NCBI GenBank assembly: GCA_020850355.1
Contig: JADZEX010000029.1
Coordinates: forward strand, 1 to 64,000
DNA: 64,000 bases
From: Fimbriimonadaceae bacterium
Lineage (GTDB): Bacteria; Armatimonadota; UBA10988
Reading direction: 5' to 3'
Under the pieces are notes generated by a model. The model was not told the origin of the DNA, ran no database searches, and saw only the letters and a program-made list of their open reading frames with translations. How positions within the stretch are numbered: position 1 is the first letter of the stretch; each line of letters starts with the position of its first letter. Made by a program: the position numbers and the translations under genes. Positions 1 to 64,000 of the stretch are shown here, piece after piece.

Positions 1-278
1 ACCGGCGGGGTACCGTCAGTCCAGACCCGTTTTCGACGCCGGTCCGCCCTGACATGGTAGCCCGCGTCGGCCGACGCAAGGGTTATCGCGACAAGACGGG
101 CCGCCGCGAGCCCCCCACCAGGGCCGTCATTGCGAGCCCGTCCACGCAGCTCGCAATCGCCAGTGGCAATGCGTTGGTCCGGGCTGCGTTCGTGTGCGAT
201 TGCCTCGTCGCGGTGCTCCTCGCATTGTCCTCCACACTTAACGCCTGCCCCACCGCGGCAGCCTGCGACCAGGCGGGG
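1..278. other. Left edge, no gene assigned
   Basis: I see no convincing gene here. A short plus-strand open frame (2-52) ends in TGA and could be the last 16 codons of a gene lying to the left, but it is too short to recognise. The rest is the 3' flank of the glycoside hydrolase that ends at 279 on the minus strand. The small ORFs that cross this region have no recognisable motif or ribosome binding site. Confidence 0.3.
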
Positions 279-2684
279 TCAGCCACGCGGCCGCACCTTC
301 CAGGCCGTTGCGGTCGCCAGATCGCCGGCGCTGAGGCGCAGGCCGGTGGCGTCGGCGGTGGATGTGGTGGTGGCGAGGCGTTGGCCGGTCCAAGGGTCCC
401 AGCGCTCGACGAGATAGGTGCCAGGCGGTAGGGGCAGCAGGCAGGTGGCGTTGGCGACGGCTGGGAGGGGGGCCCGCTCGGCGACGTTCCACCAGGTCCA
501 GGACTGGTTGCGGAGCCAGACCAGCGTCAGGTTCGGGCTGCGCAGGATCGGCGCGACCAGGCCGGGGCCGGCGGTCGCCTGAGCGGGCTCGAACCCGGCG
601 GTGTTCCAGGGGATGTCGGCGGTGAAGCGGCCGAGGGCGCCGAAGTGGTGCCACAGGTTGCGGGGGTCGACGTAGGTGTCCCACCACCAGAGGTGCGCCG
701 GCCCAGCGGCGCCGGCCATCATGGCGCCCCACATGCCGGTGTGCAGGTTGACGCCGGTGGGGTCGTCGTCGCTGCGGGGGCTGTGGCCCCAGGTCTCGTT
801 GACCAGGCCAAACTCGGCGAAGAAGCAGGGCTTGCCGAACTGCCGGATCCGCGGCACCTCGGTGGCCATCGTCGCGGCGAGGTCCTTGCCGAACTCTTTG
901 GAGCGCCAGGTCGGGTGCCAGTAGCCGTGCATCTGGGCGAAGTCGAATTCGGGCGACGACCAGAGCTCCGGCTCGCTGACGAAGCTGCCGAGGCTGTTGA
1001 CGATCAGATGGTCGTAGGGGTCGAGCTCGCGCAGGTAGCGGCTCATCTCGCGCGCCCAGCGCTGCACCACGGGCGCCTGGTAGCCCTGCACGCAGTCGAT
1101 CTCGTTCCAGAACTCCCAGGCCATGACATTGGGCGACCAGCCCCAGCGGGCCACGGCGTAGCGCAGGCGGTCTCGCCACATCTGTTGCGCCGTGGGGTTG
1201 GTGAAGACCTCCAACACCGTGGCGCAGGGGCCGCCGTTGGCCTGGCTGTAGGGGTTGTCGGCGTCGAAGGTGCGGAAGTTCTCGAGGCAGACCTTGAGGT
1301 GGATGCCGTGCTGTTGGGCCAGCTCCAGGACGCGGTCCATCACCCAGGCGTGGTCGAGTTGGTACTCGCCCGGCCGGCCCCACTCGAAACCGGTGTCCCA
1401 GGAGGGCATCCAGAGTCGGGCGTAGTTGCCGCCCTGCTCGCCGAGCTTGGCGAACCAGCGCTGGTAGTCGAGCGTGCCGTACCCGCGGCGGGCCCAACAG
1501 ATGTTCAGCCCGTTGGCGAAGTAGGGGCGGCCGTCGGTGAACTCGAAGTAGTGCGGGTCATGCTGCGCCACCCGCAGGTAGGGCCGCGCCGGGCCGGGTG
1601 ACGCCGTGAAGCGGTAGTCGCTGGTGACCTCGCCGGAGCGGTCGCGGGCCTGCAGGCGGACGGTGTAGTCGCCGGCGTCTGGCGGCAGGAAGCGCACCTC
1701 CCAGCCGGCCTCGCCGACCGGTTCCAGCGCCTCGCGGCCGCCCGTCTCCTGGCTACGGTGGTCGAGGGTGAAGCAGCCGGGCACCCGCCAAGTTCGCCCG
1801 GCGCTCTGGATCTCGGCGTCCAGGGCGATGTCCTGCGAACGGAAGGGCGACGTCCAGGTGCCCTGCAGGGCGACCCGCAGCCGCAGCAACTGCCCGGCCT
1901 GCGGCCGCGCCGGCGCCGACTGCACGGCGCCCAGCCGCAGGGGCTGCGCGCTGCCGACACGGTAAGTGGCGCTGCGGTAGACCGTGGGATCGTTGGCTCG
2001 CACCAGCAGCTCCAAGCGCAGCACGTCGCCCGCCTGGACTTCGCCGCCCTCAAGGATCTTGACGAACGGCTGGAACAGGGTGCCCTGCTCGACGCGGAGG
2101 TCCTGCACGTTGCAGGTGCGCGGGTGATCCAGGCCGAGGCTGAGCTGCGTCGGCTGCCCGCTGCCGAAGACGTAGCGGGTGGCCGTCGCTGTTACGAAGT
2201 GCTTGGCGGTGGGCGGTTGCAGCGGGAAGCGGGTCTCGACACCCCGGAAGAGCTGCAGGCCCTGGCCCTTCCAGAGGTCCGCCGGCAGGTCGGCCATCCA
2301 GGACAGTTCCTGAATCATAACGGCTGCCTGCGGGTGAATCTCGTAGGCGATCCGCAGCCCGTCGGTGACCTCGCCCACGGTTTGGCGCCAGAGCAGCCGG
2401 CCGCCGGAGACCGGTTCCACCAGGGTGCCGCTGATCACCCGGGCGGCGCCCTGGCGGGTGACCTGCAGGTCGCTGGCGGCGCGCTGGTCGGTGCCCCGCC
2501 AGCCGGGGCCCCAGAGCGCCAGACGCCCGCCGGTCAGTTGCAGCGTGCGGCCGCTGCGGACCTCCCAGATGCCGTTGTCGGCGACGCTGATGGTCGCGCC
2601 GCGTTGGACGTAGACAGCGACGGGCTCGGCCGCCGACAGCCCGCTGGCGGCGACGATCCAGGCGGTCAGCAATCGTACCTGCAT
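279..2684 (-). CDS. Secreted clan GH-A (GH5-like) glycoside hydrolase
   Basis: Predicted exported glycan hydrolase of 801 aa. An N-terminal signal peptide (about residues 1-19, ending GLSAAEP) is followed by about 340 residues of beta-sandwich-like sequence resembling the DUF5060 region that often precedes GH5-type barrels. The barrel begins near the FANGLN motif. The acid/base glutamate is likely Glu528 in WEFWNEID and the nucleophile is likely Glu624 in FFAEFG, both in the usual order for clan GH-A. The start has AGGAG six bases upstream. The gene diverges from the prepilin at 2830 across 145 bp. Substrate cannot be assigned; a beta-linked plant-type polysaccharide is typical of such folds. 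The nearby sulfatases suggest a role in use of sulfated or complex glycans, which is inference. Confidence 0.8.
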
Positions 2685-2829
2685 CGGCTACTCCTGGCGC
2701 CTGGCCTCGTGCAACCCTGACGGCGTGCTGACCTGCCGCCAGCCCCATCCGCAACAGAGCTTACCACTTGCCGGGTACCGTCGCAGGTCGAAGCCAGGGC
2801 TGCACTGCCCGGCTGCCAAGGAGATCAGA

Positions 2830-3474
2830 ATGCAGACCCCGCGCCGCAAGGCGTTTACCCTCATCGAGCTGCTGGTGGTGATCGCGATCATCGCGATTCT
2901 GGCGGCCATCTTGTTCCCGGTCTTTGCGAAGGCCCGCGAGAAGGCCCGGCAGTCGAGCTGTGGCTCGAACCTGAAGCAGATCGGCACCGCGGCGATGCAG
3001 TACGTCCAGGACTACGACGAGACCTTCCCCTGGTACGTCAACGGCACCTCCTGGGCCGACCCTCTGTCGGCCGCCAACACCTACTGGGGCCGTTTCCTGG
3101 AGCCCTACTGCAAGAACCAGCAGATCTTCGGTTGCCCCAGCGCGATGGCCGCGCTGAAGACCGGCAACTACTCCTACGGCCTGAACGGCTTTGTCGATGG
3201 CGGCGGGGTTGGGACGGTCGCGCTGGCCAGCATCCAGGCGCCGGCCGAGAGGATCTACAGCCACGACTCCTACGAGTCGCGGATGGACGACAACGGCGAC
3301 ATGCTCTGCACCTCGGCCGGGTTCAGCGAGAACCTGAAGCAGGCCAACGACATCAACTACAAGAACGAGGCCTGGCGCCACAACGACGTCTGCAACGTCC
3401 TGTGGCTCGACGGCCATGTCAAGGCGCAGCCCAAGTCGCCGGACTACCCGCGCGCCTGGTACACCATCCCCTAA
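2830..3474 (+). CDS. Type IV prepilin / pseudopilin, H-X9-DG family (DUF1559 type)
   Basis: A 214-aa exported filament or pseudopilin-like protein. The short basic leader (MQTPRRKA) precedes a class III signal, with cleavage predicted between Ala8 and Phe9 and the conserved Glu at mature position 5 (FTLIE), followed by a hydrophobic helix and the [11 protein letters not shown] segment. The C-terminus carries [14 protein letters not shown], an H-X9-DG motif. I chose ATG 2830 because AAGGAG lies eight bases upstream; an upstream in-frame start would add 35 residues of non-conserved sequence before the leader. No other pilus gene is adjacent. Proteins of this kind occur in many copies in Planctomycetota and Armatimonadota, and most have no known job. 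Confidence 0.9.
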
Positions 3475-3496
3475 GCCGGTCCAACCGGTGGAACTG

Positions 3497-3531
3497 CCGA
3501 GCCGTCGCGCCTCAACCGCGCGACGGCTCGG
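3497..3531. terminator. Perfect 13-bp hairpin between convergent genes
   Basis: The 13-base arms 3497-3509 and 3519-3531 are perfectly complementary around a 9-base loop. The site lies between the prepilin stop (3474) and the dioxygenase stop, which sits in the loop (3512-3514). There is no strong T-tract, so this is a terminator-like or mRNA-stabilising hairpin that could serve both directions. Confidence 0.65.
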
Positions 3532-4354
3532 TCATCTGTTCGCGAGCCAGGCGACTCAGTTCGGCGAGGTGCCCGTCGTTGGCGGCCACCTGCTCCAAGT
3601 GTCGTCGCCGTTCCGGCCCGGCGGTGCGCAGCATGGTCTCGCCGTAGGCGCGGTCGATCCAGAACCGGGCGTGCCCGGACAGGTAGTCGCGCAGCGCTGG
3701 GAGGCGGTCGTTGGGGTAGCGCTGGCAGAGGTTGATGGTGAACATCCGCCGGCGCTGCCCGCCGCCGAAGGCCGCGTGCTTCAGGTTGTGGTTGAAGACC
3801 AGCAGGTCACCCGGCGTCGACTCCAGCGGCACCGCCGGCACCTCCGACCCGCGCAGCCCCCACTGCTCGCCGGCCTGGCCCAGCGCGTGCAGCTCGCTGC
3901 TGAACGGCCCGTCGACCTGGTGGCTGCCCGGGATCACCCGCAGGCAGCCGGTGGTGGCGGTGACCGGGTCGAGGTAGATGGCCATCTTGAGATGCCGCCC
4001 CTCGTGGTGCCAGCCGTCGCTGTGCCAGCCGGTGTCGCCGACATAGTAGTTGCCGTCGCTGCCCATGTAGTTGAAGTCGTCGCCCAGCAACGCGGCGCCG
4101 ATGCCGAGGATCGCCGGGTGGTCGAGCAGCGTGCAGAGGTACTCGCTCTGGTCGATGAACGGCACGATGCAGGAGCGGGCGGTGCCGTCGTGCGGGCGGC
4201 CATCGTGACCGCCGCCGCGGGCGGCCCAGACCGCCTCGAACTCGGCGGTAATCCGGGCGATGCAGTCGCTCAGGAGCCCGCGGCAGGCGAGGAACCCAAA
4301 GGTCTCGAAGTGCCGCACCTGCGGCGGCGTCAACGGCGTCCCAACGCTGGCCAT
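3512..4354 (-). CDS. Phytanoyl-CoA dioxygenase (PhyH) family protein
   Basis: A predicted Fe(II)/2-oxoglutarate-dependent oxygenase of 280 aa, cytoplasmic with no signal peptide. The iron ligands are probably His111 and Asp113 in WHSDGW and a distal His near residue 193 in NLKHAAFGG. An Arg on the following strand (QRRRMF) could bind 2-oxoglutarate. The start at 4354 has GGAG six bases upstream; the longer frame to 4573 runs into the divergent sulfatase and lacks conserved sequence. Substrate is unknown. PhyH-like genes are often found beside sulfatases in planctomycete-like and armatimonadote-like genomes, so a role in catabolism of sulfated or methylated compounds is possible but not shown. 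Confidence 0.85.
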   Translation of the reverse strand: MASVGTPLTPPQVRHFETFGFLACRGLLSDCIARITAEFEAVWAARGGGHDGRPHDGTARSCIVPFIDQSEYLCTLLDHPAILGIGAALLGDDFNYMGSDGNYYVGDTGWHSDGWHHEGRHLKMAIYLDPVTATTGCLRVIPGSHQVDGPFSSELHALGQAGEQWGLRGSEVPAVPLESTPGDLLVFNHNLKHAAFGGGQRRRMFTINLCQRYPNDRLPALRDYLSGHARFWIDRAYGETMLRTAGPERRRHLEQVAANDGHLAELSRLAREQMTEPSRG

Positions 4355-4478
4355 GCCAATCTCCGGCGAGGCTGTTGGCCAGCGCCCGCCGGGCACCTGC
4401 CCACGGCCTGGCGTCACCGCGCGGACCGTCGCAGGGAGCGGCCGGCGACCGGCGAAGCTGGCTGGCAGGAGCGCGACG

Positions 4479-5807
4479 ATGGCCGAGGGCGCCCGCCCGA
4501 ACGTGATCTGGGTCTTCGGAGACCAGCACCGCGCGCAGAGCGTTGGATATGCTGGCGACCCGAACGTCTGCACCCCGCAGATCGACCGCCTGGCGATGGA
4601 GGGGCTGCGCCTGCAAGGAGTCGCCGGCTGCCCGCTGTGCTGCCCCTACCGCGGATCGCTGCTGAGCAGTCGCTACCCGCACCAGGCCGTGCCCGGGCAC
4701 GAGTACCGGCTGTCGCCCGAGCTGCCGACCGTGGCGCACGCCTTCCGCGAGCACGGCTACCACACCGGCTGGTTCGGCAAATGGCATGTCGATGGTCACC
4801 ACGAACGCGATGGGCGCGGCGCGCTGCACGCAGTCCCGCGCTCGCGGCGGGGCGGGTTTGACGAGTGGCTGGGCTACGAGAACAACAACAGCCAGTACGA
4901 CTGCTGGGTCCACGGCCACCGCGGCGCCGAGGAGGTGGCCCACGAGCGCCTGCCGGGGTACGAGACCGACGAGCTCACCAATCTGCTGCTGCGCTATCTG
5001 CGCGACCGCGCCGCGGACCGGCAGCCGTTCTTCGCTGGTCTGAGCGTGCAGCCGCCGCACGATCCCTACGTGGCGCCCGAGGCCTGGGCCACTCGCCACA
5101 CGCCAGGGCGGGTGGTGCTGCGGCCGAACGTCCCAGCGATCCCCCGGGTGGTCGACCAGGCGCGGCGCGAGCTGGCCGGCTACCATGCGATGATCGAGAA
5201 CCTCGACCACAACCTCGGGCGGGTCCGCAGCGCGCTCGCCGAACTGGGGCTGGCCGCGCAGACGCACCTCATCTTCTTCAGCGACCATGGCGACATGCAT
5301 GGCTCGCAGGGCCAGTTCCGGAAGACCTCGCCGTGGGAGGAGAGCATCCGCGTGCCGCTGGTGATCGGCGGCGTTGGCCTCTACGGACTCGGCCGCGGGG
5401 CGGCGCCGGCGCTGGTCAACCATGTCGACCTGGCGCCCACCAGCCTGGGGCTGTGCGGCCTGCCGGTACCCGCCTGGATGCAGGGCACCGACTACAGCCA
5501 CCGCCGACTACGGGGCAAGGCGCCGGTCGAGGAACCGGACTCGGCGTTCCTGCAACTGGTCGTGCCGACTGGCCACGGCCACAGCACCGACCGCCCGTGG
5601 CGCGGGCTGGTGACGCGGGCCGGCTGGAAGTACGTCTGCCTGGAACACCAGGCCTGGCTGCTGTTCAACCTCAACGAGGACCCCTACGAGCAGGCCAACC
5701 TGGCGCACAACACCGCCTTCGCCACGGAGCGGCGGCGGCTGCACGAACGGTTGCGCCAGTGGATCGCCGAGACCGGCGACGAGTTTGCCCTGCCGACCTT
5801 GGACTGA
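4479..5807 (+). CDS. Sulfatase (type I, formylglycine-dependent)
   Basis: A 442-aa arylsulfatase-family hydrolase. The N-terminal motif NVIWVFGDQH supplies the first metal-binding Asp. The formylglycine signature is C54-C55-P56-Y57-R58, so Cys54 is the predicted modified residue. SDHGDMHG (about residue 268 onward) supplies the second metal-binding pair. No signal peptide is seen, so it is probably cytoplasmic or exported by an unrecognised route. The start at 4479 has AGGAG eight bases upstream. It lies 30 bp before a second sulfatase on the same strand and diverges from the PhyH gene, so the three may be co-regulated. No formylglycine-generating enzyme gene is present in this window. Confidence 0.9.
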   Translation: MAEGARPNVIWVFGDQHRAQSVGYAGDPNVCTPQIDRLAMEGLRLQGVAGCPLCCPYRGSLLSSRYPHQAVPGHEYRLSPELPTVAHAFREHGYHTGWFGKWHVDGHHERDGRGALHAVPRSRRGGFDEWLGYENNNSQYDCWVHGHRGAEEVAHERLPGYETDELTNLLLRYLRDRAADRQPFFAGLSVQPPHDPYVAPEAWATRHTPGRVVLRPNVPAIPRVVDQARRELAGYHAMIENLDHNLGRVRSALAELGLAAQTHLIFFSDHGDMHGSQGQFRKTSPWEESIRVPLVIGGVGLYGLGRGAAPALVNHVDLAPTSLGLCGLPVPAWMQGTDYSHRRLRGKAPVEEPDSAFLQLVVPTGHGHSTDRPWRGLVTRAGWKYVCLEHQAWLLFNLNEDPYEQANLAHNTAFATERRRLHERLRQWIAETGDEFALPTLD

Positions 5808-5837
5808 CCCGCCCAACGCCCCGAGGGAGCCGCGACG

Positions 5838-7376
5838 ATGGCCGAGACGCGACCCAACATCCTGATCTTCATGACCGACCAGCAGCAGGGCGCCACGGCC
5901 CTGCCGCAGCACCCGTGTCGGCTACCCCACGTCGAACGGTTGGCGGCCGCTGGGGTCACCTTCACCGACACCTACTGCCCGTCGCCGCATTGCTGCCCAT
6001 CGCGGGCGACCTTCATGAGCGGGCTCTATCCGTCGCGTCACGGGATCGACAACAACGTCGCCACGGACACCGCCCTGGGCATCAACTTGCGCGACGGCGT
6101 GCGGCTCTTCAGCGAAGGTCTGGCGGCCAGCGGCTACCGCCTCGGCTACAGCGGCAAGTGGCATGTTTCGCGGGACATCATGCCCGCCGACCGCGGCTGG
6201 ACCGACTACGGCAGCGGCCCGCTGCGCGGGCAGTTCAGCACCTCCCGGCAGCCGGCCAACTGGGAGCGCGCCCACCGCGAGCTGACCGCGCCCGAGCCCC
6301 GCCAGCCGGGCTGGGTGCAGCGGCCGGGGTGGGGCAACATCCGGGTCTACGGCAGCGTGCCCGACGGTGGGCCGCGCGGCTATGAGGGCACGGCCGACCA
6401 CAGGGTGGTGACTCGCGCCATCGACGGCCTGCGGCAACTTGCGGCTGGTGAGGATCCGTGGTGCCTCTACGTCGGCACCGGCGGGCCGCACGATCCGTAC
6501 ATCGTCCCAGAGACCTTCGCCCGGATGTACGCCCCGGCCGACATCGCGCTGCCGCCCAGCTTCAGCGACGACCTGGCCGACAAGCCGCGGGTCTACCAGC
6601 GGATGCGGTACCAGTATTGGGGGCAGCTCACCGAGGACGAGGTGCGCGCGTCGCTGGCCCACTACTGGGGCTACTGCAGCATGATGGACGCGCTGTTTGG
6701 CCTGCTGCTGGAGGAACTGGAGCGGACCGGCCAGGCCGACCACACCGTCGTCCTGTTCTGCAGCGACCACGGCGACTAACTCGGCGCGCATGGCCTCTAC
6801 TGCAAGGGCGTCCCGGCCTTCCGCGAGGCCTACCACGTGCCGGCCGTGGTCCGCTGGCCCCGTGGCCTGGCGCAGCCGGGGCGCACCGTCGACGGCCTGG
6901 TCAGCCTGGCCGACTTCGCGCCAACCTTCCTGGAGCTGGCTGGCGCCGCCGGCGCGGAGCGCTGTGATGGTCGCAGCCTGCTTCCGTTCCTGCGCGGCGA
7001 GCAGCCGGCCGCTTGGCGCGACGCCGTCTTCACGCAGCTCAATGGCGTCGAGCTGTACTACACGCAGCGCAGCATCCTGACCAAAGATTGGCGCTACGTT
7101 TACAACGGCTTCGACTTCGACGAGCTGTACGACCGCCAGGCCGACCCGCACGAGTTGGTCAATCTGGCCTTCCCCGACATCCACGCCCTGCCGGCGCCGC
7201 ATCACAACCGCACCGCCGCCCCGTGGCCGCCGCTGACCGCCGACCTGGAAGCCGTCCGGACCGACCTGCTGCAGCGTCTCTGGCGCTTCGCGCACCAGCA
7301 CGACGACCACCTCTTCAACCCTTACTGGACGGTCGCTCTGGCGCCGTTGGGGCCGGGGAGTGTGCTGGGCGGGTAG
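5838..7376 (+). pseudogene. Second sulfatase, interrupted by an in-frame TAA at 6777
   Basis: A 513-codon sulfatase reading frame with a single in-frame stop. The first part (codons 1-313) starts MAETRPNILIFMTDQQ, carries the modification motif C52-C53-P54-S55-R56, and ends SDHGD. Codon 314 is TAA exactly where SDHGD-Y/M-LG is expected. The same frame continues with LGAHGLYCKGVPAFREAY and runs to TAG at 7376 with typical C-terminal sulfatase sequence (KDWRYVYNGFDFDELYD). A single change TAC to TAA explains it. Everything else, including frame and high GC3, is intact, so this is a very recent nonsense mutation or a sequencing error. The truncated 313-aa product would lack the C-terminal half of the metal site and the C-terminal subdomain. 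A GGGAG element precedes the start. Confidence 0.85.
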
Positions 7377-7735
7377 GGCGTGACCGGCCAGCCGACCCGC
7401 GCCGCTGCGTGGCGCGCCGACAAGCGGCCTGAGGCGCGGCCGCAACCTCTGAGGTCACCGTTACCACCCGCCGGGGCGTGGGGTAATCCCAGTCCAACTC
7501 CAGCGGCTCCCCCAGCACCATAGCCAGCCGCGTCAGGCCGGCCATCATCGGCGCCGGCTCCCCACTCTCCCAGCGCGCCACCGCCGGCCGCTGCCGGCCC
7601 AACACCGTGGCCAGCGCCCCCGGCGTCAGACCATGCGGCGCCCGGTACCCGCAACCACACCGCCAACGCCCTGCCGATCGCCGTCCGGGCCCACTCGCGC
7701 CGGGGCGCCGCGGCCGCCAGGTGGTCCGCCAACAC
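7315..7735 (-). pseudogene. XRE-type helix-turn-helix regulator, frameshifted
   Basis: Two minus-strand frames together make one XRE-like DNA-binding protein. From GTG 7735 the first frame reads ADHLAAAAPRREWARTAIG and continues to AVWLR. At a GGG near 7648-7650 the similarity jumps to the other frame, which reads PHGLTPGALATVLGRQRPAV, then ARWESGEPAP and LAMVLGEPLEL: helices 2-5 of the fold. Almost every codon on both sides of the jump ends in G or C, which is strong support for one formerly continuous gene with a one-base excess. The start has no clear ribosome binding site. The 3' end overlaps the sulfatase end. It may once have regulated the adjoining locus. Confidence 0.55.
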
Positions 7736-7877
7736 CGCCCGCTACGGCGCGCTGCCATGCACTGTTCGCTCTCCCAGCGGCTGAGACGCTGCGCTGCCGC
7801 GACCCAGGTGCGGCCTCCTGCCCATGCAGCGCGGCCCCACACATTGGCCCATGTTGCGACATCGTTGCGGAAGCGCC

Positions 7878-7906
7878 TTGACAACAGCCTGGCAGGGCGC
7901 TATATC
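7878..7906 (+). promoter_or_regulatory. Consensus-like sigma-70 promoter for the MauE-thioredoxin gene
   Basis: TTGACA (7878-7883) lies 17 bp before TATATC (7901-7906), which puts a start site near 7913 and leaves a leader of about 32 nt before ATG 7945. A perfect -35 with ideal spacing is notable in so GC-rich a region. Confidence 0.65.
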
Positions 7907-7944
7907 CCATTGTACAGCATTGATCCCGGGCTGCGAGGTGGGTG

Positions 7945-9087
7945 ATGGGTAAGCCGACTGGGACACTGACGGCTCTCCGACTCCTTGTCATGGTCGTGCT
8001 GGCGACCAGCGCCGTTGTGAAGCTCTGGTCCTTTGGCGAAGCCGCGGCCAAGTACGGCGTTGCACTAACCGCCATCGCAATCGCCTTCGAGGGAATCGTG
8101 GCGATCAGCCTCTGCCTTCGGCACCTGACACGTGCGGCCGGAGCTGGGGTGTTCCTGTTAGGCGTGGCCTTTCTCACCCAGACCGTGCCCCGCGCAGTAT
8201 CGGGTGCTGCCTCTGGGAGCTGCAGTTGCTTTGGTAGCCTATTGGCGATGTCAGCTCGACAGGCGGTCCTGCTTGATTGCATGCTAGTCATCTCTGGTGC
8301 GCTGCTGTACCGGTCAGACCACTTCCGCCAGTCCGACGGTCGCTTGCAGGCTCAGCCGCTCAGCTCGCTGCAGCCAGCGACCATCACCAGGGCAGTAGGT
8401 TGGAGCCTGGCTTGGCTGGCGCTGATGGCCTGTCTGTACCGTATCGGTCTGGCGTCCGACCAGCACCAAGGTCGCGGCCCGCAGCCGAGCCCGGCCCTGG
8501 CGGCGGAGGTGGGAGCAGGTCTGCCCGAGGTCACGGTCCGGACGACCGACGGCGCTGTTCGTTCGCTGCATCCAAGTGACGGTCGTTGGTGGCTGCTCCT
8601 GCTGCTCACTCGGCGCTGCCGGGCGTGCACCAGACTGGCTCAAGATGTCGCTGCTGTGGTCGAGCGCTGGCCGCCCTGGCTGGCGGTCGCAGTGGTGGCG
8701 CGGGAGAGCCCGGAGCGTTGGGTACAGCAGATCGGCCCGAGAATCGACGTGTTCACCGACCCGGCTGGCGTGGCCTGGCGCCTGGTGGCTGGAGAGACAG
8801 CCGCCGCACCGGCCTATGTGCTGGTCTCGCCGGACGGGGTGGTCCGCCATGCAGGCTCCAAGTACCTTCCAGGACGCAATGGCCTCGTCGCCGATTTGGA
8901 GGCGTGGCTGGCGGACGCGCCGAGCGGTGCGGCGGCTGGGCCGCTGCCGCCGTTGTGGATCGGTCGGCTGGCCGTCGATTGCCCCGTCTTCGCCGACCGA
9001 CCGGACCGACTCCTCGCTCCCGACCAGACCGCACCTGTGATCCTGTGCTGGGCAACCCTGGTTGCCAGCCCGCCGCCTGGGCCATAG
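7945..9087 (+). CDS. MauE-like membrane domain fused to thioredoxin-like domain
   Basis: A 380-aa membrane protein. Residues 1-160 form about four transmembrane segments like the MauE/DoxX family, including the C93-S94-C95-F96-G97 signature typical of MauE. A further transmembrane segment near residue 155-170 leads to a C-terminal thioredoxin-like domain with a C225-R-A-C228 redox motif and later VLVSPDGVVRHAG as in TlpA-like proteins. MauE is known from methylamine dehydrogenase maturation, where it supports disulfide formation. A fusion with thioredoxin suggests electron transfer across the membrane to make or repair disulfides. ATG 7945 follows GAGG by six bases; GTG 7942 is an alternative start. 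A strong promoter precedes it, and the next gene (57 bp on) is a cysteine-containing prepilin fusion, a possible client. Confidence 0.8.
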   Translation: MGKPTGTLTALRLLVMVVLATSAVVKLWSFGEAAAKYGVALTAIAIAFEGIVAISLCLRHLTRAAGAGVFLLGVAFLTQTVPRAVSGAASGSCSCFGSLLAMSARQAVLLDCMLVISGALLYRSDHFRQSDGRLQAQPLSSLQPATITRAVGWSLAWLALMACLYRIGLASDQHQGRGPQPSPALAAEVGAGLPEVTVRTTDGAVRSLHPSDGRWWLLLLLTRRCRACTRLAQDVAAVVERWPPWLAVAVVARESPERWVQQIGPRIDVFTDPAGVAWRLVAGETAAAPAYVLVSPDGVVRHAGSKYLPGRNGLVADLEAWLADAPSGAAAGPLPPLWIGRLAVDCPVFADRPDRLLAPDQTAPVILCWATLVASPPPGP

Positions 9088-9144
9088 GAGCCAGCGTCAG
9101 GTAGTGCTTCCTGGGAGGGGGGCGCTCTGCTCGGAGATCGCACC

Positions 9145-10197
9145 ATGGTGACAACCAACTCGTGGCTGACACTCACAGGACTCCGCCTCGGCGTCGGCGC
9201 TCTGGCGGGTCTCTTGACGGGGCTCACCCTCGGCACGGCAACCTATGCGCTGGGTCTCTTCTCGGTCTTCGCGGTGAGTGCCGCGGCGCGAATCACCGCA
9301 GTCGTTGCGCTGGTCTTGGTGCTGCCCAGTGTCGCCTTGCGGCTGAAGCCCTGGCAGGCCGCGGTCGCTTGGCCGCTGGTCGACCTGCCCTGGCTGGTGG
9401 CTTACGTCGCCCGGCCGGTGGTGTGGGAGCAACCGGACTACCTCTGGTCGCTGGCCAAGATGCTGCCGGCCCATGTCATCGACTTCGGGCTGGCCGGTTT
9501 CCTGACAATGTTGGCGCTCGGTCGGCTCGGATTGCTCCGGGCGTGTCGCACCGAGGGGTCCGGTCGGCGCCGCGCGGCGGGCTATGTGCGTGCCACCGCC
9601 GGCTTCACGTTGGTCGAGTTGTTGGTGGCACTAGCCATTGTGGGCCTGCTCACAGCCACCGTCCTGCCGGTCTTCAGTGCTGCGCGCAAGAAAGCCAACC
9701 AGACTGCCTGCGTCAGCAATCTTCGTCAGATTGGTGCGGCCTGGATGATCTATGTGGCGGACCATGATGACTCCCCGCCCCCGGCACTCTGCCGCGTGCA
9801 CCCGCGCTACTGCGCCGATGACCGGGTGTTGCTCTGCCCGGCGGATGCAGCGTGGCCACACGGCTGGGCTGGGCAATACACTCGGACGGTGGTCGGCAAC
9901 CCGATCATTCCCGACATCCCGATCAGCTACCGCGACTGGTACCGTCCAACCAGACGCACGCTTCGCTGGTTGCGCAGCCTGCCTGGCCGACCCGCCATTG
10001 CTAGTTGCGGACTGCACGGCGACCTGGTGGCGCCGACCGGCGGCCTCGGAAGCCCGCCGATCTTCCATGGGCTGGTGCTGCGTCTGGCGCTCGATGGTAG
10101 TGTCTACGCCTACCAGTTCCGGCCGACCGGCGGTCTGTACGACGCGCCGCTGACCGTCCTGACGGGCTTGCCCTACGACACCCCCGTCCCGCGCTGA
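9145..10197 (+). CDS. Polytopic membrane domain fused to a prepilin-type domain
   Basis: A 350-aa protein with an unusual order. Residues 1-135 contain about four hydrophobic segments. A basic linker (RTEGSGRRRAAGYVRATA) follows, then a full class III prepilin signal: G153 before FTLVE (Glu158 at mature position 5), a hydrophobic helix and the pseudopilin-like KKANQTACVSNLRQIG. The rest is a periplasmic-type domain with six or so cysteines (for example LCRVHPRYC and LLCPAD) and an H-X8-DG motif. GGAG eight bases before ATG 9145 supports the long form, but a GTG directly before RATAGF could start a normal prepilin. It probably shares the operon of the MauE-thioredoxin gene. An even number of helices would keep the linker in the cytoplasm, where prepilin peptidase cuts. 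Confidence 0.75.
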   Translation: MVTTNSWLTLTGLRLGVGALAGLLTGLTLGTATYALGLFSVFAVSAAARITAVVALVLVLPSVALRLKPWQAAVAWPLVDLPWLVAYVARPVVWEQPDYLWSLAKMLPAHVIDFGLAGFLTMLALGRLGLLRACRTEGSGRRRAAGYVRATAGFTLVELLVALAIVGLLTATVLPVFSAARKKANQTACVSNLRQIGAAWMIYVADHDDSPPPALCRVHPRYCADDRVLLCPADAAWPHGWAGQYTRTVVGNPIIPDIPISYRDWYRPTRRTLRWLRSLPGRPAIASCGLHGDLVAPTGGLGSPPIFHGLVLRLALDGSVYAYQFRPTGGLYDAPLTVLTGLPYDTPVPR

Positions 10198-10303
10198 GGA
10201 GGCGCAGGACGAGCCAAGCGGGGGATCCGGGCAGGTCCGGGGCGGCACTGTGGCCGCGGCTCTGATCCGCGGATGTCCAGTTCGGCGGAGATCCGCTGAG
10301 GCG

Positions 10304-10987
10304 CTACGGCGCCGCGCCCAGCCGGCCGCTGATTCCCAGGTCGTAGAACAGGTTGAGCCCCTCGCAGCCGGTCAGACCAACCCAGTAGCGGGCCGGCAGG
10401 GCCGGTTCGAGGTAGCCGAACTCGTGGCCGGCGAGGCGGACTGTGAGTTGCTGGCCCTGCACCTCGACCTCCAGCCGGTAGGGCGTGTTGGGCTGCAGCG
10501 GGAAGCGGGCGTAGGCCGCCCGGACCCAGCGCGGTTGACCGTCGGCGTAGGTGTGGTGCCAGATGTTGAGGCCCTGGTCGAAGACGCAGAACTCCCAGTG
10601 CTCGCGGTACTCGGGCCGGCCGGCGGCGTCGGTGCCGAGGGGGGCGGCCAGCACCAGCAACGGCGCCATGCGGTGCGTGAAGGCCAGCGTGGTGCTGCAC
10701 CGGCCGTTGCCCTCAACCGGGCGTCGGTAAAGCAGGCTGCTGTAGGTCTCGGCATCGCGGCGGCCCTGCCATTCGTCGGGCGTGGCGTCCGCGGGGACTT
10801 CGTTCTGTACGCAGTCGTCACGCTGCACCCACTGTCCCAGACGGGCGAAGCGCGGGCTCTTGACCACGACGAAATCGTCCGGTCGCCAGGCGTCGCGGGC
10901 GAAGCTGACTTGCACAGGCGCCGCGGGCGGGTCGCCGGGGGCCGTCAGCAAGCCGCAGGCCAGCGCGCAGTTGAGGCTGAGGGACAT
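10304..10987 (-). CDS. Hypothetical exported protein, possible beta-sandwich fold
   Basis: A 227-aa protein I do not recognise. A short hydrophobic N-terminus (LNCALACGLLTAPGD) could be a signal peptide. The rest is beta-rich, with many aromatic residues and segments such as NIWHHTYADGQPRW and PYRLEVEVQGQQL that recall concanavalin-A-like or 3-keto-disaccharide hydrolase-type sandwiches. Four or five cysteines are present. It lies 64 bp downstream of a TolB-like protein on the same strand and may share its transcript. The ribosome binding site is weak (GGGTGG), so the exact start is uncertain. Confidence 0.6.
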   Translation of the reverse strand: MSLSLNCALACGLLTAPGDPPAAPVQVSFARDAWRPDDFVVVKSPRFARLGQWVQRDDCVQNEVPADATPDEWQGRRDAETYSSLLYRRPVEGNGRCSTTLAFTHRMAPLLVLAAPLGTDAAGRPEYREHWEFCVFDQGLNIWHHTYADGQPRWVRAAYARFPLQPNTPYRLEVEVQGQQLTVRLAGHEFGYLEPALPARYWVGLTGCEGLNLFYDLGISGRLGAAP

Positions 10988-11051
10988 CGGGGGCCACCCA
11001 TCTTCGACGGCGTCCTTCGCGGTCTGCCGCCCGGCTCCTGCGTGGCGCCGC

Positions 11052-12158
11052 TCAGCCGCTGGCGGCGTCGCTACGCACCGCGAAGATCACCTCGTCACCG
11101 CCAGGCAGCCAGACCGGCGGGGCGCTGAGCGCCAGGCCAATGCTGTCGGCGACTCCGGCGTACCGCGCGGCCCGGGCGGTGCTGCCGTCGGGCCGGGCCA
11201 GCCACAACCCGTCGCGCAGCTCGGCGGTGCCGTCGCGGAGGGCCTGGCCGTGGAATGCCAGCCACTCGCCGCAGGCGCTCATCCGCAGCGCGCCTTGCCC
11301 GCCGGGCCAGCTCCAGCGGCGCACGCTGCTGCCGTCGAGCCGCCGTTGGTGCAGCTCGGCGTCGACGAAGTCGGTGCCTCCGGGCAAGGCCCCGAAAGGG
11401 CCGGCAACGGTACTGACCAGGCGGCGTTGTGTCGGGTCGGCCAGCTTGACGGCGACGATGCCCTGATTGAAGGCGCCGAACGCCAGCCACTGCCCGTCGC
11501 CCGAGAAGGTCGGCTGCCAGAGTCGCTGGAGCACCAGCTCGCGCGGCCCGAGGCGCCAGATCTGCTCGCCTTGGGCGTTGGGCGTGCCGGTCAGCTTGGT
11601 GCGGCGGTCGTTGTCGAGGTCCCAGACGTAGGGCACCTGCTGGTCGGGGCGACTCGGCTTGACGGCCAGGCGGTGTCCGCGCGGCGACCAGCCGACCAGG
11701 TCGCCGACGTCGGCGTACTGCTCGAACTCCCAGCGACCGATCACCGTCGGCGCCAGCCGCACCCGGCCGTCGGCGCGGTAGACCGCCAACTCGACCGGCC
11801 AGGTCGGGAACTCCTGGCCGTCGCTGCGGTCGTAGCGGACCCGCAAGAGGGCCAGCAGGCTGCCGTCGGCGCTCGGTCGGAGCGCCTGCCAACCCGGTTT
11901 GGCCGGCACCTTGAGCAGCGCGCGCGGGTGGCTGCCGTCGGCCTGCACCAGGGTCGGCTGCCCGCCGCTCGAACCACCGCGGAGGTAGACCACGGCCTGC
12001 GCCGCGGCACACCAGGCTGGGGCGCTGCCGGCGCCCAGCGGCGTCAGCCGGCCGTCGGTGAGATCGTAACGCCAGACGCCGGGCGGCACCTCGCGGTCGG
12101 CCGCCCGCGCGACTGGCAGCACCGCCAGGCTCAGCAGCATCGCACACCAGCGCCGCAT
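11052..12158 (-). CDS. Exported TolB-like beta-propeller protein
   Basis: A 368-aa protein with a clear signal peptide (MRRWCAMLLSLAVLPVARAA). The mature part has repeated blades with motifs such as LRPSADGSLLALLRVR, VGWSPRGHRLAVK and PTFSGDGQWLAFG, typical of TolB/WD40-like (PD40) propellers. Propellers of this kind bind peptides or proteins in the envelope; no enzyme residues are visible. The start at 12158 follows GAGG by eight bases; a GTG nine bases earlier is also possible. It diverges from ftsK. Confidence 0.75.
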   Translation of the reverse strand: MRRWCAMLLSLAVLPVARAADREVPPGVWRYDLTDGRLTPLGAGSAPAWCAAAQAVVYLRGGSSGGQPTLVQADGSHPRALLKVPAKPGWQALRPSADGSLLALLRVRYDRSDGQEFPTWPVELAVYRADGRVRLAPTVIGRWEFEQYADVGDLVGWSPRGHRLAVKPSRPDQQVPYVWDLDNDRRTKLTGTPNAQGEQIWRLGPRELVLQRLWQPTFSGDGQWLAFGAFNQGIVAVKLADPTQRRLVSTVAGPFGALPGGTDFVDAELHQRRLDGSSVRRWSWPGGQGALRMSACGEWLAFHGQALRDGTAELRDGLWLARPDGSTARAARYAGVADSIGLALSAPPVWLPGGDEVIFAVRSDAASG

Positions 12159-12292
12159 CGCAGTCACCTCACTTCACGATTCTGACACCAGGTCCCAGAC
12201 GCTGCGGGACCGGTCGACGGCAACCGGCAGCCGGCCAGGCTGTCGAAGACTCCAACGCGGGCGTCTTCTTGAGGCGCCGGAGGATGGGCAAC

Positions 12293-14788
12293 GTGGCCGC
12301 ACCGAGCAGCACTCGCCGCACCCGCAATGTCGCCAGCAGCGCGCCGGAGCCGCCGGCCGCCTGGCAGGAGGTCGTCGGCTGTGCCCAGCTCGGGCTGGCG
12401 CTGGTGCTCCTGATCGGCTTCATGTCCGAGCCGGGAGTCGGCCTGCGGTGGGTGATCGAGGCGGCGCAGACGGTCGGCGGGAAGCTCTGCTACGCCTTGC
12501 CGGTGCTCTGCGCCTACGCCGGCTGGCAGCGCCTGCGGCAACCAGCGCAGGTCGCGCCGGGGCTCAGCCGCGGGGCTGTCTTGCTTGGGGCGCTGGCCGT
12601 CGCCGGGCTGTTGCACCTGCGGGTCCCAGCCGGTGAAGAGTGGTTGCCGACGGCCCTCGGCAGTGGGCTGCTGCACCCGCCGCAGCAGTATGGCGGGTAT
12701 CTTGGCCTGTTGCTGTTGTGGCTGCTGCGCGGCCTCGTCGGCCCCGCGGCGGCGGCCGCCGTCCTGGGCACGATGGCCGTGACCAGCCTGATCCTGGCCA
12801 GCCAACGCTCCGTCCGAGAGCTGCTCGAGGCCGTCGGCAGCCAGGTCGCCGCCCGCCGGCTGGCCCGCCGCCAACGGCTCGCGAGTCGACCGCCGCGGGC
12901 GCTGCCGCAGCGGCAGTCAGCCGCCCTGGCGCCGGTCCTCGACCTGCCGCCGGCGCTCGCCCCCACGCCGCCCCGGCTCGCCGACGAGGCCTGGCCCGCG
13001 GCCGAGTCGCCGGCCGAGGACCTGCCCGACCTGCCGTTGCCCCGTTACCTGCTGCCCAGCGCCCCAGCCGTCGCCGCGAGCCCGGCCGAGCCGGTGCCGC
13101 CGCCGGCGGCGCCGTTGGAGACGGCAGTGGAGTCTGTGGAGCCGGCGGCGCCGCTCGCCGCGCCAGTGGCGGTCACCGTCCCGGCCGTGCCGGCGCTCGG
13201 CGCCTGGGCCGGCGAGCGCGCGCTGGTGCGCGATCCGGTGCCGCTGGACCGCGACCCCACCACGACGCAGTTGGTGCTGCCGGGGATGCCGGTCCCGGAG
13301 CGTTCGGCCGCCGAGGCCGCCTGGTTCAGCGAAGGGGAGCCGCTGAGCTATCGGGTGCCGCCGCTGGACCTGATGAAGCCGGCCCTGGTGGCGCCGCTGC
13401 CCGACCGCACCCCGGAGATTCTGGCCAATATCGAACGGCTCGAGCGGACGCTGGCCAGCTTCAAGATCAGCGCCCGCGTGGTCAACCACGAGTGTGGGCC
13501 GACCGTGACGCGCTACGAGATGGAGCTGGGCGAGGGGATCCGCGTCAACAAAGTGGCGGTGCTCGAAAACGACATCGCTTACGCCCTGGCCAGCGACGGC
13601 ATCCGGATCGAGGCGCCGGTGCCCGGCAAGGGCGTCGTCGGCATCGAGGTGCCCAACCAGATCCGCGAAACCGTCCACCTCCACGACCTGTTGCTCTCGC
13701 GCGAGTTCCAGGCGGCCCCGGGACCGTTGCCGTTCGTGCTCGGCAAGGACATCGCCGGGCACCTCAAGATCGCCGAGCTGACGCGGATGCCGCACGCGCT
13801 GGTGGCTGGGACGACCAACTCCGGCAAGTCAGTCTGCCTCAACTGCATCATCATCTCGCTGCTCTACCGCCTCTCACCGCGGGATCTGCGCTTCCTGATG
13901 ATCGACCCGAAGCGCGTCGAGCTGACGCTCTACGATGGCATCCCGCACCTCGACCGGCCGGTGGTGACTGACCCCGAAGACGCCGCCGACCTCTTGCGCG
14001 GCGCGGTCCGCGAGATGATGGCGCGCTACGACCGGCTGCACGACCTCGGCGTGCGCAACATCGCCAGCTACAACGCCCAGGTCGACGAAGACGACCGGAT
14101 GCCCTACATCGTGATCATCATCGACGAGCTGGCGGAGTTGATGATGCTGGCGCGGGCCGAGGTCGAGGCGAGCATCTGCCGTCTGGCGCAGTTGGCGCGG
14201 GCGACCGGGATCCACCTGGTGGTGGCGACGCAGCGCCCGGCGGTGAACGTCGTGACCGGCCAGATCAAGGCCAACATCGGCACGCGCATCGCCTTCAGCG
14301 TGGCACAACAGGTCGACAGCCGGGTGATCCTCGACCAGGTTGGGGCCGAGCGGCTGATCGGGCGGGGCGACATGCTCTACTCGCCGATCGACGGCAGCAA
14401 GCCCGAACGGCTGCAGGGGGCGTTTGTCGACGAGGCGCAGGTCCACCGGCTGGTGGAGTTCCTCCAGGCGATGCCGTCGAGCTTGCGGGTGCAGTACGCC
14501 GAGAGCATCATCCAGCCGGTTGCCGCCGACACTTCCGAAGAGGAGGCCAGTGCGGTCACGGAGGGCGACCTCGACGATCTCTTCTGGGAGTGCGTCGATT
14601 TCGTGCGGCTGGAGGGCGAGGGCTCGACGAGTCGGCTGCAGCGCAACTACGGCATCGGCTACAATCGCGCCGGCCGGATCATGGACCAGATGTGCCGCAT
14701 GGGGATCGTCGGTCCGGGCCGGGGCAGCAAGCCGCGCGAGGTGCTGCCGGGCGGACCGGTGCGGCCGGGAACCCGACGCGAGGGTTGA
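12293..14788 (+). CDS. ftsK: DNA translocase FtsK/SpoIIIE
   Basis: A hexameric DNA pump for chromosome segregation at the division septum, 831 aa. The N-terminus has about four transmembrane segments (residues 20-190). An Ala/Pro-rich linker (about 190-340) follows. The alpha domain starts near LMKPALVAPLPDRTPE, the motor domain has Walker A GTTNSGKS (506-513) and Walker B IIIDELAE (near 610), and the C-terminal winged-helix gamma domain (DLFWECVDFVRLEGEG to MGIVGPGRGSKPREV) reads polarity sequences in DNA. I chose GTG 12293 because GGAGG lies nine bases upstream; ATG 12284 and TTG 12269 are in frame but badly placed for that site. It is the first gene of a plus-strand run to 17655. Confidence 0.95.
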   Translation: MAAPSSTRRTRNVASSAPEPPAAWQEVVGCAQLGLALVLLIGFMSEPGVGLRWVIEAAQTVGGKLCYALPVLCAYAGWQRLRQPAQVAPGLSRGAVLLGALAVAGLLHLRVPAGEEWLPTALGSGLLHPPQQYGGYLGLLLLWLLRGLVGPAAAAAVLGTMAVTSLILASQRSVRELLEAVGSQVAARRLARRQRLASRPPRALPQRQSAALAPVLDLPPALAPTPPRLADEAWPAAESPAEDLPDLPLPRYLLPSAPAVAASPAEPVPPPAAPLETAVESVEPAAPLAAPVAVTVPAVPALGAWAGERALVRDPVPLDRDPTTTQLVLPGMPVPERSAAEAAWFSEGEPLSYRVPPLDLMKPALVAPLPDRTPEILANIERLERTLASFKISARVVNHECGPTVTRYEMELGEGIRVNKVAVLENDIAYALASDGIRIEAPVPGKGVVGIEVPNQIRETVHLHDLLLSREFQAAPGPLPFVLGKDIAGHLKIAELTRMPHALVAGTTNSGKSVCLNCIIISLLYRLSPRDLRFLMIDPKRVELTLYDGIPHLDRPVVTDPEDAADLLRGAVREMMARYDRLHDLGVRNIASYNAQVDEDDRMPYIVIIIDELAELMMLARAEVEASICRLAQLARATGIHLVVATQRPAVNVVTGQIKANIGTRIAFSVAQQVDSRVILDQVGAERLIGRGDMLYSPIDGSKPERLQGAFVDEAQVHRLVEFLQAMPSSLRVQYAESIIQPVAADTSEEEASAVTEGDLDDLFWECVDFVRLEGEGSTSRLQRNYGIGYNRAGRIMDQMCRMGIVGPGRGSKPREVLPGGPVRPGTRREG

Positions 14789-14844
14789 GCGTTGGCGCTG
14801 ACGGTGCCGCCGCGGGGGCGACCGGACCAGAGGATGGTTGACCG

Positions 14845-16539
14845 ATGACGGGTGCGTGGCCTGGCGGCCTGAACGCCTGGGTGACCCGCCACGCCGGCCG
14901 GCTGGCCGCAGGGGTGGTGCTGCTGCAGATGCTGGCCGGCCTCTACCTGGTCCGCCGGCTGCCCCTCGACGGCAACGAGTTTGCCGACATCGGGGGGCGG
15001 ATCTACCAGACCATCAGCTACGCCGAGCGGGGGCAGACGCATGGCGAGGTGCACTTCGCAGGCGAACGCCTGGACCCGCAGCACCGCCTGATCGGGTTCT
15101 GGTTCCGCCCGGTGGGGGGGCGCGTCTACAGCATCTTTCCGCCCTGGTGGGCGCTCTGTCAGGCGCCCTTCTTCCGCGCCTGGGGGCTGCCGGGGGTCTA
15201 TCTGCTGCCGTTGCTGGGCGCGCTCGCCTGCAGCGGCCTGACCTGGTTCTGCGCCGGCCCCGGCTGGCGCCGCGAGCGGCTGGCGGCGGTGGTCCTGGTG
15301 GCCGGCGCCTCGCCGCTGTTCATCTTTGGGCTGCAACCGTGGGAGCACAGCGTCGCGGCGGCGGGCGGCCTGGCAGCGTTCGTCTTGCTCCGCCAGCGCT
15401 GGCCGCGCGGTGCGCTGCTGGCGGCGGCGCTGGCCGGGCTGGTCGCCGGGGCGGCCACGCTGCTGCGGGCGGAGCTGCTGTTCTGGGACGGTCTGCTGGG
15501 GCTGGGGCTGGCCCTCAACACGCGCCGCGCCGACCGCTGGCCGTTGCTGCTGGCCTTCGGCAGCGGTTGCGTCGCGGTCTTCTGGCTGGGTGCCGCGGCC
15601 AACCTCCACTGGTATGGCAGCCCACTGTCGTTGCATCTGCGGCAGGCCCACGAGGGGATTCCCGACGCCAGCCGCTGGCAGCGGATCGTGGTGCTCTGCC
15701 GGTACACCCTGGTGCCCGACCAGGCCCGCTGCCAACTGCTCGCCCTGGCCGCGCTGAGCAGCGCGCTGCTGCTGCGACTGCCGCGGCTGGACCGCCTGAC
15801 GCGGGCGCTGCTGGACGGCGCCAACCTGGTCGCCCTGCTGGCATTCGCGGTGCTGTTGCAGCGGGCGGGGCAGGAGAGCGGGCTGTTCACCAGTTCGCCC
15901 TGGCTGCTGCTGGCGCTCCGCCCGCTGCCCTGGCCGCGGCAGGAGCCGCCCGACGAGCAGCCGGCCGCCCTCTTGGAGTTGCCGCAGGTCTACCTGGCCG
16001 TGCTTGGCCTGCTGCTGCTGGTGCTGCTGCTGGCGCCGACCCATCCGGGCCGCATCTGGGGGCCGCGCTACCTGCTGGTGATCCTGCCGCCCGCGGCCTG
16101 GCTGCTGCTGCGCGGCCTGGCCGCCAGCCGCGGTCGGCGGCGGACGCTGGAGGTCGGCCTGCTACTGGCCCTCGCGGCGGTCGCCGTGGTGGCGCTGCTG
16201 GGGCAGCTGCGGTTCATCGAGCGGCGCCGCCTCGACTACGGCGGGTTCGAACGGATCCTGCGGGATCTGCCCGAAGCCCGGCGGGTGGTGGTCTCCGACC
16301 TGCCCTACATGCCGCTGCTCTGTTACCGCATCGGCCAGACCCGGCCGATTCTGACGGTCCGCAGCGGCGACGACCTGCAGTACGCCGCGCAGCGGCTGCA
16401 CCAGCACGGCGAGCCATTCCTGCTGGTCACCCGCTGGCCGGAGATCTGGCGGCGCAACCGGCACTACCGCTACACGCGGCTGCGCGAGTACCGCCCGCTG
16501 GGGGTGACGCTGCTGCAGGTCTGGCCGGCGGCGCCCTGA
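14845..16539 (+). CDS. Multi-pass membrane protein, GT-C glycosyltransferase-like
   Basis: A 564-aa integral membrane protein with about ten to twelve hydrophobic segments. The N-terminal loop contains LDGNEFADIG and then VYSIFPPWWALCQAPFF, similar to the acidic first loop and the Y-S-x-x-P segment of PMT/ArnT-type GT-C transferases that use lipid-linked sugars. The C-terminal 100 residues are soluble (VVSDLPYMPLLCYRIG onward), as is usual for this group. The acceptor and sugar donor cannot be told. It follows ftsK by 56 bp on the same strand and is followed 28 bp later by a FucU-like gene. Confidence 0.65.
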   Translation: MTGAWPGGLNAWVTRHAGRLAAGVVLLQMLAGLYLVRRLPLDGNEFADIGGRIYQTISYAERGQTHGEVHFAGERLDPQHRLIGFWFRPVGGRVYSIFPPWWALCQAPFFRAWGLPGVYLLPLLGALACSGLTWFCAGPGWRRERLAAVVLVAGASPLFIFGLQPWEHSVAAAGGLAAFVLLRQRWPRGALLAAALAGLVAGAATLLRAELLFWDGLLGLGLALNTRRADRWPLLLAFGSGCVAVFWLGAAANLHWYGSPLSLHLRQAHEGIPDASRWQRIVVLCRYTLVPDQARCQLLALAALSSALLLRLPRLDRLTRALLDGANLVALLAFAVLLQRAGQESGLFTSSPWLLLALRPLPWPRQEPPDEQPAALLELPQVYLAVLGLLLLVLLLAPTHPGRIWGPRYLLVILPPAAWLLLRGLAASRGRRRTLEVGLLLALAAVAVVALLGQLRFIERRRLDYGGFERILRDLPEARRVVVSDLPYMPLLCYRIGQTRPILTVRSGDDLQYAAQRLHQHGEPFLLVTRWPEIWRRNRHYRYTRLREYRPLGVTLLQVWPAAP

Positions 16540-16567
16540 AGCCGGTCACGGAGGGGCGTCGCGGGGC

Positions 16568-17044
16568 ATGGCGAAGGGTGCCGGCAGGAGACAGTTGGTG
16601 CTCAAGACGCGTTTGACCCAGCCCCAGATCTTGGAGGCCCTCGGCCGGGCCGGGCACGGTTCGCAGGTGCTGATCGCCGATGGCAACTACCCCTTCTCGA
16701 CCAAGCTGGGCCCGCGAGCGACGTTGGTCAACCTCAACCTGTGCCCCGGTCTGGTGAGCGTCACCGACGTCCTGGAGACCCTCCTGACGGCCATCCCGGT
16801 GGAGCAGGCGGCGGTGATGCAGTACGCCACCAGCGGCCCTTACGCGCTGGACAGCGATCCGCCGATCTGGACCGAGTTCCGCCGCCTGCTGACCGCGGCG
16901 CGCTTCACCGCCGAGTTGCAGCCGATCGAACGCTTTGCCTTCTACGACGCCGCCGGCGGACCGGACGTGGCCCTGACCATCGCCACGGGCGACCAGCGCA
17001 TCTACGCCAATCTGCTGCTGACGATCGGCGTGGTCTTCCCATGA
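16568..17044 (+). CDS. RbsD/FucU family sugar mutarotase
   Basis: A 158-aa protein of the D-ribose pyranase / L-fucose mutarotase family, which interconverts anomers or ring forms of free sugars in the cytoplasm. GHGSQVLIADGNYP (about residues 27-40) matches the family's GHGD-x-I-x-I-A-D-A/G-N-x-P motif, and the His there is the expected catalytic residue. TKLGPRATLVNLNLCPGL is the region of the second conserved loop. The Asp of GHGD is Ser here. The form ADGNYP is closer to FucU than to RbsD. Its stop overlaps the ATG of the HD gene by four bases, so the two are translationally coupled. Confidence 0.8.
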   Translation: MAKGAGRRQLVLKTRLTQPQILEALGRAGHGSQVLIADGNYPFSTKLGPRATLVNLNLCPGLVSVTDVLETLLTAIPVEQAAVMQYATSGPYALDSDPPIWTEFRRLLTAARFTAELQPIERFAFYDAAGGPDVALTIATGDQRIYANLLLTIGVVFP

Positions 17045-17655
17045 GTCAGGCCGCTCGGCAGCAGCAGGTGCTCGACTTCCTGCGGACCCTCGACGGCCTC
17101 AAGTCGGTCTCCCGGAGTGCCTGGCTGACCGACGGCAGCCGCCGCGAGAACGACGCGGAGCACACCTGGCACATGGCGATGTTTGCGCTGCTGCTGCCGG
17201 GCGCGTTGGGCCTCGAGCTGGACCGCGGGCGCCTGCTGGAGCTGGTGCTCTGCCACGATCTGGTGGAGGTCCTGGTCGGCGACGTGAATGTCTACGACAC
17301 CGCCGCGCGGGCGGCGCAGCAGGCCAAGGAGGAGGCCGCCGCAGCCGAGCTGTTCGGGCTGCTGCCGGCCGACCTGCGCGACTTCGTGGCCGGCTGCTGG
17401 CAGGAGTTCGAGCACGGCGACAGCCCCGAAGCGCGGTTCGCGCGGGGGCTCGACCGGCTGCAGGCGATCAGCCAAAACGCCTGGTCGGGCGGCCGCGCCT
17501 GGCGCGAGCGGGGGATTACCGAAGCGCGCAGCCGCGCCGTCAACGCTCCGGCCTGGGCGGCCAGCCCGGCGCTCGAACCGCTCTTCGAGCAGCTCTTTCG
17601 CGCCGCCCGCGAAGAGGGCCTGTGGGCCGCGGAGCCGCCGGCGCCGGGGTCCTGA
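17041..17655 (+). CDS. HD-domain phosphohydrolase (YfbR/HDDC2-like 5'-nucleotidase)
   Basis: A 204-aa cytoplasmic HD-superfamily protein. Metal ligands are visible as the His of the first helix, the HTWHM motif in ENDAEHTWHMAMFAL, the HD pair in LVLCHDLVEVLVGDV, and an Asp in ARGLDRLQAI. This arrangement is that of the YfbR/HDDC2 branch, which removes phosphate from deoxynucleoside 5'-monophosphates. The ATG overlaps the preceding stop (ATGA). It ends the ftsK-led run; a new promoter lies 16 bp downstream of its stop. Confidence 0.8.
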   Translation: MSQAARQQQVLDFLRTLDGLKSVSRSAWLTDGSRRENDAEHTWHMAMFALLLPGALGLELDRGRLLELVLCHDLVEVLVGDVNVYDTAARAAQQAKEEAAAAELFGLLPADLRDFVAGCWQEFEHGDSPEARFARGLDRLQAISQNAWSGGRAWRERGITEARSRAVNAPAWAASPALEPLFEQLFRAAREEGLWAAEPPAPGS

Positions 17656-17670
17656 GGGGGCCGCTGGTCG

Positions 17671-17699
17671 TTGACAGGACTCGGGGGCGCTGCTAGTGT
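17671..17699 (+). promoter_or_regulatory. Sigma-70-like promoter for the ABC transporter operon
   Basis: TTGACA (17671-17676), 17 bp, then TAGTGT (17694-17699), preceded by TG one base before (extended -10 TGC). It would give a leader of about 155 nt before ATG 17861. I saw no riboswitch-like fold in the leader. Confidence 0.55.
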
Positions 17700-17860
17700 G
17701 AACCGTCGCGCCCGGCGGCTCGTCGAAACGTCGGCGGCTGCCGGAGGCGGTGTAATCAACCACCAGCCTGCCGGCACTAGGGCGATGGCCGCCGGAGATT
17801 ACCCGTCGTCGGGCTGCGGTCGGCTGGTCGCGTGGCGGGTGCCCAGCGTGGGAGGAATGT

Positions 17861-18823
17861 ATGATTGTCGTGGATGACCTCGTGAAGGTCTACGGGCGGC
17901 GACGCGCCGTGGACCATGTCAGCTTCGAGGTCGAAAAGGGCGAGATCGTCGGCTTCCTGGGGCCCAACGGCGCCGGCAAGACCACCACCATGCGGATCCT
18001 GACCTGCTTCCTGCCCGCCACCGGCGGCCGGGCGCAGGTCGCCGGTTTCGACATCGTCGACGACTCCCGCGAGGTGCGGCGCCGGCTGGGCTATCTGCCT
18101 GAGAACGTGCCGCTCTACCTCGACCTGACCGTCGACCAGTACCTGACCTACATGGGCAAGCTGAAGGGGCTCGACCGCTCGCGGCTGCAGACCCGGCTCA
18201 ACGAGGTCGTGGCCAACTGCGGCCTGGAGCATCGCCGGCGCGACATCATCGGCAAGCTCAGCCGCGGCTACCGCCAGCGCGTCGGTCTGGCGCAGGCGCT
18301 GATCCACGATCCCGAGGTGGTGATTCTGGACGAGCCGACAGCCAGCTTGGACCCGGCCCAGATCCGCGAGGTTCGGGACTACATCAAGTCGCTGAAGGGC
18401 AACCACACGCTGATCCTGTCGACCCACATCCTGCCGGAGGTGGAGTTGACCTGCGACCGCGTGCTGATGATCAACAACGGCCGGATCGTCGCCAACGACA
18501 CCCCCGGCAACCTCCGCAACCTGGCGTCCTCGACGCAGGTCCTGACGGTTGAGGTGCGCGGCGCGGTCAGCGCGGCCCAGGCGGCGTTGCAGCCGATCAC
18601 GCCGATCACCCGGACCAGCGTGGTCTCCGACGGCCTGCCCGTGTCGGGCGGGGCGCGGCTGGAGCTCGAAACCAGCGCCGACGTCCGCGGCGACGTGGCG
18701 CGAGCCCTGGTCGGCGCCGGGCTCGATCTGCTGCGGCTCGACCAGCAGACCAAGTCGCTGGAAGACATCTTCGTCGAGTTGACCACCGAAGAGCCCGCCG
18801 CGGCCGCCCAGGAGGTGGCTTGA
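17861..18823 (+). CDS. ABC transporter ATP-binding protein (GldA-like)
   Basis: A 320-aa ATPase subunit. Walker A GPNGAGKTT (about 35-43), a Q-loop (YLPENVPLYL), signature LSRGYRQR, Walker B VVILDEP and the switch His in LSTHILPEVE are all present. The C-terminal 90 residues (from about 225) form the extra domain found in drug- and Gld-type exporters. It starts with GGAGG five bases upstream of ATG and overlaps the permease gene. With the permease and the GldG-like protein it forms the three-part GldA/GldF/GldG-type ABC complex known from gliding bacteria but widespread elsewhere without gliding. Substrate unknown. Confidence 0.9.
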   Translation: MIVVDDLVKVYGRRRAVDHVSFEVEKGEIVGFLGPNGAGKTTTMRILTCFLPATGGRAQVAGFDIVDDSREVRRRLGYLPENVPLYLDLTVDQYLTYMGKLKGLDRSRLQTRLNEVVANCGLEHRRRDIIGKLSRGYRQRVGLAQALIHDPEVVILDEPTASLDPAQIREVRDYIKSLKGNHTLILSTHILPEVELTCDRVLMINNGRIVANDTPGNLRNLASSTQVLTVEVRGAVSAAQAALQPITPITRTSVVSDGLPVSGGARLELETSADVRGDVARALVGAGLDLLRLDQQTKSLEDIFVELTTEEPAAAAQEVA

Positions 18824-19545
18824 TGCGCAACGTCTTGAGCATCGCCCGGCGCGAGTGCCGGGCTTACTTCACCTCGGCCATCGGCTACGTCGTGATGGCG
18901 GCCTTCATCGCCTTCACCGGGCTGATCTTCTTCCTGATCGTCAGCCAGCCGCAGGCCGTCGCCAGCATGGACGGCGTCTTCCGCAACCTGGCGATTCTGC
19001 TGGTGATGCTGCTGCCGCTGCTGACGATGCGGCTGCTGGCCGGCGAGCGGAGTGGGGATCAGGGGATCGGCACCATCGAGCTGCTGTTGACCAGTCCCAT
19101 CACCGAATGGGAGCTGGTGCTCGGCAAGTTCGTCGGGTCGCTGCTGTACATCTTCGCGCTGCTGGCCGTGTCGCTGATCTACCCCTTCACGCTTGGCCGG
19201 ATCGGCGACCCGGACCTCGGCACCATCTTCGCCGGCTACGTCGGGCTGCTGTTCTTCTGCGGCTACTGCCTGGCGTTCGGGCTGTTCCTCAGCTCGCTGA
19301 CCAACTCGCAGATCGTCGCGGCCATTTCGAGCATCGTCGGGCTGCTGGTGATTTGGCTCAGCAAGTTCCTCGGCGAGGTCGGTGGCGGCAAGCTCGGCTG
19401 GCTGGCCTGGTGGAGCTTCATGGACCACCATGAAGACTTCTGGCGCGGGCTGATCACCTTCAGCGACTGCGCCTGGTACCTTTCCTTCATCTTCTTCTTC
19501 CTCTTCGCGGCGAAGCAGATGATTGCCTCGAGCCGCTGGCGCTAG
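18823..19545 (+). CDS. ABC-2 type permease (GldF-like)
   Basis: A 240-aa permease with six hydrophobic segments, starting with the cytoplasmic helix RNVLSIARRECRAYFTS typical of ABC-2 exporters and containing the conserved ERSGDQGIGTIELLLTSPIT segment of the GldF/NosY group. ATG 18823 overlaps the ATPase stop by one base (TGATG), with GGAGG seven bases upstream. It is the membrane partner of the ATPase before it and is followed 11 bp later by the GldG-like subunit. Confidence 0.88.
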   Translation: MRNVLSIARRECRAYFTSAIGYVVMAAFIAFTGLIFFLIVSQPQAVASMDGVFRNLAILLVMLLPLLTMRLLAGERSGDQGIGTIELLLTSPITEWELVLGKFVGSLLYIFALLAVSLIYPFTLGRIGDPDLGTIFAGYVGLLFFCGYCLAFGLFLSSLTNSQIVAAISSIVGLLVIWLSKFLGEVGGGKLGWLAWWSFMDHHEDFWRGLITFSDCAWYLSFIFFFLFAAKQMIASSRWR

Positions 19546-19556
19546 GAGTTCTGAAG

Positions 19557-21437
19557 ATGGCAAACGACACGACCCGCGCGAACGCCAGCGGGCACACCGG
19601 TCAACTGGTAGGTGGCATCGTCGCCTCCTTCGTCGCCTTCGTGACGCTCGTCCTGGTGCTCGTCAAGCAGGGCCAGGGCGCGGCCTGGGCGGGCGCCCAG
19701 ACCGGCCTCCTGGTGGGCTTTGCGCTCGCCGCGGCGGTCGCCTCGTGGTGCTGGAACAGCCTGCTGGCACCGGTCCTGGAGCCGCAGGAAGGCCGCCGGC
19801 CGGCCTGGGTCGGCACCGTTGGGCTGCTCGCGGCACACGCCCTCGTGGCGGTGCTGCTGCTGCTCCTGGCGGGAGCCGGCGCGGGGGCCGCCTGGGGCAA
19901 GTCGCAGAAGCTGCTGGCCGTCCTGGCGCTGGCCCTGGTGGTGGCGCTGGTGGCCATCTGGCGGCAGCCCTTGAAGGCCTGGTTCAGCGCCCGCGGCACG
20001 CTCTTGCAGCTCAACGCCGGCCTGGTGACGGTCCTCGTCCTGGGCGTGGTGTTCCTGCTCAACTACTTCATCGTGCCGCGGCGGCTGGGGTGGATCAAGA
20101 AAGACTTCACCGAAGCCAAGTACTACACCCTGGCCGAGCAGACCATCAACGTGCTCAAGAGCGTCACCAAGGAGAAGCCGGTCGAGCTGATCGCGATGCT
20201 CTCGACCGATCAGTTCGCCGGCGCTGGCAGCCACGTGATCAAGCAGCGCCTGAACGACTTCGGGAAGCAAAGCGCCTACGTCAAGGTGACGATCTGGGAC
20301 CCGAACCTCGATTACGAGGCCAAGAAGCTCTACGAAGAGGGCGTCGTGAGCGCGCTGCCAGCGGTGATTGCGCGCTACAAAGACGAGCCGCAGACCCGCG
20401 AGGTGGTCACCGGGGCTGAGGAAAAGGACATCACCAAGGCCCTCCTGAAGCTGCTCAGCCCGTCGTCGCGCAAGGTCTACGTGCTCAGCGGGCACGGCGA
20501 ACTGGACCCCGACTCCGCCGACCCGGCCAATGGCATGGCCAACTTCAAGACGGTGCTGGAGACCGACCGCTACGAGCTGGCCAAGCTGGAGCTGTTCAAG
20601 CAGGCCGCCGTGCCGAGCGACGCCGCGGCGCTGCTGATCGCGCGGCCGAAGTCGGCGCCGGATGAGAAAGAGCTGCAGAAGATCGAGGCCTGGCTGGCCG
20701 GCGGCGGGCGCCTGCTGCTGTGCCTCGACCCCGACGACAAGTCGGGCTTCGGGAAGCTGGCCGAGAAGTACGGCATCGTCTTCCACCGCGCCGACGTGCT
20801 GGACCAGATGCAAATCATGTTCGGGGGCGACCCGCAGCTCTTCCAGGGCATGGACTACGGCGAGCACGAGACGGTCAGCTTCTTCAAGAACGTCCGTCAG
20901 CGCACGGTGTTCTTCGGGGCCGGCTACCTGACCCAGCAGACCGCGGCCGGCGACTACCAGTTGACCGACCTGATCAAGACCTCGGCCAGCAGCTTCGCCC
21001 AGGAGATCACGGCGCCGGCCAAGCCGGGGCAGCCGGCGGCGCAGGGCGCCCGGACCAACGGGCCGTTGACCGTGGCGATGTTGAGTTCGACGAAGGACCC
21101 GGAGCCGCCGAAGGACGAGCCGAAGGACGCGGCCAAGGCGCCGGAGCCGGAGAAGACCCGGATCCGCGTGGCGGTCTTCGCCGATGGTGACTTCCTGGCC
21201 AACCAGATCCCGGCCAATCAGTTCATCAATCTGAACGTCGCGGGCAACATCGTGGCCTGGCTGACCGACAACACCAAGGCCCTCGGCATTCGTGCCAAGG
21301 ACCCCTCGCAGGACATGGAGAACCGCAAGATCACCGCGGATGCCAAGACCATTCGCTGGATCGTGATCTTGACGCTGTTCCTGCCGGTGCTGCTGATCTT
21401 TGGTGCCGGCGTGGCGGTCCAGATCGCCCGGAGGTAG
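19557..21437 (+). CDS. GldG-like ABC auxiliary membrane protein
   Basis: A 626-aa membrane protein. Residues 1-165 have about five transmembrane segments; the extracytoplasmic part carries the ABC_transp_aux / IFT52-like region with DFTEAKYYTLAEQTINVLKS, then ALLKLLSPSSRKVYVLSGHGE and an AWLAGGGRLLLCLDPD motif; a final transmembrane helix (about 600-622) closes the protein. Known GldG proteins share this layout and work with GldA and GldF, though the usual protein has fewer N-terminal helices. AGGAG eight bases upstream supports the start. A charged Pro/Lys/Glu-rich insert (EPPKDEPKDAAKAPEPEK) lies near residues 520-535. Confidence 0.85.
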   Translation: MANDTTRANASGHTGQLVGGIVASFVAFVTLVLVLVKQGQGAAWAGAQTGLLVGFALAAAVASWCWNSLLAPVLEPQEGRRPAWVGTVGLLAAHALVAVLLLLLAGAGAGAAWGKSQKLLAVLALALVVALVAIWRQPLKAWFSARGTLLQLNAGLVTVLVLGVVFLLNYFIVPRRLGWIKKDFTEAKYYTLAEQTINVLKSVTKEKPVELIAMLSTDQFAGAGSHVIKQRLNDFGKQSAYVKVTIWDPNLDYEAKKLYEEGVVSALPAVIARYKDEPQTREVVTGAEEKDITKALLKLLSPSSRKVYVLSGHGELDPDSADPANGMANFKTVLETDRYELAKLELFKQAAVPSDAAALLIARPKSAPDEKELQKIEAWLAGGGRLLLCLDPDDKSGFGKLAEKYGIVFHRADVLDQMQIMFGGDPQLFQGMDYGEHETVSFFKNVRQRTVFFGAGYLTQQTAAGDYQLTDLIKTSASSFAQEITAPAKPGQPAAQGARTNGPLTVAMLSSTKDPEPPKDEPKDAAKAPEPEKTRIRVAVFADGDFLANQIPANQFINLNVAGNIVAWLTDNTKALGIRAKDPSQDMENRKITADAKTIRWIVILTLFLPVLLIFGAGVAVQIARR

Positions 21438-21442
21438 GCGCG

Positions 21443-23455
21443 GTGAACCTCTGGAAGACCCTGACCTTGCTGCTGGTGTTCGTCGGCCTGCTGGTCTGGT
21501 CGTTGAAGAACGAGCGCGGCGAACAGCCTGACTTCGAAGCCAACCGCACGGTGGTGCAGTTGCTCGACTTCAGGGACAAGTCGGCGATCGTCGAGATCAG
21601 CATCGAGGGCGGCGAGCAGCCGATCACGCTGCGGCGCAGCACGACGGCGTCGGCCGCCGAGCCGAAGGCCGCTGGCGAGAAGGCCGACAAGCCGGGCGAC
21701 TCCCCGGCGAACGAAGAAACCTGGGAGATCACCTCGCCGATCCAGGCGAAGGGTGATGCGACCTCGATCAAGTCGTACGTCGACCTGCTGCTGACCACCA
21801 AGGCGCAGAAGAGCTACACCGCCGAAGACGCCAAGCGGATGCCGGACTCGGCTTCCGGGCTCGACAAACCGACCCGCTCGTTGACGCTGAAGGACCAGTC
21901 CGGGCGCGTCGCGACGATGACCTTCGGGTTCCAGACGCCCGACAAGCAGGGCTACTTCGCGCGCGTCAAGAACGGCGTCGGGATGCTGATCTTCGCCAAC
22001 TTCTTCGTCGACGAGAACCTCGTCAAAAAGAAGCTCGGCGACCTGCGCGACAAGGCGCTGCTGGCCTTCCTGACCAGCGACGTGCAGACCGTCGAGTTGA
22101 AGTACCCGTCGCGCAGCGTGCAGTTGGCGAAGCGTGGCGAGGACTGGTTCCTGGCCGGCAAGCCCGAGCTGCAGGCCGACAGTGCGGCGGTCGACAGTCT
22201 GCTGAGCGCGGTCTCGACGGCCCGGATCGACGAGTTCGGCGAGGCCAAACCGACTGACCTGAAGCTCTACGGGCTGGACCAGCCACGGGTCACCGTGACG
22301 CTGGGGATGGGCCAGAAGGGCGAGGTCGGGCTGGTCGTCGGCAGCTCCAAGATGGTCGAAGCCCCGCCACCGAGCGATCCCAACCAGCCGCCGCCGCAGC
22401 CGACCGAGAAGCTGCACGTGCAGCGTAAGGGCAACGCCGAGGTGCTGCTGGTGGCCGGCACGTTGTACGACAACCTGCTGAAACAGCCGACCGACCTCCG
22501 CGACAAGGTCGTCTTCGCCGTCAAGGGTGAGGATGTCACGAAGCTCGAGTACACCGTTGGCGGCAGCGAGGTGGTCTTGCAGAAGACCGCCGCGGCGAAG
22601 AACCAGCGCGACAGCAAGGCGCAGTGGCAGGTGGTCAAGCCCGCCGCGCTGACCGCCGACCGCAAGCTCGGCGACGGGCTGGCGGCGACGCTGGAGCAGC
22701 TCCGCGCGACCGCCTTCCACGATGCGCCGAAGCCGCTGGCCAGCTACGGGCTGGACCGGCCGCAGGCGCGGATCCTGGTGACCGAGGCAGACAAGGTGCT
22801 GCCGGCGTTGCTGGTGGGTCGCAAGACCGCCGACGGCAGCAGCCTCTACGTCAAGCGCGAGAACGCGCCGCTGGTGTACGAAGTGCGCGCGTCGTTCGTC
22901 GACGACTTCGTGACCGATCTGAACCGCCTGCGCGACCGGCTGGTGCTGGGCATCGACCGGACGCGGGTCAAGAGCATCGACTTCCGGCACCAGGACAACA
23001 CCTGGGTGACGGTGACCGCGACCGGCGCCGATAGCTGGGAATACCTTGACCACAGCGCCGCGCCGGCCGAGGCGGCGAAAGACGCCAAGGAGAGCAAGCC
23101 CGAGGCCAAGAAGGCCGACAGCGGCCGCGTCGCGGCGGTGCTCACCGCCCTCGAAGACCTGCGCTGCAGCCACTGGCTGAGCGACAAGATCGACCCGCGC
23201 ACGCTCGGTTTCGAGCGACCTGACCTGACCGTCACGGTGAACCTCGACGGCGGGGCGAAAGAGACGGTCTACCTGGTGCGCGACCCGGCCAACCCGACGG
23301 CGATCTACGTCAAGCGGAAAGGCTGGGACACGGTCTACCGCAACGAGAACGACACCTTCTTCCTGGACCTGCAAAAGCGCGGTACCGACTTCGAGCCGCT
23401 GCCAGCGCCGGATATGGGCGGGATGCCCGGCATGGGCGGCCCGCCGCCGATGTAG
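21443..23455 (+). CDS. DUF4340-domain membrane-anchored protein
   Basis: A 670-aa protein with an N-terminal membrane anchor (LWKTLTLLLVFVGLLVWSL) and long repetitive beta-rich DUF4340 units, each with a pattern like the LYGLDQPRVTVTLG and SYGLDRPQARILV segments (near residues 274 and 434) and a third at TLGFERPDLTVTV. The C-terminus is a Gly/Met/Pro tail (PDMGGMPGMGGPPPM). DUF4340 genes regularly follow gldAFG-type operons, and the function is unknown. The GTG start has GGAGG eight bases upstream and lies five bases after the GldG-like stop. Confidence 0.85.
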   Translation: MNLWKTLTLLLVFVGLLVWSLKNERGEQPDFEANRTVVQLLDFRDKSAIVEISIEGGEQPITLRRSTTASAAEPKAAGEKADKPGDSPANEETWEITSPIQAKGDATSIKSYVDLLLTTKAQKSYTAEDAKRMPDSASGLDKPTRSLTLKDQSGRVATMTFGFQTPDKQGYFARVKNGVGMLIFANFFVDENLVKKKLGDLRDKALLAFLTSDVQTVELKYPSRSVQLAKRGEDWFLAGKPELQADSAAVDSLLSAVSTARIDEFGEAKPTDLKLYGLDQPRVTVTLGMGQKGEVGLVVGSSKMVEAPPPSDPNQPPPQPTEKLHVQRKGNAEVLLVAGTLYDNLLKQPTDLRDKVVFAVKGEDVTKLEYTVGGSEVVLQKTAAAKNQRDSKAQWQVVKPAALTADRKLGDGLAATLEQLRATAFHDAPKPLASYGLDRPQARILVTEADKVLPALLVGRKTADGSSLYVKRENAPLVYEVRASFVDDFVTDLNRLRDRLVLGIDRTRVKSIDFRHQDNTWVTVTATGADSWEYLDHSAAPAEAAKDAKESKPEAKKADSGRVAAVLTALEDLRCSHWLSDKIDPRTLGFERPDLTVTVNLDGGAKETVYLVRDPANPTAIYVKRKGWDTVYRNENDTFFLDLQKRGTDFEPLPAPDMGGMPGMGGPPPM

Positions 23456-23461
23456 AGCCTG

Positions 23462-25162
23462 TTGAAGCTGTCACTGCTCTGGTGCCGCGGTGCGCTGGTG
23501 GCGATCCTGCTGAGCGGGCTCGCCACCAGCGCGGAAGCCGCCGGCCGAGCCGCCCTCCAACTGACCCGCGTGCCGGCCGGCTCGGAGTTCATCGGCTGGA
23601 ACGAGGACGCCACCTGCGTGCTGCCGTTACCGGCGGGCTGGCAGGTGGAGGCGCCCGAGCGCGGCGTGGTGCGCTGCCGGCTGGCGGAGGGAGCCACCTT
23701 CGAGCTGCAGGAGGGCGAGTCGCTGCGCCTCCGCGGCGCCGCGCGGCCGAGCTTGCGGGCCGGCTTCGTGCGCGGCCGACAGTCCGGCGACGAGGTCGTC
23801 CTGGCACTCGAGGCGCGGCGGATCGACTTCGCCGGGGGCGCGCTCTTCGAAGGCGAGGCCAGCGGCATTGGGCGGACCGGGCAGGGCATCGTCACCCGCT
23901 TGGACTGGACCGCCCCGCGGGCGGTCGAACTGCGCTACGCGGAGCCCCTGCTGGTCACCTTCGACCGCCTGCAGTGGCAGGCCGCCAGCGGCCACTCGGC
24001 AACCGTGGCGGCGGCCGTGCTGCCGGTCCAGCCGTGGCCCAGCCGGCTGCGAGCCTGCGGGCTGTGGTCGCCGGCCGGAGTCAAAGTCGAAGTTGGCGGC
24101 GGTAGTCTGGCCGCCGAGGCCGAGGCGCTGGGGTGGCTGCAGCTCGACGGGCAGACGGTCCGGCCGCAGCCGGTCGACCTGAGCCTGCCGCGCGCCGAGC
24201 TGTGGGTCCGTCAACCCACCCTGCGGGCCCGCGCCCGGGTCGCTTTGGCCGGGCGCCTCCGCGAGCCGAGCGGGCTGCTGGCCGAGGACGTGCTACTCAC
24301 CGTCGACGGCGCGCCCGGCCTGGTGGGCTATCAGGCCGCGGCCGGGCCGGCGGCGCTGGAGACCGCTCTGACGCGGCTCGACGAGCAGCGCTCGGGGGCT
24401 GGCCATGCCGGCGAGGAGCCACTGGTCGGCGTGCTGCGCGACTACCTGCTGCCCGCCTGGTACGGACTCTGGTACCATCCCGATGGCCGCGAGGAACTGC
24501 GTCTGGCGCCCGCACTGGCGCGCTTCACCAGCGACTACGCCGCGGCCGTGACCGCCGCCGCGCCGCGGCTGCGGGGCTATCTGTCGAACCAGGCCGGCGC
24601 GGCGCGCGAGCTGACGCTGGCGCAGACCGACGAGGCGCGGCTGGCGTTGGCGGCGATGGTCAACCACCTGGCCGGGCAGGACACCAAGCTGGCCATCTGG
24701 TGGTCGGTCTACCTCAGCGATCTGCTCAGCGACCTGGCCGGGGCGGCGGTCTGTTACTGGCACGGCGAGCAGACCCTCACCTCGGCGGCGGCCGATCCTG
24801 GGCGGGTGCGGCTGGGCGCGCTGGCGGACCGGCTGGACGCCAACTGGCCGACCGGCCTGCAGCAGTTCCTGGCGGTCGCGGTGGAGCAGGCCGGCCAGGC
24901 GCCGGAGTTGCGCTTCCAGCGGCTGGCGCCAGACGAGGCCGTGGCGGTGGGGGTGCTGGTCGAAGTGCAGCGCGGGACGCCGGTCGGACGGTACGAAGCG
25001 CACCTGGGACTGGCCGGCCAGGACCACAGCGCGCCGCTGGTGGTGCATGTGCAGCCCTCGCTGGGCCGGGTGGCGCTGGTCGGGCTGGCGGCCGCGGTGC
25101 CCTTCGCGCTGCTCCTGGCGGCTGCGGGCCGGGTCGGCCGCCGACGGAGGCAGGGACCGTGA
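23462..25162 (+). CDS. Exported, C-terminally anchored protein of unknown function
   Basis: A 566-aa protein that I do not recognise. It has a signal peptide (KLSLLWCRGALVAILLSGLATSAEA), a long extracytoplasmic region, and a C-terminal transmembrane segment (LVGLAAAVPFALLLAAAGRV) with a basic tail. It starts at TTG, only six bases after the DUF4340 stop; the signal peptide directly following supports this start. It overlaps the next gene by four bases. Its place in the operon suggests a role with the GldAFG/DUF4340 envelope complex. Confidence 0.7.
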   Translation: MKLSLLWCRGALVAILLSGLATSAEAAGRAALQLTRVPAGSEFIGWNEDATCVLPLPAGWQVEAPERGVVRCRLAEGATFELQEGESLRLRGAARPSLRAGFVRGRQSGDEVVLALEARRIDFAGGALFEGEASGIGRTGQGIVTRLDWTAPRAVELRYAEPLLVTFDRLQWQAASGHSATVAAAVLPVQPWPSRLRACGLWSPAGVKVEVGGGSLAAEAEALGWLQLDGQTVRPQPVDLSLPRAELWVRQPTLRARARVALAGRLREPSGLLAEDVLLTVDGAPGLVGYQAAAGPAALETALTRLDEQRSGAGHAGEEPLVGVLRDYLLPAWYGLWYHPDGREELRLAPALARFTSDYAAAVTAAAPRLRGYLSNQAGAARELTLAQTDEARLALAAMVNHLAGQDTKLAIWWSVYLSDLLSDLAGAAVCYWHGEQTLTSAAADPGRVRLGALADRLDANWPTGLQQFLAVAVEQAGQAPELRFQRLAPDEAVAVGVLVEVQRGTPVGRYEAHLGLAGQDHSAPLVVHVQPSLGRVALVGLAAAVPFALLLAAAGRVGRRRRQGP

Positions 25163-25947
25163 ATCACGCTGAACTGCGGGCCGTGGTGGCGCTGGCAGAG
25201 CAGGCCGGGGCGGTGCTGCGGGCCTACTGGCGGCAGGTCAAGGGCGAGCGCAAGCGCGACCAGACGCTGGTCAGCGACGCCGACCGGCGTTCCGAGGAGC
25301 TGCTCCGCGAGGCCCTGCAGGCGGCCTTTCCGGGCGAGTGCATCGTCGGTGAGGAGTTCGGCGTGAGCGATCCGGGCGGCGGCCGGGCCTGGTTTGTGGA
25401 TCCGCTCGACGGCACCACCAACTTCGTGCACCGCATCCCCTTCTGGTGTGTCGGCATCGGGCTGTTGGAGGGCGGTCGCGCGGTCGGTGGGGTGGTGCAT
25501 TGCCCGTTGGAGGCGGCGACCTACTACGGGGCCGCTGGCCTCGGGGCTTGGCGTGACGCGGAGCCGCTCACGCCGTGGCCAGGGGAGGAGCCGTTCACGG
25601 GGACGGATCCCGTGCTCTCGTCGGAGGAGTTGGCCCACGACGGCCTGGCGGCGCAGTTGCCGGGCAAGATGCGGATGCTCGGCAGTGCGGTCTACCACGG
25701 GGCGCTGGTCGCCGCTGGCGCCGCGCGGGGCGCGGTCTGGCACCGTGGTGACATGGGCTGGGACCTGATCCCCGCGCTGGGCCTCTGCGTCGCCGCGGGG
25801 GCCACCGTCAGCGACTACTGCGGTGAGCTGCCCGACCTCTCGCCACTGCTGCAGCCGCGCCCGCAGCCGTGGAGTCTGCTGGCCGCGGCCCCGCCCTCGC
25901 ACGCGGTGCTGCTGGCCGCGCTGCAGCGGGCCGGGGCCCACACGTGA
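25159..25947 (+). CDS. Inositol monophosphatase family phosphatase
   Basis: A 262-aa Mg-dependent phosphatase. VGEEFG, WFVDPLDGTTNFVH and GDMGWDLIPAL are the family's three metal and substrate motifs. Members act on inositol phosphates, 3'-phosphoadenosine phosphates, histidinol phosphate or fructose-1,6-bisphosphate; which applies is not clear from sequence. The GTG start overlaps the previous stop (GTGA) and has GGAGG eight bases upstream. It overlaps the next gene in the same way. Its presence in an envelope operon may be incidental. Confidence 0.88.
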   Translation: MNHAELRAVVALAEQAGAVLRAYWRQVKGERKRDQTLVSDADRRSEELLREALQAAFPGECIVGEEFGVSDPGGGRAWFVDPLDGTTNFVHRIPFWCVGIGLLEGGRAVGGVVHCPLEAATYYGAAGLGAWRDAEPLTPWPGEEPFTGTDPVLSSEELAHDGLAAQLPGKMRMLGSAVYHGALVAAGAARGAVWHRGDMGWDLIPALGLCVAAGATVSDYCGELPDLSPLLQPRPQPWSLLAAAPPSHAVLLAALQRAGAHT

Positions 25948-26528
25948 GGCGCCGCGACCGCCGGGCCGCGCCGCGGGCGGAGCAGACCGGCGCCTACGAG
26001 GTCCGCTACCGGCTCGAACCGAGCTACCGCGCGCGGGGCGTGATCTTCTTCCTGGTCGGCCTGGTCGGCTTCTTCCTGACCGTGATCTCGGGCGAGTTGC
26101 TGCTGCTCTTGCTGACCGGCGCGGCGACCGGCGCCGGGATCTGGATCTACTGGCAGGACCCGCGCGAGTACCTGGTGGTGCAGCCGCGCCGCTTCCGGTT
26201 GCAGTTGCTGCGGGTCTACGGCAAGCAGACCAAGGTGCGGCAGGACCTGTCGACCAAAGAGTTCAGCCGCCTGGAGGTGGCCCGCTACCGCCACCGGCGG
26301 CGCGGCGAGCGGATGCTGCTGGTGCTCTTCGACCGTCACGGCGGCGCGGTCAAGCTCGACGACCGCGGTGCCGACGAGGAACTGGTTGCGATTGGTCGCG
26401 AGGTGGCGGCCGCCGCGGGCCTGGAGTTCCTCGACCGCGGGCGGGTCGACCACGACGCCAGCCCGCCGCGGGTGCGCGAGGTGGCGGCCATGGACGCCGC
26501 CGACGAGGATCTCTCGGCTTCGGTCTGA
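25944..26528 (+). CDS. Two-helix membrane protein of unknown function
   Basis: A 194-aa protein with a basic N-terminus and a hydrophobic hairpin (VIFFLVGLVGFFLTVIS and LLLLLLTGAATGAGIWIYW), then a soluble domain starting YWQDPREYLVVQPRRFRL that resembles bacterial PH-like membrane proteins. That resemblance is weak. GTG 25944 overlaps the phosphatase stop (GTGA). The ribosome binding site is poor, so coupling to upstream translation is likely. Confidence 0.65.
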   Translation: MRRRDRRAAPRAEQTGAYEVRYRLEPSYRARGVIFFLVGLVGFFLTVISGELLLLLLTGAATGAGIWIYWQDPREYLVVQPRRFRLQLLRVYGKQTKVRQDLSTKEFSRLEVARYRHRRRGERMLLVLFDRHGGAVKLDDRGADEELVAIGREVAAAAGLEFLDRGRVDHDASPPRVREVAAMDAADEDLSASV

Positions 26529-26533
26529 GCGCC

Positions 26534-26553
26534 GCGGTATGCTACAATACCGC
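26534..26553 (+). promoter_or_regulatory. Extended -10 inside a 7-bp inverted repeat
   Basis: TGC-TACAAT (26540-26548) is an extended -10 element. It is flanked by a perfect 7-base inverted repeat, GCGGTAT (26534-26540) and ATACCGC (26547-26553). This could be an operator over the promoter of the gene at 26600 or a small hairpin after the preceding gene. No good -35 is seen. Confidence 0.5.
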
Positions 26554-26599
26554 CCGTTCGACAACGCCGGGGCGGTGCTGAGAGGCGGAGGTGCGGGCG

Positions 26600-27577
26600 A
26601 TGCGCAAGCTGCTCCTGTTGCTGGTGGTGCTCGGAGTGCTCGGCGGTGGCGGCTACTACGCCTACACCGTGCTGCAGCCGCCGCCTCCGCCGGCCGAGCC
26701 GCCGGCGGCCCCCGCGGCGACTCCCGCCGGGGACGTGGCCCCGGCCGCCAGCGCCCCGGCCGCGGCGCCGCCGACGGTCCAAGCGCTGCCGCAGTTGGAG
26801 TGCGAGCTGGCCCTGCCGGCCGGCTGGAGCATCGCCGAGGACGCTCCCGAGACGCGGGTTGTGCCAGGTGGCCAGGCGGTGGTGCTGCGGCAGGGCGCCG
26901 CGGCGTTGCCGCTGGTGGTGGTCGGTCGGATCAGCCCCGCAGTGCTCGGCAACGTCGACCCGCAGACCTTCCCCACGAAGTTCATCACCGGCCTCAAGAA
27001 GCGCCTGGCAAAGCTCACACCGCCGGCGACGGTAACCGCCGAAGGCGCGCCCAGCAGCCTGCCGAAGCTGTTCGCCGCGGCGGAGCAGTTGGTCGCCAGC
27101 GGCAGCTTCCCCGACCTGCAGGTGACCCAAGGGAGCGGCCGCTTCGTGGTCGGCTCGACCGCCGGCGGGTCGCTCTACCTGGTCGTCGCCTTCGCGGCCG
27201 AGGGCAGTCCGGAAGCCGCCGCCGTGGAGACCCTGATCGCCAGCCTGGCGCCGCTCACGCCAGCGGTGCCGGCCGAGGCACCGCCGGCAGCGGGTCCCGC
27301 CGCCAGCGGTGAGCCAGCCGCGCCAGCCGCGTCCGGCCCGGCCGAAGCCGCTCCGGAAGCGCCCGTGGCCAACCCGCCGACCGCCGCTCCGCCCGGCGCC
27401 GACGAGCCCGCCGCAGCCCCTGCCAAGGAGCCGGCGCCGGCAGCCCCCGCCGCCAAAGAGCCGGCCAGGGGCGCTGCGCCGAAGGGCCAGCCGAAGCCAG
27501 GTGCGGCGACCGCGCCGCCCGAGGCGGGCCAGAGCAAGCCGCCAGCGGCGGCTGCGAAGGGTGCGCCGGGCGCCTGA
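26600..27577 (+). CDS. Membrane-anchored Ala/Pro-rich envelope protein
   Basis: A 325-aa protein. An N-terminal hydrophobic segment (KLLLLLVVLGVLGGGGYYAY) anchors or exports it; a Pro/Ala stretch (about 28-60), a globular domain of about 160 residues (from LECELALPAGWSIAED to ETLIASLAPL) and a long Pro/Ala/Lys tail (about 230-325) follow. The globular part contains a phrase like lipoprotein stress-response or PsbP-like domains, but I would not assign it. ATG 26600 has GGAGG eight bases upstream. It converges on a response regulator. Confidence 0.65.
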   Translation: MRKLLLLLVVLGVLGGGGYYAYTVLQPPPPPAEPPAAPAATPAGDVAPAASAPAAAPPTVQALPQLECELALPAGWSIAEDAPETRVVPGGQAVVLRQGAAALPLVVVGRISPAVLGNVDPQTFPTKFITGLKKRLAKLTPPATVTAEGAPSSLPKLFAAAEQLVASGSFPDLQVTQGSGRFVVGSTAGGSLYLVVAFAAEGSPEAAAVETLIASLAPLTPAVPAEAPPAAGPAASGEPAAPAASGPAEAAPEAPVANPPTAAPPGADEPAAAPAKEPAPAAPAAKEPARGAAPKGQPKPGAATAPPEAGQSKPPAAAAKGAPGA

Positions 27578-27584
27578 CGCCCGG
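27566..27584. terminator. 7-bp hairpin spanning the stop codon at a convergent gene end
   Basis: Arms 27566-27572 (CCGGGCG) and 27578-27584 (CGCCCGG) pair perfectly around a 5-base loop that contains the TGA of the plus-strand gene. The response regulator stop on the other strand is at 27588. No T-tract, so terminator activity is plausible but not sure. Confidence 0.5.
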
Positions 27585-27587
27585 GAT

Positions 27588-27956
27588 TCAGCCGTCCGCG
27601 AGCAGCCGGGCGACGGTCGCCAGGAACTGCGTCGGATCGACCGGCTTCTCGATGAAGGCCTGCGGGCCCCAGTCGGGACCGACCACGCCCTCGCCAAGCT
27701 CCTGGTCAATCACCGACGACTGCATCAGGACGGGCACCCGGTAGTGCTCGCGAATGTGCTGGCAGGCCTGCAGGCCGTCGCCGTCGGGCAGGAAGACATC
27801 CAGCACGATCAGGTCGACATCAAGCTGACTGAGCGCCTGGTAGGCGGCGTTGATGCAGGTGACGTGGTCCACCTGGTACCCGGCCCGCTCCAACAGGCTC
27901 TGTTCCAGGTGCGCCAGCACGGCGTCGTCCTCGATCACCAGGATCCGGCTGCTCAT
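27588..27956 (-). CDS. Single-domain response regulator (CheY-like)
   Basis: A 122-aa receiver domain without an output domain. Acidic pocket residues (Asp10, Asp11), phospho-acceptor Asp53 (VLDVFLPD), the switch Ser near 80-81 and Lys104 (IEKP) are all in place, so phosphotransfer is expected. Its ATG overlaps the stop of the upstream gene (ATGA) with GGAGG six bases upstream. It is last in the aroC-led minus-strand run. Its kinase partner is not evident; the REC-GAF-kinase-like protein at 34263 is one candidate in this window. Confidence 0.88.
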   Translation of the reverse strand: MSSRILVIEDDAVLAHLEQSLLERAGYQVDHVTCINAAYQALSQLDVDLIVLDVFLPDGDGLQACQHIREHYRVPVLMQSSVIDQELGEGVVGPDWGPQAFIEKPVDPTQFLATVARLLADG

Positions 27957-30301
27957 GAGGCCTCCACACTGCCAGTGGTGGCAGTGTCATGGCACCAGCG
28001 GCTCGCCGTCAACCAGGCTCCGACATACACGCTTAACCCACCCAGCAGCACAGCGCTGTAGCCCAGCCGCGAGGCCGCCGCGGCGGCGACCACCGAGCCG
28101 GTCACCGAGAGCACCCCGTTGATGGCCCAGGCTGCCGGCACCGCGGCGGCCTGCCGCTCGCCCAGCAGGCGCAATCCGGTGGGGAAGGGCTGGCCCAACA
28201 GGAAGCCGAGCGGCAAGGTCACCACCACCGCGGCCAGCAACCGCCAGGGCAGCGCGGCCGGCAGCAGCGCGGTGGTCAGGGGGGTGAGCACGCCGCGGAC
28301 CAGCAGCACCGCCAGCAGCAGGGTCAGGAAGACCCACGGCAAGCGCCGCGCCGCCGCCGCGGCCGGGCCGCGGTTGGTGAACGACCCGCCCAGCGCGCAG
28401 CCCAGCAAGAGCGAGAACAGGATCGCCGTCAGCGCCAGGGTGGGGTAGCCCAGCAGCAGCACCAGCTTCTGGATCAGCGCCACTTCGACCAGCATGAAGC
28501 CGGCCCCCAGGGCGCCGAAGTAGCCGGCCACGGCCGCGGGCCGCGCCACGCCGCGCTGCCGCAGCTCCCAGACGCCCCAGAGCAGGCAGACCAGGCCAGC
28601 CCCCAGGCTCCATTTCAGCAGCTTGCTCAGGAACGGGTGCAGGCGTGGCGAGAAGTCAGCGTAGAACGGCCGGTCGTCGGTCACGATGCGCAGTTGCAGC
28701 CGCTCCCAGGGGCCGCCGAAGTAGAGACGCTGGAGGTAGTCGTCCTGCGACGCGACGGCCGCACTGAAGGCCTCTGCCGTGGTCTCGGGGCGGGCTGCCA
28801 CGGCGTACGGCTCCGGCCAGGCCTGATCGGGCAGCAGCCGGGTCTGCAAGCCGCGGCGGCGGCACTCCCAACGCAGTTGCCTGGCCGCGGCCGCGGGGTA
28901 GGGGCCGTTGCGGATCAGCAGCAGTTGGCGGTACGGACTGCCCTGGTACTCCGGCGCGGCGTGGACCCAGGCCACCCGGCGCGGGATCGCGGCGTTGGCG
29001 ATGCCCTGGCGGCGGAGGGCCGCGAAAGCGGTCACCAGACAGCGGTCGGTGAGGTTCGGCTCTTGCAGCACCAGCGCCAGCAGCCCGCCCGGCGCCAGCC
29101 GCCGGAAGTACGCCTCGAAAGCCTCGACGGTGTAGAGGTAGTTGTCGACCAGCGCCATGCCGCCCTGCTGCGTGGTGGCGCTCTTGGCCAGGGCGAAGTA
29201 GATCACGTCGTACTGCTGCCGCGACCGCGACAGGTAGCTGCGCCCCTCGTCGATGATCAGCCCGCGGGGCAGCTCGGGACGGTGGTAGAGATCGCCGTAG
29301 TGGCCCTTGAAGCGGTCGGTGACCGGCCCGATGGCCGGGTTCAGCTCCACCGGCTCAATCGCCTTGGACCGACCGAGCAGCGCCAGCAGCACGTCCAGGC
29401 CGCCGCCGGGCCCGATGCACAGCACTCGGTCGGGCGCTGGCTGGAGCGCGTAGGGCAGGAAGCCGATGAAGGCCTGGTAGCCGGCGGCGGTCGCCAGGTC
29501 GCCGTTGAAGGGCTCCATCTGCGTCGGCACGTCGCCGTCGGTCCAGATGTACTTCACCGGCACCCCACGGTTGCTGACGACGTCGGTGCGCGCCACCGCC
29601 GACCACCTGGTGTACTCGATCGTCGCGCCGGCGGCGGGGTCGGCGAGTTCCTGAAACAGCGGCTTGACCTTGGCGCTGTCGGCGCTGGTGACCGGCGGCA
29701 GCCGCAGCAGCCGTTCCTGGCTCTGCAGACCGCCCAGCAGCAGCAAGCCCAGCGCCAGCCCGCTGGCGACCCAGCGGCGCGCGCCGAGCAGCCCGGCGCC
29801 GACGGCGGCCGCCGCCCCGAGCAGGAACGGCACGGCCAGCGCGCCGACCAGGTTGATCAGTTGGGCGGTCGCCAGCGCGGCCAGCCCCGCGCCGCTCAGA
29901 TCGTAGAAGTAGAGCCGCCCGGCGTCGGCGCTGTACTTCCGGAACGCCCGCGCCAGCAAGACGCCCGCCGCGACGTAAGGCAGCAAAGTGCAGACCGCCA
30001 CGGCGCCGCCGTGGGCGCCGGCGACCAGCCCGCGGCCGACGGTCAGCAACAGCAGCAACGGCAGCGGCAGCGTCACCGCCAGCCCCACCGCCGGCCGCAC
30101 CAGCCCCCGTGGGGCGTCGCGGTCGCGGCCCGCGAACCAGGAGCCCAGGCCGAGGCCACAGATGGCGATCGAGAGGATCAGAAAGACGTACGGCGAGCGG
30201 AAGAGCACCGAGAAGATCCGCGTCAGCGCGATCTCGTAGCTCAGCACGCAGCAGGCGGTCAGGCCGACGGCCCAGCGGATGGCGCGCGGGGAGCTGCTCA
30301 T
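27953..30301 (-). CDS. Polytopic membrane protein with embedded spermidine-synthase-like domain
   Basis: A 782-aa protein with about seven N-terminal transmembrane segments, a central soluble Rossmann domain (about 260-480) and seven or so C-terminal segments. The soluble part has the nucleotide-binding CIGPGGGLDVLLALL and an acidic loop (IEPVELNPA) of the spermidine/spermine synthase fold, then IIDEGRSYLSRSRQQYDVIYFALAK. Membrane-embedded proteins of this architecture are common in bacteria and mostly uncharacterised. The ATG lies five bases after the stop of a small membrane protein and the 3' end overlaps the response regulator. Confidence 0.75.
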   Translation of the reverse strand: MSSSPRAIRWAVGLTACCVLSYEIALTRIFSVLFRSPYVFLILSIAICGLGLGSWFAGRDRDAPRGLVRPAVGLAVTLPLPLLLLLTVGRGLVAGAHGGAVAVCTLLPYVAAGVLLARAFRKYSADAGRLYFYDLSGAGLAALATAQLINLVGALAVPFLLGAAAAVGAGLLGARRWVASGLALGLLLLGGLQSQERLLRLPPVTSADSAKVKPLFQELADPAAGATIEYTRWSAVARTDVVSNRGVPVKYIWTDGDVPTQMEPFNGDLATAAGYQAFIGFLPYALQPAPDRVLCIGPGGGLDVLLALLGRSKAIEPVELNPAIGPVTDRFKGHYGDLYHRPELPRGLIIDEGRSYLSRSRQQYDVIYFALAKSATTQQGGMALVDNYLYTVEAFEAYFRRLAPGGLLALVLQEPNLTDRCLVTAFAALRRQGIANAAIPRRVAWVHAAPEYQGSPYRQLLLIRNGPYPAAAARQLRWECRRRGLQTRLLPDQAWPEPYAVAARPETTAEAFSAAVASQDDYLQRLYFGGPWERLQLRIVTDDRPFYADFSPRLHPFLSKLLKWSLGAGLVCLLWGVWELRQRGVARPAAVAGYFGALGAGFMLVEVALIQKLVLLLGYPTLALTAILFSLLLGCALGGSFTNRGPAAAAARRLPWVFLTLLLAVLLVRGVLTPLTTALLPAALPWRLLAAVVVTLPLGFLLGQPFPTGLRLLGERQAAAVPAAWAINGVLSVTGSVVAAAAASRLGYSAVLLGGLSVYVGAWLTASRWCHDTATTGSVEAS

Positions 30302-30305
30302 GGCG

Positions 30306-30653
30306 TCACCAGGGGACCGTCAGGCGGGTGGTCAACAGCAGCATCGCCAGCAGGCCGAACCACCAGGCGCAGAGCATCGCGACCTGCGGCGCGGTGAGCG
30401 ACCGCCGCCGCCGCCGGGCGAGCTCGGCCGAGAGCAACAGGTTCAGCCCCAGGAAGACCAGCGCCGCCATCACCAGCGGCGGCTGGCCGCTGAGCACCGC
30501 CCAGAGCGTGGCCAGCAGGTTGAGCACGGCCATCGTCAGCAGCAGGTCGTAGGATCGCAGCACCACCTGCCGCAGCCAGTTGCGGCGGTAACAGAGCACC
30601 AGGGCCGCCAAGTTGACGGTCCACAGCAGCACCAGGACGAGCACAGCCAGCAC
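30306..30653 (-). CDS. Small four-helix membrane protein of unknown function
   Basis: A 115-aa hydrophobic protein with four predicted helices (for example LAVLVLVLLWTVNLAALVL and LVMAALVFLGLNLLLSAEL). It has no recognised motif. The GTG start is 65 bp downstream of the lipoprotein stop and may use a separate weak promoter. It is followed four bases later by the spermidine-synthase-like membrane protein. Confidence 0.6.
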   Translation of the reverse strand: MLAVLVLVLLWTVNLAALVLCYRRNWLRQVVLRSYDLLLTMAVLNLLATLWAVLSGQPPLVMAALVFLGLNLLLSAELARRRRRSLTAPQVAMLCAWWFGLLAMLLLTTRLTVPW

Positions 30654-30679
30654 AGCGAGCTCCGCGGGTCGCTGCCGGC

Positions 30680-30709
30680 AGTGTAGCGAGAGCGACCGGG
30701 ATCACGCAA
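30680..30709 (-). promoter_or_regulatory. Possible minor promoter before the small membrane protein
   Basis: On the minus strand TTGCGT (30709-30704) lies 18 bp before TACACT (30685-30680). The -35 is weak; the site could add internal transcription for 30653 and onward. Confidence 0.3.
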
Positions 30710-30718
30710 CAGCCACTT

Positions 30719-30865
30719 TCAGCCGTTCGGCTGGCTGGTCGCCGGCGCCGCGGGAGGGCTGGCCGCCGGGGGTTGCACCCGGTCGACCGCTGGCGGTGCC
30801 GGCCGTGCGCAGGCGGTTAGCAGCAGCGGCGCCAGGATCGCCAGCCAGCGCCCGCGGCGGCTCAC
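30719..30865 (-). CDS. Small 48-aa lipoprotein downstream of the SOD
   Basis: A GTG-started frame that overlaps the SOD stop (GTGA) encodes 48 residues: a basic N-terminus, a hydrophobic run (WLAILAPLLL) and a lipobox ending TAC, followed by a Pro/Ala-rich tail. The features match a minimal lipoprotein. Its overlap with the SOD gene makes translational coupling likely. Function unknown; it could be an anchor or partner of the exported SOD. Confidence 0.55.
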   Translation of the reverse strand: MSRRGRWLAILAPLLLTACARPAPPAVDRVQPPAASPPAAPATSQPNG

Positions 30866-31683
30866 GCGAAGACCCCGCTGGCGGCCCACCGGCCAAAGGC
30901 GGCGTCGGCCGCAGGCCAGTTCAGCAAGCGCAGGAAGCTCTCGATGTAGCTCGGCCGGTCGGGACCGTAATCGTAGTAGTAGGCGTGTTCCCAGACATCC
31001 ATCGCGACCAGCGGCACCGCCCCCCAGACACCGCCGAGCTCGTGGAAGCTGCAGGCGTAGTTGTGCAGCTTCTTGTCGTACGGCGACAGCGCCAGGATCG
31101 CCCAGCCGGTGTTCGGCGTCAGCCCGGTGCCGATGAAGTCGGCGCGCCAGGCGTCGAAGCTGCCGAAATCGACCACGATCTTCTTGTACAGATCGCCGCC
31201 CTGCGACAGCGCCGCGCCGCCGGGGGTGAGGTTCTGCCAGTAGATGTCGTGCAGGTACATCCCGCTGGCGTTGAAGGTCTCCCGGCGCTTCAGCTCGGTG
31301 TACTGGCTGTAGTTGGCGCTCGCCTGAATCGTCTGCAGCTTGGCCAGCTCGGACTCGATCTCGTTGAGCGCCTTGACGTAGCCGGCATGGTGCTTGTCGT
31401 GGTGCCAGGTGACGACCTGCGCACTGATGCCCTTCAGGGCTGGATTCTGGGCGTCCTGGAGAGTCAGTTGCTCCGGCGTGTAGGGCAACGCGCTGAGCAC
31501 GTGCTGTCCCGCTGGGGCGCTCGGCCGGGTCCACCAGGCGGCCGCGGCGGGCGCGGCGGGCGCCTCGCTCTGTCCGGCCCCCGGCTCCAGAGGCTTGCCG
31601 CAACCGGTCAGGGCCAGGCTGCCGGCGGCCAGGCCATAGCCGGCCTGCCGCAGGAATCGTCGCCGCTCGAACGTCTCGCTCAT
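30862..31683 (-). CDS. Exported Fe/Mn superoxide dismutase, Tat/lipoprotein type
   Basis: A 273-aa Fe/Mn SOD, about 70 residues longer than cytoplasmic forms because of its leader. [16 protein letters not shown] resembles a twin-arginine signal and LALTGC a lipobox, so the enzyme is probably exported folded and lipid-anchored. Metal ligands are visible in [25 protein letters not shown], and [12 protein letters not shown] (Asp and His). It removes superoxide outside the cytoplasm. ATG 31683 overlaps the aroC stop by four bases (ATGA). Confidence 0.9.
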
Positions 31684-32792
31684 GCTCCACCTCCGCCGCC
31701 CAGCCGGGCGGCCTGCCGCAGTGCCAAATCGGCCAGCACCAGCGCCGTCATGGCTTCCACAATGGGCACCGCCCGGGGCACCACGCAAGGGTCATGTCGC
31801 CCGCGGGCCGCCAGCACGGTGGACTCGCCGGTCACGGTGACGGTTTCCTGGGGCTGCCGAATCGTCGCCGTCGGCTTGAAGGCGAGCCGGAAGTGAATCG
31901 GCTCACCATTCGAGATGCCCCCCTGGACGCCCCCGCTGCGATTGGTCCGGGTGCGGATCCGCTGGCCGTCGTGATAGAAGGGGTCGTTGTGCGCGCTGCC
32001 CCGCTGCGTTGCGCCGGCGAAGCCGGAGCCGATCTCGAAGCCCTTGCAGGCCGGCAGCGAGAGCATCGCCTTGGCCAGTTCGGCCTCCAGCTTGTCGAAG
32101 ACGGGCTCGCCCCAGCCGGCCGGCACGCCGCGCGCCACGCCAACCACCCAGCCGCCGATGCTGTCCCCGTCGCGCCGCGCCGCCTCGATCGCCGCGACCA
32201 TCGCCGCGGCGGCCGCCGGATCGGGGCACCGCACATGGTTCGGCGCGCCGTCGGGCAGGCTCTCGACGTGCTCGGCGGCGACGGTGGCGGGGTCCAGGTC
32301 GACCGTCACCTCGCCGATCCGGGTGACCCAGGCCACCAGCTCGACGCCCCAGCGGTGGGCCAGCAGTTGCCGCGCCACGGCGCCGGCGGCGACCCGGCCA
32401 ATGGTCTCGCGGGCCGAGGCCCGGCCCCCGCCGCTGACCGCCCGCAGGCCGTACTTGGCGTCGTAGGTGTAGTCGGCGTGCGACGGCCGGTAGACGCTGC
32501 GCAGCTCGTCGTAGTCGTGCGACCGGGCGTCCTGGTTGCGGACCAGCAGGCTGAGCGGCGTGCCGAGCGTCAGGCCGTCTTGCCAGCCGCTCAGAATCTC
32601 GACCTGGTCGGCCTCCTGACGCGGGCTGACCAGGCGGCTGGTGCCGGGCCGCCGGCGATCGAGTTGGGCCTGGATCAGCTCGCGGCCGAGCGGCAGCCGG
32701 GCGGGGCAGCCGTCGATCACCACACCCACCGCGCCGCCATGGGACTCGCCGTAGGTGGTGACTTTGAAGACCTGCCCGTAGCTGCTGCCCAT
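31680..32792 (-). CDS. aroC: Chorismate synthase
   Basis: The last step of the shikimate pathway: EPSP to chorismate, with reduced FMN. The 370-aa protein starts [18 protein letters not shown], has the [14 protein letters not shown] and [17 protein letters not shown] regions, and the C-terminal [17 protein letters not shown] motif. All are classic AroC signatures. ATG 32792 follows GGAG; a GTG three bases earlier is also in frame. It heads a minus-strand run through SOD, lipoprotein, membrane proteins and a response regulator, an unusual company for a housekeeping enzyme. Confidence 0.95.
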
Positions 32793-32809
32793 CACGCTCC
32801 GCCGCGGTC

Positions 32810-32838
32810 AGTATAGCCCTCGCCCGACGGCCCGACAA
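32810..32838 (-). promoter_or_regulatory. Promoter for the aroC operon
   Basis: On the minus strand TTGTCG (32838-32833) lies 17 bp before TATACT (32815-32810). It leaves a short leader before ATG 32792. It is back to back with the folD promoter. Confidence 0.6.
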
Positions 32839-32850
32839 GGCGGCCGGCGG

Positions 32851-32879
32851 TTGGTCGGCGCCGTCGGGCGTGCTATGCT
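32851..32879 (+). promoter_or_regulatory. Promoter for folD
   Basis: TTGGTC (32851-32856), 17 bp, TATGCT (32874-32879), preceded by TG (32871-32872) as an extended -10. AGGAG follows at 32891 and ATG at 32902. Confidence 0.55.
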
Positions 32880-32901
32880 CTGACGGCAGCAGGAGCCCTC
32901 G

Positions 32902-33759
32902 ATGGCAGCGCAGCGGCTGGATGGCAAGGTGGTCGGTCAGGCCTGGCGGACCGAACTCGAAGCGCGCGTGGCGGCGTTCCGGGCGAGCGGTCTGGTGCCG
33001 ACGCTGGCGGTGGTGCGTGTCGGCGACGACCCCAGCTCGGTGACCTACGGCCGCAGCCTGCAACGGATCTTTGAACGGGCCGGCTGCGGCTTTCAGCTTC
33101 ACGAACTGCCGGGCGACGCCCCGGCGGCCCGGGTCACGGCCTGCCTGGCCGACCTCAACGCCGACCCGGCGGTGCATGGCATCATGTTGCAGGAGCCCGT
33201 CCCGGCACCGCTCGACGCCTCGGCCTTGGCGCTGCACCTGAGTCCGGCGAAGGATGTCGACGGGGTCCATCCGGTCAACGCCGGCGCCCTGTTCCACGAC
33301 CGCGCCGGCGCGATGGTGCCGGCCACCGCGCTCGGTGGGCTGCTGCTGTTGCAGCGCAGCGGCGTCGAGCTGGCCGGGCGGCGGGCGGTGGTGGTCGGCC
33401 GCAGCCCCATCGTCGGCCGGCCCTTGGCGATGTTGCTGCTCCACCAGCACGCCACCGTGACCATCGCGCACTCCCGCACGCGCGACCTGCCGGCGGTCTG
33501 TCGCCAGGCCGACCTGCTGGCGGTGGCGGTCGGTCGGCCGCACTTCGTGCAGCCCGACTGGGTGCAGCCGGGCGCGGTGGTGATCGACTTCGGCGTCAAC
33601 TACCAGGGCGAGACGATCTGCGGCGACGTCGACCCGGCGGTCGAGTCGGTCGCTGGCGCCCTCAGTCCAACGCCCGGCGGGACCGGCGCGGTGACCACCG
33701 CCGCCCTGCTGCACAACCTGCTACAGGCCGCTGCCGGGGGCGATTCGCTGCCGGCTTGA
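32902..33759 (+). CDS. folD: FolD-type methylene-THF dehydrogenase, cyclohydrolase Lys missing
   Basis: A 285-aa protein of the bifunctional methylene-tetrahydrofolate dehydrogenase/cyclohydrolase family. Tyr49, Gln97 (LQEPVP), Asp118/Asp120 (AKDVDGVHPVNAG), the dinucleotide-binding GRSPIVGRPLAMLL and the C-terminal SPTPGGTGAVTT align with the family. The catalytic Lys of the Y-x-x-x-K motif, four residues after Tyr49, is Leu53. The family PGGVGPMT is PGGTGAVT. Known homologues lacking this Lys keep the dehydrogenase but lose cyclohydrolase, so a dehydrogenase-only enzyme is plausible. ATG 32902 follows AGGAG by six bases. Confidence 0.85.
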   Translation: MAAQRLDGKVVGQAWRTELEARVAAFRASGLVPTLAVVRVGDDPSSVTYGRSLQRIFERAGCGFQLHELPGDAPAARVTACLADLNADPAVHGIMLQEPVPAPLDASALALHLSPAKDVDGVHPVNAGALFHDRAGAMVPATALGGLLLLQRSGVELAGRRAVVVGRSPIVGRPLAMLLLHQHATVTIAHSRTRDLPAVCRQADLLAVAVGRPHFVQPDWVQPGAVVIDFGVNYQGETICGDVDPAVESVAGALSPTPGGTGAVTTAALLHNLLQAAAGGDSLPA

Positions 33760-33781
33760 ACCAGAGCTTTCCAGGCGCCGC

Positions 33782-33808
33782 TAAACTCGGCCGTCAGCCG
33801 GCCGATGA
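33782..33808 (+). promoter_or_regulatory. Sigma-28 (FliA)-like flagellar promoter
   Basis: TAAA (33782-33785), exactly 15 bp, GCCGATGA (33801-33808): seven of eight bases of the -10 consensus GCCGATAA plus a perfect -35. It sits about 50 bp upstream of fliS (33859). Confidence 0.65.
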
Positions 33809-33858
33809 ACTTGCAGCGACGAGTACGGGACCGCGAGCGGACCGTACGGGAGGAAAGC

Positions 33859-34233
33859 ATGTACGCTCCGGCGTTGGAGACCTACCGGCGGCAACAGGTC
33901 GAGACGGCTTCGCCGATGCAGTTGGTGCGGATGCTGTATGACGCCATGCTGCAAGCGACCCGTGACGCGCGGGTGGCGATCGAGCAACGCGACTTCGAGG
34001 ACGCGAACGATCGGCTGCTGCATGCCCAACGGATCGTCGAAGAGTTGGACCACGCGGTCGACGAGCAGAAGGGCGGCGACATCGCCCGCAACCTGCGGCG
34101 CCTCTACGACTTCCTGCTGCAGCGCCTGACTTACGTCAACATCACCAAGTCGCTGCCGGCGCTGGAGGACACCGAGATGATTATGGAGGAGATGCACTCC
34201 ATGTGGTCGACGGTCCCGGGCTGGGAGCTCTAG
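33859..34233 (+). CDS. fliS: Flagellar secretion chaperone FliS
   Basis: A 124-aa helical protein. It starts MYAPALETYRRQQVETASPM, followed by QLVRMLYDAML, and contains the usual INKSL-like TYVNITKSLPALE and the hydrophobic C-terminus. FliS binds flagellin in the cytoplasm and prevents its premature assembly. GGAGG lies six bases before ATG 33859; an in-frame ATG 54 bases earlier would add unconserved sequence and lies after the sigma-28-like promoter. No flagellin or fliD gene is nearby. The next gene starts 29 bp later. Confidence 0.88.
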   Translation: MYAPALETYRRQQVETASPMQLVRMLYDAMLQATRDARVAIEQRDFEDANDRLLHAQRIVEELDHAVDEQKGGDIARNLRRLYDFLLQRLTYVNITKSLPALEDTEMIMEEMHSMWSTVPGWEL

Positions 34234-34262
34234 CCCGCGGCGCCGGGGGCAAAGGGACGACC

Positions 34263-35846
34263 ATGGAACGGGCGCGTCTGCTGGTGGTGGACGACGAGCC
34301 AGTCTGCCGCGAGGAGTGCGCCGAGGAGCTGCGGAGCAGCTACGAGCTGTGCCTCAGCGCCGACCCCCACACGGCGATTGAGCTGGCTGCGGCGCGCCAC
34401 GCGGCCGGGCAGGGGTTCGACCTGGCGGTGCTCGACTACACGATGGGCCCGCCCGACGGTTTCGAGACCTTCCGACGCCTGCGCGCCGCGACTCCCGATC
34501 TGGCTGGTCTGCTGTGCAGTGGGCACACCTCGCTGGTGGTCGCGGTGCAGGCGTTGAACCTCGGGTTCTCGCAAGTCCTGGCCAAGCCCTGGGAGCGCGG
34601 GGAGCTCAAGCGGGCCGTCGAGGCCGCCCTGGTGGAGCGCCAGACGCGCCTCGAAAACGCCCGGCTGAAAGCGCTGACCAGGCTCTGGAAGTCACTCGGC
34701 GGGTTGGCCGAGCTGCGCACTGCCGAGGAGCTGTGGCACGCCTCCCTGGACATCGCCGTGGCCGAGACCGCGGCGGACCGGGCCAGTCTGATGCTGCTCG
34801 ATCCGAGCAGTGCCGTGCTGCAGGTCGTCGCCGCCCGCGGTGAGGGCTGCGAGACCGCGGTCGGGGAGGCCAAGACGGTTGGCGAGCCGGTCAGCGGCTG
34901 GGTCTGCCGGCACGGCGTGGCGCTGGAGCTGGGGCCCAGCAAGCCGCTGCCGCAAGCGGTCCGGCAGGCGCTGCGGCACCCCGAGCTGGGCGCCGCGATG
35001 AGCCTGCCGGTGGCCGCCGCCGGGCAGGTCCTGGGAGTGCTCAACCTGGCCCGGCTGTCGGGCCGGACCGGTTTCCAGCCCGGCGACCTGGAGCTCGCGG
35101 CGACCGTCGCCGGGGCCCTGGCGATGGGCCTGCAGCGGCTCGACCTGCTGCGGCAGCAGGCGCACCGCGAGCGGATCGCCACGGTCGGGCGGCTGACCAG
35201 CACAATCATCCACGACCTCCGCGGGCCGGTCACGATTCTGGGCGGGGCGGCCGAACTGCTGCTGGAGACCAACCCCACCGCCGGGCCGCAGTTGCAGGTG
35301 ATCACCGAGGAGGTCGGCGAGCTGGAGCGAATGTGTCGCCAACTGCTCAGCTTCGCCCGCGACCCGGCCGATGGGGAACCCGAGATCTGGTCGCCGGCGG
35401 AGGTACTGGCCGCCCTGGCCGACGACGTGCCGACCCTGGCGCGGCGCGGGATCGCGGTGACCGTGGCGGCCGACGTGCCGGCCCGGCTGACCGGCGTGCC
35501 GCCCCAGCTCCGGCGCGCGCTGGGCGACCTGCTGGAGTCTGCGGCGGAAGTGGCCACGCCGCTGACCACGCTGGCCTGGGACGTGCGCCCCAGCGGGCAC
35601 GGCGTGGAGCTGGTGCTGCGCGGTGACGCCGCGGCGGCACGACAATGGTGGCAGTCGCTCGACCAGCCGAGCAGCGTCGCCAACGCCGGCGGCGGTCTGC
35701 CGCTGGCGATTCTGCAGTACCTCGCCGAACAGCACGGCGGCAGCCTGCAGGTCGAGACGCCGGTCGGCGGCTTTGCGATTCGGTTCCGGCTGCCCTGCGG
35801 GCTGGTCGGGGAATCGGCTCTGGCGTCGGCGGGCCACTTGGCGTAG
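34263..35846 (+). CDS. REC-GAF-histidine-kinase-like protein with degenerate ATPase domain
   Basis: A 527-aa cytoplasmic signalling protein. The N-terminal receiver has Asp10/Asp11, Asp58 (VLDYTMGP) and Lys108 (LAKPWE), so it can be phosphorylated. A GAF-like domain spans about 150-300. A dimerisation helix follows with the phospho-acceptor His317 in IIHDLRGP. The C-terminal domain keeps a G2-like NAGGGLPLAILQYLAEQHGG but the N-box reads GDLLESA (usually NLLxNA) and a DxGxG G1 box is missing. It may therefore be a poor ATPase, acting as a phosphotransfer or scaffold protein. ATG 34263 follows AAAGGGA. It probably shares the fliS transcript. Confidence 0.8.
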   Translation: MERARLLVVDDEPVCREECAEELRSSYELCLSADPHTAIELAAARHAAGQGFDLAVLDYTMGPPDGFETFRRLRAATPDLAGLLCSGHTSLVVAVQALNLGFSQVLAKPWERGELKRAVEAALVERQTRLENARLKALTRLWKSLGGLAELRTAEELWHASLDIAVAETAADRASLMLLDPSSAVLQVVAARGEGCETAVGEAKTVGEPVSGWVCRHGVALELGPSKPLPQAVRQALRHPELGAAMSLPVAAAGQVLGVLNLARLSGRTGFQPGDLELAATVAGALAMGLQRLDLLRQQAHRERIATVGRLTSTIIHDLRGPVTILGGAAELLLETNPTAGPQLQVITEEVGELERMCRQLLSFARDPADGEPEIWSPAEVLAALADDVPTLARRGIAVTVAADVPARLTGVPPQLRRALGDLLESAAEVATPLTTLAWDVRPSGHGVELVLRGDAAAARQWWQSLDQPSSVANAGGGLPLAILQYLAEQHGGSLQVETPVGGFAIRFRLPCGLVGESALASAGHLA

Positions 35847-35949
35847 GATACAGCAGCAAGCGGCGGGACCGGGCCAGGGCCCCGCGGCGGTCGGCGCGGC
35901 AGGGCGGGTAGATGGAGGCGGTAGTGGCGTCACGGCAGGTCGCGCGACC

Positions 35950-36459
35950 ATGAAAACGATTCAGGTAGGGCTGGCGGAGTGCCGCGCCAGCGACAGCCCG
36001 CACGACCAGCTCATGGCGATTGGACTCGGCTCCTGCGTGGCCGTGGCGGTCTACGATCCTTCGACGGGCGTTGGCGGCCTGGCGCACGTCATGTTGCCGG
36101 CCGGGCAGGCCAGCGACGACAAGCCCGCCAAGTTCGCCACCTCGGCGATTCCGGCGCTCTTGGCGCAAGTCGGCGAACTGGGCGCCGACCCGGCCGAGCT
36201 GCTGTGCGGCATCTTCGGCGGCGCGACGCTGCTGAGCACCGGCCAGAGCACCCTCTTGCAGATCGGCGACCGCAATGTCACCGCGGTCGTGGCGGCGCTT
36301 GAAAAGGCGGGCCTGAGCCCGCTGATCCGTGAAGTCGGGGGCACCAAGGGCCGCACCATCGGCCTCGCGGTGGGCAGCGGCGAGGTCACGATCAAGATTC
36401 TGGGCCAGGAAGATCGGCGCCTCGGCGAGTTGACGACCCGTCCGGAGGTGTCGCGATGA
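35950..36459 (+). CDS. cheD: Chemoreceptor glutamine deamidase CheD
   Basis: A 169-aa CheD family protein, which deamidates glutamines of chemoreceptors and interacts with CheC. The catalytic Cys lies in IGLGSCVAVAVYD and the His in GLAHVMLP; TKGRTIGLAV is the expected tail. The Thr that completes the triad in Thermotoga CheD, six residues before Cys, appears to be Ala here. The start is ATG 35950; the longer frame 5' of it is a shadow of the upstream gene. CheD overlaps the HDOD gene by four bases. No CheA, CheY, CheC or receptor gene is seen. Confidence 0.88.
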   Translation: MKTIQVGLAECRASDSPHDQLMAIGLGSCVAVAVYDPSTGVGGLAHVMLPAGQASDDKPAKFATSAIPALLAQVGELGADPAELLCGIFGGATLLSTGQSTLLQIGDRNVTAVVAALEKAGLSPLIREVGGTKGRTIGLAVGSGEVTIKILGQEDRRLGELTTRPEVSR

Positions 36460-37301
36460 CCCGCCCCGACCTCGATGCGATGATGGAGTTCGCCGACAAA
36501 CTGCCCTCGCTGCCGACGGCCGTCGTCAAGGCCCTGCAGTTGCTGCGCGAAGAGAACAGCCAAAACGACCAGATCGCCGCCGCGCTGTCGATGGACACGG
36601 CCCTCGTGGGGCAGATGCTGAAGCTCGCCAACTCGCCTTACTACGGCGTCTCGCGGCGCGTCAGCACCGTCCAGCAGGCGATCCTGGTGCTTGGCCGCAA
36701 GGTCGTCCGGTCGCTGGTGGTGGCGGCGGCGGCCGGCGACTTCCTGTCGAAGCCGCAGGCCGGTTACCTGCTCCGCCGCGGCGAGCTGTGGAGCCACTCG
36801 ATGGCAGCCGGGTGCGGCGCCTCGCTGCTCAGCAGCAAGGTCGGCTACCGGCCGCCCGACGAAGCCTTCGTGGCGGGCTTGCTGCACGACATCGGCAAGG
36901 TGGTGCTGTCGGGCTACCTGGCCGAGTGCAGCGACGACCTCGATGCCCGGCTGGCGCTCTCCGATGATGTCCCCTTCGCGACGCTCGAGCGGGAGTTCAC
37001 TGGCATCGACCACGCCACGCTCGGCGGGATGATCATCGAGCACTGGCAACTGCCGCCGCACCTGGCGTCCGCCATTCGCTTCCAGCTCACCCCGCTGGAG
37101 GCCGGCGACGACTGGAAGCTCGCCGCGATTGTCCACGTCGCCAACGCGTTGGCACTGACCATCGGGGTCGGCGTCGGGGTCGACGGGCTGCAGTACGGCC
37201 TGGATGTGCAGGCCGTGGCGCGGCTCGGGCTGACCGACAGCGACCTCGACGAGCTGATCGGGGCGCTGGTCGAGCAGGTGCAAGACCCCGCGATGAAGTG
37301 A
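36456..37301 (+). CDS. HDOD-domain signalling protein
   Basis: A 281-aa HDOD protein. LPSLPTAVVKALQLLR opens the domain, MLKLANSPYYG and VQQAILVLGRKVVRSLV are core motifs, and LLHDIGKVVL retains the HD pair that many HDOD proteins lose. The family acts in signalling and stress control; a few are linked to c-di-GMP. Its ATG overlaps the cheD stop (ATGA), so both are read together. Confidence 0.85.
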   Translation: MTRPDLDAMMEFADKLPSLPTAVVKALQLLREENSQNDQIAAALSMDTALVGQMLKLANSPYYGVSRRVSTVQQAILVLGRKVVRSLVVAAAAGDFLSKPQAGYLLRRGELWSHSMAAGCGASLLSSKVGYRPPDEAFVAGLLHDIGKVVLSGYLAECSDDLDARLALSDDVPFATLEREFTGIDHATLGGMIIEHWQLPPHLASAIRFQLTPLEAGDDWKLAAIVHVANALALTIGVGVGVDGLQYGLDVQAVARLGLTDSDLDELIGALVEQVQDPAMK

Positions 37302-37354
37302 CCGCCGGCCCAGCCAGCGCCAATACGACCGGCGGCCAGCCGGCCGGCGCCGCG

Positions 37355-37384
37355 TTGACAGCGGGCCGGCCGACAGCCTATACT
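37355..37384 (+). promoter_or_regulatory. Strong sigma-70-like promoter for the PilT operon
   Basis: TTGACA (37355-37360), 18 bp, TATACT (37379-37384). The spacer contains GGCCGGCC. The likely start site is near 37391, 22 bp before ATG 37413. Confidence 0.7.
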
Positions 37385-37412
37385 CACGACGTCTCACCCG
37401 ATCGAGGTGTCC

Positions 37413-38174
37413 ATGAGGCTGGACCGTTGGGGGCTCCCAGGCTGGGTTCTGGTGGTCGCGACCGCCGCCGCGCCGCCGCGGCTGGGTCCTGCAGTGACGC
37501 CGGTCACCGGCCCACCCGCTGTGCAGGTGGTGGCCTTTCTGGCGCCCGAGTTCGGGTATCAGACCGCGGTCACCTACGACACGGCGGTCACCCGGCAGGT
37601 GGCCCTGGCCGATCTGACCCGGCTGGCAGCGCTGCTGGAGTACCGCAGCCTGACCGAGCTGCAGCCGACCGAGCCCGGCCGGGAGCAGCCGTTGCCGTTC
37701 CACTTTGAGACCGAGAGCGGCGGTCTGACGGTCGGCCTGCGCCTCAGCGAGCGAGCCTTCAACCGGGCCAAGGGCACCTTCAAGCTGGAGCCGTTCCTGC
37801 TGGCCTACGCGCGCTACCGGCGAGTCGATCTGGATCTGATGGTTGGCCAGTACGGCGACCGCATCTTTGCCTACCGCGGGGTCGGCAACTACGAGAACGC
37901 CGCGGTGCGGCTGCATCATCACGGCGCGGGCGGGCACCACTCGTTCCGGGCCGAGCTGCTGCAGCCTGCCGCCACGAAGTTGGACCTGCCGCCCTACGCG
38001 CCGCCGGAGCTGCCCCTGGAGACGGGTGGCGGCAGCAGGAGGAGCCCCTCCGGTGGCCAAACGGCGGTCTTGGTTGCCCTGGCGGGTTTGGCGGCGGTGA
38101 CCACTTTCGGCGTGGTATTCTACGGGCTGCGGCGCTGGGTCGCCAGCGGCCACCGGAGGAGACGGCCAGGATGA
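37413..38174 (+). CDS. Exported, C-terminally anchored protein of unknown function
   Basis: A 253-aa protein with a likely signal peptide (GWVLVVATAAAPPRLG) and a C-terminal transmembrane segment (TAVLVALAGLAAVTTFGVVFYG) followed by a basic tail (RRRRPG). The middle is beta-rich, without recognised motifs. ATG 37413 follows GAGG by five bases; a GTG six bases earlier is in frame. It overlaps the first pilT-like gene by four bases, so a link with pilus or secretion function in the envelope is possible. Confidence 0.65.
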   Translation: MRLDRWGLPGWVLVVATAAAPPRLGPAVTPVTGPPAVQVVAFLAPEFGYQTAVTYDTAVTRQVALADLTRLAALLEYRSLTELQPTEPGREQPLPFHFETESGGLTVGLRLSERAFNRAKGTFKLEPFLLAYARYRRVDLDLMVGQYGDRIFAYRGVGNYENAAVRLHHHGAGGHHSFRAELLQPAATKLDLPPYAPPELPLETGGGSRRSPSGGQTAVLVALAGLAAVTTFGVVFYGLRRWVASGHRRRRPG

Positions 38175-39250
38175 GGCTGGATGATCTGCTGGTTCGCGGC
38201 TTGGAGGCCCGGGCGTCGGATGTCTTCCTGAAGTACGACACCCCCCCGGCGATGCGGATCCACGGCGACGTGGTGCCGATCGATGGGAGCCTGCCGCGGT
38301 TGCAGCGCGAGGACATCGACCGCTACCTCGGCGAGATCATGCGGCCCGAGCAGATCGCGCGGTTCCACGAGTCCTGGGAGTCCGACCTCTCCTACATGCT
38401 CCCTGGCCGCTGCCGGTTCCGGGTCAATGTCTACAAGCAGCGCGGCACCATCGGGATCGTCTTCCGCGTGATCCCCCTGGAAGTGCCGAAGCTCGAAGAA
38501 CTCGGTCTGCCGCCGGTCTGCCGCCGCATCGCCGCCAACCGCACCGGCTTCATCCTGGTCACCGGCCCGACCGGGTCCGGCAAGTCAACCACCCTGGCCT
38601 CCATCGTCGATCTGATCAACCGCCACCGCAGCGGCCACATCGTGACCATCGAGGACCCCATCGAGTTCATCCATCCCGACCGCAAGTGCATCGTCTCGCA
38701 GCGCGAGGTGGCCGTCGACACGCACGAGTTCCAGGTCGCCCTGCGCTCGGTGCTGCGGCAGGCGCCGGACGTGATCCTGATCGGTGAGATGCGCGACCGG
38801 GAGTCGATCGGCGTGGCGATGCAGGCCGCCGAGACTGGCCACCTGGTGCTCTCGACCCTGCACACCAACTCCGCCTCCGAGACCGTCGAGCGGATCGTCA
38901 ACATGTTTCCGCCCCACGAAAAGCCGCAGATCTGTCTGCGCCTGGGGAACACCCTGAAGGCCGTGATCTCGCAGCAGTTGGTGCCGCTGCGGGCCGGCAA
39001 GGGCCGGGCCCTGGCGTGTGAGGTGATGGTCGTCAACCCGACCATCGCCGGCCACATCGAAGAGGGCAACATCGGCAACATCTACGGGATCATGAAGCAG
39101 TCGGAAGAGCAGTACGGCATGCAGACCATGAACATGTGTCTCGACCGGCTGGTCAAGAACGAGCTGATCGACCCGCGTGAGGCGCTCGCCCGCGCGGGCA
39201 ACCTGGCCGAACTGAAGATGATGCTACGGCGGAGCGAGGAGGACGAGTGA
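38171..39250 (+). CDS. PilT-like retraction ATPase, copy 1
   Basis: A 359-aa secretion ATPase. Walker A GPTGSGKSTTLA, Asp box TIEDPIEFIH, Walker B DVILIGEMRD and His box TGHLVLSTLHTNSASE are present, as in PilT/PilU. It is the most divergent of three adjacent copies, with a distinct C-terminus (EEDE). It starts with ATGA overlap to the previous gene and overlaps the next by one base. PilT powers retraction of type IV pili from the cytoplasmic base. It lacks the N-terminal extension of PilB-type extension ATPases. Confidence 0.9.
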   Translation: MRLDDLLVRGLEARASDVFLKYDTPPAMRIHGDVVPIDGSLPRLQREDIDRYLGEIMRPEQIARFHESWESDLSYMLPGRCRFRVNVYKQRGTIGIVFRVIPLEVPKLEELGLPPVCRRIAANRTGFILVTGPTGSGKSTTLASIVDLINRHRSGHIVTIEDPIEFIHPDRKCIVSQREVAVDTHEFQVALRSVLRQAPDVILIGEMRDRESIGVAMQAAETGHLVLSTLHTNSASETVERIVNMFPPHEKPQICLRLGNTLKAVISQQLVPLRAGKGRALACEVMVVNPTIAGHIEEGNIGNIYGIMKQSEEQYGMQTMNMCLDRLVKNELIDPREALARAGNLAELKMMLRRSEEDE

Positions 39251-40446
39251 TGTCCGCGTTCGACATCGACCTCGGTGGCAGGCGGACCAATGTCGGGGAG
39301 ATCGACTACCCCGTCAGCTTGGATGACCTGCTCCGCGAAATGGCCTCCAAGGGTGGCTCCGACCTGCACATGAAGCACGGTCAGCCGCCGATCTACCGGG
39401 TCCACGGCAAGCTCACCCGACAGACCCAGTACCCCCTCGTGACCGGCGACATCATCCGGGCGATGGGCTTCAAGATCATGCGTCCGGAGACCCGCATCCG
39501 GTACGACGAGAACCTCGAGGTGGACTGTAGCTACCACCTCCACGGGGTCGCGCGCTACCGCGTCAACCTCTTCACGCAGCGTCAGCAGACCGGGCTGGTG
39601 ATGCGGCAGATTCCTGAGAAGATCCCGACCTGCGACGAGATCGGGCTGCCGCCGGTGCTGAAGGACGTGGCGATGTTCCCGCGCGGTCTGGTGTTGGTCA
39701 CCGGGCCGACCGGATCGGGCAAGTCGACCACCCTGGCGGCGATGATCCGCCATGTCAACGAGACCCGCCGGCGGCACATCGTGACCATCGAGGACCCCGT
39801 CGAGTTCATGCACGAGGACATCCGCTGCACCATCGAGCAGCGCGAGCTGGGGATCGACACCCACAGCGTCTCTGATGCCCTCCGCCATGTGCTGCGCCAG
39901 AACCCCGACATCGTGCTGGTCGGTGAGTTGCGCGACCTGGAGACCATCGGCCTCGCCATCACCGTCGCCGAAACGGGCCACTTGGTGTTCGGCACCTTGC
40001 ACACCACCGACGCCTCGCAGACCGTCGACCGCATCATTGACGTCTTCCCGACGGCGCAGCAGTCGCAGGTGCGGATGCAGCTTTCGATCACCCTCGCCTC
40101 GGTCGTCTCGCAGGCGCTGTTGCCCAAGAGGGGCGGCGGGCGGATCGCGGCGTTCGAGGTGCTGGTCGTCGAGAGCGCCACGCGGGCGCTGATCCGCGAG
40201 GCCAAGACCTTCCAGATTCCGACGATGATCCAGGCCGGCGCCGAGCGCGGGATGATCTCGCTCGACCAGTCGCTGCTGCGGCTGGTGGCCGACGGGCAGG
40301 TTACCTACCAGGACGCTGCCCTCAAGAGCAGTGATGCGAAGTCCTTCCAGGAGCGCGCCGAACGGCAGGGGCTGGTGCCGCCTGAGGTGATCGAGGAGCT
40401 GCGCGCGGCCGAGGCCGAGAACCTCGCGGCGATGAAGAAGGAGTAG
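39250..40446 (+). CDS. PilT-like retraction ATPase, copy 2
   Basis: A 398-aa PilT-family ATPase. An N-terminal extension of about 20 residues precedes LDDLLREMASKGGSDLHMKHGQPP. Walker A GPTGSGKSTTLA, EDPVEFMHED, VLVGELRDLETIG and TGHLVFGTLHTTDASQTVDR are typical. ATG 39250 overlaps the first pilT stop by one base (TGATG) with GGAGG in front. It is three bases from the third copy. Confidence 0.92.
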   Translation: MSAFDIDLGGRRTNVGEIDYPVSLDDLLREMASKGGSDLHMKHGQPPIYRVHGKLTRQTQYPLVTGDIIRAMGFKIMRPETRIRYDENLEVDCSYHLHGVARYRVNLFTQRQQTGLVMRQIPEKIPTCDEIGLPPVLKDVAMFPRGLVLVTGPTGSGKSTTLAAMIRHVNETRRRHIVTIEDPVEFMHEDIRCTIEQRELGIDTHSVSDALRHVLRQNPDIVLVGELRDLETIGLAITVAETGHLVFGTLHTTDASQTVDRIIDVFPTAQQSQVRMQLSITLASVVSQALLPKRGGGRIAAFEVLVVESATRALIREAKTFQIPTMIQAGAERGMISLDQSLLRLVADGQVTYQDAALKSSDAKSFQERAERQGLVPPEVIEELRAAEAENLAAMKKE

Positions 40447-40449
40447 GCC

Positions 40450-41583
40450 ATGGCAGCGCCCTACAAGATGTCGGACCTGCTGAAGTACATGGTCAAGGGG
40501 AACTGCTCCGACCTGATCCTGAAGGCCGGTCGTGCCCCGCTGTACCGCTACCTCGGCGATGTGCTGCCGCTGGGCGAGATCCTGCAGCAGAAGGTGCCCA
40601 ACCTCACCGACAATGACATCGTCGAACTCGGCTACTCGATCATGCGGCCGGACCAGATCCAGCGCTTCGAGGAGCGGATGGAGCTGGACGCTTCCTACCA
40701 ACTCCCCGATGTGGCCCGCTTCCGCGTCAACATGTTCCGGCAGCGCGGCATGATGGGCGTCGCCATCCGCTGCATCCCGATCGAGATCCGGACCGTCGAG
40801 CAGGTCGGCGTGCCGGGCGCCATCGTACGACTCTGCGAGCGCCCGCGCGGGATGATCCTGGTGACCGGCCCGACCGGCTCCGGCAAGTCGACCACCCTGG
40901 CCGGGCTGATTCACCACATCAACGAGACCCGCGGCGAGCACATCATCACCATCGAGGACCCCATCGAGTTTGTGCATGAGGACCGGCAGTCGATCCTCAA
41001 CCAGCGCGAGCTTGGGGACGACACGCACAGCTTCGCCAATGCCCTGCGCTCCGCCTTGCGTGAAGACCCGGACGTCGTGCTGATTGGTGAAATGCGCGAC
41101 CTCGAGACGATCGAGCTGGCCATCACCGCGGCGGAAACGGGCCACTTGGTGTTCGGCACATTGCATACCACCGACGCGGTGCAGACCGTCGACCGCATCA
41201 TCGACGTCTTCCCGCCCGACCAGCAGGGCCAGATCCGCTTGCAGGTGGCCTCCTCGCTGCTCGGGGTCTGCTCGCAGACGCTGCTGAAGCGCTCCGACGA
41301 ATCGGCCCGCGTGCCGGCGTTTGAGGTGATGATCTGCACCAACGCCATCCGCGGGCTGATCCGCGAGGCGAAGACCCACCAGATCGAGTCGCTGATTTCG
41401 GTTGGTGCCCGTCACGGGATGCGGACGCTCAACCAGGATCTCAGCCGCCTGGTGGTCAACGGCGTCTGCAACAAGGTCGATGCGGTCGAGAAGAGCCCGT
41501 ACCCCGACGAGTTGGGCCACATGATCGACCAGGAACTGAAAGAGAAGCACGACCGCGAAGCGCTCGCGGCGCGGCGACGCTAG
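40450..41583 (+). CDS. PilT-like retraction ATPase, copy 3
   Basis: A 377-aa PilT-family ATPase, most similar to copy 2 in its ATPase core (TGPTGSGKSTTLAGLIHHIN, EDPIEFVHEDRQS, VLIGEMRDLETIE, TGHLVFGTLHTTDAVQTVDR). The C-terminus ends EALAARRR. The three genes lie end to end and probably share a promoter at 37355. Having three PilT-like proteins suggests specialised motors or mixed hexamers, as with PilT and PilU, where partner ATPases cooperate. No pilus core genes are in the window. Confidence 0.92.
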   Translation: MAAPYKMSDLLKYMVKGNCSDLILKAGRAPLYRYLGDVLPLGEILQQKVPNLTDNDIVELGYSIMRPDQIQRFEERMELDASYQLPDVARFRVNMFRQRGMMGVAIRCIPIEIRTVEQVGVPGAIVRLCERPRGMILVTGPTGSGKSTTLAGLIHHINETRGEHIITIEDPIEFVHEDRQSILNQRELGDDTHSFANALRSALREDPDVVLIGEMRDLETIELAITAAETGHLVFGTLHTTDAVQTVDRIIDVFPPDQQGQIRLQVASSLLGVCSQTLLKRSDESARVPAFEVMICTNAIRGLIREAKTHQIESLISVGARHGMRTLNQDLSRLVVNGVCNKVDAVEKSPYPDELGHMIDQELKEKHDREALAARRR

Positions 41584-41586
41584 ACG

Positions 41587-42744
41587 ATGAGCCTGCCGTA
41601 CCGCTGTTGGGCCGCGATCGACCTCACCGCGCTGCGTCACAACCTGAACGTCTTCCGCGAGCTGGTCGCCCCGAGCTGTCGCGTGGTCGGGGTTGTCAAG
41701 GCCGACGCCTACGGCCACGGTGCGGTGGGCGTGGCACACTGCCTGCGGCGCGAGGCGGTCGAGGTGTTTGGCGTCGCCAGCCTCGAAGAAGCCGCCGAGT
41801 TGCGACAGGCTGGTCTGCCCGGCGCCATCTGGCACCTGGGCGTGCTGTTGCCGGACGAGGCGGCGGCGGCCGTCGAGCTGCGGGTTACCCCCACGTCGCT
41901 GACCTGGCCGTTGCTGGAGGCCCTGGAGGCCGTCGCCCCGGAGGGCTATGCGGTCCACCTCAAGCTCGACACCGGCATGGGTCGCCGCGGCGGTGACACC
42001 GCGGCGGTGCGTGCGCTGTGGGAGGCCATCGCGCGGCGCGGGCTGCTGCGGGTGGGCGGGTTGATGACCCATTTCGCCACGGCCGACTGCGATTTGGACT
42101 ACGCCGCGGCGCAGTTGGCGGAGTTCCAGGTGGCCTGCGCCGAGCTGGCGGTCGCCGGGCTGCACGCGCCGATCGTCCACCTCGCCAGCGGCACCGCGGC
42201 GTTGGCGCTGCCGGGAGCGCAGGGCGACTTCATCCGGCCGGGGCTGGCGCTCTACGGCCTGGGTGGCGACCCGCGGGTGCGGCCGGTGCTGAGCCTCCAC
42301 AGCCGGATCTGCCAGGTGCGCGACCTGCCGGCCGGCCACGAGGTTGGCTACGCCCACGGCTGCCGCCTGACGCGGCCGACGCGGGTTGGGCTGGTGCCGA
42401 TCGGCTACGGCGATGGCTGGAACTGGCGGCTCTCGGCCGGCGCCGAGGCGGTGGTTGCCGGCCGGCGGGTGCCCTATCTCGGGCGGGTCAATATGGACTT
42501 GATCCAGCTCGACCTGAACAGCGTCCCCGGCGCCGACGTTGGATCGCTGGTCACGCTGATCGGTCGCGACGGCGCCGCCGAGGTGACCGCCGCCGAGGTC
42601 GCCGCATGGGCTGGGACGTCGGTCTACAGTGTGCCGACCAGCCTCACCCGGCGGGTCACACGGGTTTTCTGCGAGGCGGGCCGGGCGGTCGCCGCGCGGG
42701 GTTTGGATGGCGCCACGCGCGCCGTCGATGGGAGCAACGGATGA
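41587..42744 (+). CDS. alr: Alanine racemase
   Basis: A 385-aa PLP enzyme that makes D-alanine for peptidoglycan. The Schiff-base lysine is in VVKADAYGHG; the THFATADCD segment, LASGTAALALPGA, FIRPGLALYG, GYAHGCRL, and GYGDG motifs fit the fold, and YLGRVNMDLI corresponds to the family's GRVSMD. The start lies three bases after the third pilT stop, so it is probably read with that operon. The stop overlaps the ATG of the lipoprotein gene by four bases. Confidence 0.92.
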   Translation: MSLPYRCWAAIDLTALRHNLNVFRELVAPSCRVVGVVKADAYGHGAVGVAHCLRREAVEVFGVASLEEAAELRQAGLPGAIWHLGVLLPDEAAAAVELRVTPTSLTWPLLEALEAVAPEGYAVHLKLDTGMGRRGGDTAAVRALWEAIARRGLLRVGGLMTHFATADCDLDYAAAQLAEFQVACAELAVAGLHAPIVHLASGTAALALPGAQGDFIRPGLALYGLGGDPRVRPVLSLHSRICQVRDLPAGHEVGYAHGCRLTRPTRVGLVPIGYGDGWNWRLSAGAEAVVAGRRVPYLGRVNMDLIQLDLNSVPGADVGSLVTLIGRDGAAEVTAAEVAAWAGTSVYSVPTSLTRRVTRVFCEAGRAVAARGLDGATRAVDGSNG

Positions 42745-44378
42745 AGCGGCTGCGCTGGGCCACTTGCCTGACCATGGTGCTAGCCCTGGCTGCCTGCAGC
42801 GGCGGCGGTGGCACGGGCGATGCTGGCGGTGGCGGTGGGGGCGGCGGGGGTGGCGGCACGGCCAACACTGCCAGCGTCGATGGCTACGCGCTCGGCGCCC
42901 ACCGACAGGCCCCCGCCGAGCAGACGCTGCTCACGACGGTCCTCGTCGAAGCCTACGCACTGCCCTTCAGTGGCAGTCGGCTGGCCTTCGCCAGCACCAA
43001 CTCCAGCGGCCGGTTTGTCTTCTCGGCGGCCGCCGGCAACGGCCTGCCGCCCGACCGCACGCTGCTGCTGCGCGCCACCGGCGGCACCCGCGTGGTTTCG
43101 GCAATCGTCAACACCATCGCCGGCGCGAGCAGTCGCAACCTCAATGAGACCACCCACATCGCGGCGTTGGCACTCCAGGATTCGACCGGCGCCGTCTCCG
43201 ATGCCAGCATCGCGCGCTACGAGCGGGCCGCGCGCGATCAGCTCAACACCGCCTTGGGCAGCGGCGCGCTGGACTACACGCAGTTGGCCAACCAGACCGC
43301 GGCCAACGCCCTGGCAACCGCCGCCGAGGCGGCGGTGACCGCAGGGACCGTGCCGAACAACCAGGCGCCGAGCCTCAGCCAGCTCCAGCTCACCCCGTCG
43401 CAGCTCGGCAAGGCTGGCGGCGCGGTCGAGATCAGCCTGCGCGCCAGCGACCCGGAGGCCGACACGTTGACCGCCGTGGCGCTGGTCTTCACGCCCGGCG
43501 TCAGCGCACCGCAGGTCGTCAACCTGGTCGGGGCCGGGGGCATCTTCACCGGCGGCTTCACCGCGGCGGCCAACAACACCTCGGAGACGCGCCTCCTGAC
43601 GGTCGTGATCGTGGTCGACGACGGCCAGCAGGCGACCACGCCAACCGCCGTGCGAACCGTCACGGTGTTGCCCGACGGGCGGGTGCTGCTCGACATCCTG
43701 TGCGAGACCTTGGTCGATGAACCGGCCTCGCGCGCGGCGGCGGTGGAGGCCTGGCGCACCGCGGCGACGCCTCGCTGGCGGCGCGGTGGGACGCGGGCGC
43801 GGCAGGTCAACGCCAACCAGTCGATCCGCGGCGCGACGGTGAGCGTGATCGACGACCCGACCATCACCGGCACCAGCGGCAGCGATGGGCTGCTGCTGCT
43901 TGAGGCGCCGCTGGCGCTGGCCGACGATGGGGCGATCGGTCTGCTGACCTCCATTGCCGGGCGGGTTACCTACCGCCAGTTCCTGCTCTTGCCGCAGAGC
44001 GTCACCCTGGCCGCCGGCGACCGCATCGAGGTGGACCTGGTGCTGGCGACGCAGGCGCAGTGGACGAGTGTGGCGAGCGACATCGGGCTCGGCAGTCTGA
44101 ACTGGGCGCTCGGGCCGCTGACCTCGTTCTTCAACGTCAGCGGCGCGCCGGGCCTGTCGGCCACGGCGGCCACCACGGTCCTGAGGTCGATCAGCTCAAC
44201 CGGCCGTACCGACGACTACGACTGGTTCGGCAGCAACCTGCCGGCCGGCGCCGTGACCGCCAGCGGGACCTTCACGCACCCAGTGCAGGCCAACACCAGC
44301 TTCGGCTACGGCCCGGCCAACCTGGCGCTGGCAGCCGGTCAAGTGGCCGCCGCCTCGGCGCTGCTGCCGCCCAGCTAG
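42741..44378 (+). CDS. Lipoprotein with poly-Gly linker and large exported domain
   Basis: A 545-aa predicted lipoprotein. The signal peptide ends at Cys19 (LALAAC) and is followed at once by a Gly tract (about residues 21-40). The mature domain starts ASVDGYALGAHRQAPA, with carboxypeptidase-regulatory-like GRFVFSAAAG and a middle Ig-like region (ASDPEADTLTAVALVF). Unknown role; it looks like a surface-exposed adhesion or scaffolding protein. Its ATG overlaps the alr stop by four bases. Confidence 0.75.
   Translation: MKRLRWATCLTMVLALAACSGGGGTGDAGGGGGGGGGGGTANTASVDGYALGAHRQAPAEQTLLTTVLVEAYALPFSGSRLAFASTNSSGRFVFSAAAGNGLPPDRTLLLRATGGTRVVSAIVNTIAGASSRNLNETTHIAALALQDSTGAVSDASIARYERAARDQLNTALGSGALDYTQLANQTAANALATAAEAAVTAGTVPNNQAPSLSQLQLTPSQLGKAGGAVEISLRASDPEADTLTAVALVFTPGVSAPQVVNLVGAGGIFTGGFTAAANNTSETRLLTVVIVVDDGQQATTPTAVRTVTVLPDGRVLLDILCETLVDEPASRAAAVEAWRTAATPRWRRGGTRARQVNANQSIRGATVSVIDDPTITGTSGSDGLLLLEAPLALADDGAIGLLTSIAGRVTYRQFLLLPQSVTLAAGDRIEVDLVLATQAQWTSVASDIGLGSLNWALGPLTSFFNVSGAPGLSATAATTVLRSISSTGRTDDYDWFGSNLPAGAVTASGTFTHPVQANTSFGYGPANLALAAGQVAAASALLPPS
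42796..42864 (+). repeat. GGC/GGT/GGG low-complexity tract (poly-Gly)
   Basis: Repeated Gly codons, interrupted by a TGDA segment, encode the linker behind the lipidated Cys. Such tracts can change length by slippage. Confidence 0.7.
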
Positions 44379-44394
44379 GGTCGGTGGGTCGCAG

Positions 44395-45036
44395 TCAGGC
44401 GCCCAGGCGCTGCTCCAGCCGTTCGATGGCGGCCTGCAACGATTGCTGGCGGCTGGTCGTCAGCACATCGCTCTGGGTCCGCTCGAGCACGGCGCGGACC
44501 ATGTCCAGGCGGCGCTTCAGACCGTAGGTGACCGCATCGGGGTAGTCGAAGGTGACCAGCAGGAAGTAGATCGCGTCGAGCAGTTCGACCCGCTGCTGTG
44601 CGGTGGCCTGATCGTGCCGCTGCAGCGCATCCAGTGTGGCACGGCGCAACTCGCCGGCCGCCTCGGCCAGGCCGTTGAGATAGGGCGCGGCCTCGATGCC
44701 CAGGCTGGCAGCGGTCGGCAGCGGGCCGGCGCTGACAAACGCCAGCACCAACGCGGCTTCGGCATACTCCTTCTGGGCATCCATCAGAAAGCCGCCGTAG
44801 TAGACTTCGCCGGCCGGCTGCGCGGCGGCGTTCATCGCCGCGGTCAGCTCGCCGCATTCGGCCAGGTGGCGCGCGGCCTCGGCCAGGTCGCCGCGGTGGG
44901 CCGCGCGGATGCTGCTGGCCGCCGCCCGGGTGACGTCGCGTTGCAGCCGGTAGGATGCCTCGCGGGCGCGGTCGCCCTGGTCAAGGCGACTGCGCACCTC
45001 GTCGACGGCGGTCTGCAGGGCAGCAATCAACTCCAT
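44395..45036 (-). CDS. Translin family protein (TRAX/translin-like)
   Basis: A 213-aa all-helical protein. REASYRLQRDVTRAAASSIR, EYAEAALVLAFVSAG, YLNGLAEAAGELRR and DAVTYGLKRRLDMVRAVLER follow translin and TRAX helix by helix. The E-x-x-E pair (Glu90, Glu93 in KEYAEA) that forms part of the TRAX RNase site is present, and a Glu near 125 occupies the Asp position. Translin-TRAX is an RNA-binding and RNA-cutting complex in eukaryotes; a role here is unknown. ATG 45036 lies inside the asparaginase end (10-base overlap) with AGGAG eight bases upstream. It is last in a GH36-asparaginase-translin run. Confidence 0.8.
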   Translation of the reverse strand: MELIAALQTAVDEVRSRLDQGDRAREASYRLQRDVTRAAASSIRAAHRGDLAEAARHLAECGELTAAMNAAAQPAGEVYYGGFLMDAQKEYAEAALVLAFVSAGPLPTAASLGIEAAPYLNGLAEAAGELRRATLDALQRHDQATAQQRVELLDAIYFLLVTFDYPDAVTYGLKRRLDMVRAVLERTQSDVLTTSRQQSLQAAIERLEQRLGA

Positions 45037-46055
45037 GCCGGGTCTCCTCGTTGCAGCTCTACCACCGCGCGCAGCTCACCGACCAGCGTGCCGCCGAGAT
45101 CGTGGACCGGCGGGCGGGCGTAGGCGGCCAACGCGTCCAGGTCGGCCTGCCGGATCACGTCGAGCTGGTGCAACACTGCCAGCATCAGCGGCGCGACCGC
45201 ACGGTGCGCACCATCGCGAATCTTCACGACCACCCCCAGCCGGCGCTCCGGCAAGCTGATCCCATGGACGCCCTCGGCGCCACTCTTGCCCAACACTCCG
45301 GGCCGCCGCCGGGCCAGTTGCACGTACCAGCCCTGTGGGTCGCCGAGCAGGCCCGGATGCGCCAGCATCGACTCGGCGGCCGCGGCCAGCGCCGGCGGCG
45401 TGAGGTTGTCGCCCCCGGGCGCCAGCCGCGCGAAGGCCGCCGCACAGGCTGCCAGGGGCGCGGCGTAGGTCGGCAGGCGGCAGCCGTCGATGCCAACCTC
45501 GACCTGCTCCAGCGGACAGGCCAGGAAGTCGGCCAGCCGGCGGCGCACGTGGGCCGTGAGGGGGTGGTCGACCTGCAGGTAGCTGGCCAGGTCCCAACCG
45601 CGGGCGCGACAGGCCGCCAGCATCCCGGCATGTTTGCCGGAGCAGTTGCCGTACAGCCGCGCCTGGGCCCCGGCGGTCGCCCGCAGCATCTGGCGTCCCT
45701 CGGCAGAAAACGGCTCGTGCGGCCCGTTCTGCAACTGGTCGACGCGGTTGCCGGCCGCCGCCAGGAGCCGCAGCACGGCGCCGCGTTGGGCGTCCGTGGC
45801 GCTGTGGCTGGCGCACATGATGGCCAGCTCGGGACTGCCCGCGGCGATGCCGAAGTGCGCCAGCCCGCACTCCCAGGCGGCGGCCGCCTGGAACGGTTTC
45901 CAGGCACTGCGCAGCCAACACGGCTCCTGCGGCTCGCCGGCCCAGGCCAGCAGGTGTGGGCCGGCGGCGGTCCACTGCACGGCGGCCACTTCGGCGGCAT
46001 GGAACGACTCCCGACCGCCGCCGCGCCGCACTTCGACTCCCGTCAGTAGCGCCAT
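45027..46055 (-). CDS. L-asparaginase II family protein (Rhizobium AnsA type)
   Basis: A 342-aa cytoplasmic asparaginase of the AnsA_2/Asparaginase_II family, unrelated to the E. coli enzymes. Motifs RSAWKPFQA, CASHSATD, NCSGKHAGML and GIDGCRLPTYA are those of the family, with the SxxK pair as catalytic candidates. It converts L-asparagine to aspartate and ammonia. ATG 46055 follows GGAGG by six bases, one base after the GH36 gene. The adjoining sugar enzyme suggests general catabolism of plant or microbial residues. Confidence 0.9.
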   Translation of the reverse strand: MALLTGVEVRRGGGRESFHAAEVAAVQWTAAGPHLLAWAGEPQEPCWLRSAWKPFQAAAAWECGLAHFGIAAGSPELAIMCASHSATDAQRGAVLRLLAAAGNRVDQLQNGPHEPFSAEGRQMLRATAGAQARLYGNCSGKHAGMLAACRARGWDLASYLQVDHPLTAHVRRRLADFLACPLEQVEVGIDGCRLPTYAAPLAACAAAFARLAPGGDNLTPPALAAAAESMLAHPGLLGDPQGWYVQLARRRPGVLGKSGAEGVHGISLPERRLGVVVKIRDGAHRAVAPLMLAVLHQLDVIRQADLDALAAYARPPVHDLGGTLVGELRAVVELQRGDPAWS

Positions 46056-46056
46056 C

Positions 46057-48057
46057 TCAGGCCTCCACCGTGTAGGCGTACCAGCCGAAGCTGTGCGACT
46101 GCGGCAGGTCCAGGGTCAGCCGGCCGCTGCCGTCGACGGTCACCCGTTGCGCGGTCGCGGCGCCCGCCAGCGGCGTCAACTGCAGCACCCGGCCGGCGAG
46201 GCCCCACAGGGCCAACTCGCCGCTGGCCTGCGGGGAGTGCTCGCGGAGCACCAGCAACTGCCCGCCGGCGGGCTGGTACGATTGGAACCCCGTCCAGCCG
46301 ACGCCGCACGGCGGGTCGCCGATAGGCAACAGGCAGCCGGCCTGTAGCGCGGCCTGCTGCTGGCGGTAGGTGGCCACCAGCGGTGCGATGGCGAAGGCCT
46401 CCGGCGGCAGGTTCTGGACCTCGCACCAGACCAGCGGCTGCGCCGGCATGGTCAAGGCGAAGGCGTACTCCCACGGCACCCGGTGCGGCGCCAACGCGTC
46501 GTCGGCGTACTTCGCGGCGTTGCGGCTGAGGTTCAGGAACTCCATTTGCAGGCGTTGTGTCGGCAGCCAGCGGGCCAACTGCCAGAGATTGCGCAGCGTC
46601 CAGTGGGGGTAGTAGTTGCCCCAGTCGGTGTAGCGATTCTCGACGAAGACGCTGCCGTACTCGGCCAGCCAGTGGTACCCGAACCGGCGCGAGGCGGTGG
46701 CGTCGAGGTTGAAGGTCACCTCGTAGTCGGTCGCCGCCAGCACCGCGTCGAAGATCCGCCGTAGATTGGTGTCGGCACGCTTGTCGGGGATGCTCACGCC
46801 GTCGATCTTGAAGACCCGGATGCCGTGTTGGTGGTACAGCTCAATCAGGGTCTGGGAGTCGTCCTGCCAGTGGGCATAGCTGTCGTCGCTGGACGGGTTG
46901 AACCAGAGGCAGACCTCGATGCCGGCGGCCCGTCCGGCGGCGACCACTGGGGCCAGACCACGCGGGAAGCGCTCGGGGTGGGGCGCCCAGTAGTCGGCGC
47001 GTTGCCAGATCCCCTCCAGCGAGCCCCCCGCCTCGGCCGAGTTGGCGGTCCGGCCGGCCTGCCAGCCGTCGTCCAGTTGGAGGTGCGTGATGCCGAAGCG
47101 TTGCCCGGCGGCGATCTCGCCGAGGGCGAACTGCTCGCTGACACGGCTGTCCTGGCTGCGGTCGCCCCAGGTGTTGGCCATCACGAACTGGTCGCGGCCC
47201 GGGCGCCAGACGCGCCGCGACATCTCGTAGGCGTGCAGCGCCAGCCGGACTCCCAGGTCGCCGTCGCCCAGGCCAATCACGGTACCGTAGGCGCGGGTCC
47301 ACTGCGCCTCGTCCAGGTCGTCGGGTCGCAGGCCCAGCCCAACCGCGACCAGATCACGGCTGTCTACCACGAAATCGCAACCGGGATAGGCCAACTGCAT
47401 ATCGGAGCAGGGCGCCTCACGCAGCACGAAAAAGCCGGCGCCGGAGAGCAGGTCGATCCCGCAGGCGACGTTGCCGACTTGGGCCGAGGGCGCGCGGTAG
47501 GGCAGCAGATCGGAGGTGTGGACCAACTGATTGCGCAGGTCGGTGACGTCGCTGAACGCGGCAACGGTCAGGCGGACGTGGCGCTGGCCGAGGTGCAACC
47601 GCTCGGTGACCGGGGCGAAGAAGCGGGCCTCGTGCGGCTGCGCCAGGCTGCCGGGGCTGGGCAACTGGTAGGCCCGCGGGGCGTTACCGGCGAACGGCCG
47701 GTGGGCGTGACCGCGCACGAACAGGTCGCTGGCGATGGCCGGCACGTCGTCGGTCAGCCGGAAGACGCGGCGCACTTCGAGGTGGTCGAGCCGGCAGGTC
47801 ACGGTGATGCGGAGGTGCGCCGGCCACGCAGCGTTCCCGGCGCGGCGCTCGACCTGGCAGTCGCCGGCGGCGCCCTCGGTCGGGCAGCCCGGCAGCAGCA
47901 GGTCGGGCCGGTCGCCGGGAAACGCCCAGACCGCTCCGCTGCGTTCGTCGCGCAGCTCCAGCGTCCGCAGCGCGCCGCCGTGCCAGCGGTAGACGCGGCG
48001 GATGGTGCCGGTCTGCAGGGCCAACAGGTCGCCGGCGAGCTGGGCTGCGGCGGGCAT
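46057..48057 (-). CDS. GH36-like alpha-galactosidase
   Basis: A 666-aa cytoplasmic GH36/clan GH-D-like enzyme. The N-terminal beta-sandwich (1-270) is followed by a TIM barrel with NTWGDRSQD, HLQLDDGW, CLWFNPSS and FKIDGVSIPDK, the last holding the expected nucleophile Asp; ENRYTDWGNYYPHW is near the acid/base position. I chose ATG 48057 because GGAG lies six bases upstream; ATG 48063 is adjacent to GGAG. No signal peptide. Substrate specificity is not determined. Confidence 0.8.
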   Translation of the reverse strand: MPAAAQLAGDLLALQTGTIRRVYRWHGGALRTLELRDERSGAVWAFPGDRPDLLLPGCPTEGAAGDCQVERRAGNAAWPAHLRITVTCRLDHLEVRRVFRLTDDVPAIASDLFVRGHAHRPFAGNAPRAYQLPSPGSLAQPHEARFFAPVTERLHLGQRHVRLTVAAFSDVTDLRNQLVHTSDLLPYRAPSAQVGNVACGIDLLSGAGFFVLREAPCSDMQLAYPGCDFVVDSRDLVAVGLGLRPDDLDEAQWTRAYGTVIGLGDGDLGVRLALHAYEMSRRVWRPGRDQFVMANTWGDRSQDSRVSEQFALGEIAAGQRFGITHLQLDDGWQAGRTANSAEAGGSLEGIWQRADYWAPHPERFPRGLAPVVAAGRAAGIEVCLWFNPSSDDSYAHWQDDSQTLIELYHQHGIRVFKIDGVSIPDKRADTNLRRIFDAVLAATDYEVTFNLDATASRRFGYHWLAEYGSVFVENRYTDWGNYYPHWTLRNLWQLARWLPTQRLQMEFLNLSRNAAKYADDALAPHRVPWEYAFALTMPAQPLVWCEVQNLPPEAFAIAPLVATYRQQQAALQAGCLLPIGDPPCGVGWTGFQSYQPAGGQLLVLREHSPQASGELALWGLAGRVLQLTPLAGAATAQRVTVDGSGRLTLDLPQSHSFGWYAYTVEA

Positions 48058-48105
48058 CGGCATCTCCGGTACTGCCTTCGCCGCCGCCGGGCCAGGGCCT
48101 GCCAG

Positions 48106-48135
48106 TTGCCGTGGCTGGGGCGGGGCGGGTAGACT
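48106..48135 (+). promoter_or_regulatory. Possible promoter for the alpha/alpha-barrel gene
   Basis: TTGCCG (48106-48111), 18 bp, TAGACT (48130-48135). The predicted start site leaves a very short leader, so the site needs support. Confidence 0.4.
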
Positions 48136-48151
48136 GAGTCGGGAGACCGCA

Positions 48152-49468
48152 ATGCCCGGACGGGTTCCTGGCGAGTGGGCCTGGCTGGCCCTGCTGTGGT
48201 TGGTGGTGCCGCTGCTGCTGGGGCCGGCTGGCCGAGCCCCGCGCGCTGCCACCCCGAGCGCCGACGACGAGGCCATCCGAGCGGCCTTTCTGCGCCACGC
48301 AGCCGACATCCCGGCCCGCTTCACGCCCGCGGCGGTGGCGCGGATCGAGGTGCCCGAGGACATCTGTTGGACCTGGTCGGCCTACCTCAAGGCGCTGCTG
48401 CTGGCCTCCGATCTGACCGCCGAGCCACTGCATCTGACCCGTTGCGGCGACGCGCTTGACACGCTGCTGACCCGGCTACGGACCGGGCCGGACGGCTTCC
48501 AGGGCTTCCGCGGCCTGCCGTTGCCGTTGTTCCGTAACCCGGCCACGCCGACCGCCGAGATGGACAACGACATCGCCGAGTTCGAGATCGTCGCGGTGAT
48601 CACGGCGCTGGCGGAACGAGTCCGGGCCCAGCCGAGCCTCCAGACCCAGCTCGGCCAGCGCGTCGACGGGTGGCTGAAGCTGGCCCGCGAGCAACTGGCG
48701 GGCCCGAAGTGGGACCGCCGCGGGTTGTGGCAGGAGCTGCCGCAGGGCGGCGCCGTGATGCGGATGCCGGCCGAGTGCGGCAACGGGCGCGACAGCCTGA
48801 CCAACCCGCACAACAAGCAGTCGAAGATCTGTCGCACCTACCTGGCGCTCTACCGCGTCACCGGCGAGGCGGACTACTTCCGGCGCGCGGTGCGGCTGGG
48901 CACCCGCTTCAAGCGCACGATCCGCCGCGACGGCGAGCGCTATCTCTGGCACTACTGGGACCCGGCCGGGCCCTGGGACTACCGCGCCGACCAACCCGCC
49001 GTGACGAAGCACTGGGTCGGTCCGGAACACCGCGGCGGCTACCACGCGCTGACCGTGGCGATGGCGGTCGAGCTGTACGACCACGGCGTGGTCTTCGATC
49101 GCGCCGACCTGGAGGCGATCCGGCGGACGCAGTTGGAGGTCTGCTGGAACGGCAGCCTGACCGACCCGGTCTACCGCAAGACCGACGGCGGCCAGCCGGA
49201 GGCGGGGCAGGGCGCGATGGTGGCGACTTCGCTGGCGCGCCTGGAGCCGCGGCTGGTGGAGCTGCTGACCGGCCCGACGGCGACCGCCGAGCGTTTGGCC
49301 AGCCGCGACCATGGCTGGCGCGGTCTGGTCGGCGCGACCGACTACCTGGCCCTGAAGTACCTGCCGCAGCCGCCGCCCGAGCCGACTCGCCAGCGCTACC
49401 GCGAGCAGTTCTGCGCCGACCCGGCCAACGCCGCCTGGCTGGCGCAAGTGGCCTACCGGGTGCCCTGA
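48152..49468 (+). CDS. Exported (alpha/alpha)6-type protein of unknown function
   Basis: A 438-aa protein. It has a hydrophobic export signal (WAWLALLWLVVPLLLGPAGRAP), then helical repeats with motifs such as YLKALLLASDLT, KQSKICRTYLALYRVTGEAD and RYLWHYWDPAGPWDYR, which resemble six-hairpin toroids of polysaccharide lyases or unsaturated glucuronyl hydrolases. No catalytic residue can be assigned. It diverges from the GH36 gene by 94 bp and overlaps the end of the convergent sialidase by 16 bp. Confidence 0.6.
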   Translation: MPGRVPGEWAWLALLWLVVPLLLGPAGRAPRAATPSADDEAIRAAFLRHAADIPARFTPAAVARIEVPEDICWTWSAYLKALLLASDLTAEPLHLTRCGDALDTLLTRLRTGPDGFQGFRGLPLPLFRNPATPTAEMDNDIAEFEIVAVITALAERVRAQPSLQTQLGQRVDGWLKLAREQLAGPKWDRRGLWQELPQGGAVMRMPAECGNGRDSLTNPHNKQSKICRTYLALYRVTGEADYFRRAVRLGTRFKRTIRRDGERYLWHYWDPAGPWDYRADQPAVTKHWVGPEHRGGYHALTVAMAVELYDHGVVFDRADLEAIRRTQLEVCWNGSLTDPVYRKTDGGQPEAGQGAMVATSLARLEPRLVELLTGPTATAERLASRDHGWRGLVGATDYLALKYLPQPPPEPTRQRYREQFCADPANAAWLAQVAYRVP

Positions 49469-51081
49469 GCCAGCTTCGCGTCGACCTCGTCCAGGCGGAA
49501 CCGCACGCTCACCACGGAGTGCTTCTCACCAGCGGCCAGCGCGGCGTAGGTCGTCGCCACGAAGGTGCCGTCGGGCAGCAGCTCCAGGCCGGGGTAGCCC
49601 AGGTCCACCTTCACCGGACTGCTCAGCAGCCGCAGCCGGCACTGGCCCTCGCGGTTCTGGCGCAGGTCGTCCCAGGTGCCGACCCAGCCAACGAAGTCGC
49701 CCCGCGTCGGGCTGCCGTCGGCCATGTCGCGGAAGACCATCACGATCCGGCCGTCCGGCGCGTAACGCGCCAGGTGACGGTCGCCGGTGAGGCTCGCCGG
49801 CAGCTCCACCGGTGGGTCCCAGGTGGCGCCGTCGTCGCGGCTGAAGAGCGCCCAGGAGTTGTACCAGCGGTGGTTCTCACGCAGCAGGCAGACCAACTCG
49901 CGGCGGTCGGGTGAGCGGAGCAGGGTCGGCTCGCAGAGGAAGCGGTGATCGTTGGCGAAGACCAGCCGCTCGCCGCTCCAGGTCAATCCGCCGTCGGCCG
50001 AGATGGCCTGATAGACGCCCGGCGTGGCGTCGCGGTCACCCTCGTGGCCGCGGTGGTAGATCGCCAGCAGGCGCTGCCCGGCCAGCGGCTCGATGGTCAA
50101 TGGCGCCACGACGCAGTGCAACCCGTTCGGCCGCATGTCCGACCAGGTCAGGCCGGCGTCGGTCGAGACGCTCTGGTACATCGCCCCGTTGCCGGCGAAA
50201 ACGAACAGCCGCGCGACGCCCTGCGGGTCGACCAGCCGATGCAGGCAGGGGCAGTTCTTGACCGTCGTCCAGCTCGCCGGCACCGGCACCAGGTCGCCCC
50301 ACGTCAGGCCGCCGTCGGTGCTGCGCTTGAGCGGGCCGCAGTGCCCGCCGTGGCCGATGGTCCAGGTGGCCAGCAGCGTGCGGCCGTCGGGCAGCAACAC
50401 GGTGGTCGGGTGCCCCTGGTAGACCTCGCGGCTGCCACGAGCAACGACCACCTGCCGGCCGGCCTCGCCGCTCAGGTCGACCACCGGAATCGTGAAGTTC
50501 GGCGGCATCTGCCGCGCTGGGGGCGGATCGCCCAGGGCCCCCGCAATGCGACACTCGGTGATCCGCATCGTCGCCCGCCAGGGCCGGAAGCCCACCTCCA
50601 TCGCGCGGGTCGGGTTCCAGGCCTGTTGCACCACCTCGACGCCGTCGATCCGGATGCTCAGCCGGCCGGCCTGGTGGATCACCTCCAGCCGAAAGGGCTG
50701 CCCGTCGACCACCCGCCGCGCCGGGTTGCGGAGCGCGCCAACTCGCGACCACCACAGCCCACCGCTCAGGAACATCTCGCCGTCAGCGCCCTCGAAGCCG
50801 CAGTGGCTGGTCCGGTCGAGCACCAGCGACGCGGCGCTGCGGGCCAGCCCATCGATCTGCAGCCGGGCGCTGAGGTGGAAGTCGCCGGGGCCGAGCGCGC
50901 GTTCGAACCAGACGATGCGGTCGACGCCACCGCCCACCAGCGCGCCGTCGAGCCGCTCCCAGGGCGGGCCCTGGTAGCGGCCGGCGACCAGCCGGCCGTC
51001 GACAATGAAGTCGTGCAAGGTTGCCTCCGGGGCGCCCAGCGCGGGCAGCAGGCAGCCACCCAGCAACAGTCCCATGCGCAT
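49453..51081 (-). CDS. Exported sialidase / BNR-repeat glycosidase-like protein
   Basis: A 542-aa protein. A signal peptide (MRMGLLLGGCLLPALGAPEA) and an N-terminal beta-sandwich (about 20-190) precede a sialidase-type propeller that has four Asp-boxes: STDGGLTW, STDAGLTW, SADGGLTW and SRDDGATW. YHRGHEGDRD and CEPTLLRSPD lie where GH33 catalytic groups are expected, but I cannot assign the Tyr/Glu/Asp with confidence. ATG 51081 follows a weak AGGA; ATG 51075 is an alternative. The gene follows the TIM-barrel enzyme on the same strand by 47 bp. Confidence 0.8.
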   Translation of the reverse strand: MRMGLLLGGCLLPALGAPEATLHDFIVDGRLVAGRYQGPPWERLDGALVGGGVDRIVWFERALGPGDFHLSARLQIDGLARSAASLVLDRTSHCGFEGADGEMFLSGGLWWSRVGALRNPARRVVDGQPFRLEVIHQAGRLSIRIDGVEVVQQAWNPTRAMEVGFRPWRATMRITECRIAGALGDPPPARQMPPNFTIPVVDLSGEAGRQVVVARGSREVYQGHPTTVLLPDGRTLLATWTIGHGGHCGPLKRSTDGGLTWGDLVPVPASWTTVKNCPCLHRLVDPQGVARLFVFAGNGAMYQSVSTDAGLTWSDMRPNGLHCVVAPLTIEPLAGQRLLAIYHRGHEGDRDATPGVYQAISADGGLTWSGERLVFANDHRFLCEPTLLRSPDRRELVCLLRENHRWYNSWALFSRDDGATWDPPVELPASLTGDRHLARYAPDGRIVMVFRDMADGSPTRGDFVGWVGTWDDLRQNREGQCRLRLLSSPVKVDLGYPGLELLPDGTFVATTYAALAAGEKHSVVSVRFRLDEVDAKLAQGTR

Positions 51082-51128
51082 TGTGCCTGGTCCTGCCCGG
51101 CCATTTCGCCACAGTGCGCGGCGACCCT

Positions 51129-52922
51129 CTACGGTCTGCCGAGCGTGGCGCTGGGCGGTCGCGCCGCCAGGTCCAGCTCGACCCGGCCGGCGCTGAACGA
51201 CCGGCTGGCGCGCCAGTCCTGCCAGACCGCCGGCCCGCGGGGCGCGCCGAGGTCCGCTGCCGCCTGCCGCGCCGCCGCGTCGCCGCCCCAGTCGTCGGCC
51301 CACAGGTAACCCGCCAGGGCGGCGAAGGCGAAAGCCAGGCGCGAGTTGGCGGCCAACCGCTCGCCGTGCGCCGGGCCGAAATAGGGCAGCACCAAGACGG
51401 CCTTGCCGTGAGCCACCGCCGGCGCCTCACGGGCCGCCCACCAGCGCAGCTCGCCCGGGCTGGCGCGCAGCTCGCCGCTGTCGGCGGCGAACGGAAAGGC
51501 CTCCAGCATCTGGCCATCGCAGGTCGCCCAATGGCTGCCGAGGGTCCCGGTGCAGGTGTTCTGGATCACCACCCGCGACGCGCCATGGGCTTTGACCTCG
51601 GCGTAGATGGACGCCAGGACCCGCTCGTAGGCGCTGGTGTTGCTCTCGGCGTGGGGGTGCTGGTGCTTCGCGTAGCGCGGCCCGTGGCACTCCGGCACGG
51701 GACCCGCCAGGTCGATGAAGACGCCGTCGTAGCCGCGTTGCATCAGGATCCGGACCTGCCGCACGGCGGCCTCGCGCAGCCCCGGCTGGTGCAGGCAGGT
51801 GTTCAGCAACCCCGGATGGCCATGCGCCTGACCCCAGGCATCGGCCTGCGGGGCGCCCGTGGCGTCGATGCAGACCCACTCGGGGTGGTCCTTGAGGTCG
51901 CGCTCCGCACAATCGACCGACTCACTCCATTCGCTGTAGACCCGGCCGCCGCCGGCGACCTGGCGGGCGGTGTCGAGCAGGCAGGTGTAGACCACGTAGT
52001 GCAGCAGCCTCACTCCGGCCGCCCGGCAGCGGGCGAGGGCCGCCTCGTCGGGCGTGCTGCCGATGATCAGCGGCGTGCCGCGAAGGCGCTCCTGGACCGT
52101 GTCGGAGGTCCACTGGGCGGCGTTGCGGTAGAACAGGTTGTAGTGCCCGGCCTGGCGCAGCCAGGCCGGTGCTGGCGCGCCGTAGTCGAGTGGCGGTCGG
52201 GCCGCCAGCGCCGCGAAGTCGAGCGCGGTTGGCTGCCGCGCGACCAGCTCGGCGGAGACCGCGGCGGCGCCGTCGGCGGTGGCCCGCGGCGCCAGCACGA
52301 AGGACGCGACCTGGCCGTCGCCGGGCGCCAGCAACTGCGAGCGCGGGAGCGCCTGGAGGTAGACCGCACCGCCCGGACCGGGGGCCCGCCCGCCCAGGTT
52401 GGTCGGCCAGAGCAGCACCCCACCGGACCGCGCCGGCAGCCACCACCAGGTCTGTTGCGGCAGCACCTCCCAGCGCGTCTGGTCGAAGGGCCGCTGTGGT
52501 TGCTCCGGGTCGCCGTAGTGGTCGGCGGTCAGGTCGGTCTGCCAGTACCAGTACTCCGCCCGCGGGCCTGTGTGGACGACCAGCCGGCTGGTCACCCCAC
52601 AAGCCGTCAGCCCGGGCCAGGTCTCGAGCTGCAGCTCGAAGTGGCGATCCGCGCTGACCGGCCAGGTCTGCTGCCAGACGACCCGGTCACCACCGGTCGT
52701 GATGGTTGGCGCGGCGGTCGACGGCAGGGGCCCGGTCCAGCCGGTGCCCTCCTGCAAGACCGGGTGGAGGGCCACCTCGCCCTGCGGCGAGCGGAGCGTC
52801 AGCTCCGCCCTGGCGCCGACCGTCAGCGTCGCCTCGCCGGCCGCCAGCTCCCACTGCCCCACTGCCGGGGCGCCGTGGACCAGGAGCAGCAGTACCACCA
52901 GACGCATCGTTGCCGCTCGCAT
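51129..52922 (-). CDS. Exported TIM-barrel glycoside-hydrolase-like protein
   Basis: A 597-aa protein. A signal peptide (MRLVVLLLLVHGAPAVG, from the second Met) and a beta-sandwich (about 25-250) precede a barrel with YNLFYRNAAQW, VRLLHYVVYTC, LNTCLHQPGLREAAVRQV and RGYDGVFIDLAGPVPECHG, a layout seen in DUF6259/GHL-type putative glycosidases. The Asp in GVFIDL is a likely catalytic residue. ATG 52922 or 52907 may be the start. The substrate is unknown. It is probably co-transcribed with the sialidase. Confidence 0.7.
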   Translation of the reverse strand: MRAATMRLVVLLLLVHGAPAVGQWELAAGEATLTVGARAELTLRSPQGEVALHPVLQEGTGWTGPLPSTAAPTITTGGDRVVWQQTWPVSADRHFELQLETWPGLTACGVTSRLVVHTGPRAEYWYWQTDLTADHYGDPEQPQRPFDQTRWEVLPQQTWWWLPARSGGVLLWPTNLGGRAPGPGGAVYLQALPRSQLLAPGDGQVASFVLAPRATADGAAAVSAELVARQPTALDFAALAARPPLDYGAPAPAWLRQAGHYNLFYRNAAQWTSDTVQERLRGTPLIIGSTPDEAALARCRAAGVRLLHYVVYTCLLDTARQVAGGGRVYSEWSESVDCAERDLKDHPEWVCIDATGAPQADAWGQAHGHPGLLNTCLHQPGLREAAVRQVRILMQRGYDGVFIDLAGPVPECHGPRYAKHQHPHAESNTSAYERVLASIYAEVKAHGASRVVIQNTCTGTLGSHWATCDGQMLEAFPFAADSGELRASPGELRWWAAREAPAVAHGKAVLVLPYFGPAHGERLAANSRLAFAFAALAGYLWADDWGGDAAARQAAADLGAPRGPAVWQDWRASRSFSAGRVELDLAARPPSATLGRP

Positions 52923-52961
52923 TCTGACCGCCGGGACCGCGGCGCCGGCCGGGGGGGACGG

Positions 52962-54323
52962 TCAGTTGGTCTCGTCGGCCGCCGGCGCTGGGGGTGGCGC
53001 CGGTTCGGCGGGCGGCTCCGGGGCGGGCTCGGGCGCTGCCGGCGGCGCCTCGCGCGGTCGCCTGGTCGCGTCACGGGCCTCCGGCGGGGTGGGCCGCAGC
53101 GGCGCGGGCGAGGGCGTCGGGGCTGTCACATGGTCTTCGTCGAAGGCGGTCTCGTCCTCGCGGTCGGGCGGGTCGGCCGCGTGCGGCGGCACTGCCGGGC
53201 GGGTCGCCGGCGCCTCGTCTTGCTGTTGCTCCAGCGCGCGCAGCCGGCTCGGTTGCGGGTCGGGTAGCACCACCCCGGTGCGCCCTACGGATCCGGCGCT
53301 GCCGCCGCGCAGGCGAGTTGCGTCGAAGGTGTGGGCGTACATCCGGCTCAGCAACGTCACCGCCTCTTCGGGCCGCACGTGCATGAAGTGGCCGCGCCAG
53401 TCGCAAGGCAGCGTGGCGGTGTCCATCAGGGCCGGGTTGATCTTCGAGATGAACAGCGCCAGGCTGAGCAGTTGCTTGTCCGAGAGGTCGGTCTCGATGT
53501 ACTTGCGGGCGGCGGCCAGGAGGCTCCGCACCTGCGGCAGGTGTTGTGGCGAGAGGGCCTTGCGGGCCAGGATCTTGATCACCTTCTGCTGCCGCTCGAC
53601 CCGCCCAAGGTCGCCCCGTGGATCGCTGTCGCCGTTCTTCGATTTGCGCCACCGCACGTAGCCGTGGGCCTGCTCGCCGGTGAGGTGCTGGTAGCCCTTC
53701 CTGAGGTGGACGTGGAAGTCCTGCCAGCTATCGTCGTAGTTCATGTCGCGTTCGACATCGACGTCGATCCCGCCCAGCAGGTCGACCAGCTCGACGAAGC
53801 CGCGGAAGTTGGTTTTGAGGTAGTGGTCGGCCTGCAGCCCAAAGTTGCTGCGGACGGTGTCCATCAGCAGCGCCGGGCCACCGAGGCGGTGGGCGGCGTT
53901 GAGCTTGTGGATGCCCTCGCCGGGCACCTCGACGCGGGTGTCACGCGGCAGGCTGAGAATGTGGACATTGCCGCTGAGGCGGTCCAGACCGATCAGGATG
54001 TTGGTGTCGCTGCGGCTGAACTCCTTGACGATCTGGCGGCGGTCGGTGAGCGTGACGTCTTCGCCGATCAGCAGGATGTTGACCCGCGCGCGGCCCTGGA
54101 AGACGAGTTCGGGGGGGACCACTTCGGAGACCAGGAAGCGGCCGACCTTCTCGGTGGTCGAGCCGTGTTCGTGGCGTGATGCGTAGAGTGCGTAGCCCAG
54201 CACGGCGCTGGCGGCCAGCACGAAGGTGGTCAGGCCGGTCAGCAGAATCCGGAAGACCCGTCGTCCGGTCGAGCGTCGCGGAGGCTGCGGGCGGGACGCA
54301 GCGGAGCGTGGCGAACCTGCCAA
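52962..54323 (-). CDS. LytR-CpsA-Psr (LCP) family glycopolymer transferase
   Basis: A 453-aa membrane protein with a cytoplasmic basic N-terminus, one transmembrane helix (about 24-46, ILLTGLTTFVLAASAVLGYA) and an LCP catalytic domain (RSDTNILIGLDR, LSLPRDTRVEVPG, HKLNAAHRLGG, and YVRWRKSKNGDSDPRGD with the Arg residues that bind pyrophosphate). A long Pro/Ala/Glu-rich tail (about 340-453) follows. LCP proteins attach undecaprenyl-linked glycopolymers to the wall. The TTG start has GGGAG six bases upstream; other starts would cut into the N-terminus. Confidence 0.9.
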   Translation of the reverse strand: MAGSPRSAASRPQPPRRSTGRRVFRILLTGLTTFVLAASAVLGYALYASRHEHGSTTEKVGRFLVSEVVPPELVFQGRARVNILLIGEDVTLTDRRQIVKEFSRSDTNILIGLDRLSGNVHILSLPRDTRVEVPGEGIHKLNAAHRLGGPALLMDTVRSNFGLQADHYLKTNFRGFVELVDLLGGIDVDVERDMNYDDSWQDFHVHLRKGYQHLTGEQAHGYVRWRKSKNGDSDPRGDLGRVERQQKVIKILARKALSPQHLPQVRSLLAAARKYIETDLSDKQLLSLALFISKINPALMDTATLPCDWRGHFMHVRPEEAVTLLSRMYAHTFDATRLRGGSAGSVGRTGVVLPDPQPSRLRALEQQQDEAPATRPAVPPHAADPPDREDETAFDEDHVTAPTPSPAPLRPTPPEARDATRRPREAPPAAPEPAPEPPAEPAPPPAPAADETN

Positions 54324-54364
54324 GTGAGTCTCCCAACCGCGGACCAGCCCGGCGGGGTGTCTCG

Positions 54365-54394
54365 ATTCTAAGGCCGGCCGGCCGGCCGTGTCAA
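54365..54394 (-). promoter_or_regulatory. Promoter for the LCP gene, with (GGCC)4 spacer
   Basis: On the minus strand TTGACA (54394-54389) lies 18 bp before TAGAAT (54370-54365). The spacer holds a perfect 16-base self-complementary run (54372-54387). The -35 overlaps the stop codon of the upstream GrpE-like gene (54391-54393). Confidence 0.65.
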
Positions 54395-55002
54395 TCGGCG
54401 ACGGCCAGCTCGGCGCAGAAGCGATAGAGCTGCGCTCGGGCTGGGACCACCAGTTCGCCGTGCAGCCAGTAACCGCCGTTGCCCGGCCGCACCGCCGCCA
54501 CCCGGCCGTCGAGGTGCGCCTGCGTGGTTGGCGCGGCGGGTTCGTCGCTCGGCAGGACCTCCCGTCCGGTGGGGGTGCCGGGCGAGACCTGCATCCGCTG
54601 CACGCCGCGCCGCCGCAGCTCCTGGTCGGCCCGCTGGCGCAACCGCTCCAGCAGCGCGGTCAGCTCGGCGGCCAGCAGCGCGACCCGCGGGTCCGCGGCG
54701 ACGGCGCCGTCGAGGGCCTCCAGCAGGGTCTCCTGCGGCTCGGTCCGGAGATAGTAATCGAGCTCCTGACGCTGTTCGCTGAGGAAACTGCGGACCTCGG
54801 GATCGGGCAGTTCGTGCAGCAACTGCGGCCAGCGGACGTAGACTTCGTTGAGGTGGTTGACGACGCGGAAGAAGGTCTGGACCTCTGGGGCGAGGCCGGC
54901 CGCACCGGACAGGGGGGCCGCTTGCGCCAGCAGCGCCGCGGCGCGGTGGGCGCGTTGGCCGCGCTCATCGGTCGGTCGGGGCGCTCTCTCCGCGATAGAC
55001 AT
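54391..55002 (-). CDS. GrpE-like protein, soluble form
   Basis: A 203-aa protein. The first 140 residues are helical (RAAALLAQAAPLSG onward, with LLAAELTALLERLRQRADQE); the last 60 form a GrpE-type beta domain: RRRGVQRMQVSPGTPTGREV, then LDGRVAAVRPGNGGYWLHGE and LVVPARAQLYRF. GrpE shows the same G-x-V...V-x-x-x-x-x-G-Y-x-L-x-G-x-x-x-x-P/A-A pattern. The start is ATG 55002, which overlaps the upstream gene by 38 bases; the longer frame to 55176 is not supported. GrpE proteins release ADP from Hsp70 partners. The natural partner here is the Hsp70-like protein at 55673. Confidence 0.7.
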   Translation of the reverse strand: MSIAERAPRPTDERGQRAHRAAALLAQAAPLSGAAGLAPEVQTFFRVVNHLNEVYVRWPQLLHELPDPEVRSFLSEQRQELDYYLRTEPQETLLEALDGAVAADPRVALLAAELTALLERLRQRADQELRRRGVQRMQVSPGTPTGREVLPSDEPAAPTTQAHLDGRVAAVRPGNGGYWLHGELVVPARAQLYRFCAELAVAD

Positions 55003-55669
55003 AGCGTTGTGCTCGCGTGGGGCAGACCACCTGCCCCGCCAGTTCCCAGCCACCGCGACCCGGCGCCACCGCGGCCACCCGGCCATCCAGCTCCGGCCGG
55101 TCGGTCCAGCGCGGCGGCTGGTCCGGGTCCGGAACCACTCGCAACGGCTCGAAGGGGCTCCCCGAGCTGGTCGCAATCCGCCGCAGCCCGTGCGCCGCGA
55201 GGCGCTCGATGGCCGCGCTCTGCGCCGTCGCCAGCGCCTCCGTCAGCCGTTCGGCCTGCTCCGCCGGCAGGCCCGCCGCCAGCAGCTCGGACGCTTCCCA
55301 GCGCCGGTACAGCGCAGCATCCAACTCGCCGGCCCGCAGGGCCACCGCCCCGGCGGGATCGGCTCCCGTCAGGGCTTCTACCATCTGAATCGGCAGTTCG
55401 GCCGCCAGGTTTACCTGTTGGTTGAACTGAACGACCAGCGGGTCGCGCAGCGCGGCGGTGGCGCCGGCCGGAACAGGCGACACGGGCGCCGGCGGCGGGG
55501 CGGTTTGGGGTGGGGCCGGCGGCGCAGTGGTGGCTTCCGGCGGGCTGGGCAGCGCCGCTGGCGGCGGCGGGAGCTGCTCACCGAGTTGCCGCAGTTGCTG
55601 GCGCAGCGCCAGCAGCAGACCCAGCACGACAAGCTGCAGCGCCAGCAGCAGACCCAGCAGTGGCAGCAT
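54965..55669 (-). CDS. GrpE-like protein with N-terminal membrane anchor
   Basis: A 234-aa protein with an N-terminal hydrophobic helix (LPLLGLLLALQLVVLGLLLA), a Pro/Ala-rich linker (about 33-72), a helical middle and a C-terminal GrpE-type domain: AAIERLAAHGLRRIATSSGS, PFEPLRVVPD, LDGRVAAVAPGRGGWELAGQ and VVCPTRAQRYVY. The last part is nearly the same as that of the next protein, so the two are paralogues. The anchor would hold nucleotide exchange, and hence the Hsp70 partner, at the membrane. ATG 55669 follows AGGAG by six bases, four bases after the Hsp70-like stop. Confidence 0.7.
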   Translation of the reverse strand: MLPLLGLLLALQLVVLGLLLALRQQLRQLGEQLPPPPAALPSPPEATTAPPAPPQTAPPPAPVSPVPAGATAALRDPLVVQFNQQVNLAAELPIQMVEALTGADPAGAVALRAGELDAALYRRWEASELLAAGLPAEQAERLTEALATAQSAAIERLAAHGLRRIATSSGSPFEPLRVVPDPDQPPRWTDRPELDGRVAAVAPGRGGWELAGQVVCPTRAQRYVYRGESAPTDR

Positions 55670-55672
55670 CGC

Positions 55673-58300
55673 TCACTCCTCGAAGCGCGGCAGCTCGACG
55701 CGCCACGGCTCGCCGAGGGCGGGGTCGCCGGGCAGCAGCCAGTGCCCGCTCAGCTCCAGGCGAGTCGGCCCGCGGCGGTAGCCCAGGGCGACCTGCAGGC
55801 GCAGGGCCGGCTGGGCCGGCAGCCCGGCGGTCGCCAGCACCGCCTGACCTTCGTACCAGGCCAGGCCCTGTTGGCGCAGCACCTGGTCGCCAAGCTTCAG
55901 CCGCAGCAGCAGCCGCTGGCCGGGTTGCAGCGGCAAGGTCGCCACCAGGCTGGTCTCCTGGCGGTCCCCGGGCGGCGCGCCCGCGCTGAGCTGCCGCTGG
56001 TCCAGCAGGCGTGGCGGTGCGCCTGGCGTCCAGTCGCAGACCTCCAGGGTCGCCGCGGCGGGCAAGCGGTCGGTGATCCGGAATAGCGTCCGCTGCGCCG
56101 CGCCGCGGGCGACATGCAACCGCCGCAGGCCGGCGTCGGCTTCCAGGACCGCGGCGAAGCTGAGCGGTGGGCGCTGCACGGCTTCGCGCCAGCCGCGCAC
56201 CAGGGTGGTGCCGCCGACCGGCACGACCCACTGCGGCCGCCGCAGCCCGAGCCGCTGACAGAGCGCCGGGAAGCCCTGCTGCAGGGGCGCCTCGCCGCTG
56301 CGCATGGCCAGGAACTCCAGCGCCACGCGGCTGCCCAGATCGCGCAGCTCCAGGTCGGCCCACGGTCCGCTGCTGCCGCGCTTCGGCGGGCCGAGCGCCA
56401 ACAGCGGCGTCTCGCTGCTGAGCCGCGCCTCGGGCGGCGAGTCGTAGCGCAGGTGACGCTCCTTGAAGCGCGAGACGGCGCCGAGCAGCTCGGAGCGGGT
56501 CACCGCCTGGGTCGCGCCGCTGAACGCAAAGGCCGGCTGCGAGCGCATGAAGGCGAACCAGTCGATGCTCTCGCCGGCGCTCGGCGGCCGCGGCGGGTTG
56601 GCCGCCCGCAAGGGCCGCAGCGGCGCCGGGCCGGCGGCCGGGATGTTGGCCGGGTCGCGCGGGCTGCACCAGAAGCCGAGCAGCCAGTCGAAGAGCCAGG
56701 AATCGAGCTGGTCGCCGCCCCACTCGTAGCCCAGCGCCTCGATCTGCGCGAAGCCCCACTGGCCGTCCTGCGCCGCGATCTGCAACAGGCTCAGGTCAGT
56801 CGTCCCGGCGCCGCTGTCGAAGACGCAGAGCCAGTCGCCCGGTTGCAGACCGGCACTCTCGGGCAGCAGCCGCACGACATCGACCGCGGCGCAGACGGGC
56901 TCTTTCTCAAACGAGATCTGGTCGTCGGTCAGCCCGAACAGCGCGCCCCCCGCCAGCGCTGCGGTGCGGGTCGCGGCTGCTTGCTGCGCTGCCGTGGCCG
57001 CGTCGGCCAGGACCGGCACGCTGAGCACCAACTGCGCCTCGCGCAGCCGCACCGCGGTGCGTTGTTCGAGTTGCTCGAAAAGGTGGCGGAAGAAGTCGGC
57101 CGCGACCTGGGCGACGCTGGGCTGGCCGGCCGGCGGCGGCGCGGCGTCGCCGCGCAGGAACATCTTCATGCCGACGAACAGCACGCCGTGCTCGTTGGCG
57201 TAGCGGCCGTCGAGGTCCAGCCGGACACCCACATCGGTGACCGCTGCGGCGCTCTGCGCGAAGGCCCAGTCGCCGAAGCTGGGTTGTCCGCCGGGCAGCG
57301 CGTAGTGCACCGCCGAGGGCAGCCAGCGCGAGTCGGCGGCGGGATCCAGGCGCTCCCAGGTGAGCACCTGCGGCAGCGGTGGCAGGGCCAACTGGTCGAC
57401 ATAGGCGACGGCCGTCTTGGAGGTCCCGAAGTCGATCCCCACGGTCCAGCGCTGGCTCGGCACCGGCGGCGGCGCCGGCACCACCCGTTCCAGCGTCACG
57501 CTGGCTGGCGGCAACCCCGGAATCCGCACGTCGAGCCGGCCACTGCCGCTCGCGGCGCCCTCGGGAGCGCGCACCCGCAGCACCGTGGCGCTCGGCTGCG
57601 GCCGCCCGTCGAGACTGCTGCCGGGCCGGAGCAGGAGCCGCCCGCTGCCGCTGAAGCCGGACCCCACCTCGGCGCAGACCAGGTAGCCGCCGCTGCAGGT
57701 GACCTCGCCACAGAGCGCCGCGCCGCCGTGGTTAAGGACCTGGACATACCCCTCCGGGCCGCCCAGACCAAAGAACAGGTGCTCGCGGTCGAGGGAAATC
57801 GGCCCGCTGCTGACCGCCCGGACGGTGGTGCTGAGGGGCTGGCTGACCCACAATGTCTCGACCGCCTGCCGCCGAGTCGCGCCGAGCGTGGCGGGAGGGG
57901 CAGTCAGCGTGTGGACCAGCACCGTGACCTGCCCGTCGCCCTGAGCCGCGGCGGCCGCCACCCGCAGGCCGATCTCCCGGCGCTGACCCGGCTCGACGCG
58001 GCCATGCAGACTGGGTAGCGAGCGCGGCCGCAGGTGGGCGCTGGGGTCCAGCGAGTAGTAGAGCGTCCCGTCGCCGTCGTTGCGGACGGTCACCTGCAGC
58101 TCGCCGTCGTCGTCGTCGCCGTGGAGCTCGACCAGCGGCGGCCAGATGGCCAGCTCGGCGCGGGCGGTCGGCCAGCCGCAGGCCGGGCAGAAGGCCTGCG
58201 GCAGCAGATGCAGCGCGCCGTCTGGCGCGTAGAGACTCTGCTCTGGCGCCAGCGCCGCGAGGTCATGCCCGCAATGGGCGCAGGACGAGGCCAAGGCCAC
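55673..58300 (-). CDS. Hsp70-family ATPase with N-terminal zinc ribbon
   Basis: An 875-aa Hsp70 relative. Residues 1-45 form a zinc ribbon (C7-x-x-C10 and C38-x-x-C41). About 240 residues of beta-sandwich-like sequence follow. The actin-like ATPase begins at VGIDFGTSKTAV (about 287), with phosphate-2 motif FDSGAGTTDLSLL near 494 and the adenosine motif VPVGGTTLVRGW near 692. The usual DxGGGTxD is DSGAGTTD. A C-terminal beta-rich part of about 140 residues (RTLFRITDRLPAAATLEV onward) lies where the substrate-binding domain is, with no helical lid. GTG 58300 has GGAG three bases upstream. It is the core of the operon of 54391-61680. Confidence 0.85.
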   Translation of the reverse strand: MALASSCAHCGHDLAALAPEQSLYAPDGALHLLPQAFCPACGWPTARAELAIWPPLVELHGDDDDGELQVTVRNDGDGTLYYSLDPSAHLRPRSLPSLHGRVEPGQRREIGLRVAAAAAQGDGQVTVLVHTLTAPPATLGATRRQAVETLWVSQPLSTTVRAVSSGPISLDREHLFFGLGGPEGYVQVLNHGGAALCGEVTCSGGYLVCAEVGSGFSGSGRLLLRPGSSLDGRPQPSATVLRVRAPEGAASGSGRLDVRIPGLPPASVTLERVVPAPPPVPSQRWTVGIDFGTSKTAVAYVDQLALPPLPQVLTWERLDPAADSRWLPSAVHYALPGGQPSFGDWAFAQSAAAVTDVGVRLDLDGRYANEHGVLFVGMKMFLRGDAAPPPAGQPSVAQVAADFFRHLFEQLEQRTAVRLREAQLVLSVPVLADAATAAQQAAATRTAALAGGALFGLTDDQISFEKEPVCAAVDVVRLLPESAGLQPGDWLCVFDSGAGTTDLSLLQIAAQDGQWGFAQIEALGYEWGGDQLDSWLFDWLLGFWCSPRDPANIPAAGPAPLRPLRAANPPRPPSAGESIDWFAFMRSQPAFAFSGATQAVTRSELLGAVSRFKERHLRYDSPPEARLSSETPLLALGPPKRGSSGPWADLELRDLGSRVALEFLAMRSGEAPLQQGFPALCQRLGLRRPQWVVPVGGTTLVRGWREAVQRPPLSFAAVLEADAGLRRLHVARGAAQRTLFRITDRLPAAATLEVCDWTPGAPPRLLDQRQLSAGAPPGDRQETSLVATLPLQPGQRLLLRLKLGDQVLRQQGLAWYEGQAVLATAGLPAQPALRLQVALGYRRGPTRLELSGHWLLPGDPALGEPWRVELPRFEE

Positions 58301-58314
58301 ACACTCCGGGCGGC

Positions 58315-59202
58315 CTATTCGTCAGCGCCGCGGCCACTCCTTGGCGCGCCGCTGAGCACCCCGGGCGGCACCGCGGCGAGCGCCGTCGGATCGGTCGCGG
58401 CGCGCTCCACGAGGCCCCAGCCGGCGGTCTCGCAACGCCACCAGGCGACCGCGTCGGGCTCGCCGCCACTCTGCCGCAGCGGCGCCACCACCCGATCACT
58501 GAGGGTGGCGCGCTGCGCCAGCCGGAAGCAGGCCTGGGCGGTCGCGGCGGCGGCCGGGTCGGCCGCGCGGGAGGTCGCCAGGTAGCCCACCCAGGTGGCC
58601 TGGCACCAGGGATGCCGGCCGACCAGCGCGGCCGCCGCGGCCGGGGTGCCCTGGCACAAGGTGACCCAGGCCGCGGCCACCGTGGTCTGAGCCAGCAGCC
58701 ACCAGCGCAGGCCGCAGCCGCTGACACCATGGCGACCGATGATGGCCGCCAGCAGCCGGGTGACATCGGCTTCGGCCGGACCGTAGCGCCGGACGCGATG
58801 CAGCGCGGTCAGGATCTGCTCGTACAGCGGGCGCTCCGGCAGCGCGGCGGGCAGCCAGTCGGGCCGCAGCGCGGCGACGGCGCGCAACGGGTCGGCGGCC
58901 GCTGCGTCGAGCGGGCGGGCCGGGTGGCGCAACAGCCAGCCAAGGGTGTCGCTCAATCGCAGCCGGGCCGCCAGCGCGCAGGCATCGACCAGGGCCCTGG
59001 TGAACCGCTCCGCGACCGGCCGCGGCTGGTCGTCCCAGGTCGCCCAGCCAAGGCTCCAGGCGACGGCCGCCACCTCGCGCAGGCGCTGGTCGGGCAGGCC
59101 CCAGGGGTCGGCCAGCTCGTCGAGCACTCCCAGCAGGCGCGGCCAGGCGGCGCCTGCCGGATCGCTCAACCCGACTCGGACCAGTTGCCAGGCGCGCGGC
59201 AT
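58315..59202 (-). CDS. Helical protein of unknown function in the Hsp70 operon
   Basis: A 295-aa Trp- and Ala-rich protein, mainly helical (LREVAAVAWSLGWATWD, RYGPAEADVTRLLAAIIG, CGLRWWLLAQTTVAAAW). It has no signal peptide and no motif I recognise. ATG 59202 overlaps the preceding stop by one base (TGATG), so it is coupled to the coiled-coil membrane protein. A possible adaptor of the complex; this is inference from position. Confidence 0.65.
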   Translation of the reverse strand: MPRAWQLVRVGLSDPAGAAWPRLLGVLDELADPWGLPDQRLREVAAVAWSLGWATWDDQPRPVAERFTRALVDACALAARLRLSDTLGWLLRHPARPLDAAAADPLRAVAALRPDWLPAALPERPLYEQILTALHRVRRYGPAEADVTRLLAAIIGRHGVSGCGLRWWLLAQTTVAAAWVTLCQGTPAAAAALVGRHPWCQATWVGYLATSRAADPAAAATAQACFRLAQRATLSDRVVAPLRQSGGEPDAVAWWRCETAGWGLVERAATDPTALAAVPPGVLSGAPRSGRGADE

Positions 59203-60689
59203 CAGCCCCGCCCGAACCAGCGCCGCGCACCGCCGTGCTGGGAGTCCTGGTCGGCGGGCGCGCGCAAGGCCTCCCGCAGCAGGCGCAGCTCCTCGGCCAG
59301 GGCCCCGAAGCCGCTGCCGGCGGCCGTCGAGCGTTGCATCGCCCCAACCGCTTCACCCAACTGCGCCACGGTCTGCTGCAGGCCGGCCAGGTGCTGCCCC
59401 AGTTTCTCGATCTCTCCGCCGGCCAGCGGGGCCACGGCGTGCTGCACGCGCTGGTCGATCGCCAGCGTGAGTTGCGCCAGCTTGTTGGACGACTCGCGGA
59501 TCCCCGCCTGGAAGCCCCCCAGGCTGGTGGTCACCGCCTGGCTCATCGCCGTCGCCGCTTCGGCGGTGCGGCGGGCCGAGTCGGCGACCGCGGCGAAGTC
59601 GGGTGGCGACTGTTCCAGCCCGTCGAGCAGGGCCTCAACCGCCTGGCGGCTGAACTCCTGGGTCGAGGCCAGGCCGCTGCGAACCAGGTCGCCCCAGGTC
59701 CCGACGGCCTGTTCGAGCCGGCCGGCCGCGCCGTTGAGGCGCTGGTAGACCGCCTCGAGGTTGGTGGCGATGCTGTCCTGATTGGCGTGCAGTTGCACCA
59801 GCAGATGGTCGAGGTTGCCCGCAGTTTCCTGCAGCGCGCCGCCGGTCCGGCCGAGCGCCTCCAGCAGCGGGCGCTGGTCGGCCTGCCAGGCGGCGGTCAG
59901 CTCGGCCAGCCGCTGGCCGTGACTGGCGGTCTGCTCGTGCGCGGTGGTCAGCGCGGCGCTGCCGGCACTCAACGCCGTGGCGGCCGTCTCCAACGGCGCG
60001 AGCGCGCCAGCGAGGCGGTCCAACCCGCTCTCGACACTGCTGAAGGCGCCCAGGATGCGGTCGGCGGCGTCGTCGAGGCGGGCCGCGGCATCGCTGACCT
60101 CCGCCGCCCGGCTGCCCAACTCCCCGGCCGCCAGGGCCATCTGGGCCGCCCCGTCGGAGAGCTTTGCCTCAAAGGTGCTGGCGGCGTGGGCCAGGCGGTC
60201 GGCCATCACGGTGGGGTCAAGCCGGCCGACGGTCTGGCCGAGCTGGTTGACCGCCTCGCGGAACGGCGTGACCGCCTCTTCGACGTACTTGCCTGCCATC
60301 GCCAGAGCGCGGGCGGAGTCGTGCAGTCCCGCTTGCGCCCGCCGCTCGGCCGCCGCCAGGGCCGGCAGGCTGCGCGCCTGGACCCAACTGCGCAAGACCA
60401 GGGCGGTCGCCAACGGCAGCAAGGCGGCACGCCCGGCCGCCAGCAGCGCGGTCGTCGGGTTGGTGCCCGCGGCGCCGGCCGAGGCCAGCGCCAGCAGCAG
60501 GCCGGCAGCCAGCCAGGCCGGGGTCAGCAGCCACGGCTCGCAGGCCCGCAGGCGGTCGGTCAGGCCGGGCGCCTGGCTGGCCTCGGCGGTCGCCAGACGG
60601 CGTAGCAGGCGCGCTGCCAGCACCGCCGGCAGCCCGGCCGCCAGGCTGCCTAGACCGGCCACCAGCCACCACTGCGCGGGAAAGCCCAT
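59202..60689 (-). CDS. Membrane protein with very long helical (coiled-coil) tail
   Basis: A 495-aa protein. Three transmembrane segments (about 7-29, 52-73, 80-101) are followed by about 360 residues of heptad-rich helix (e.g. AGLHDSARALAMAGKYVEEA and ALGRTGGALQETAGNLDHLL), like methyl-accepting or ZorA-type tails but without their known motifs. The tail presumably projects into the cytoplasm. It lies seven bases downstream of the pseudo-protease gene and overlaps the next gene. A scaffold or sensor role at the membrane is likely but unproven. Confidence 0.7.
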   Translation of the reverse strand: MGFPAQWWLVAGLGSLAAGLPAVLAARLLRRLATAEASQAPGLTDRLRACEPWLLTPAWLAAGLLLALASAGAAGTNPTTALLAAGRAALLPLATALVLRSWVQARSLPALAAAERRAQAGLHDSARALAMAGKYVEEAVTPFREAVNQLGQTVGRLDPTVMADRLAHAASTFEAKLSDGAAQMALAAGELGSRAAEVSDAAARLDDAADRILGAFSSVESGLDRLAGALAPLETAATALSAGSAALTTAHEQTASHGQRLAELTAAWQADQRPLLEALGRTGGALQETAGNLDHLLVQLHANQDSIATNLEAVYQRLNGAAGRLEQAVGTWGDLVRSGLASTQEFSRQAVEALLDGLEQSPPDFAAVADSARRTAEAATAMSQAVTTSLGGFQAGIRESSNKLAQLTLAIDQRVQHAVAPLAGGEIEKLGQHLAGLQQTVAQLGEAVGAMQRSTAAGSGFGALAEELRLLREALRAPADQDSQHGGARRWFGRG

Positions 60690-60696
60690 CAGCGGC

Positions 60697-61431
60697 TCAC
60701 TGCCCGCCGCTCGCGGCGCCCGGCAACGGCATCAGGGCCGTCGTCGACTGGTTCCACATCGCCACCACCTGGCCGCCGCTGGCCGTCACCGGCCCGCCAT
60801 CGAAGCCGCGCGGCGGCTGCGGTTCAAGCGTCACGAGGCCACCTGGCCCTGCCTTCACCACGGCCTCGCGGCTGAGCAGGCCCAGCGAGCCGCTGTCCGG
60901 GTCGTAGCCGTGGACGGTCACCGCGGCCCCGGCTGCTGGCAGGGCGCTGGCCGCTGGCAGCGGACGCAACTCGGCGCCTGCGTCGCGCGGCCGCAGGCGG
61001 GCCCAGTCCTGACTCAGCCGTCGCGGCACGGCGTCCTGTGGGCTGAAGGTGCCCCGCGCGCTGACCTGCATCGTCAGCTCGCGCGGCTGCGGGCGGTCGG
61101 TCTCGACGAACACGGTGACCTTCGCGGGCGGGTCGGCGACGCCGCGGGGGAAGGCCGTGCCGAGCGTCGTGAGGACCTCGCCGGGGGCGCAGACCCAGCC
61201 CGAGCCGGTGCTGATCTGGCGGTCGTCGAACTGCACCACGACATATGCCACCGACCCGCCGAGCGAGCCGCCGCCGGTGCCCACCGTGCGGGCCAGCAGC
61301 CAGCCGCTGAGCCCCATCACGAGCACCACCAGCAGCGTGGCGAGCAGCCAGTTCGGGCGGCGCGCTTCGACCGGCCGGGCGATCGGCCGGGTGCCGAGGA
61401 CATTGTTCTGGTCGCTGTAGTATTGGGGCAC
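60697..61431 (-). CDS. Membrane-anchored HtrA/trypsin-fold protein, catalytic residues lost
   Basis: A 244-aa protein with one N-terminal transmembrane helix (about 28-47) and a single trypsin-like domain. STGSGWVCAPGEVLTTLGTA aligns with the GSGF-V-I...ILTNxHVV of DegP-type proteases but the His position is Gly91. DWARL (Asp142) aligns with the D-x-A-x-L Asp. GFDGGPV aligns with GNSGGP but has Asp211 for the Ser nucleophile. So two of three catalytic residues are missing and activity is unlikely. No PDZ domain is present. GTG 61431 follows GGAGG by five bases and overlaps the end of the TerB-like gene's flank. Confidence 0.75.
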   Translation of the reverse strand: MPQYYSDQNNVLGTRPIARPVEARRPNWLLATLLVVLVMGLSGWLLARTVGTGGGSLGGSVAYVVVQFDDRQISTGSGWVCAPGEVLTTLGTAFPRGVADPPAKVTVFVETDRPQPRELTMQVSARGTFSPQDAVPRRLSQDWARLRPRDAGAELRPLPAASALPAAGAAVTVHGYDPDSGSLGLLSREAVVKAGPGGLVTLEPQPPRGFDGGPVTASGGQVVAMWNQSTTALMPLPGAASGGQ

Positions 61432-61440
61432 CGGTGCCTC

Positions 61441-61680
61441 CTACAGTTGATGCCGTTGCCGGGCGACCTGGATCCGTTGCCAGCAGGCCGGCTCGACAGC
61501 CTGTTCCTCGATGGCATCAAAGACTCGCCGCAGCACATCGCGTTCCTGGTTGTCGAGCTGCTGGTCCTGCAGCGCGACGCCCAGCAGCAGTTCCAGCTCG
61601 GCCAGTTGCAGCGCCCCGACGTCGTCAAACAGGCCGGCGGCAAGCGTGGCCAACTCCTGCCAACTGGATCGGCTTTCCAA
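61441..61680 (-). CDS. Small TerB-like helical protein, first gene of Hsp70 operon
   Basis: A 79-aa helical protein with LELLLGVALQDQQLDNQERD, similar to one half of TerB/DjlA-type domains (ALADGELDxxEREVL). The start is TTG 61680, since AGGAG lies seven bases before it and the N-terminal extension in this frame is not conserved-looking. Another frame here (to 61688) is a shadow. In DjlA-type proteins, TerB domains are joined to a J domain; here no J domain is seen, so this may be a distant regulator or linker. Confidence 0.55.
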   Translation of the reverse strand: MESRSSWQELATLAAGLFDDVGALQLAELELLLGVALQDQQLDNQERDVLRRVFDAIEEQAVEPACWQRIQVARQRHQL

Positions 61681-61698
61681 GGCGCCACTCCTGCCGCG

Positions 61699-61707
61699 AG
61701 TGTAGCA
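61699..61707 (-). promoter_or_regulatory. Extended -10 for the Hsp70 operon
   Basis: On the minus strand TGC-TACACT (61707-61699), about 19 bp before TTG 61680. No clear -35. It is divergent from the site at 61747. Confidence 0.5.
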
Positions 61708-61746
61708 CGTCCGTGGGTCGTCGCGCGCCGCGGGCGCCGGCCGAGG

Positions 61747-61755
61747 TGCTAGAAT
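61747..61755 (+). promoter_or_regulatory. Extended -10 for the 61779 operon
   Basis: TGC-TAGAAT (61747-61755), 23 bp before ATG 61779. Extended -10 type, without a good -35. Confidence 0.5.
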
Positions 61756-61778
61756 GGGGTGGGAGAAGTCGGGAAACA

Positions 61779-62030
61779 ATGGGCAAGCTGCTGCTGTTGT
61801 TGCTGCTGGCGGGCTGCTACGGCTGGGCTCGCTGGTCCAGCGCCGCGCGGGCCTGGCACTGGCGGGAGTTGTCGCTGCAGGCGCGCCTGCGCGAGGCGCA
61901 GACGCATCGTGACGTCTACCAGCGCGCCCTGGCCCGGATCGGCGCCGACCTGCGCAGCGGCAAACTGCAGGTCAATGCGGAGTACCGCAGCCTGCTGGAG
62001 CGCCTGACGGCGGACACGCCGGCCGAGTAG
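61779..62030 (+). CDS. Small exported or lipidated protein
   Basis: An 83-aa protein with an N-terminal hydrophobic run ending LLLLLLAGCYG, which could be a lipobox (LAGC) or a membrane anchor, and a helical, charged rest (LQARLREAQTHRDVYQRALA). Unknown function. It is first in a plus-strand run divergent from the Hsp70 operon. Confidence 0.6.
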   Translation: MGKLLLLLLLAGCYGWARWSSAARAWHWRELSLQARLREAQTHRDVYQRALARIGADLRSGKLQVNAEYRSLLERLTADTPAE

Positions 62031-62055
62031 CCGTGCGGCAAGGCGAGGTGAGCGG

Positions 62056-62292
62056 ATGAGTGAAGTCCTGGTCCTGCTGATCATCTTCGGTTCGATCACC
62101 GTCTGGAAGTGGATGTCGCTGCAGACCGAGGGTGGCTCGAAGCAACGGGTGAAGCAGCTCGAAGGTCGGGTCGCCGCGCTGGAAGCCGAACTCGGCGAGC
62201 TGCGAACGCTGGTCCACGACGCCGTGATCGAGGTCTCCGACCGCGAGCGGCTGGGGGCCAGCGACACTGGCCGGCGGAGCCTGGACGCTTAG
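62056..62292 (+). CDS. PspB-like small membrane coiled-coil protein, copy 1
   Basis: A 78-aa protein. It has one transmembrane helix (VLVLLIIFGSITVWKWM) and a coiled coil (VKQLEGRVAALEAELGELRT) ending with VHDAVIEVSDRERL. The layout resembles phage-shock protein PspB, with a helix plus a leucine-zipper-like tail. GAGG precedes ATG 62056 by seven bases. It and the next gene are paralogues. Confidence 0.6.
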   Translation: MSEVLVLLIIFGSITVWKWMSLQTEGGSKQRVKQLEGRVAALEAELGELRTLVHDAVIEVSDRERLGASDTGRRSLDA

Positions 62293-62302
62293 GAGGGCCG
62301 GC

Positions 62303-62563
62303 ATGATGTCGATCGGCTTCCTGCTGGTGGTGCTCTGTCTGGTTGCGCTGGTAGTGTTCTTCGGCTTCGTCACGCTGTGGGCCTGGATGGACATGAAGGC
62401 CAAGACCGCGGAGCGGCTGGAGTCCAGCTCGGCCGACCGCCTGCGGCAGCTCGAGCGCGACGTCGCCGAGTTGAAGCAGATGGTCTACGACGCCGTGATC
62501 GAGAAGTCCGACCAGGAGCGGCTGGCCACGCCGGTCCTGCCGGGTCAGCAGATCAACGCCTGA
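62303..62563 (+). CDS. PspB-like small membrane coiled-coil protein, copy 2
   Basis: An 86-aa protein with one transmembrane helix (LVVLCLVALVVFFGFVTLW) and a coiled coil (RLRQLERDVAELKQMVYDAV). Its YDAVIEKSDQERL matches HDAVIEVSDRERL of the copy before it. The start ATG 62303 (another ATG follows it) is six bases after GGAGG-type signal. It overlaps the methyltransferase gene (TGATG). Confidence 0.6.
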   Translation: MMSIGFLLVVLCLVALVVFFGFVTLWAWMDMKAKTAERLESSSADRLRQLERDVAELKQMVYDAVIEKSDQERLATPVLPGQQINA

Positions 62564-63303
62564 TGTACGACCAGCTTGCCAGCATCTACGACCGCTTCAT
62601 CGACTGGCCGACCCGCCTGGCGCGCGAGCTGCCGCGGCTGCAGGCGTGGCTCGGAGCGCCGCCGTGCCGGGTCGCCGACCTGGCCTGCGGCACCGGGCAG
62701 CACGCCGCGGCGCTGGCAGCGGCCGGCTACGACGTGGTGGGTTTCGACCCCAGCGCCGGCGCCCTGGCCGTAGCGCGGGCGCAGTTTGGGCAGGTCACCT
62801 GGCACGAGGCGGCCTTCGGCCACTGTGCAGTGGTCGGCGAGGCACCCTTCGACGCCGCCATCTGCCTGGGCAACTCCTGGCCGCATCTGCTGACGCCGGC
62901 GGCGCTGCGGGCAGCGGTGGCGGACCTGGGGCGCTTGCTCCGCCCGGGCGGCCGGGCGCTGCTGGCGATGCGCCACCTGGCCCGTTCTCGCCGCGACCGT
63001 GAGCGCTGGTTGCCGTTGCGGACTGTCACCGACCCCGATGGCACCGAGTGGGTCTTTCAGCGGCACTACGACCACCTGCCGGCCGCGCGAATCGACTTCC
63101 ACTTCGTGACCCTCTGCCGCCCCGCCGGCGGGAGCTGGTCGCAGCGGGTCGAGACCACCCGGCTGCGGGCCTGGACGGTCGCCGAGCTGGGCGCGGCATT
63201 TGAGGGCTGGCAGCTTGAGCTGGCCAGCAACCTGGACGGCGCACCGTTCGACCCGGCGACCGCGAGCGATCTGGTGTTGCGGCTGCAACGCGGGCAGGAA
63301 TAG
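62563..63303 (+). CDS. SAM-dependent methyltransferase
   Basis: A 246-aa class I methyltransferase. The N-terminus MYDQLASIYDRF and motif I VADLACGTGQHAAALAAAGY, then VGFDPSAGAL (motif II acidic loop) and LLRPGGRALLAM (motif post I/III) are typical. No zinc or substrate-specific features allow a substrate to be named. It begins one base inside the previous stop (TGATG). Confidence 0.85.
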   Translation: MYDQLASIYDRFIDWPTRLARELPRLQAWLGAPPCRVADLACGTGQHAAALAAAGYDVVGFDPSAGALAVARAQFGQVTWHEAAFGHCAVVGEAPFDAAICLGNSWPHLLTPAALRAAVADLGRLLRPGGRALLAMRHLARSRRDRERWLPLRTVTDPDGTEWVFQRHYDHLPAARIDFHFVTLCRPAGGSWSQRVETTRLRAWTVAELGAAFEGWQLELASNLDGAPFDPATASDLVLRLQRGQE

Positions 63304-63328
63304 CCGCGCGGCGGCGGAACCCGCTCCC

Positions 63329-64000
63329 ATGAGACCTCGGATCGGCATCACCAGCTCGACCGGCGACGGGCCGGGCGGGTCCTACAACCAGCGCAACTGC
63401 GTCAACACTTCCTACATCGCCTGGGTCGAGCGCCACGGCGGCCTGCCGCTGCTGCTGCCGAACACCGTGCCCGACCGTGCCGCCGAGTGTCTCCAGACGC
63501 TCGATGGGCTGCTGCTCTCCGGCGGCGAGGACCTCCATCCGCGGACCTACGGTCGGGAGCCGCTGCGCGGGATGGGCACGGTCGACGTGCCGCGCGACGC
63601 GTTCGAACAACCGCTGATCGCGGCCGCGTTGGCGAGCGAGTTGCCGATCCTGGGGATCTGCCGGGGCATCCAGGCGCTCAACGTGGTGGCTGGCGGGACC
63701 TTGCGGCAGGACCTGGCGACCGACGCCGGCAGCACGCTGCAACACCGCATGAGCACCACCGGCGGGCCGTTGGAGCAGCACCGGCTGCAGGTCGTCCCGG
63801 GCACCCGGCTGCACGCGCTGCTGGGCGACGAGCCGGCCTGGGTCAACAGCTACCATCACCAGGCAGTCGACGACCTGGCGCCGGGCTTCGCCGTCTGCGG
63901 CACTGCCAGCGATGGCGTGGTCGAGGCGATCGAGCGGCCAGGCGAGCGGTTCGTGCTGGCGGTGCAGTTCCATCCCGAGGTGCTGCCGGCGGGCAATCGG
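63329..64000 (+). CDS. Peptidase C26 / glutamine amidotransferase class I (partial)
   Basis: An open frame of at least 224 codons that runs off the right edge. It starts MRPRIGITSSTGDG and has LLLSGGEDLHPRTYG, the nucleophile Cys in LGICRGIQALNVVAGG, and the His/Glu pair in VQFHPEVLP, which are the motifs of the C26 family (gamma-glutamyl-GABA hydrolase PuuD). Members cleave gamma-glutamyl compounds. It lies 25 bp after the methyltransferase stop and is probably in the same transcript. The C-terminus is missing. Confidence 0.85.
   Translation, partial: MRPRIGITSSTGDGPGGSYNQRNCVNTSYIAWVERHGGLPLLLPNTVPDRAAECLQTLDGLLLSGGEDLHPRTYGREPLRGMGTVDVPRDAFEQPLIAAALASELPILGICRGIQALNVVAGGTLRQDLATDAGSTLQHRMSTTGGPLEQHRLQVVPGTRLHALLGDEPAWVNSYHHQAVDDLAPGFAVCGTASDGVVEAIERPGERFVLAVQFHPEVLPAGNR

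Follow-up and report, generated by a model that had tools for sequence, protein, structure and literature searches.

The open reading frame (ORF) at 9145 to 10197 of the window (the whole 64,000-nucleotide stretch analysed here, from a Fimbriimonadaceae bacterium) carries a prepilin signal behind a polytopic membrane domain, and this raises the question of whether a single gene encodes here what are two proteins elsewhere. In the present study, we compared the two parts of the ORF with known protein families, with relatives in the same phylum and with the genes that surround those relatives. The ORF is probably the fused form of two neighbouring genes from a conserved cassette: the first encodes a small membrane protein of three to four helices and the second a short pseudopilin-like prepilin. 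The product would be cut by prepilin peptidase between the two parts.

Structure of the reading frame

The ORF lies on the plus strand, starts with ATG, encodes 350 amino acids and has no internal stop. A Shine-Dalgarno-like GGAG (9133 to 9136, plus strand) is located 8 nt ahead of the ATG. The first-pass annotation had described a ribosome binding site from which one open frame runs into a prepilin leader, and this was confirmed: the frame of the membrane domain has no stop before 10195. The ribosome site was also found at the long start only, since inspection of the sequence ahead of the internal GTG at 9586 revealed no AGGAGG-like site.

The N-terminal membrane domain (residues 1 to 147; 9145 to 9585, plus strand) ends in a basic linker (residues 126 to 147). 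On the Kyte-Doolittle scale, hydrophobic segments above 1.6 were found ahead of the motif at residues 41-59 and 107-125, and weaker segments above 1.2 at residues 15-33 and 71-89. Of the four helices originally proposed, two are thus strong and the other two weak, and four is the likely number. The linker proved as strongly basic as had been stated, with seven K or R and one D or E between residues 126 and 153. The loops of the domain carry 1, 0, 2 and 2 K or R, followed by the seven of the linker. These charges fit a four-helix domain with both ends inside, and by the positive-inside rule the linker would face the cytoplasm.

The prepilin leader (V148 to G153, VRATAG; 9586 to 9603, plus strand) begins with a GTG codon at the position of the start codon in the separate relatives. 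The predicted prepilin-peptidase site falls between the codons of G153 and F154 (9601 to 9606, plus strand). The predicted mature short prepilin, with its stop codon (9604 to 10197, plus strand), consists of a hydrophobic helix with E158 and a soluble domain in which Cys, SY, HG and R.DGS positions are conserved. Translation confirmed the positions of V148 (GTG 9586), G153, F154 and E158, so that the leader residues are as first annotated, and N_methyl (PF07963) matches residues 150-173 above its cut-off (E 6e-6, 26 bits vs 21.2). The match of the protein to TIGR02532 is also above the cut-off.

Whether the upstream part is coding or open by chance was assessed by codon scores trained on three ORFs of the window. 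Frame +0 scored 0.15 over 9145-9585 and 0.09 over 9586-10194, and the other five frames scored -0.10 or lower in both intervals. Over the 22 codons ahead of GTG 9586 (9520-9585), every frame had a negative score (-0.20 in frame +0 and -0.11 in the best minus-strand frame), and thus the junction itself has no codon support. The genome has 71% GC, and 13 of its 71 prepilin-motif ORFs, this one counted, have at least 150 open codons upstream; an open frame by itself therefore says little. When hydrophobic segments were defined as 19 residues with a mean of 1.6 or more, at least two such segments were present in the upstream stretch of the ORF of the window and of none of the other 70. The same genome has 72 N_methyl matches, most of them with near-identical helices (24 residues).

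Relatives of the prepilin and their neighbouring genes

The prepilin half resembles type IV pilins and type II secretion pseudopilins in the GFTLVE motif, that is, a G/F pair followed by a hydrophobic helix with Glu at +5, and in the basic residues before the cut. It differs from them in that the motif is located at residue 153 behind a polytopic domain and not at the N-terminus: a short hydrophilic leader (MRATAG, 6 aa) results only from the GTG start, and 153 residues precede the cut if the ATG at 9145 is used. The soluble domain reached the cut-off of no curated pilin model. A weak similarity to the DUF1559/SBP_bac_10 prepilins (PF07596) directly behind the helix (E 0.0026) was below the cut-off (18.3 bits vs 23.3), and the subfamily of the window has a Cys, SY, HG and R.DGS pattern of its own. 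The Verru_Chthon cassette pseudopilins TIGR02596 and TIGR02599 were matched weakly and in the helix only (E 0.03-0.05), far below their cut-offs (13.7 of 70 and 13.4 of 256.5 bits, respectively). Solved pilins matched a profile of the prepilin in the N-terminal part only, and three structure rows of quinoprotein glucose dehydrogenase at E 0.048 were taken as chance.

A paralogue of the prepilin is encoded on another contig (C29) of the same genome (E 7.8e-30, 43% identity in a single-sequence match). We built a subfamily profile from eight relatives and ran it over 291 genomes of the phylum, the Armatimonadota. The protein of the window, itself one of the eight rows, matched it at E 2.6e-70 over positions 3-203 of 215. 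Prepilins in 289 of the 291 genomes matched the profile, mostly through the helix, and a subset matched over the full length. In a single-protein scan, the prepilin of locus L031 had relatives at 84-87% identity in bacterium HR16, listed by NCBI as unclassified Bacteria, and in two further MAG records.

Distinct members of the subfamily were drawn from among the matches listed, part of which were fetched, and their total is thus at least 45. ORFs below 114 bits were excluded and loci that shared the same 60-aa core were merged, which gave 46 rows; one of these, L108, duplicates the first L142 gene in truncated form, and 45 members from 32 genomes (manual tally) were counted. Neighbours were classified by a hydropathy rule on six-frame ORFs and not by annotation, an upstream partner being a polytopic ORF of less than 260 aa that ends -25 to +110 nt from the prepilin start. 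By this rule, a separate small polytopic ORF lies directly upstream in 29 of the 45 members among the matches listed, and its overlap with the prepilin gene is exactly 4 nt in 12 of these 29; the junction in genome G007 (L029) also reads as a stop/start overlap. A polytopic ORF was found downstream only in nine members (ten rows with L108), some of which are tandem arrays of prepilin, membrane protein and prepilin (e.g., L033/L168). Genome G038 and the closest paralogue have the polytopic gene downstream and not upstream, the C29 locus reading MauE-type gene, Cys-rich gene, prepilin and a separate 135-aa membrane ORF. No polytopic neighbour was found in six members, one of which (L034) has just 507 bases upstream. 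Only in the window, one of the 45 members among the matches listed, are both parts in one frame, and among the subfamily members examined it alone has an in-frame N-terminal extension with two or more hydrophobic segments. As a control, the upstream rule was applied to ordinary prepilins, and it was satisfied by none of the 69 in the genome of the window and by none of the 17 taken from other genomes (six and three of these loci, respectively, have less than 800 bases upstream). In the tandem array of L033 (30-1459), the frame of the second prepilin breaks soon behind the helix, and the remaining pilin part is in another frame, joined to the downstream gene.

According to the first-pass annotation, homologues with separate genes and a stop between the domains would count against its reading. 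Such genes are present in 29 of the 45 members, but they do not overturn the single frame in the window, and the first-pass interpretation is supported in part. The separate genes of the relatives indicate that the window holds a fusion of cassette neighbours in one genome and not the architecture of the family.

By position and hydropathy, the window also has a small polytopic protein beside the prepilin, fused in frame. The hhalign probability between the N-terminal domain and the separate partners was 0.1-0.2%, and in a leave-one-out test 25 of the 39 partners (L108 included) were also under 5% against all others, so that the similarity test has little power. No link between the domain and the separate partners was found by phmmer. 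The sequences of the separate partners diverge very fast. Since no similarity is detectable, the equivalence of the domain to the partners rests on position, size and hydropathy. MauE proteins (PF07291) have about four helices and a size like that of the domain, and a MauE-type gene is the upstream neighbour. The domain, however, has no Pfam match at E<=1. It has no NCBIfam match either. The homologue search with the N-terminal domain alone, as advised in the first-pass annotation, gave four weak matches besides itself in the 291 genomes (E 5e-4 to 9e-3), which were taken as chance; the prepilin motif is absent from their fetched stretches. The protein of the window had no relative in the genome contigs collection. 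A structure model of the 350-aa protein, made without an alignment, was too poor to be used (mean pLDDT 46).

Alternatives to a fusion

One alternative explanation is that the pilin is initiated separately at GTG 9586, the long product from ATG 9145 being minor or unprocessed. This GTG corresponds to the start position of the relatives, in which the two genes are usually separate and closely spaced, and it gives a leader of normal length. However, the GTG has no Shine-Dalgarno-like site, the frame of the membrane domain is not closed before 10195, and by our estimate the GC-richness of the gene makes a chance GTG close to the leader fairly likely; we therefore regard separate initiation as unlikely. 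An assembly or sequencing error, with two genes and a stop in the linker in the true genome, would also explain why the fusion was found in one genome only. The genome is a draft of 117 contigs, the relatives have two genes, and the codon scores are below zero in every frame just where the parts join. Nevertheless, frame +0 is the best over the whole of 9145-9585 and again beyond 9586, and because no plus-strand frame has a stop from 9506 to 9631, a simple indel would not restore the usual 4-nt overlap. We thus consider such an error to be quite improbable.

The upstream part could also be an unrelated membrane domain, or a frame that is merely open, in which case the pilin alone matters. The lack of similarity between the N-terminal domain and the partners agrees with this, as do the 12 other motif ORFs, of 70, with at least 150 open codons upstream. 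In contrast, upstream stretches with at least two hydrophobic segments are absent from all of these 70, and the codon signal and the ribosome site favour a real N-terminal protein, which makes this explanation very improbable. The preferred reading, a fusion of two cassette genes, has several points against it: the lack of similarity between the N-terminal domain and the partners, the downstream position of the polytopic gene in the closest paralogue and in G038, the absence of a Cys-rich gene from the locus of the window, its occurrence in one genome, the ambiguous codon scores at 9520-9585 and a leader outside the reported length range.

Predicted processing and the wider cassette

According to a review (PMC4471445), prepilin leaders have 6-26 aa and are cleaved on the cytoplasmic side, and the polytopic leader of 153 residues is outside that range. 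The genome of the window has two Peptidase_A24 genes, one of which corresponds to a PilD-like ORF (288 aa) next to a T2SSF-type protein. It also has eight T2SSF matches, so that genes for both the peptidase and the assembly platform are present. Cleavage of the fused product into two proteins by prepilin peptidase, as first suggested, is thus plausible from the sequence. The four-helix part would insert with both the N and C ends in the cytoplasm, the basic linker would stay inside, and the pilin helix would insert normally. A PilD-type peptidase could then cut between G153 and F154. The fused ORF probably yields two proteins in this way, the membrane partner and the mature pilin, in a one-to-one ratio. 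Coupled translation would have much the same effect in the relatives, where the genes are separate, lie close together and in many cases overlap by 4 nt at the stop and start codons. The fused pair suggests that the membrane protein and the pilin-like protein act together, and the former would most likely be a dedicated partner of the pilin in docking or assembly. If the cleavage occurs, the substrates of prepilin peptidase would include entire membrane domains in addition to short leaders.

The fusion draws attention to a membrane partner of a pilin-like protein, one that evolves fast and would have escaped sequence comparison alone, and also to a compact cassette centred on a conserved Cys-rich protein. 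The cassette as a whole may be of greater interest than the fusion itself. The Cys-rich protein is encoded upstream of the membrane protein/prepilin pair; its members share a cysteine framework and, as judged by eye, many have a signal-peptide-like start, so they are probably exported. A profile of the Cys-rich protein matched 26 of 44 loci, 19 of which had supplied profile rows, and 24 of the 291 genomes. Two ECF-like sigma factors that match Pfam Sigma70_r4_2 served as queries, and ORFs resembling them were present in 14 of the 44 loci. Gene sets with a sigma or MauE-type gene, a Cys-rich gene, a small membrane protein and a short prepilin were observed at L026 (1259-4229), L029 (1790-3388) and L030 (433-2798), and the Cys-rich and membrane proteins of such sets that were tested had no family model. 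At E<=1, Pfam contained no match to the four Cys-rich proteins searched, and none of the three compared with NCBIfam came close to a cut-off. Weak matches of the Cys-rich profile to solved structures of the polymeric immunoglobulin receptor (E 0.67 and worse) were rejected. Titles and abstract openings found in a literature search contained nothing on such a cassette or on a prepilin signal behind a polytopic domain, and this conserved cassette is apparently undescribed.

The locus of the window has neither a sigma factor nor, by the profile, a Cys-rich gene, and the sole Cys-rich copy found in its genome is that of C29. Its upstream gene (7942 to 9087, plus strand) encodes, according to Pfam, a MauE-like membrane domain and an AhpC/TSA-like (thioredoxin-fold) domain, the latter below the cut-off. 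The C29 cassette is also preceded by a MauE-domain gene, and the two proteins have no mutual phmmer match at E 1e-4. The wider cassette would probably display or export the Cys-rich protein as its cargo, and disulfide chemistry in this genome may be supplied by the MauE/thioredoxin-fold neighbour. We tentatively suggest, as a possibility that falls short of being probable, that prepilin peptidase serves here as a polyprotein processor, an internal class III signal being cut to give a membrane partner and a pseudopilin, and that the fusion reveals the partner in an undescribed phylum-wide cassette of sigma factor, Cys-rich exported protein, membrane partner and pseudopilin.

A second possible fusion was observed in genome G200, where an ECF-like sigma factor and a Cys-rich protein share one frame of 369 codons (L150, 814-1920, plus strand). 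A similar ORF with a truncated Cys-rich part is present at L145 (3444-4442, minus strand).

Follow-up and report, generated by a model that had tools for sequence, protein, structure and literature searches.

Seven open reading frames lie on the minus strand of the window, i.e. the whole 64,000-nucleotide stretch analysed here, which belongs to contig C30 of a Fimbriimonadaceae bacterium. They span positions 54391–61680 (Table 1); all of the frames are open and tightly packed, with intergenic gaps of 9, 7, −1, 14, 3 and −38 bp from the first gene to the last. The start of the smaller of the two GrpE-like proteins (GrpE-like 2) is best read as the ATG at 55002. The coordinates and gaps confirm the packed seven-gene arrangement described in the initial annotation of this DNA, which had read it as a membrane-linked Hsp70/GrpE chaperone machine without a J-protein.

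Table 1. Genes of the window operon, from the first gene to the last (positions in the window)
Product	Position	Strand	Basis of the assignment
TerB-like small protein, 79 aa (gene 1)	61441..61680	-	Pfam TerB, E = 8e-4, partial
Trypsin-fold membrane-anchored protein, catalytically dead	60697..61431	-	Trypsin_2, E = 6.5e-7
ZorA-slot membrane protein, helical tail of ~360 residues	59202..60689	-	PADLOC ZorA1, E = 5e-6
Helical protein	58315..59202	-	No Pfam, NCBIfam or PADLOC match; homology to same-slot C57 protein (z = 9, see text for coiled-coil effect)
Zinc-ribbon Hsp70-like ATPase	55673..58300	-	Active-site residues, AF2 model, Foldseek to DnaK
GrpE-like protein 1, membrane-anchored	54965..55669	-	AF2, Foldseek and hhalign to GrpE
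GrpE-like protein 2, soluble	54391..55002	-	Homology to GrpE-like 1 and to the C57 GrpE-like proteins

Proteins of the window operon

The Hsp70-like protein stays below the cut-off of the Pfam HSP70 family (PF00012; E = 0.2, not significant). It is matched by HscA in NCBIfam (E = 6e-7) and by DnaK in a phmmer search against the PDB (E = 9e-4). Its AF2 model (pLDDT 69.6) shows, in order, a zinc ribbon (CAHC...CPAC) at the N-terminus, two β-sandwiches, an ATPase domain and an SBDβ-like C-terminal domain. DnaK structures rank first when this model is submitted to Foldseek (E down to 4e-18), and the matches include PDB entry 5obu, a DnaK without SBDα (E = 1e-17). The α lid (SBDα) is itself absent from the model, which departs in this respect from the canonical DnaK architecture. 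The fold and the ATPase motifs of the Hsp70 superfamily (phosphate loops, catalytic lysine, Glu-Pro and adenosine GG) are all present, and residues D290, G292, T293, K379, E467, P468, D495, G497, G499, T500 and D502 are invariant in 19 Hsp70 homologues. Intact catalytic residues, zinc ribbon and DnaK fold together support the identification as an Hsp70. It should be noted that the predicted structures were built on alignments of 12 and 7 sequences, all taken from the window and related loci.

Neither GrpE-like protein is matched by any family in a Pfam search. The AF2 model of GrpE-like 1 (pLDDT 75) consists of a TM helix (residues 3–31) followed by helices and a β head, and thus has the helices and C-terminal β head of the GrpE fold. 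A Foldseek search of the PDB with this 234-residue model returns GrpE/GrpEL1 in the first eight positions (best E = 3.9e-4), and the matches with E < 1 are exclusively GrpE. In profile comparison with canonical GrpE, hhalign gives a probability of 86.6% for GrpE-like 1, confined to the approximately 80 residues of the C-terminal head, and of 97.4% for its same-slot relatives, one of which reaches E = 1.4e-5 with Pfam GrpE, narrowly below the cut-off. GrpE-like 2 is homologous to GrpE-like 1 (phmmer E = 9e-13) and to the GrpE-like proteins encoded on a second contig of the same genome, C57 (shuffle test z = 11–12). The check suggested with the initial annotation, a match to GrpE by both profile and structure, therefore came out in its favour: the two GrpE-like proteins hold at the fold level, and the model of the first resembles GrpE alone. 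They are predicted to be the nucleotide-exchange factors of the cognate Hsp70.

These proteins share with DnaK/HscA and GrpE the ATPase fold, the catalytic residues, the SBDβ-like domain and the GrpE-type β head, but they differ in the zinc ribbon and the two β-sandwiches, in the lack of a lid and of a J-protein (the operon encodes none, as first annotated), in the membrane anchor of one GrpE-like protein and in scores below the Pfam cut-off. An ordinary DnaK operon can be ruled out by the missing J-protein, by the score of the Hsp70 below the Pfam cut-off and by the separate DnaK and GrpE that are encoded elsewhere in the same genome.

The trypsin-fold protein has one TM segment, and in the alignment the His and Ser of the catalytic triad are replaced both in the window protein and in its C57 paralogue (z = 18), in agreement with the dead protease fold originally proposed. 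The His-Asp-Ser triad is intact in the same-slot relatives of loci L017, L027 and L030 and in the first copy of L029, and is partly lost in L031, L032 and the second copy of L029. Since same-slot relatives vary in this way, decay of the protease happened on more than one occasion. The ZorA-slot protein contains three TM segments besides the long helical tail that had been noted, and its PADLOC match is confined to this tail; no motor was detected in the TM region by hhalign against a ZorA motor profile (probability 0.2%). It is similar to the ZorA of C57 (z = 10), as is the helical protein, without a family in Pfam, NCBIfam or PADLOC, to the protein in the same slot of C57 (z = 9), with the proviso that coiled-coil periodicity could inflate values of about 10 in these two slots. 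With the TM helix of GrpE-like 1, the TM segments of the trypsin-fold and ZorA-slot proteins bear out the membrane association of the operon. Finally, the TerB-like assignment of the first gene stands in part: Pfam TerB is indeed the match, but it is partial and below the cut-off. NCBIfam gives DjlA at E = 0.007, and no counterpart was found in the related loci by phmmer.

A complete cassette and a probable split second copy in one genome

Judged from sequence, the true genetic unit reaches past the window operon, onto two more contigs of this genome, C57 and C38. C57 carries a run of ten genes in the order beta-propeller-like protein, vWA-TM protein, FtsZl1, trypsin-like TM protein, ZorA, ZorB, helical protein, Hsp70, GrpE and GrpE. 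Its FtsZl1 is a Tubulin_2 protein (PF13809, E = 3e-34), and its OmpA-domain protein (OmpA, E = 7e-12) is identified as ZorB1 by PADLOC (E = 3e-24). The window genes are collinear with the right half of this cassette minus ZorB: the GrpE-like proteins pair with z = 11–23, and off-diagonal pairs in the shuffle test of the window against C57 give z near zero. C57 also encodes the one full-length paralogue of the window Hsp70 in the genome (39% identity).

The second and last Tubulin_2 gene of the genome is located on C38, after propeller-like and vWA genes, and no chaperone gene lies beside this trio. The GTP loop GGGTGS is intact in both FtsZl1 copies, and both vWA copies have the DxSxS pattern of the MIDAS (DISGS at C57), a pattern that is not clear in two FtsZl1-vWA relatives from full systems. 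The vWA label comes from the MIDAS motif together with a VWA_2 match below threshold, and the propeller label from a weak match in one relative (PQQ_2, E = 6e-6). A genome-wide search for a second true ZorB found only the C57 copy; a candidate on C79 was rejected, being a partial match to the OmpA domain at E = 0.007.

The window half and the C38 trio complement each other, and the second copy of the system therefore appears to be split, with propeller, vWA and FtsZl1 on C38 and the chaperone half in the window. We infer the pairing of C30 with C38 from this complementarity and from matched divergence: identity between the paralogues is 41% for FtsZl1 and 37–39% for Hsp70. Moreover, each pair clusters with full support, as sister pair or clade, and the FtsZl1 and Hsp70 gene trees, the latter a quick tree, are broadly congruent, with the main clades common to both. 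A contig break cannot account for the split, as both loci sit inside their contigs, with unrelated flanks.

We may wonder at this stage whether a duplicated cassette is decaying in the window, with no function left to the operon. The loss of the protease triad, of the ZorA motor and of ZorB, together with the separation of the left half, would fit such a history. Against it, the seven frames are open and tightly spaced, the Hsp70 catalytic residues are intact despite the 37–39% identity between copies, and dead trypsin-like proteins are also found in complete cassettes, so that we regard decay as very unlikely. In the reading that we favour, a conserved envelope machine, the 'FtsZl1-vWA-Hsp70-ZorAB system', has a second copy that is split in two, and the window operon is one of its halves; we assign this reading, with the mechanism proposed below, a probability of about 60%.

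Recurrence in Armatimonadota and Cloacimonadota

A scan of genome contigs with the window Hsp70 as a single protein gave no match, and an alignment-based search was needed. The latter detects the zinc-ribbon Hsp70 in at least 27 of 291 Armatimonadota genomes; scoring was limited to the top three candidates of each genome, which makes this count a minimum. Tubulin_2 is found in 84 of the 291 genomes overall, namely in 24 of the 27 with the zinc-ribbon Hsp70 and in 60 of the 264 others (p = 1e-11). In 15 Armatimonadota genomes both genes share a contig and are no more than 9 kb apart, and in many of the others the contigs concerned are short; all of the genomes surveyed are draft or metagenome-assembled, and the gene calls in the relatives are mechanical. 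Two gene orders recur in this phylum, propeller-vWA-TM-FtsZl1-trypsin-Hsp70-GrpE-GrpE and Hsp70-helical-propeller-vWA-FtsZl1-ZorA-ZorB.

In Cloacimonadota, the zinc-ribbon Hsp70 is present in 4/118 genomes, each time adjoining Tubulin_2 (4/4). Three of these loci read Zn ribbon-vWA-small TM-FtsZl1-Hsp70-...-ZorA-ZorB; the fourth, on an 8-kb contig, reads small TM-FtsZl1-Hsp70 up to the contig end. Among the full cassettes of the survey as a whole, ZorA/ZorB matches are found at loci L036, L037 and L042, and MotA_ExbB and OmpA matches at L068. The TM aspartate of ZorB is kept in all ten sequences compared (10/10), and the GLLGTVxGL-type motif of ZorA in nearly all of nine. Related Hsp70 proteins from Planctomycetota, Myxococcaceae, Selenomonadaceae, Lachnospiraceae and delta-proteobacteria (L059, L063, L066, L067, L069 and L070), which have no Tubulin_2 neighbour by profile, were left out of the count. 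Locus G019 combines two Hsp70 genes, two GrpE genes, TPR, vWA and FtsZl1, and loci of this kind suggest that FtsZl1-Hsp70 systems form a continuum.

Homologues of the operon genes do, then, co-occur in other genomes, as the initial annotation had proposed to check, but the partners found with them alter its reading. In a stand-alone machine for envelope protein quality control, misfolded proteins, either exported or in the membrane, would be the targets of Hsp70 and GrpE, and the dead protease would bind substrates, with no part for FtsZl1. FtsZl1, vWA and ZorB are indeed not adjacent to the window operon, and a membrane-anchored GrpE-like protein next to a dead protease-fold protein would suit substrate binding. 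Yet this type of Hsp70 is almost always accompanied by Tubulin_2, its model has no α lid, and the genome has a DnaK and GrpE of its own; because of the association with FtsZl1 in particular, we consider stand-alone quality control unlikely. What remains of the earlier proposal is the Hsp70, the GrpE-like proteins, the dead protease and the membrane link, to which the Tubulin_2/FtsZl1, membrane vWA, zinc-ribbon propeller-like and ZorA/ZorB partners that it missed, and that usually neighbour this Hsp70, have to be added.

Relation to known systems and possible function

Makarova and Koonin (2010, PMC2875224) described clusters of FtsZl1/Tubulin_2 with vWA and OmpA proteins and predicted them to be a system for membrane remodelling. 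The loci described here have in common with them a Tubulin_2 protein (PF13809) with a C-terminal extension, a vWA membrane protein and an OmpA-domain protein; vWA and OmpA are linked to FtsZl1 at C57, and FtsZl1 itself is present at C57 and C38 and missing from the window operon. The partners named in 2010 are GTPases and kinases, and the text does not mention Hsp70, GrpE, MotA/ZorA or trypsin, whereas zinc-ribbon Hsp70, GrpE-like proteins and ZorA are regular partners here, and the window half lacks FtsZl1.

Tubulin and HSP70-GrpE also occur, as non-overlapping themes, in a class of predicted conflict systems, the GTPase-centric GAP1-N2 systems (Kaur et al. 2020, PMC7159879). In both cases tubulin, vWA, GrpE and HSP70 are linked near membranes, and those systems have a second HSP70 as well. 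However, the GAP1-N2 systems are built on a DO-GTPase and GAP1, whereas here tubulin, Hsp70 and GrpE come together in operons without either. The sole GAP1-N2 of the genome (C38, 207.6 kb) adjoins a P-loop GTPase approximately 180 kb from the C38 trio, and none lies next to the window, C57 or C38 trio loci.

With Zorya (PMC11890865), in which residue D24 of ZorB, the counterpart of the TM aspartate kept here, is essential, the cassettes share the MotA/ExbB-like TM segments and long cytoplasmic helical tail of ZorA and the channel aspartate and OmpA-like, peptidoglycan-binding domain of ZorB. The ZorA/ZorB pair occurs in the full cassettes and is missing from the window operon; the effectors ZorC, ZorD and ZorE were not recognized by PADLOC or Pfam among the cassette proteins scanned, and FtsZl1, vWA and Hsp70/GrpE are found instead. 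From its gene content, the union of parts does not appear to qualify as a GAP1-N2 or Zorya system and extends the FtsZl1 family of 2010. No paper joining tubulin, Hsp70, vWA and ZorAB was found in the open-licence literature. The initial remark that no named system has this make-up overlooks the main partners, and some of the set has been published (PMC2875224, PMC7159879).

In the full systems, a ZorAB-type ion motor, anchored to peptidoglycan through the OmpA-like domain, would read the state of the envelope together with the membrane vWA protein, and the signal would be relayed along the long ZorA tail. The GrpE-like exchange factors would recharge the zinc-ribbon Hsp70 at the membrane, and the latter could work as a switch, driven by ATP, for assembly of the FtsZl1 polymer, not as a general folding chaperone. 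Assembly of the FtsZl1 GTPase would be the output, a localized response at the membrane when the envelope is attacked or damaged. The copy in the window would retain chaperone, exchange factors and scaffold, and most likely works with the FtsZl1 and vWA of C38. Because ZorB is absent and the motor of the ZorA slot is unmatched, it may either have no motor or borrow that of C57.

Only tentatively do we propose a single complex, a distinct and undescribed class of envelope machine, made up of an ion-driven, rotary ZorAB-type motor, a membrane vWA protein, a tubulin-like GTPase and a lid-less zinc-ribbon Hsp70 with a membrane GrpE of its own. In this reading, equally tentative, the Hsp70 cycle would be coupled both to the motor and to a cytoskeletal polymer, and the copy in the window would be a split derivative free of the motor.

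As to function, the better candidate seems to be that the system reacts when the envelope is attacked or damaged, with anti-phage defence as a serious option. An anti-phage or conflict system in the Zorya or GTPase-centric sense, in which the motor or vWA senses infection and FtsZl1/Hsp70 blocks it, would give the preferred reading a purpose and not a different anatomy. The PADLOC ZorB1 match at C57, the patchy distribution (27/291 genomes) and the presence of tubulin and HSP70-GrpE in published predicted conflict systems (PMC7159879) are all consistent with it. On the other hand, no nuclease, helicase or other effector was seen in the cassettes mapped, PADLOC and Pfam named no ZorC, ZorD or ZorE among the cassette proteins scanned, and the cassettes lack GAP1 and DO-GTPase, the genome's GAP1-N2 being distant. 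We therefore hold defence to be possible, if somewhat unlikely.

The FtsZl1/Tubulin_2 proteins of bacteria and archaea, assigned to a predicted system since 2010, hence gain a recurring set of partners in two phyla. This set includes a defined ATPase, exchange factors and a ZorAB-type motor, which makes the role of FtsZl1 testable by pull-down or reconstitution. The Hsp70/GrpE pair would be dedicated to one envelope machine instead of general folding, and the cassettes would place a ZorAB motor in a gene context other than that of canonical Zorya.

Flanks of the seven-gene operon

Two adjacent small membrane proteins are encoded divergently from the seven-gene operon containing the zinc-ribbon Hsp70-like gene, and the second gives a weak match to PspB (phage shock protein B; E 0.013). 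On the other side, after the operon and on the same strand, a GC-rich palindromic gap separates it from a LytR-CpsA-Psr gene, which does not accompany the operon in the related loci examined.

Features neighbouring the operon and related loci
Feature	Location	Strand	Remarks
Small membrane protein pair	window 62056-62563	+	short coiled coil; mutually similar
LytR-CpsA-Psr cell-wall protein	window 52962-54323	-	E 3e-42
J-domain-like protein	L033 2461-3618	-	YEILGVQPNDDADTLRSAYRR
Pilin-like tandem	L043 13457-15244	+	three near-identical genes, 124 aa each
P-loop GTPase and GAP1-N2 protein	L107 (G000:C38:200000-219000) 4734-8801		adjoining zinc-ribbon TM gene

Neighbours of related Hsp70 genes

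The J-domain-like protein of locus L033, encoded opposite a full Hsp70-FtsZl1-ZorAB cassette, is the only J-protein candidate observed near such a cassette. At L043, the pilin-like tandem adjoins a zinc-ribbon Hsp70 gene. Three loci from Lachnospiraceae and Selenomonadaceae (L069, L067 and L063) each carry a run of two to four distinct consecutive Hsp70-like genes (products of 706 to 921 aa and shorter), and no Tubulin_2 neighbour was detected at these runs.

A differing arrangement and a GTPase locus

A differing FtsZl1-Hsp70 arrangement occurs within the same phylum at L099 (G019:C75), where a single run comprises a pair of Hsp70 genes and a pair of GrpE genes, one GrpE having a TM segment, together with genes for a TPR protein, a vWA protein and Tubulin_2. 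The genome under study also harbours, about 180 kb from its FtsZl1-vWA trio, the P-loop GTPase/GAP1-N2 genes, which constitute a GTPase-centric predicted conflict system.
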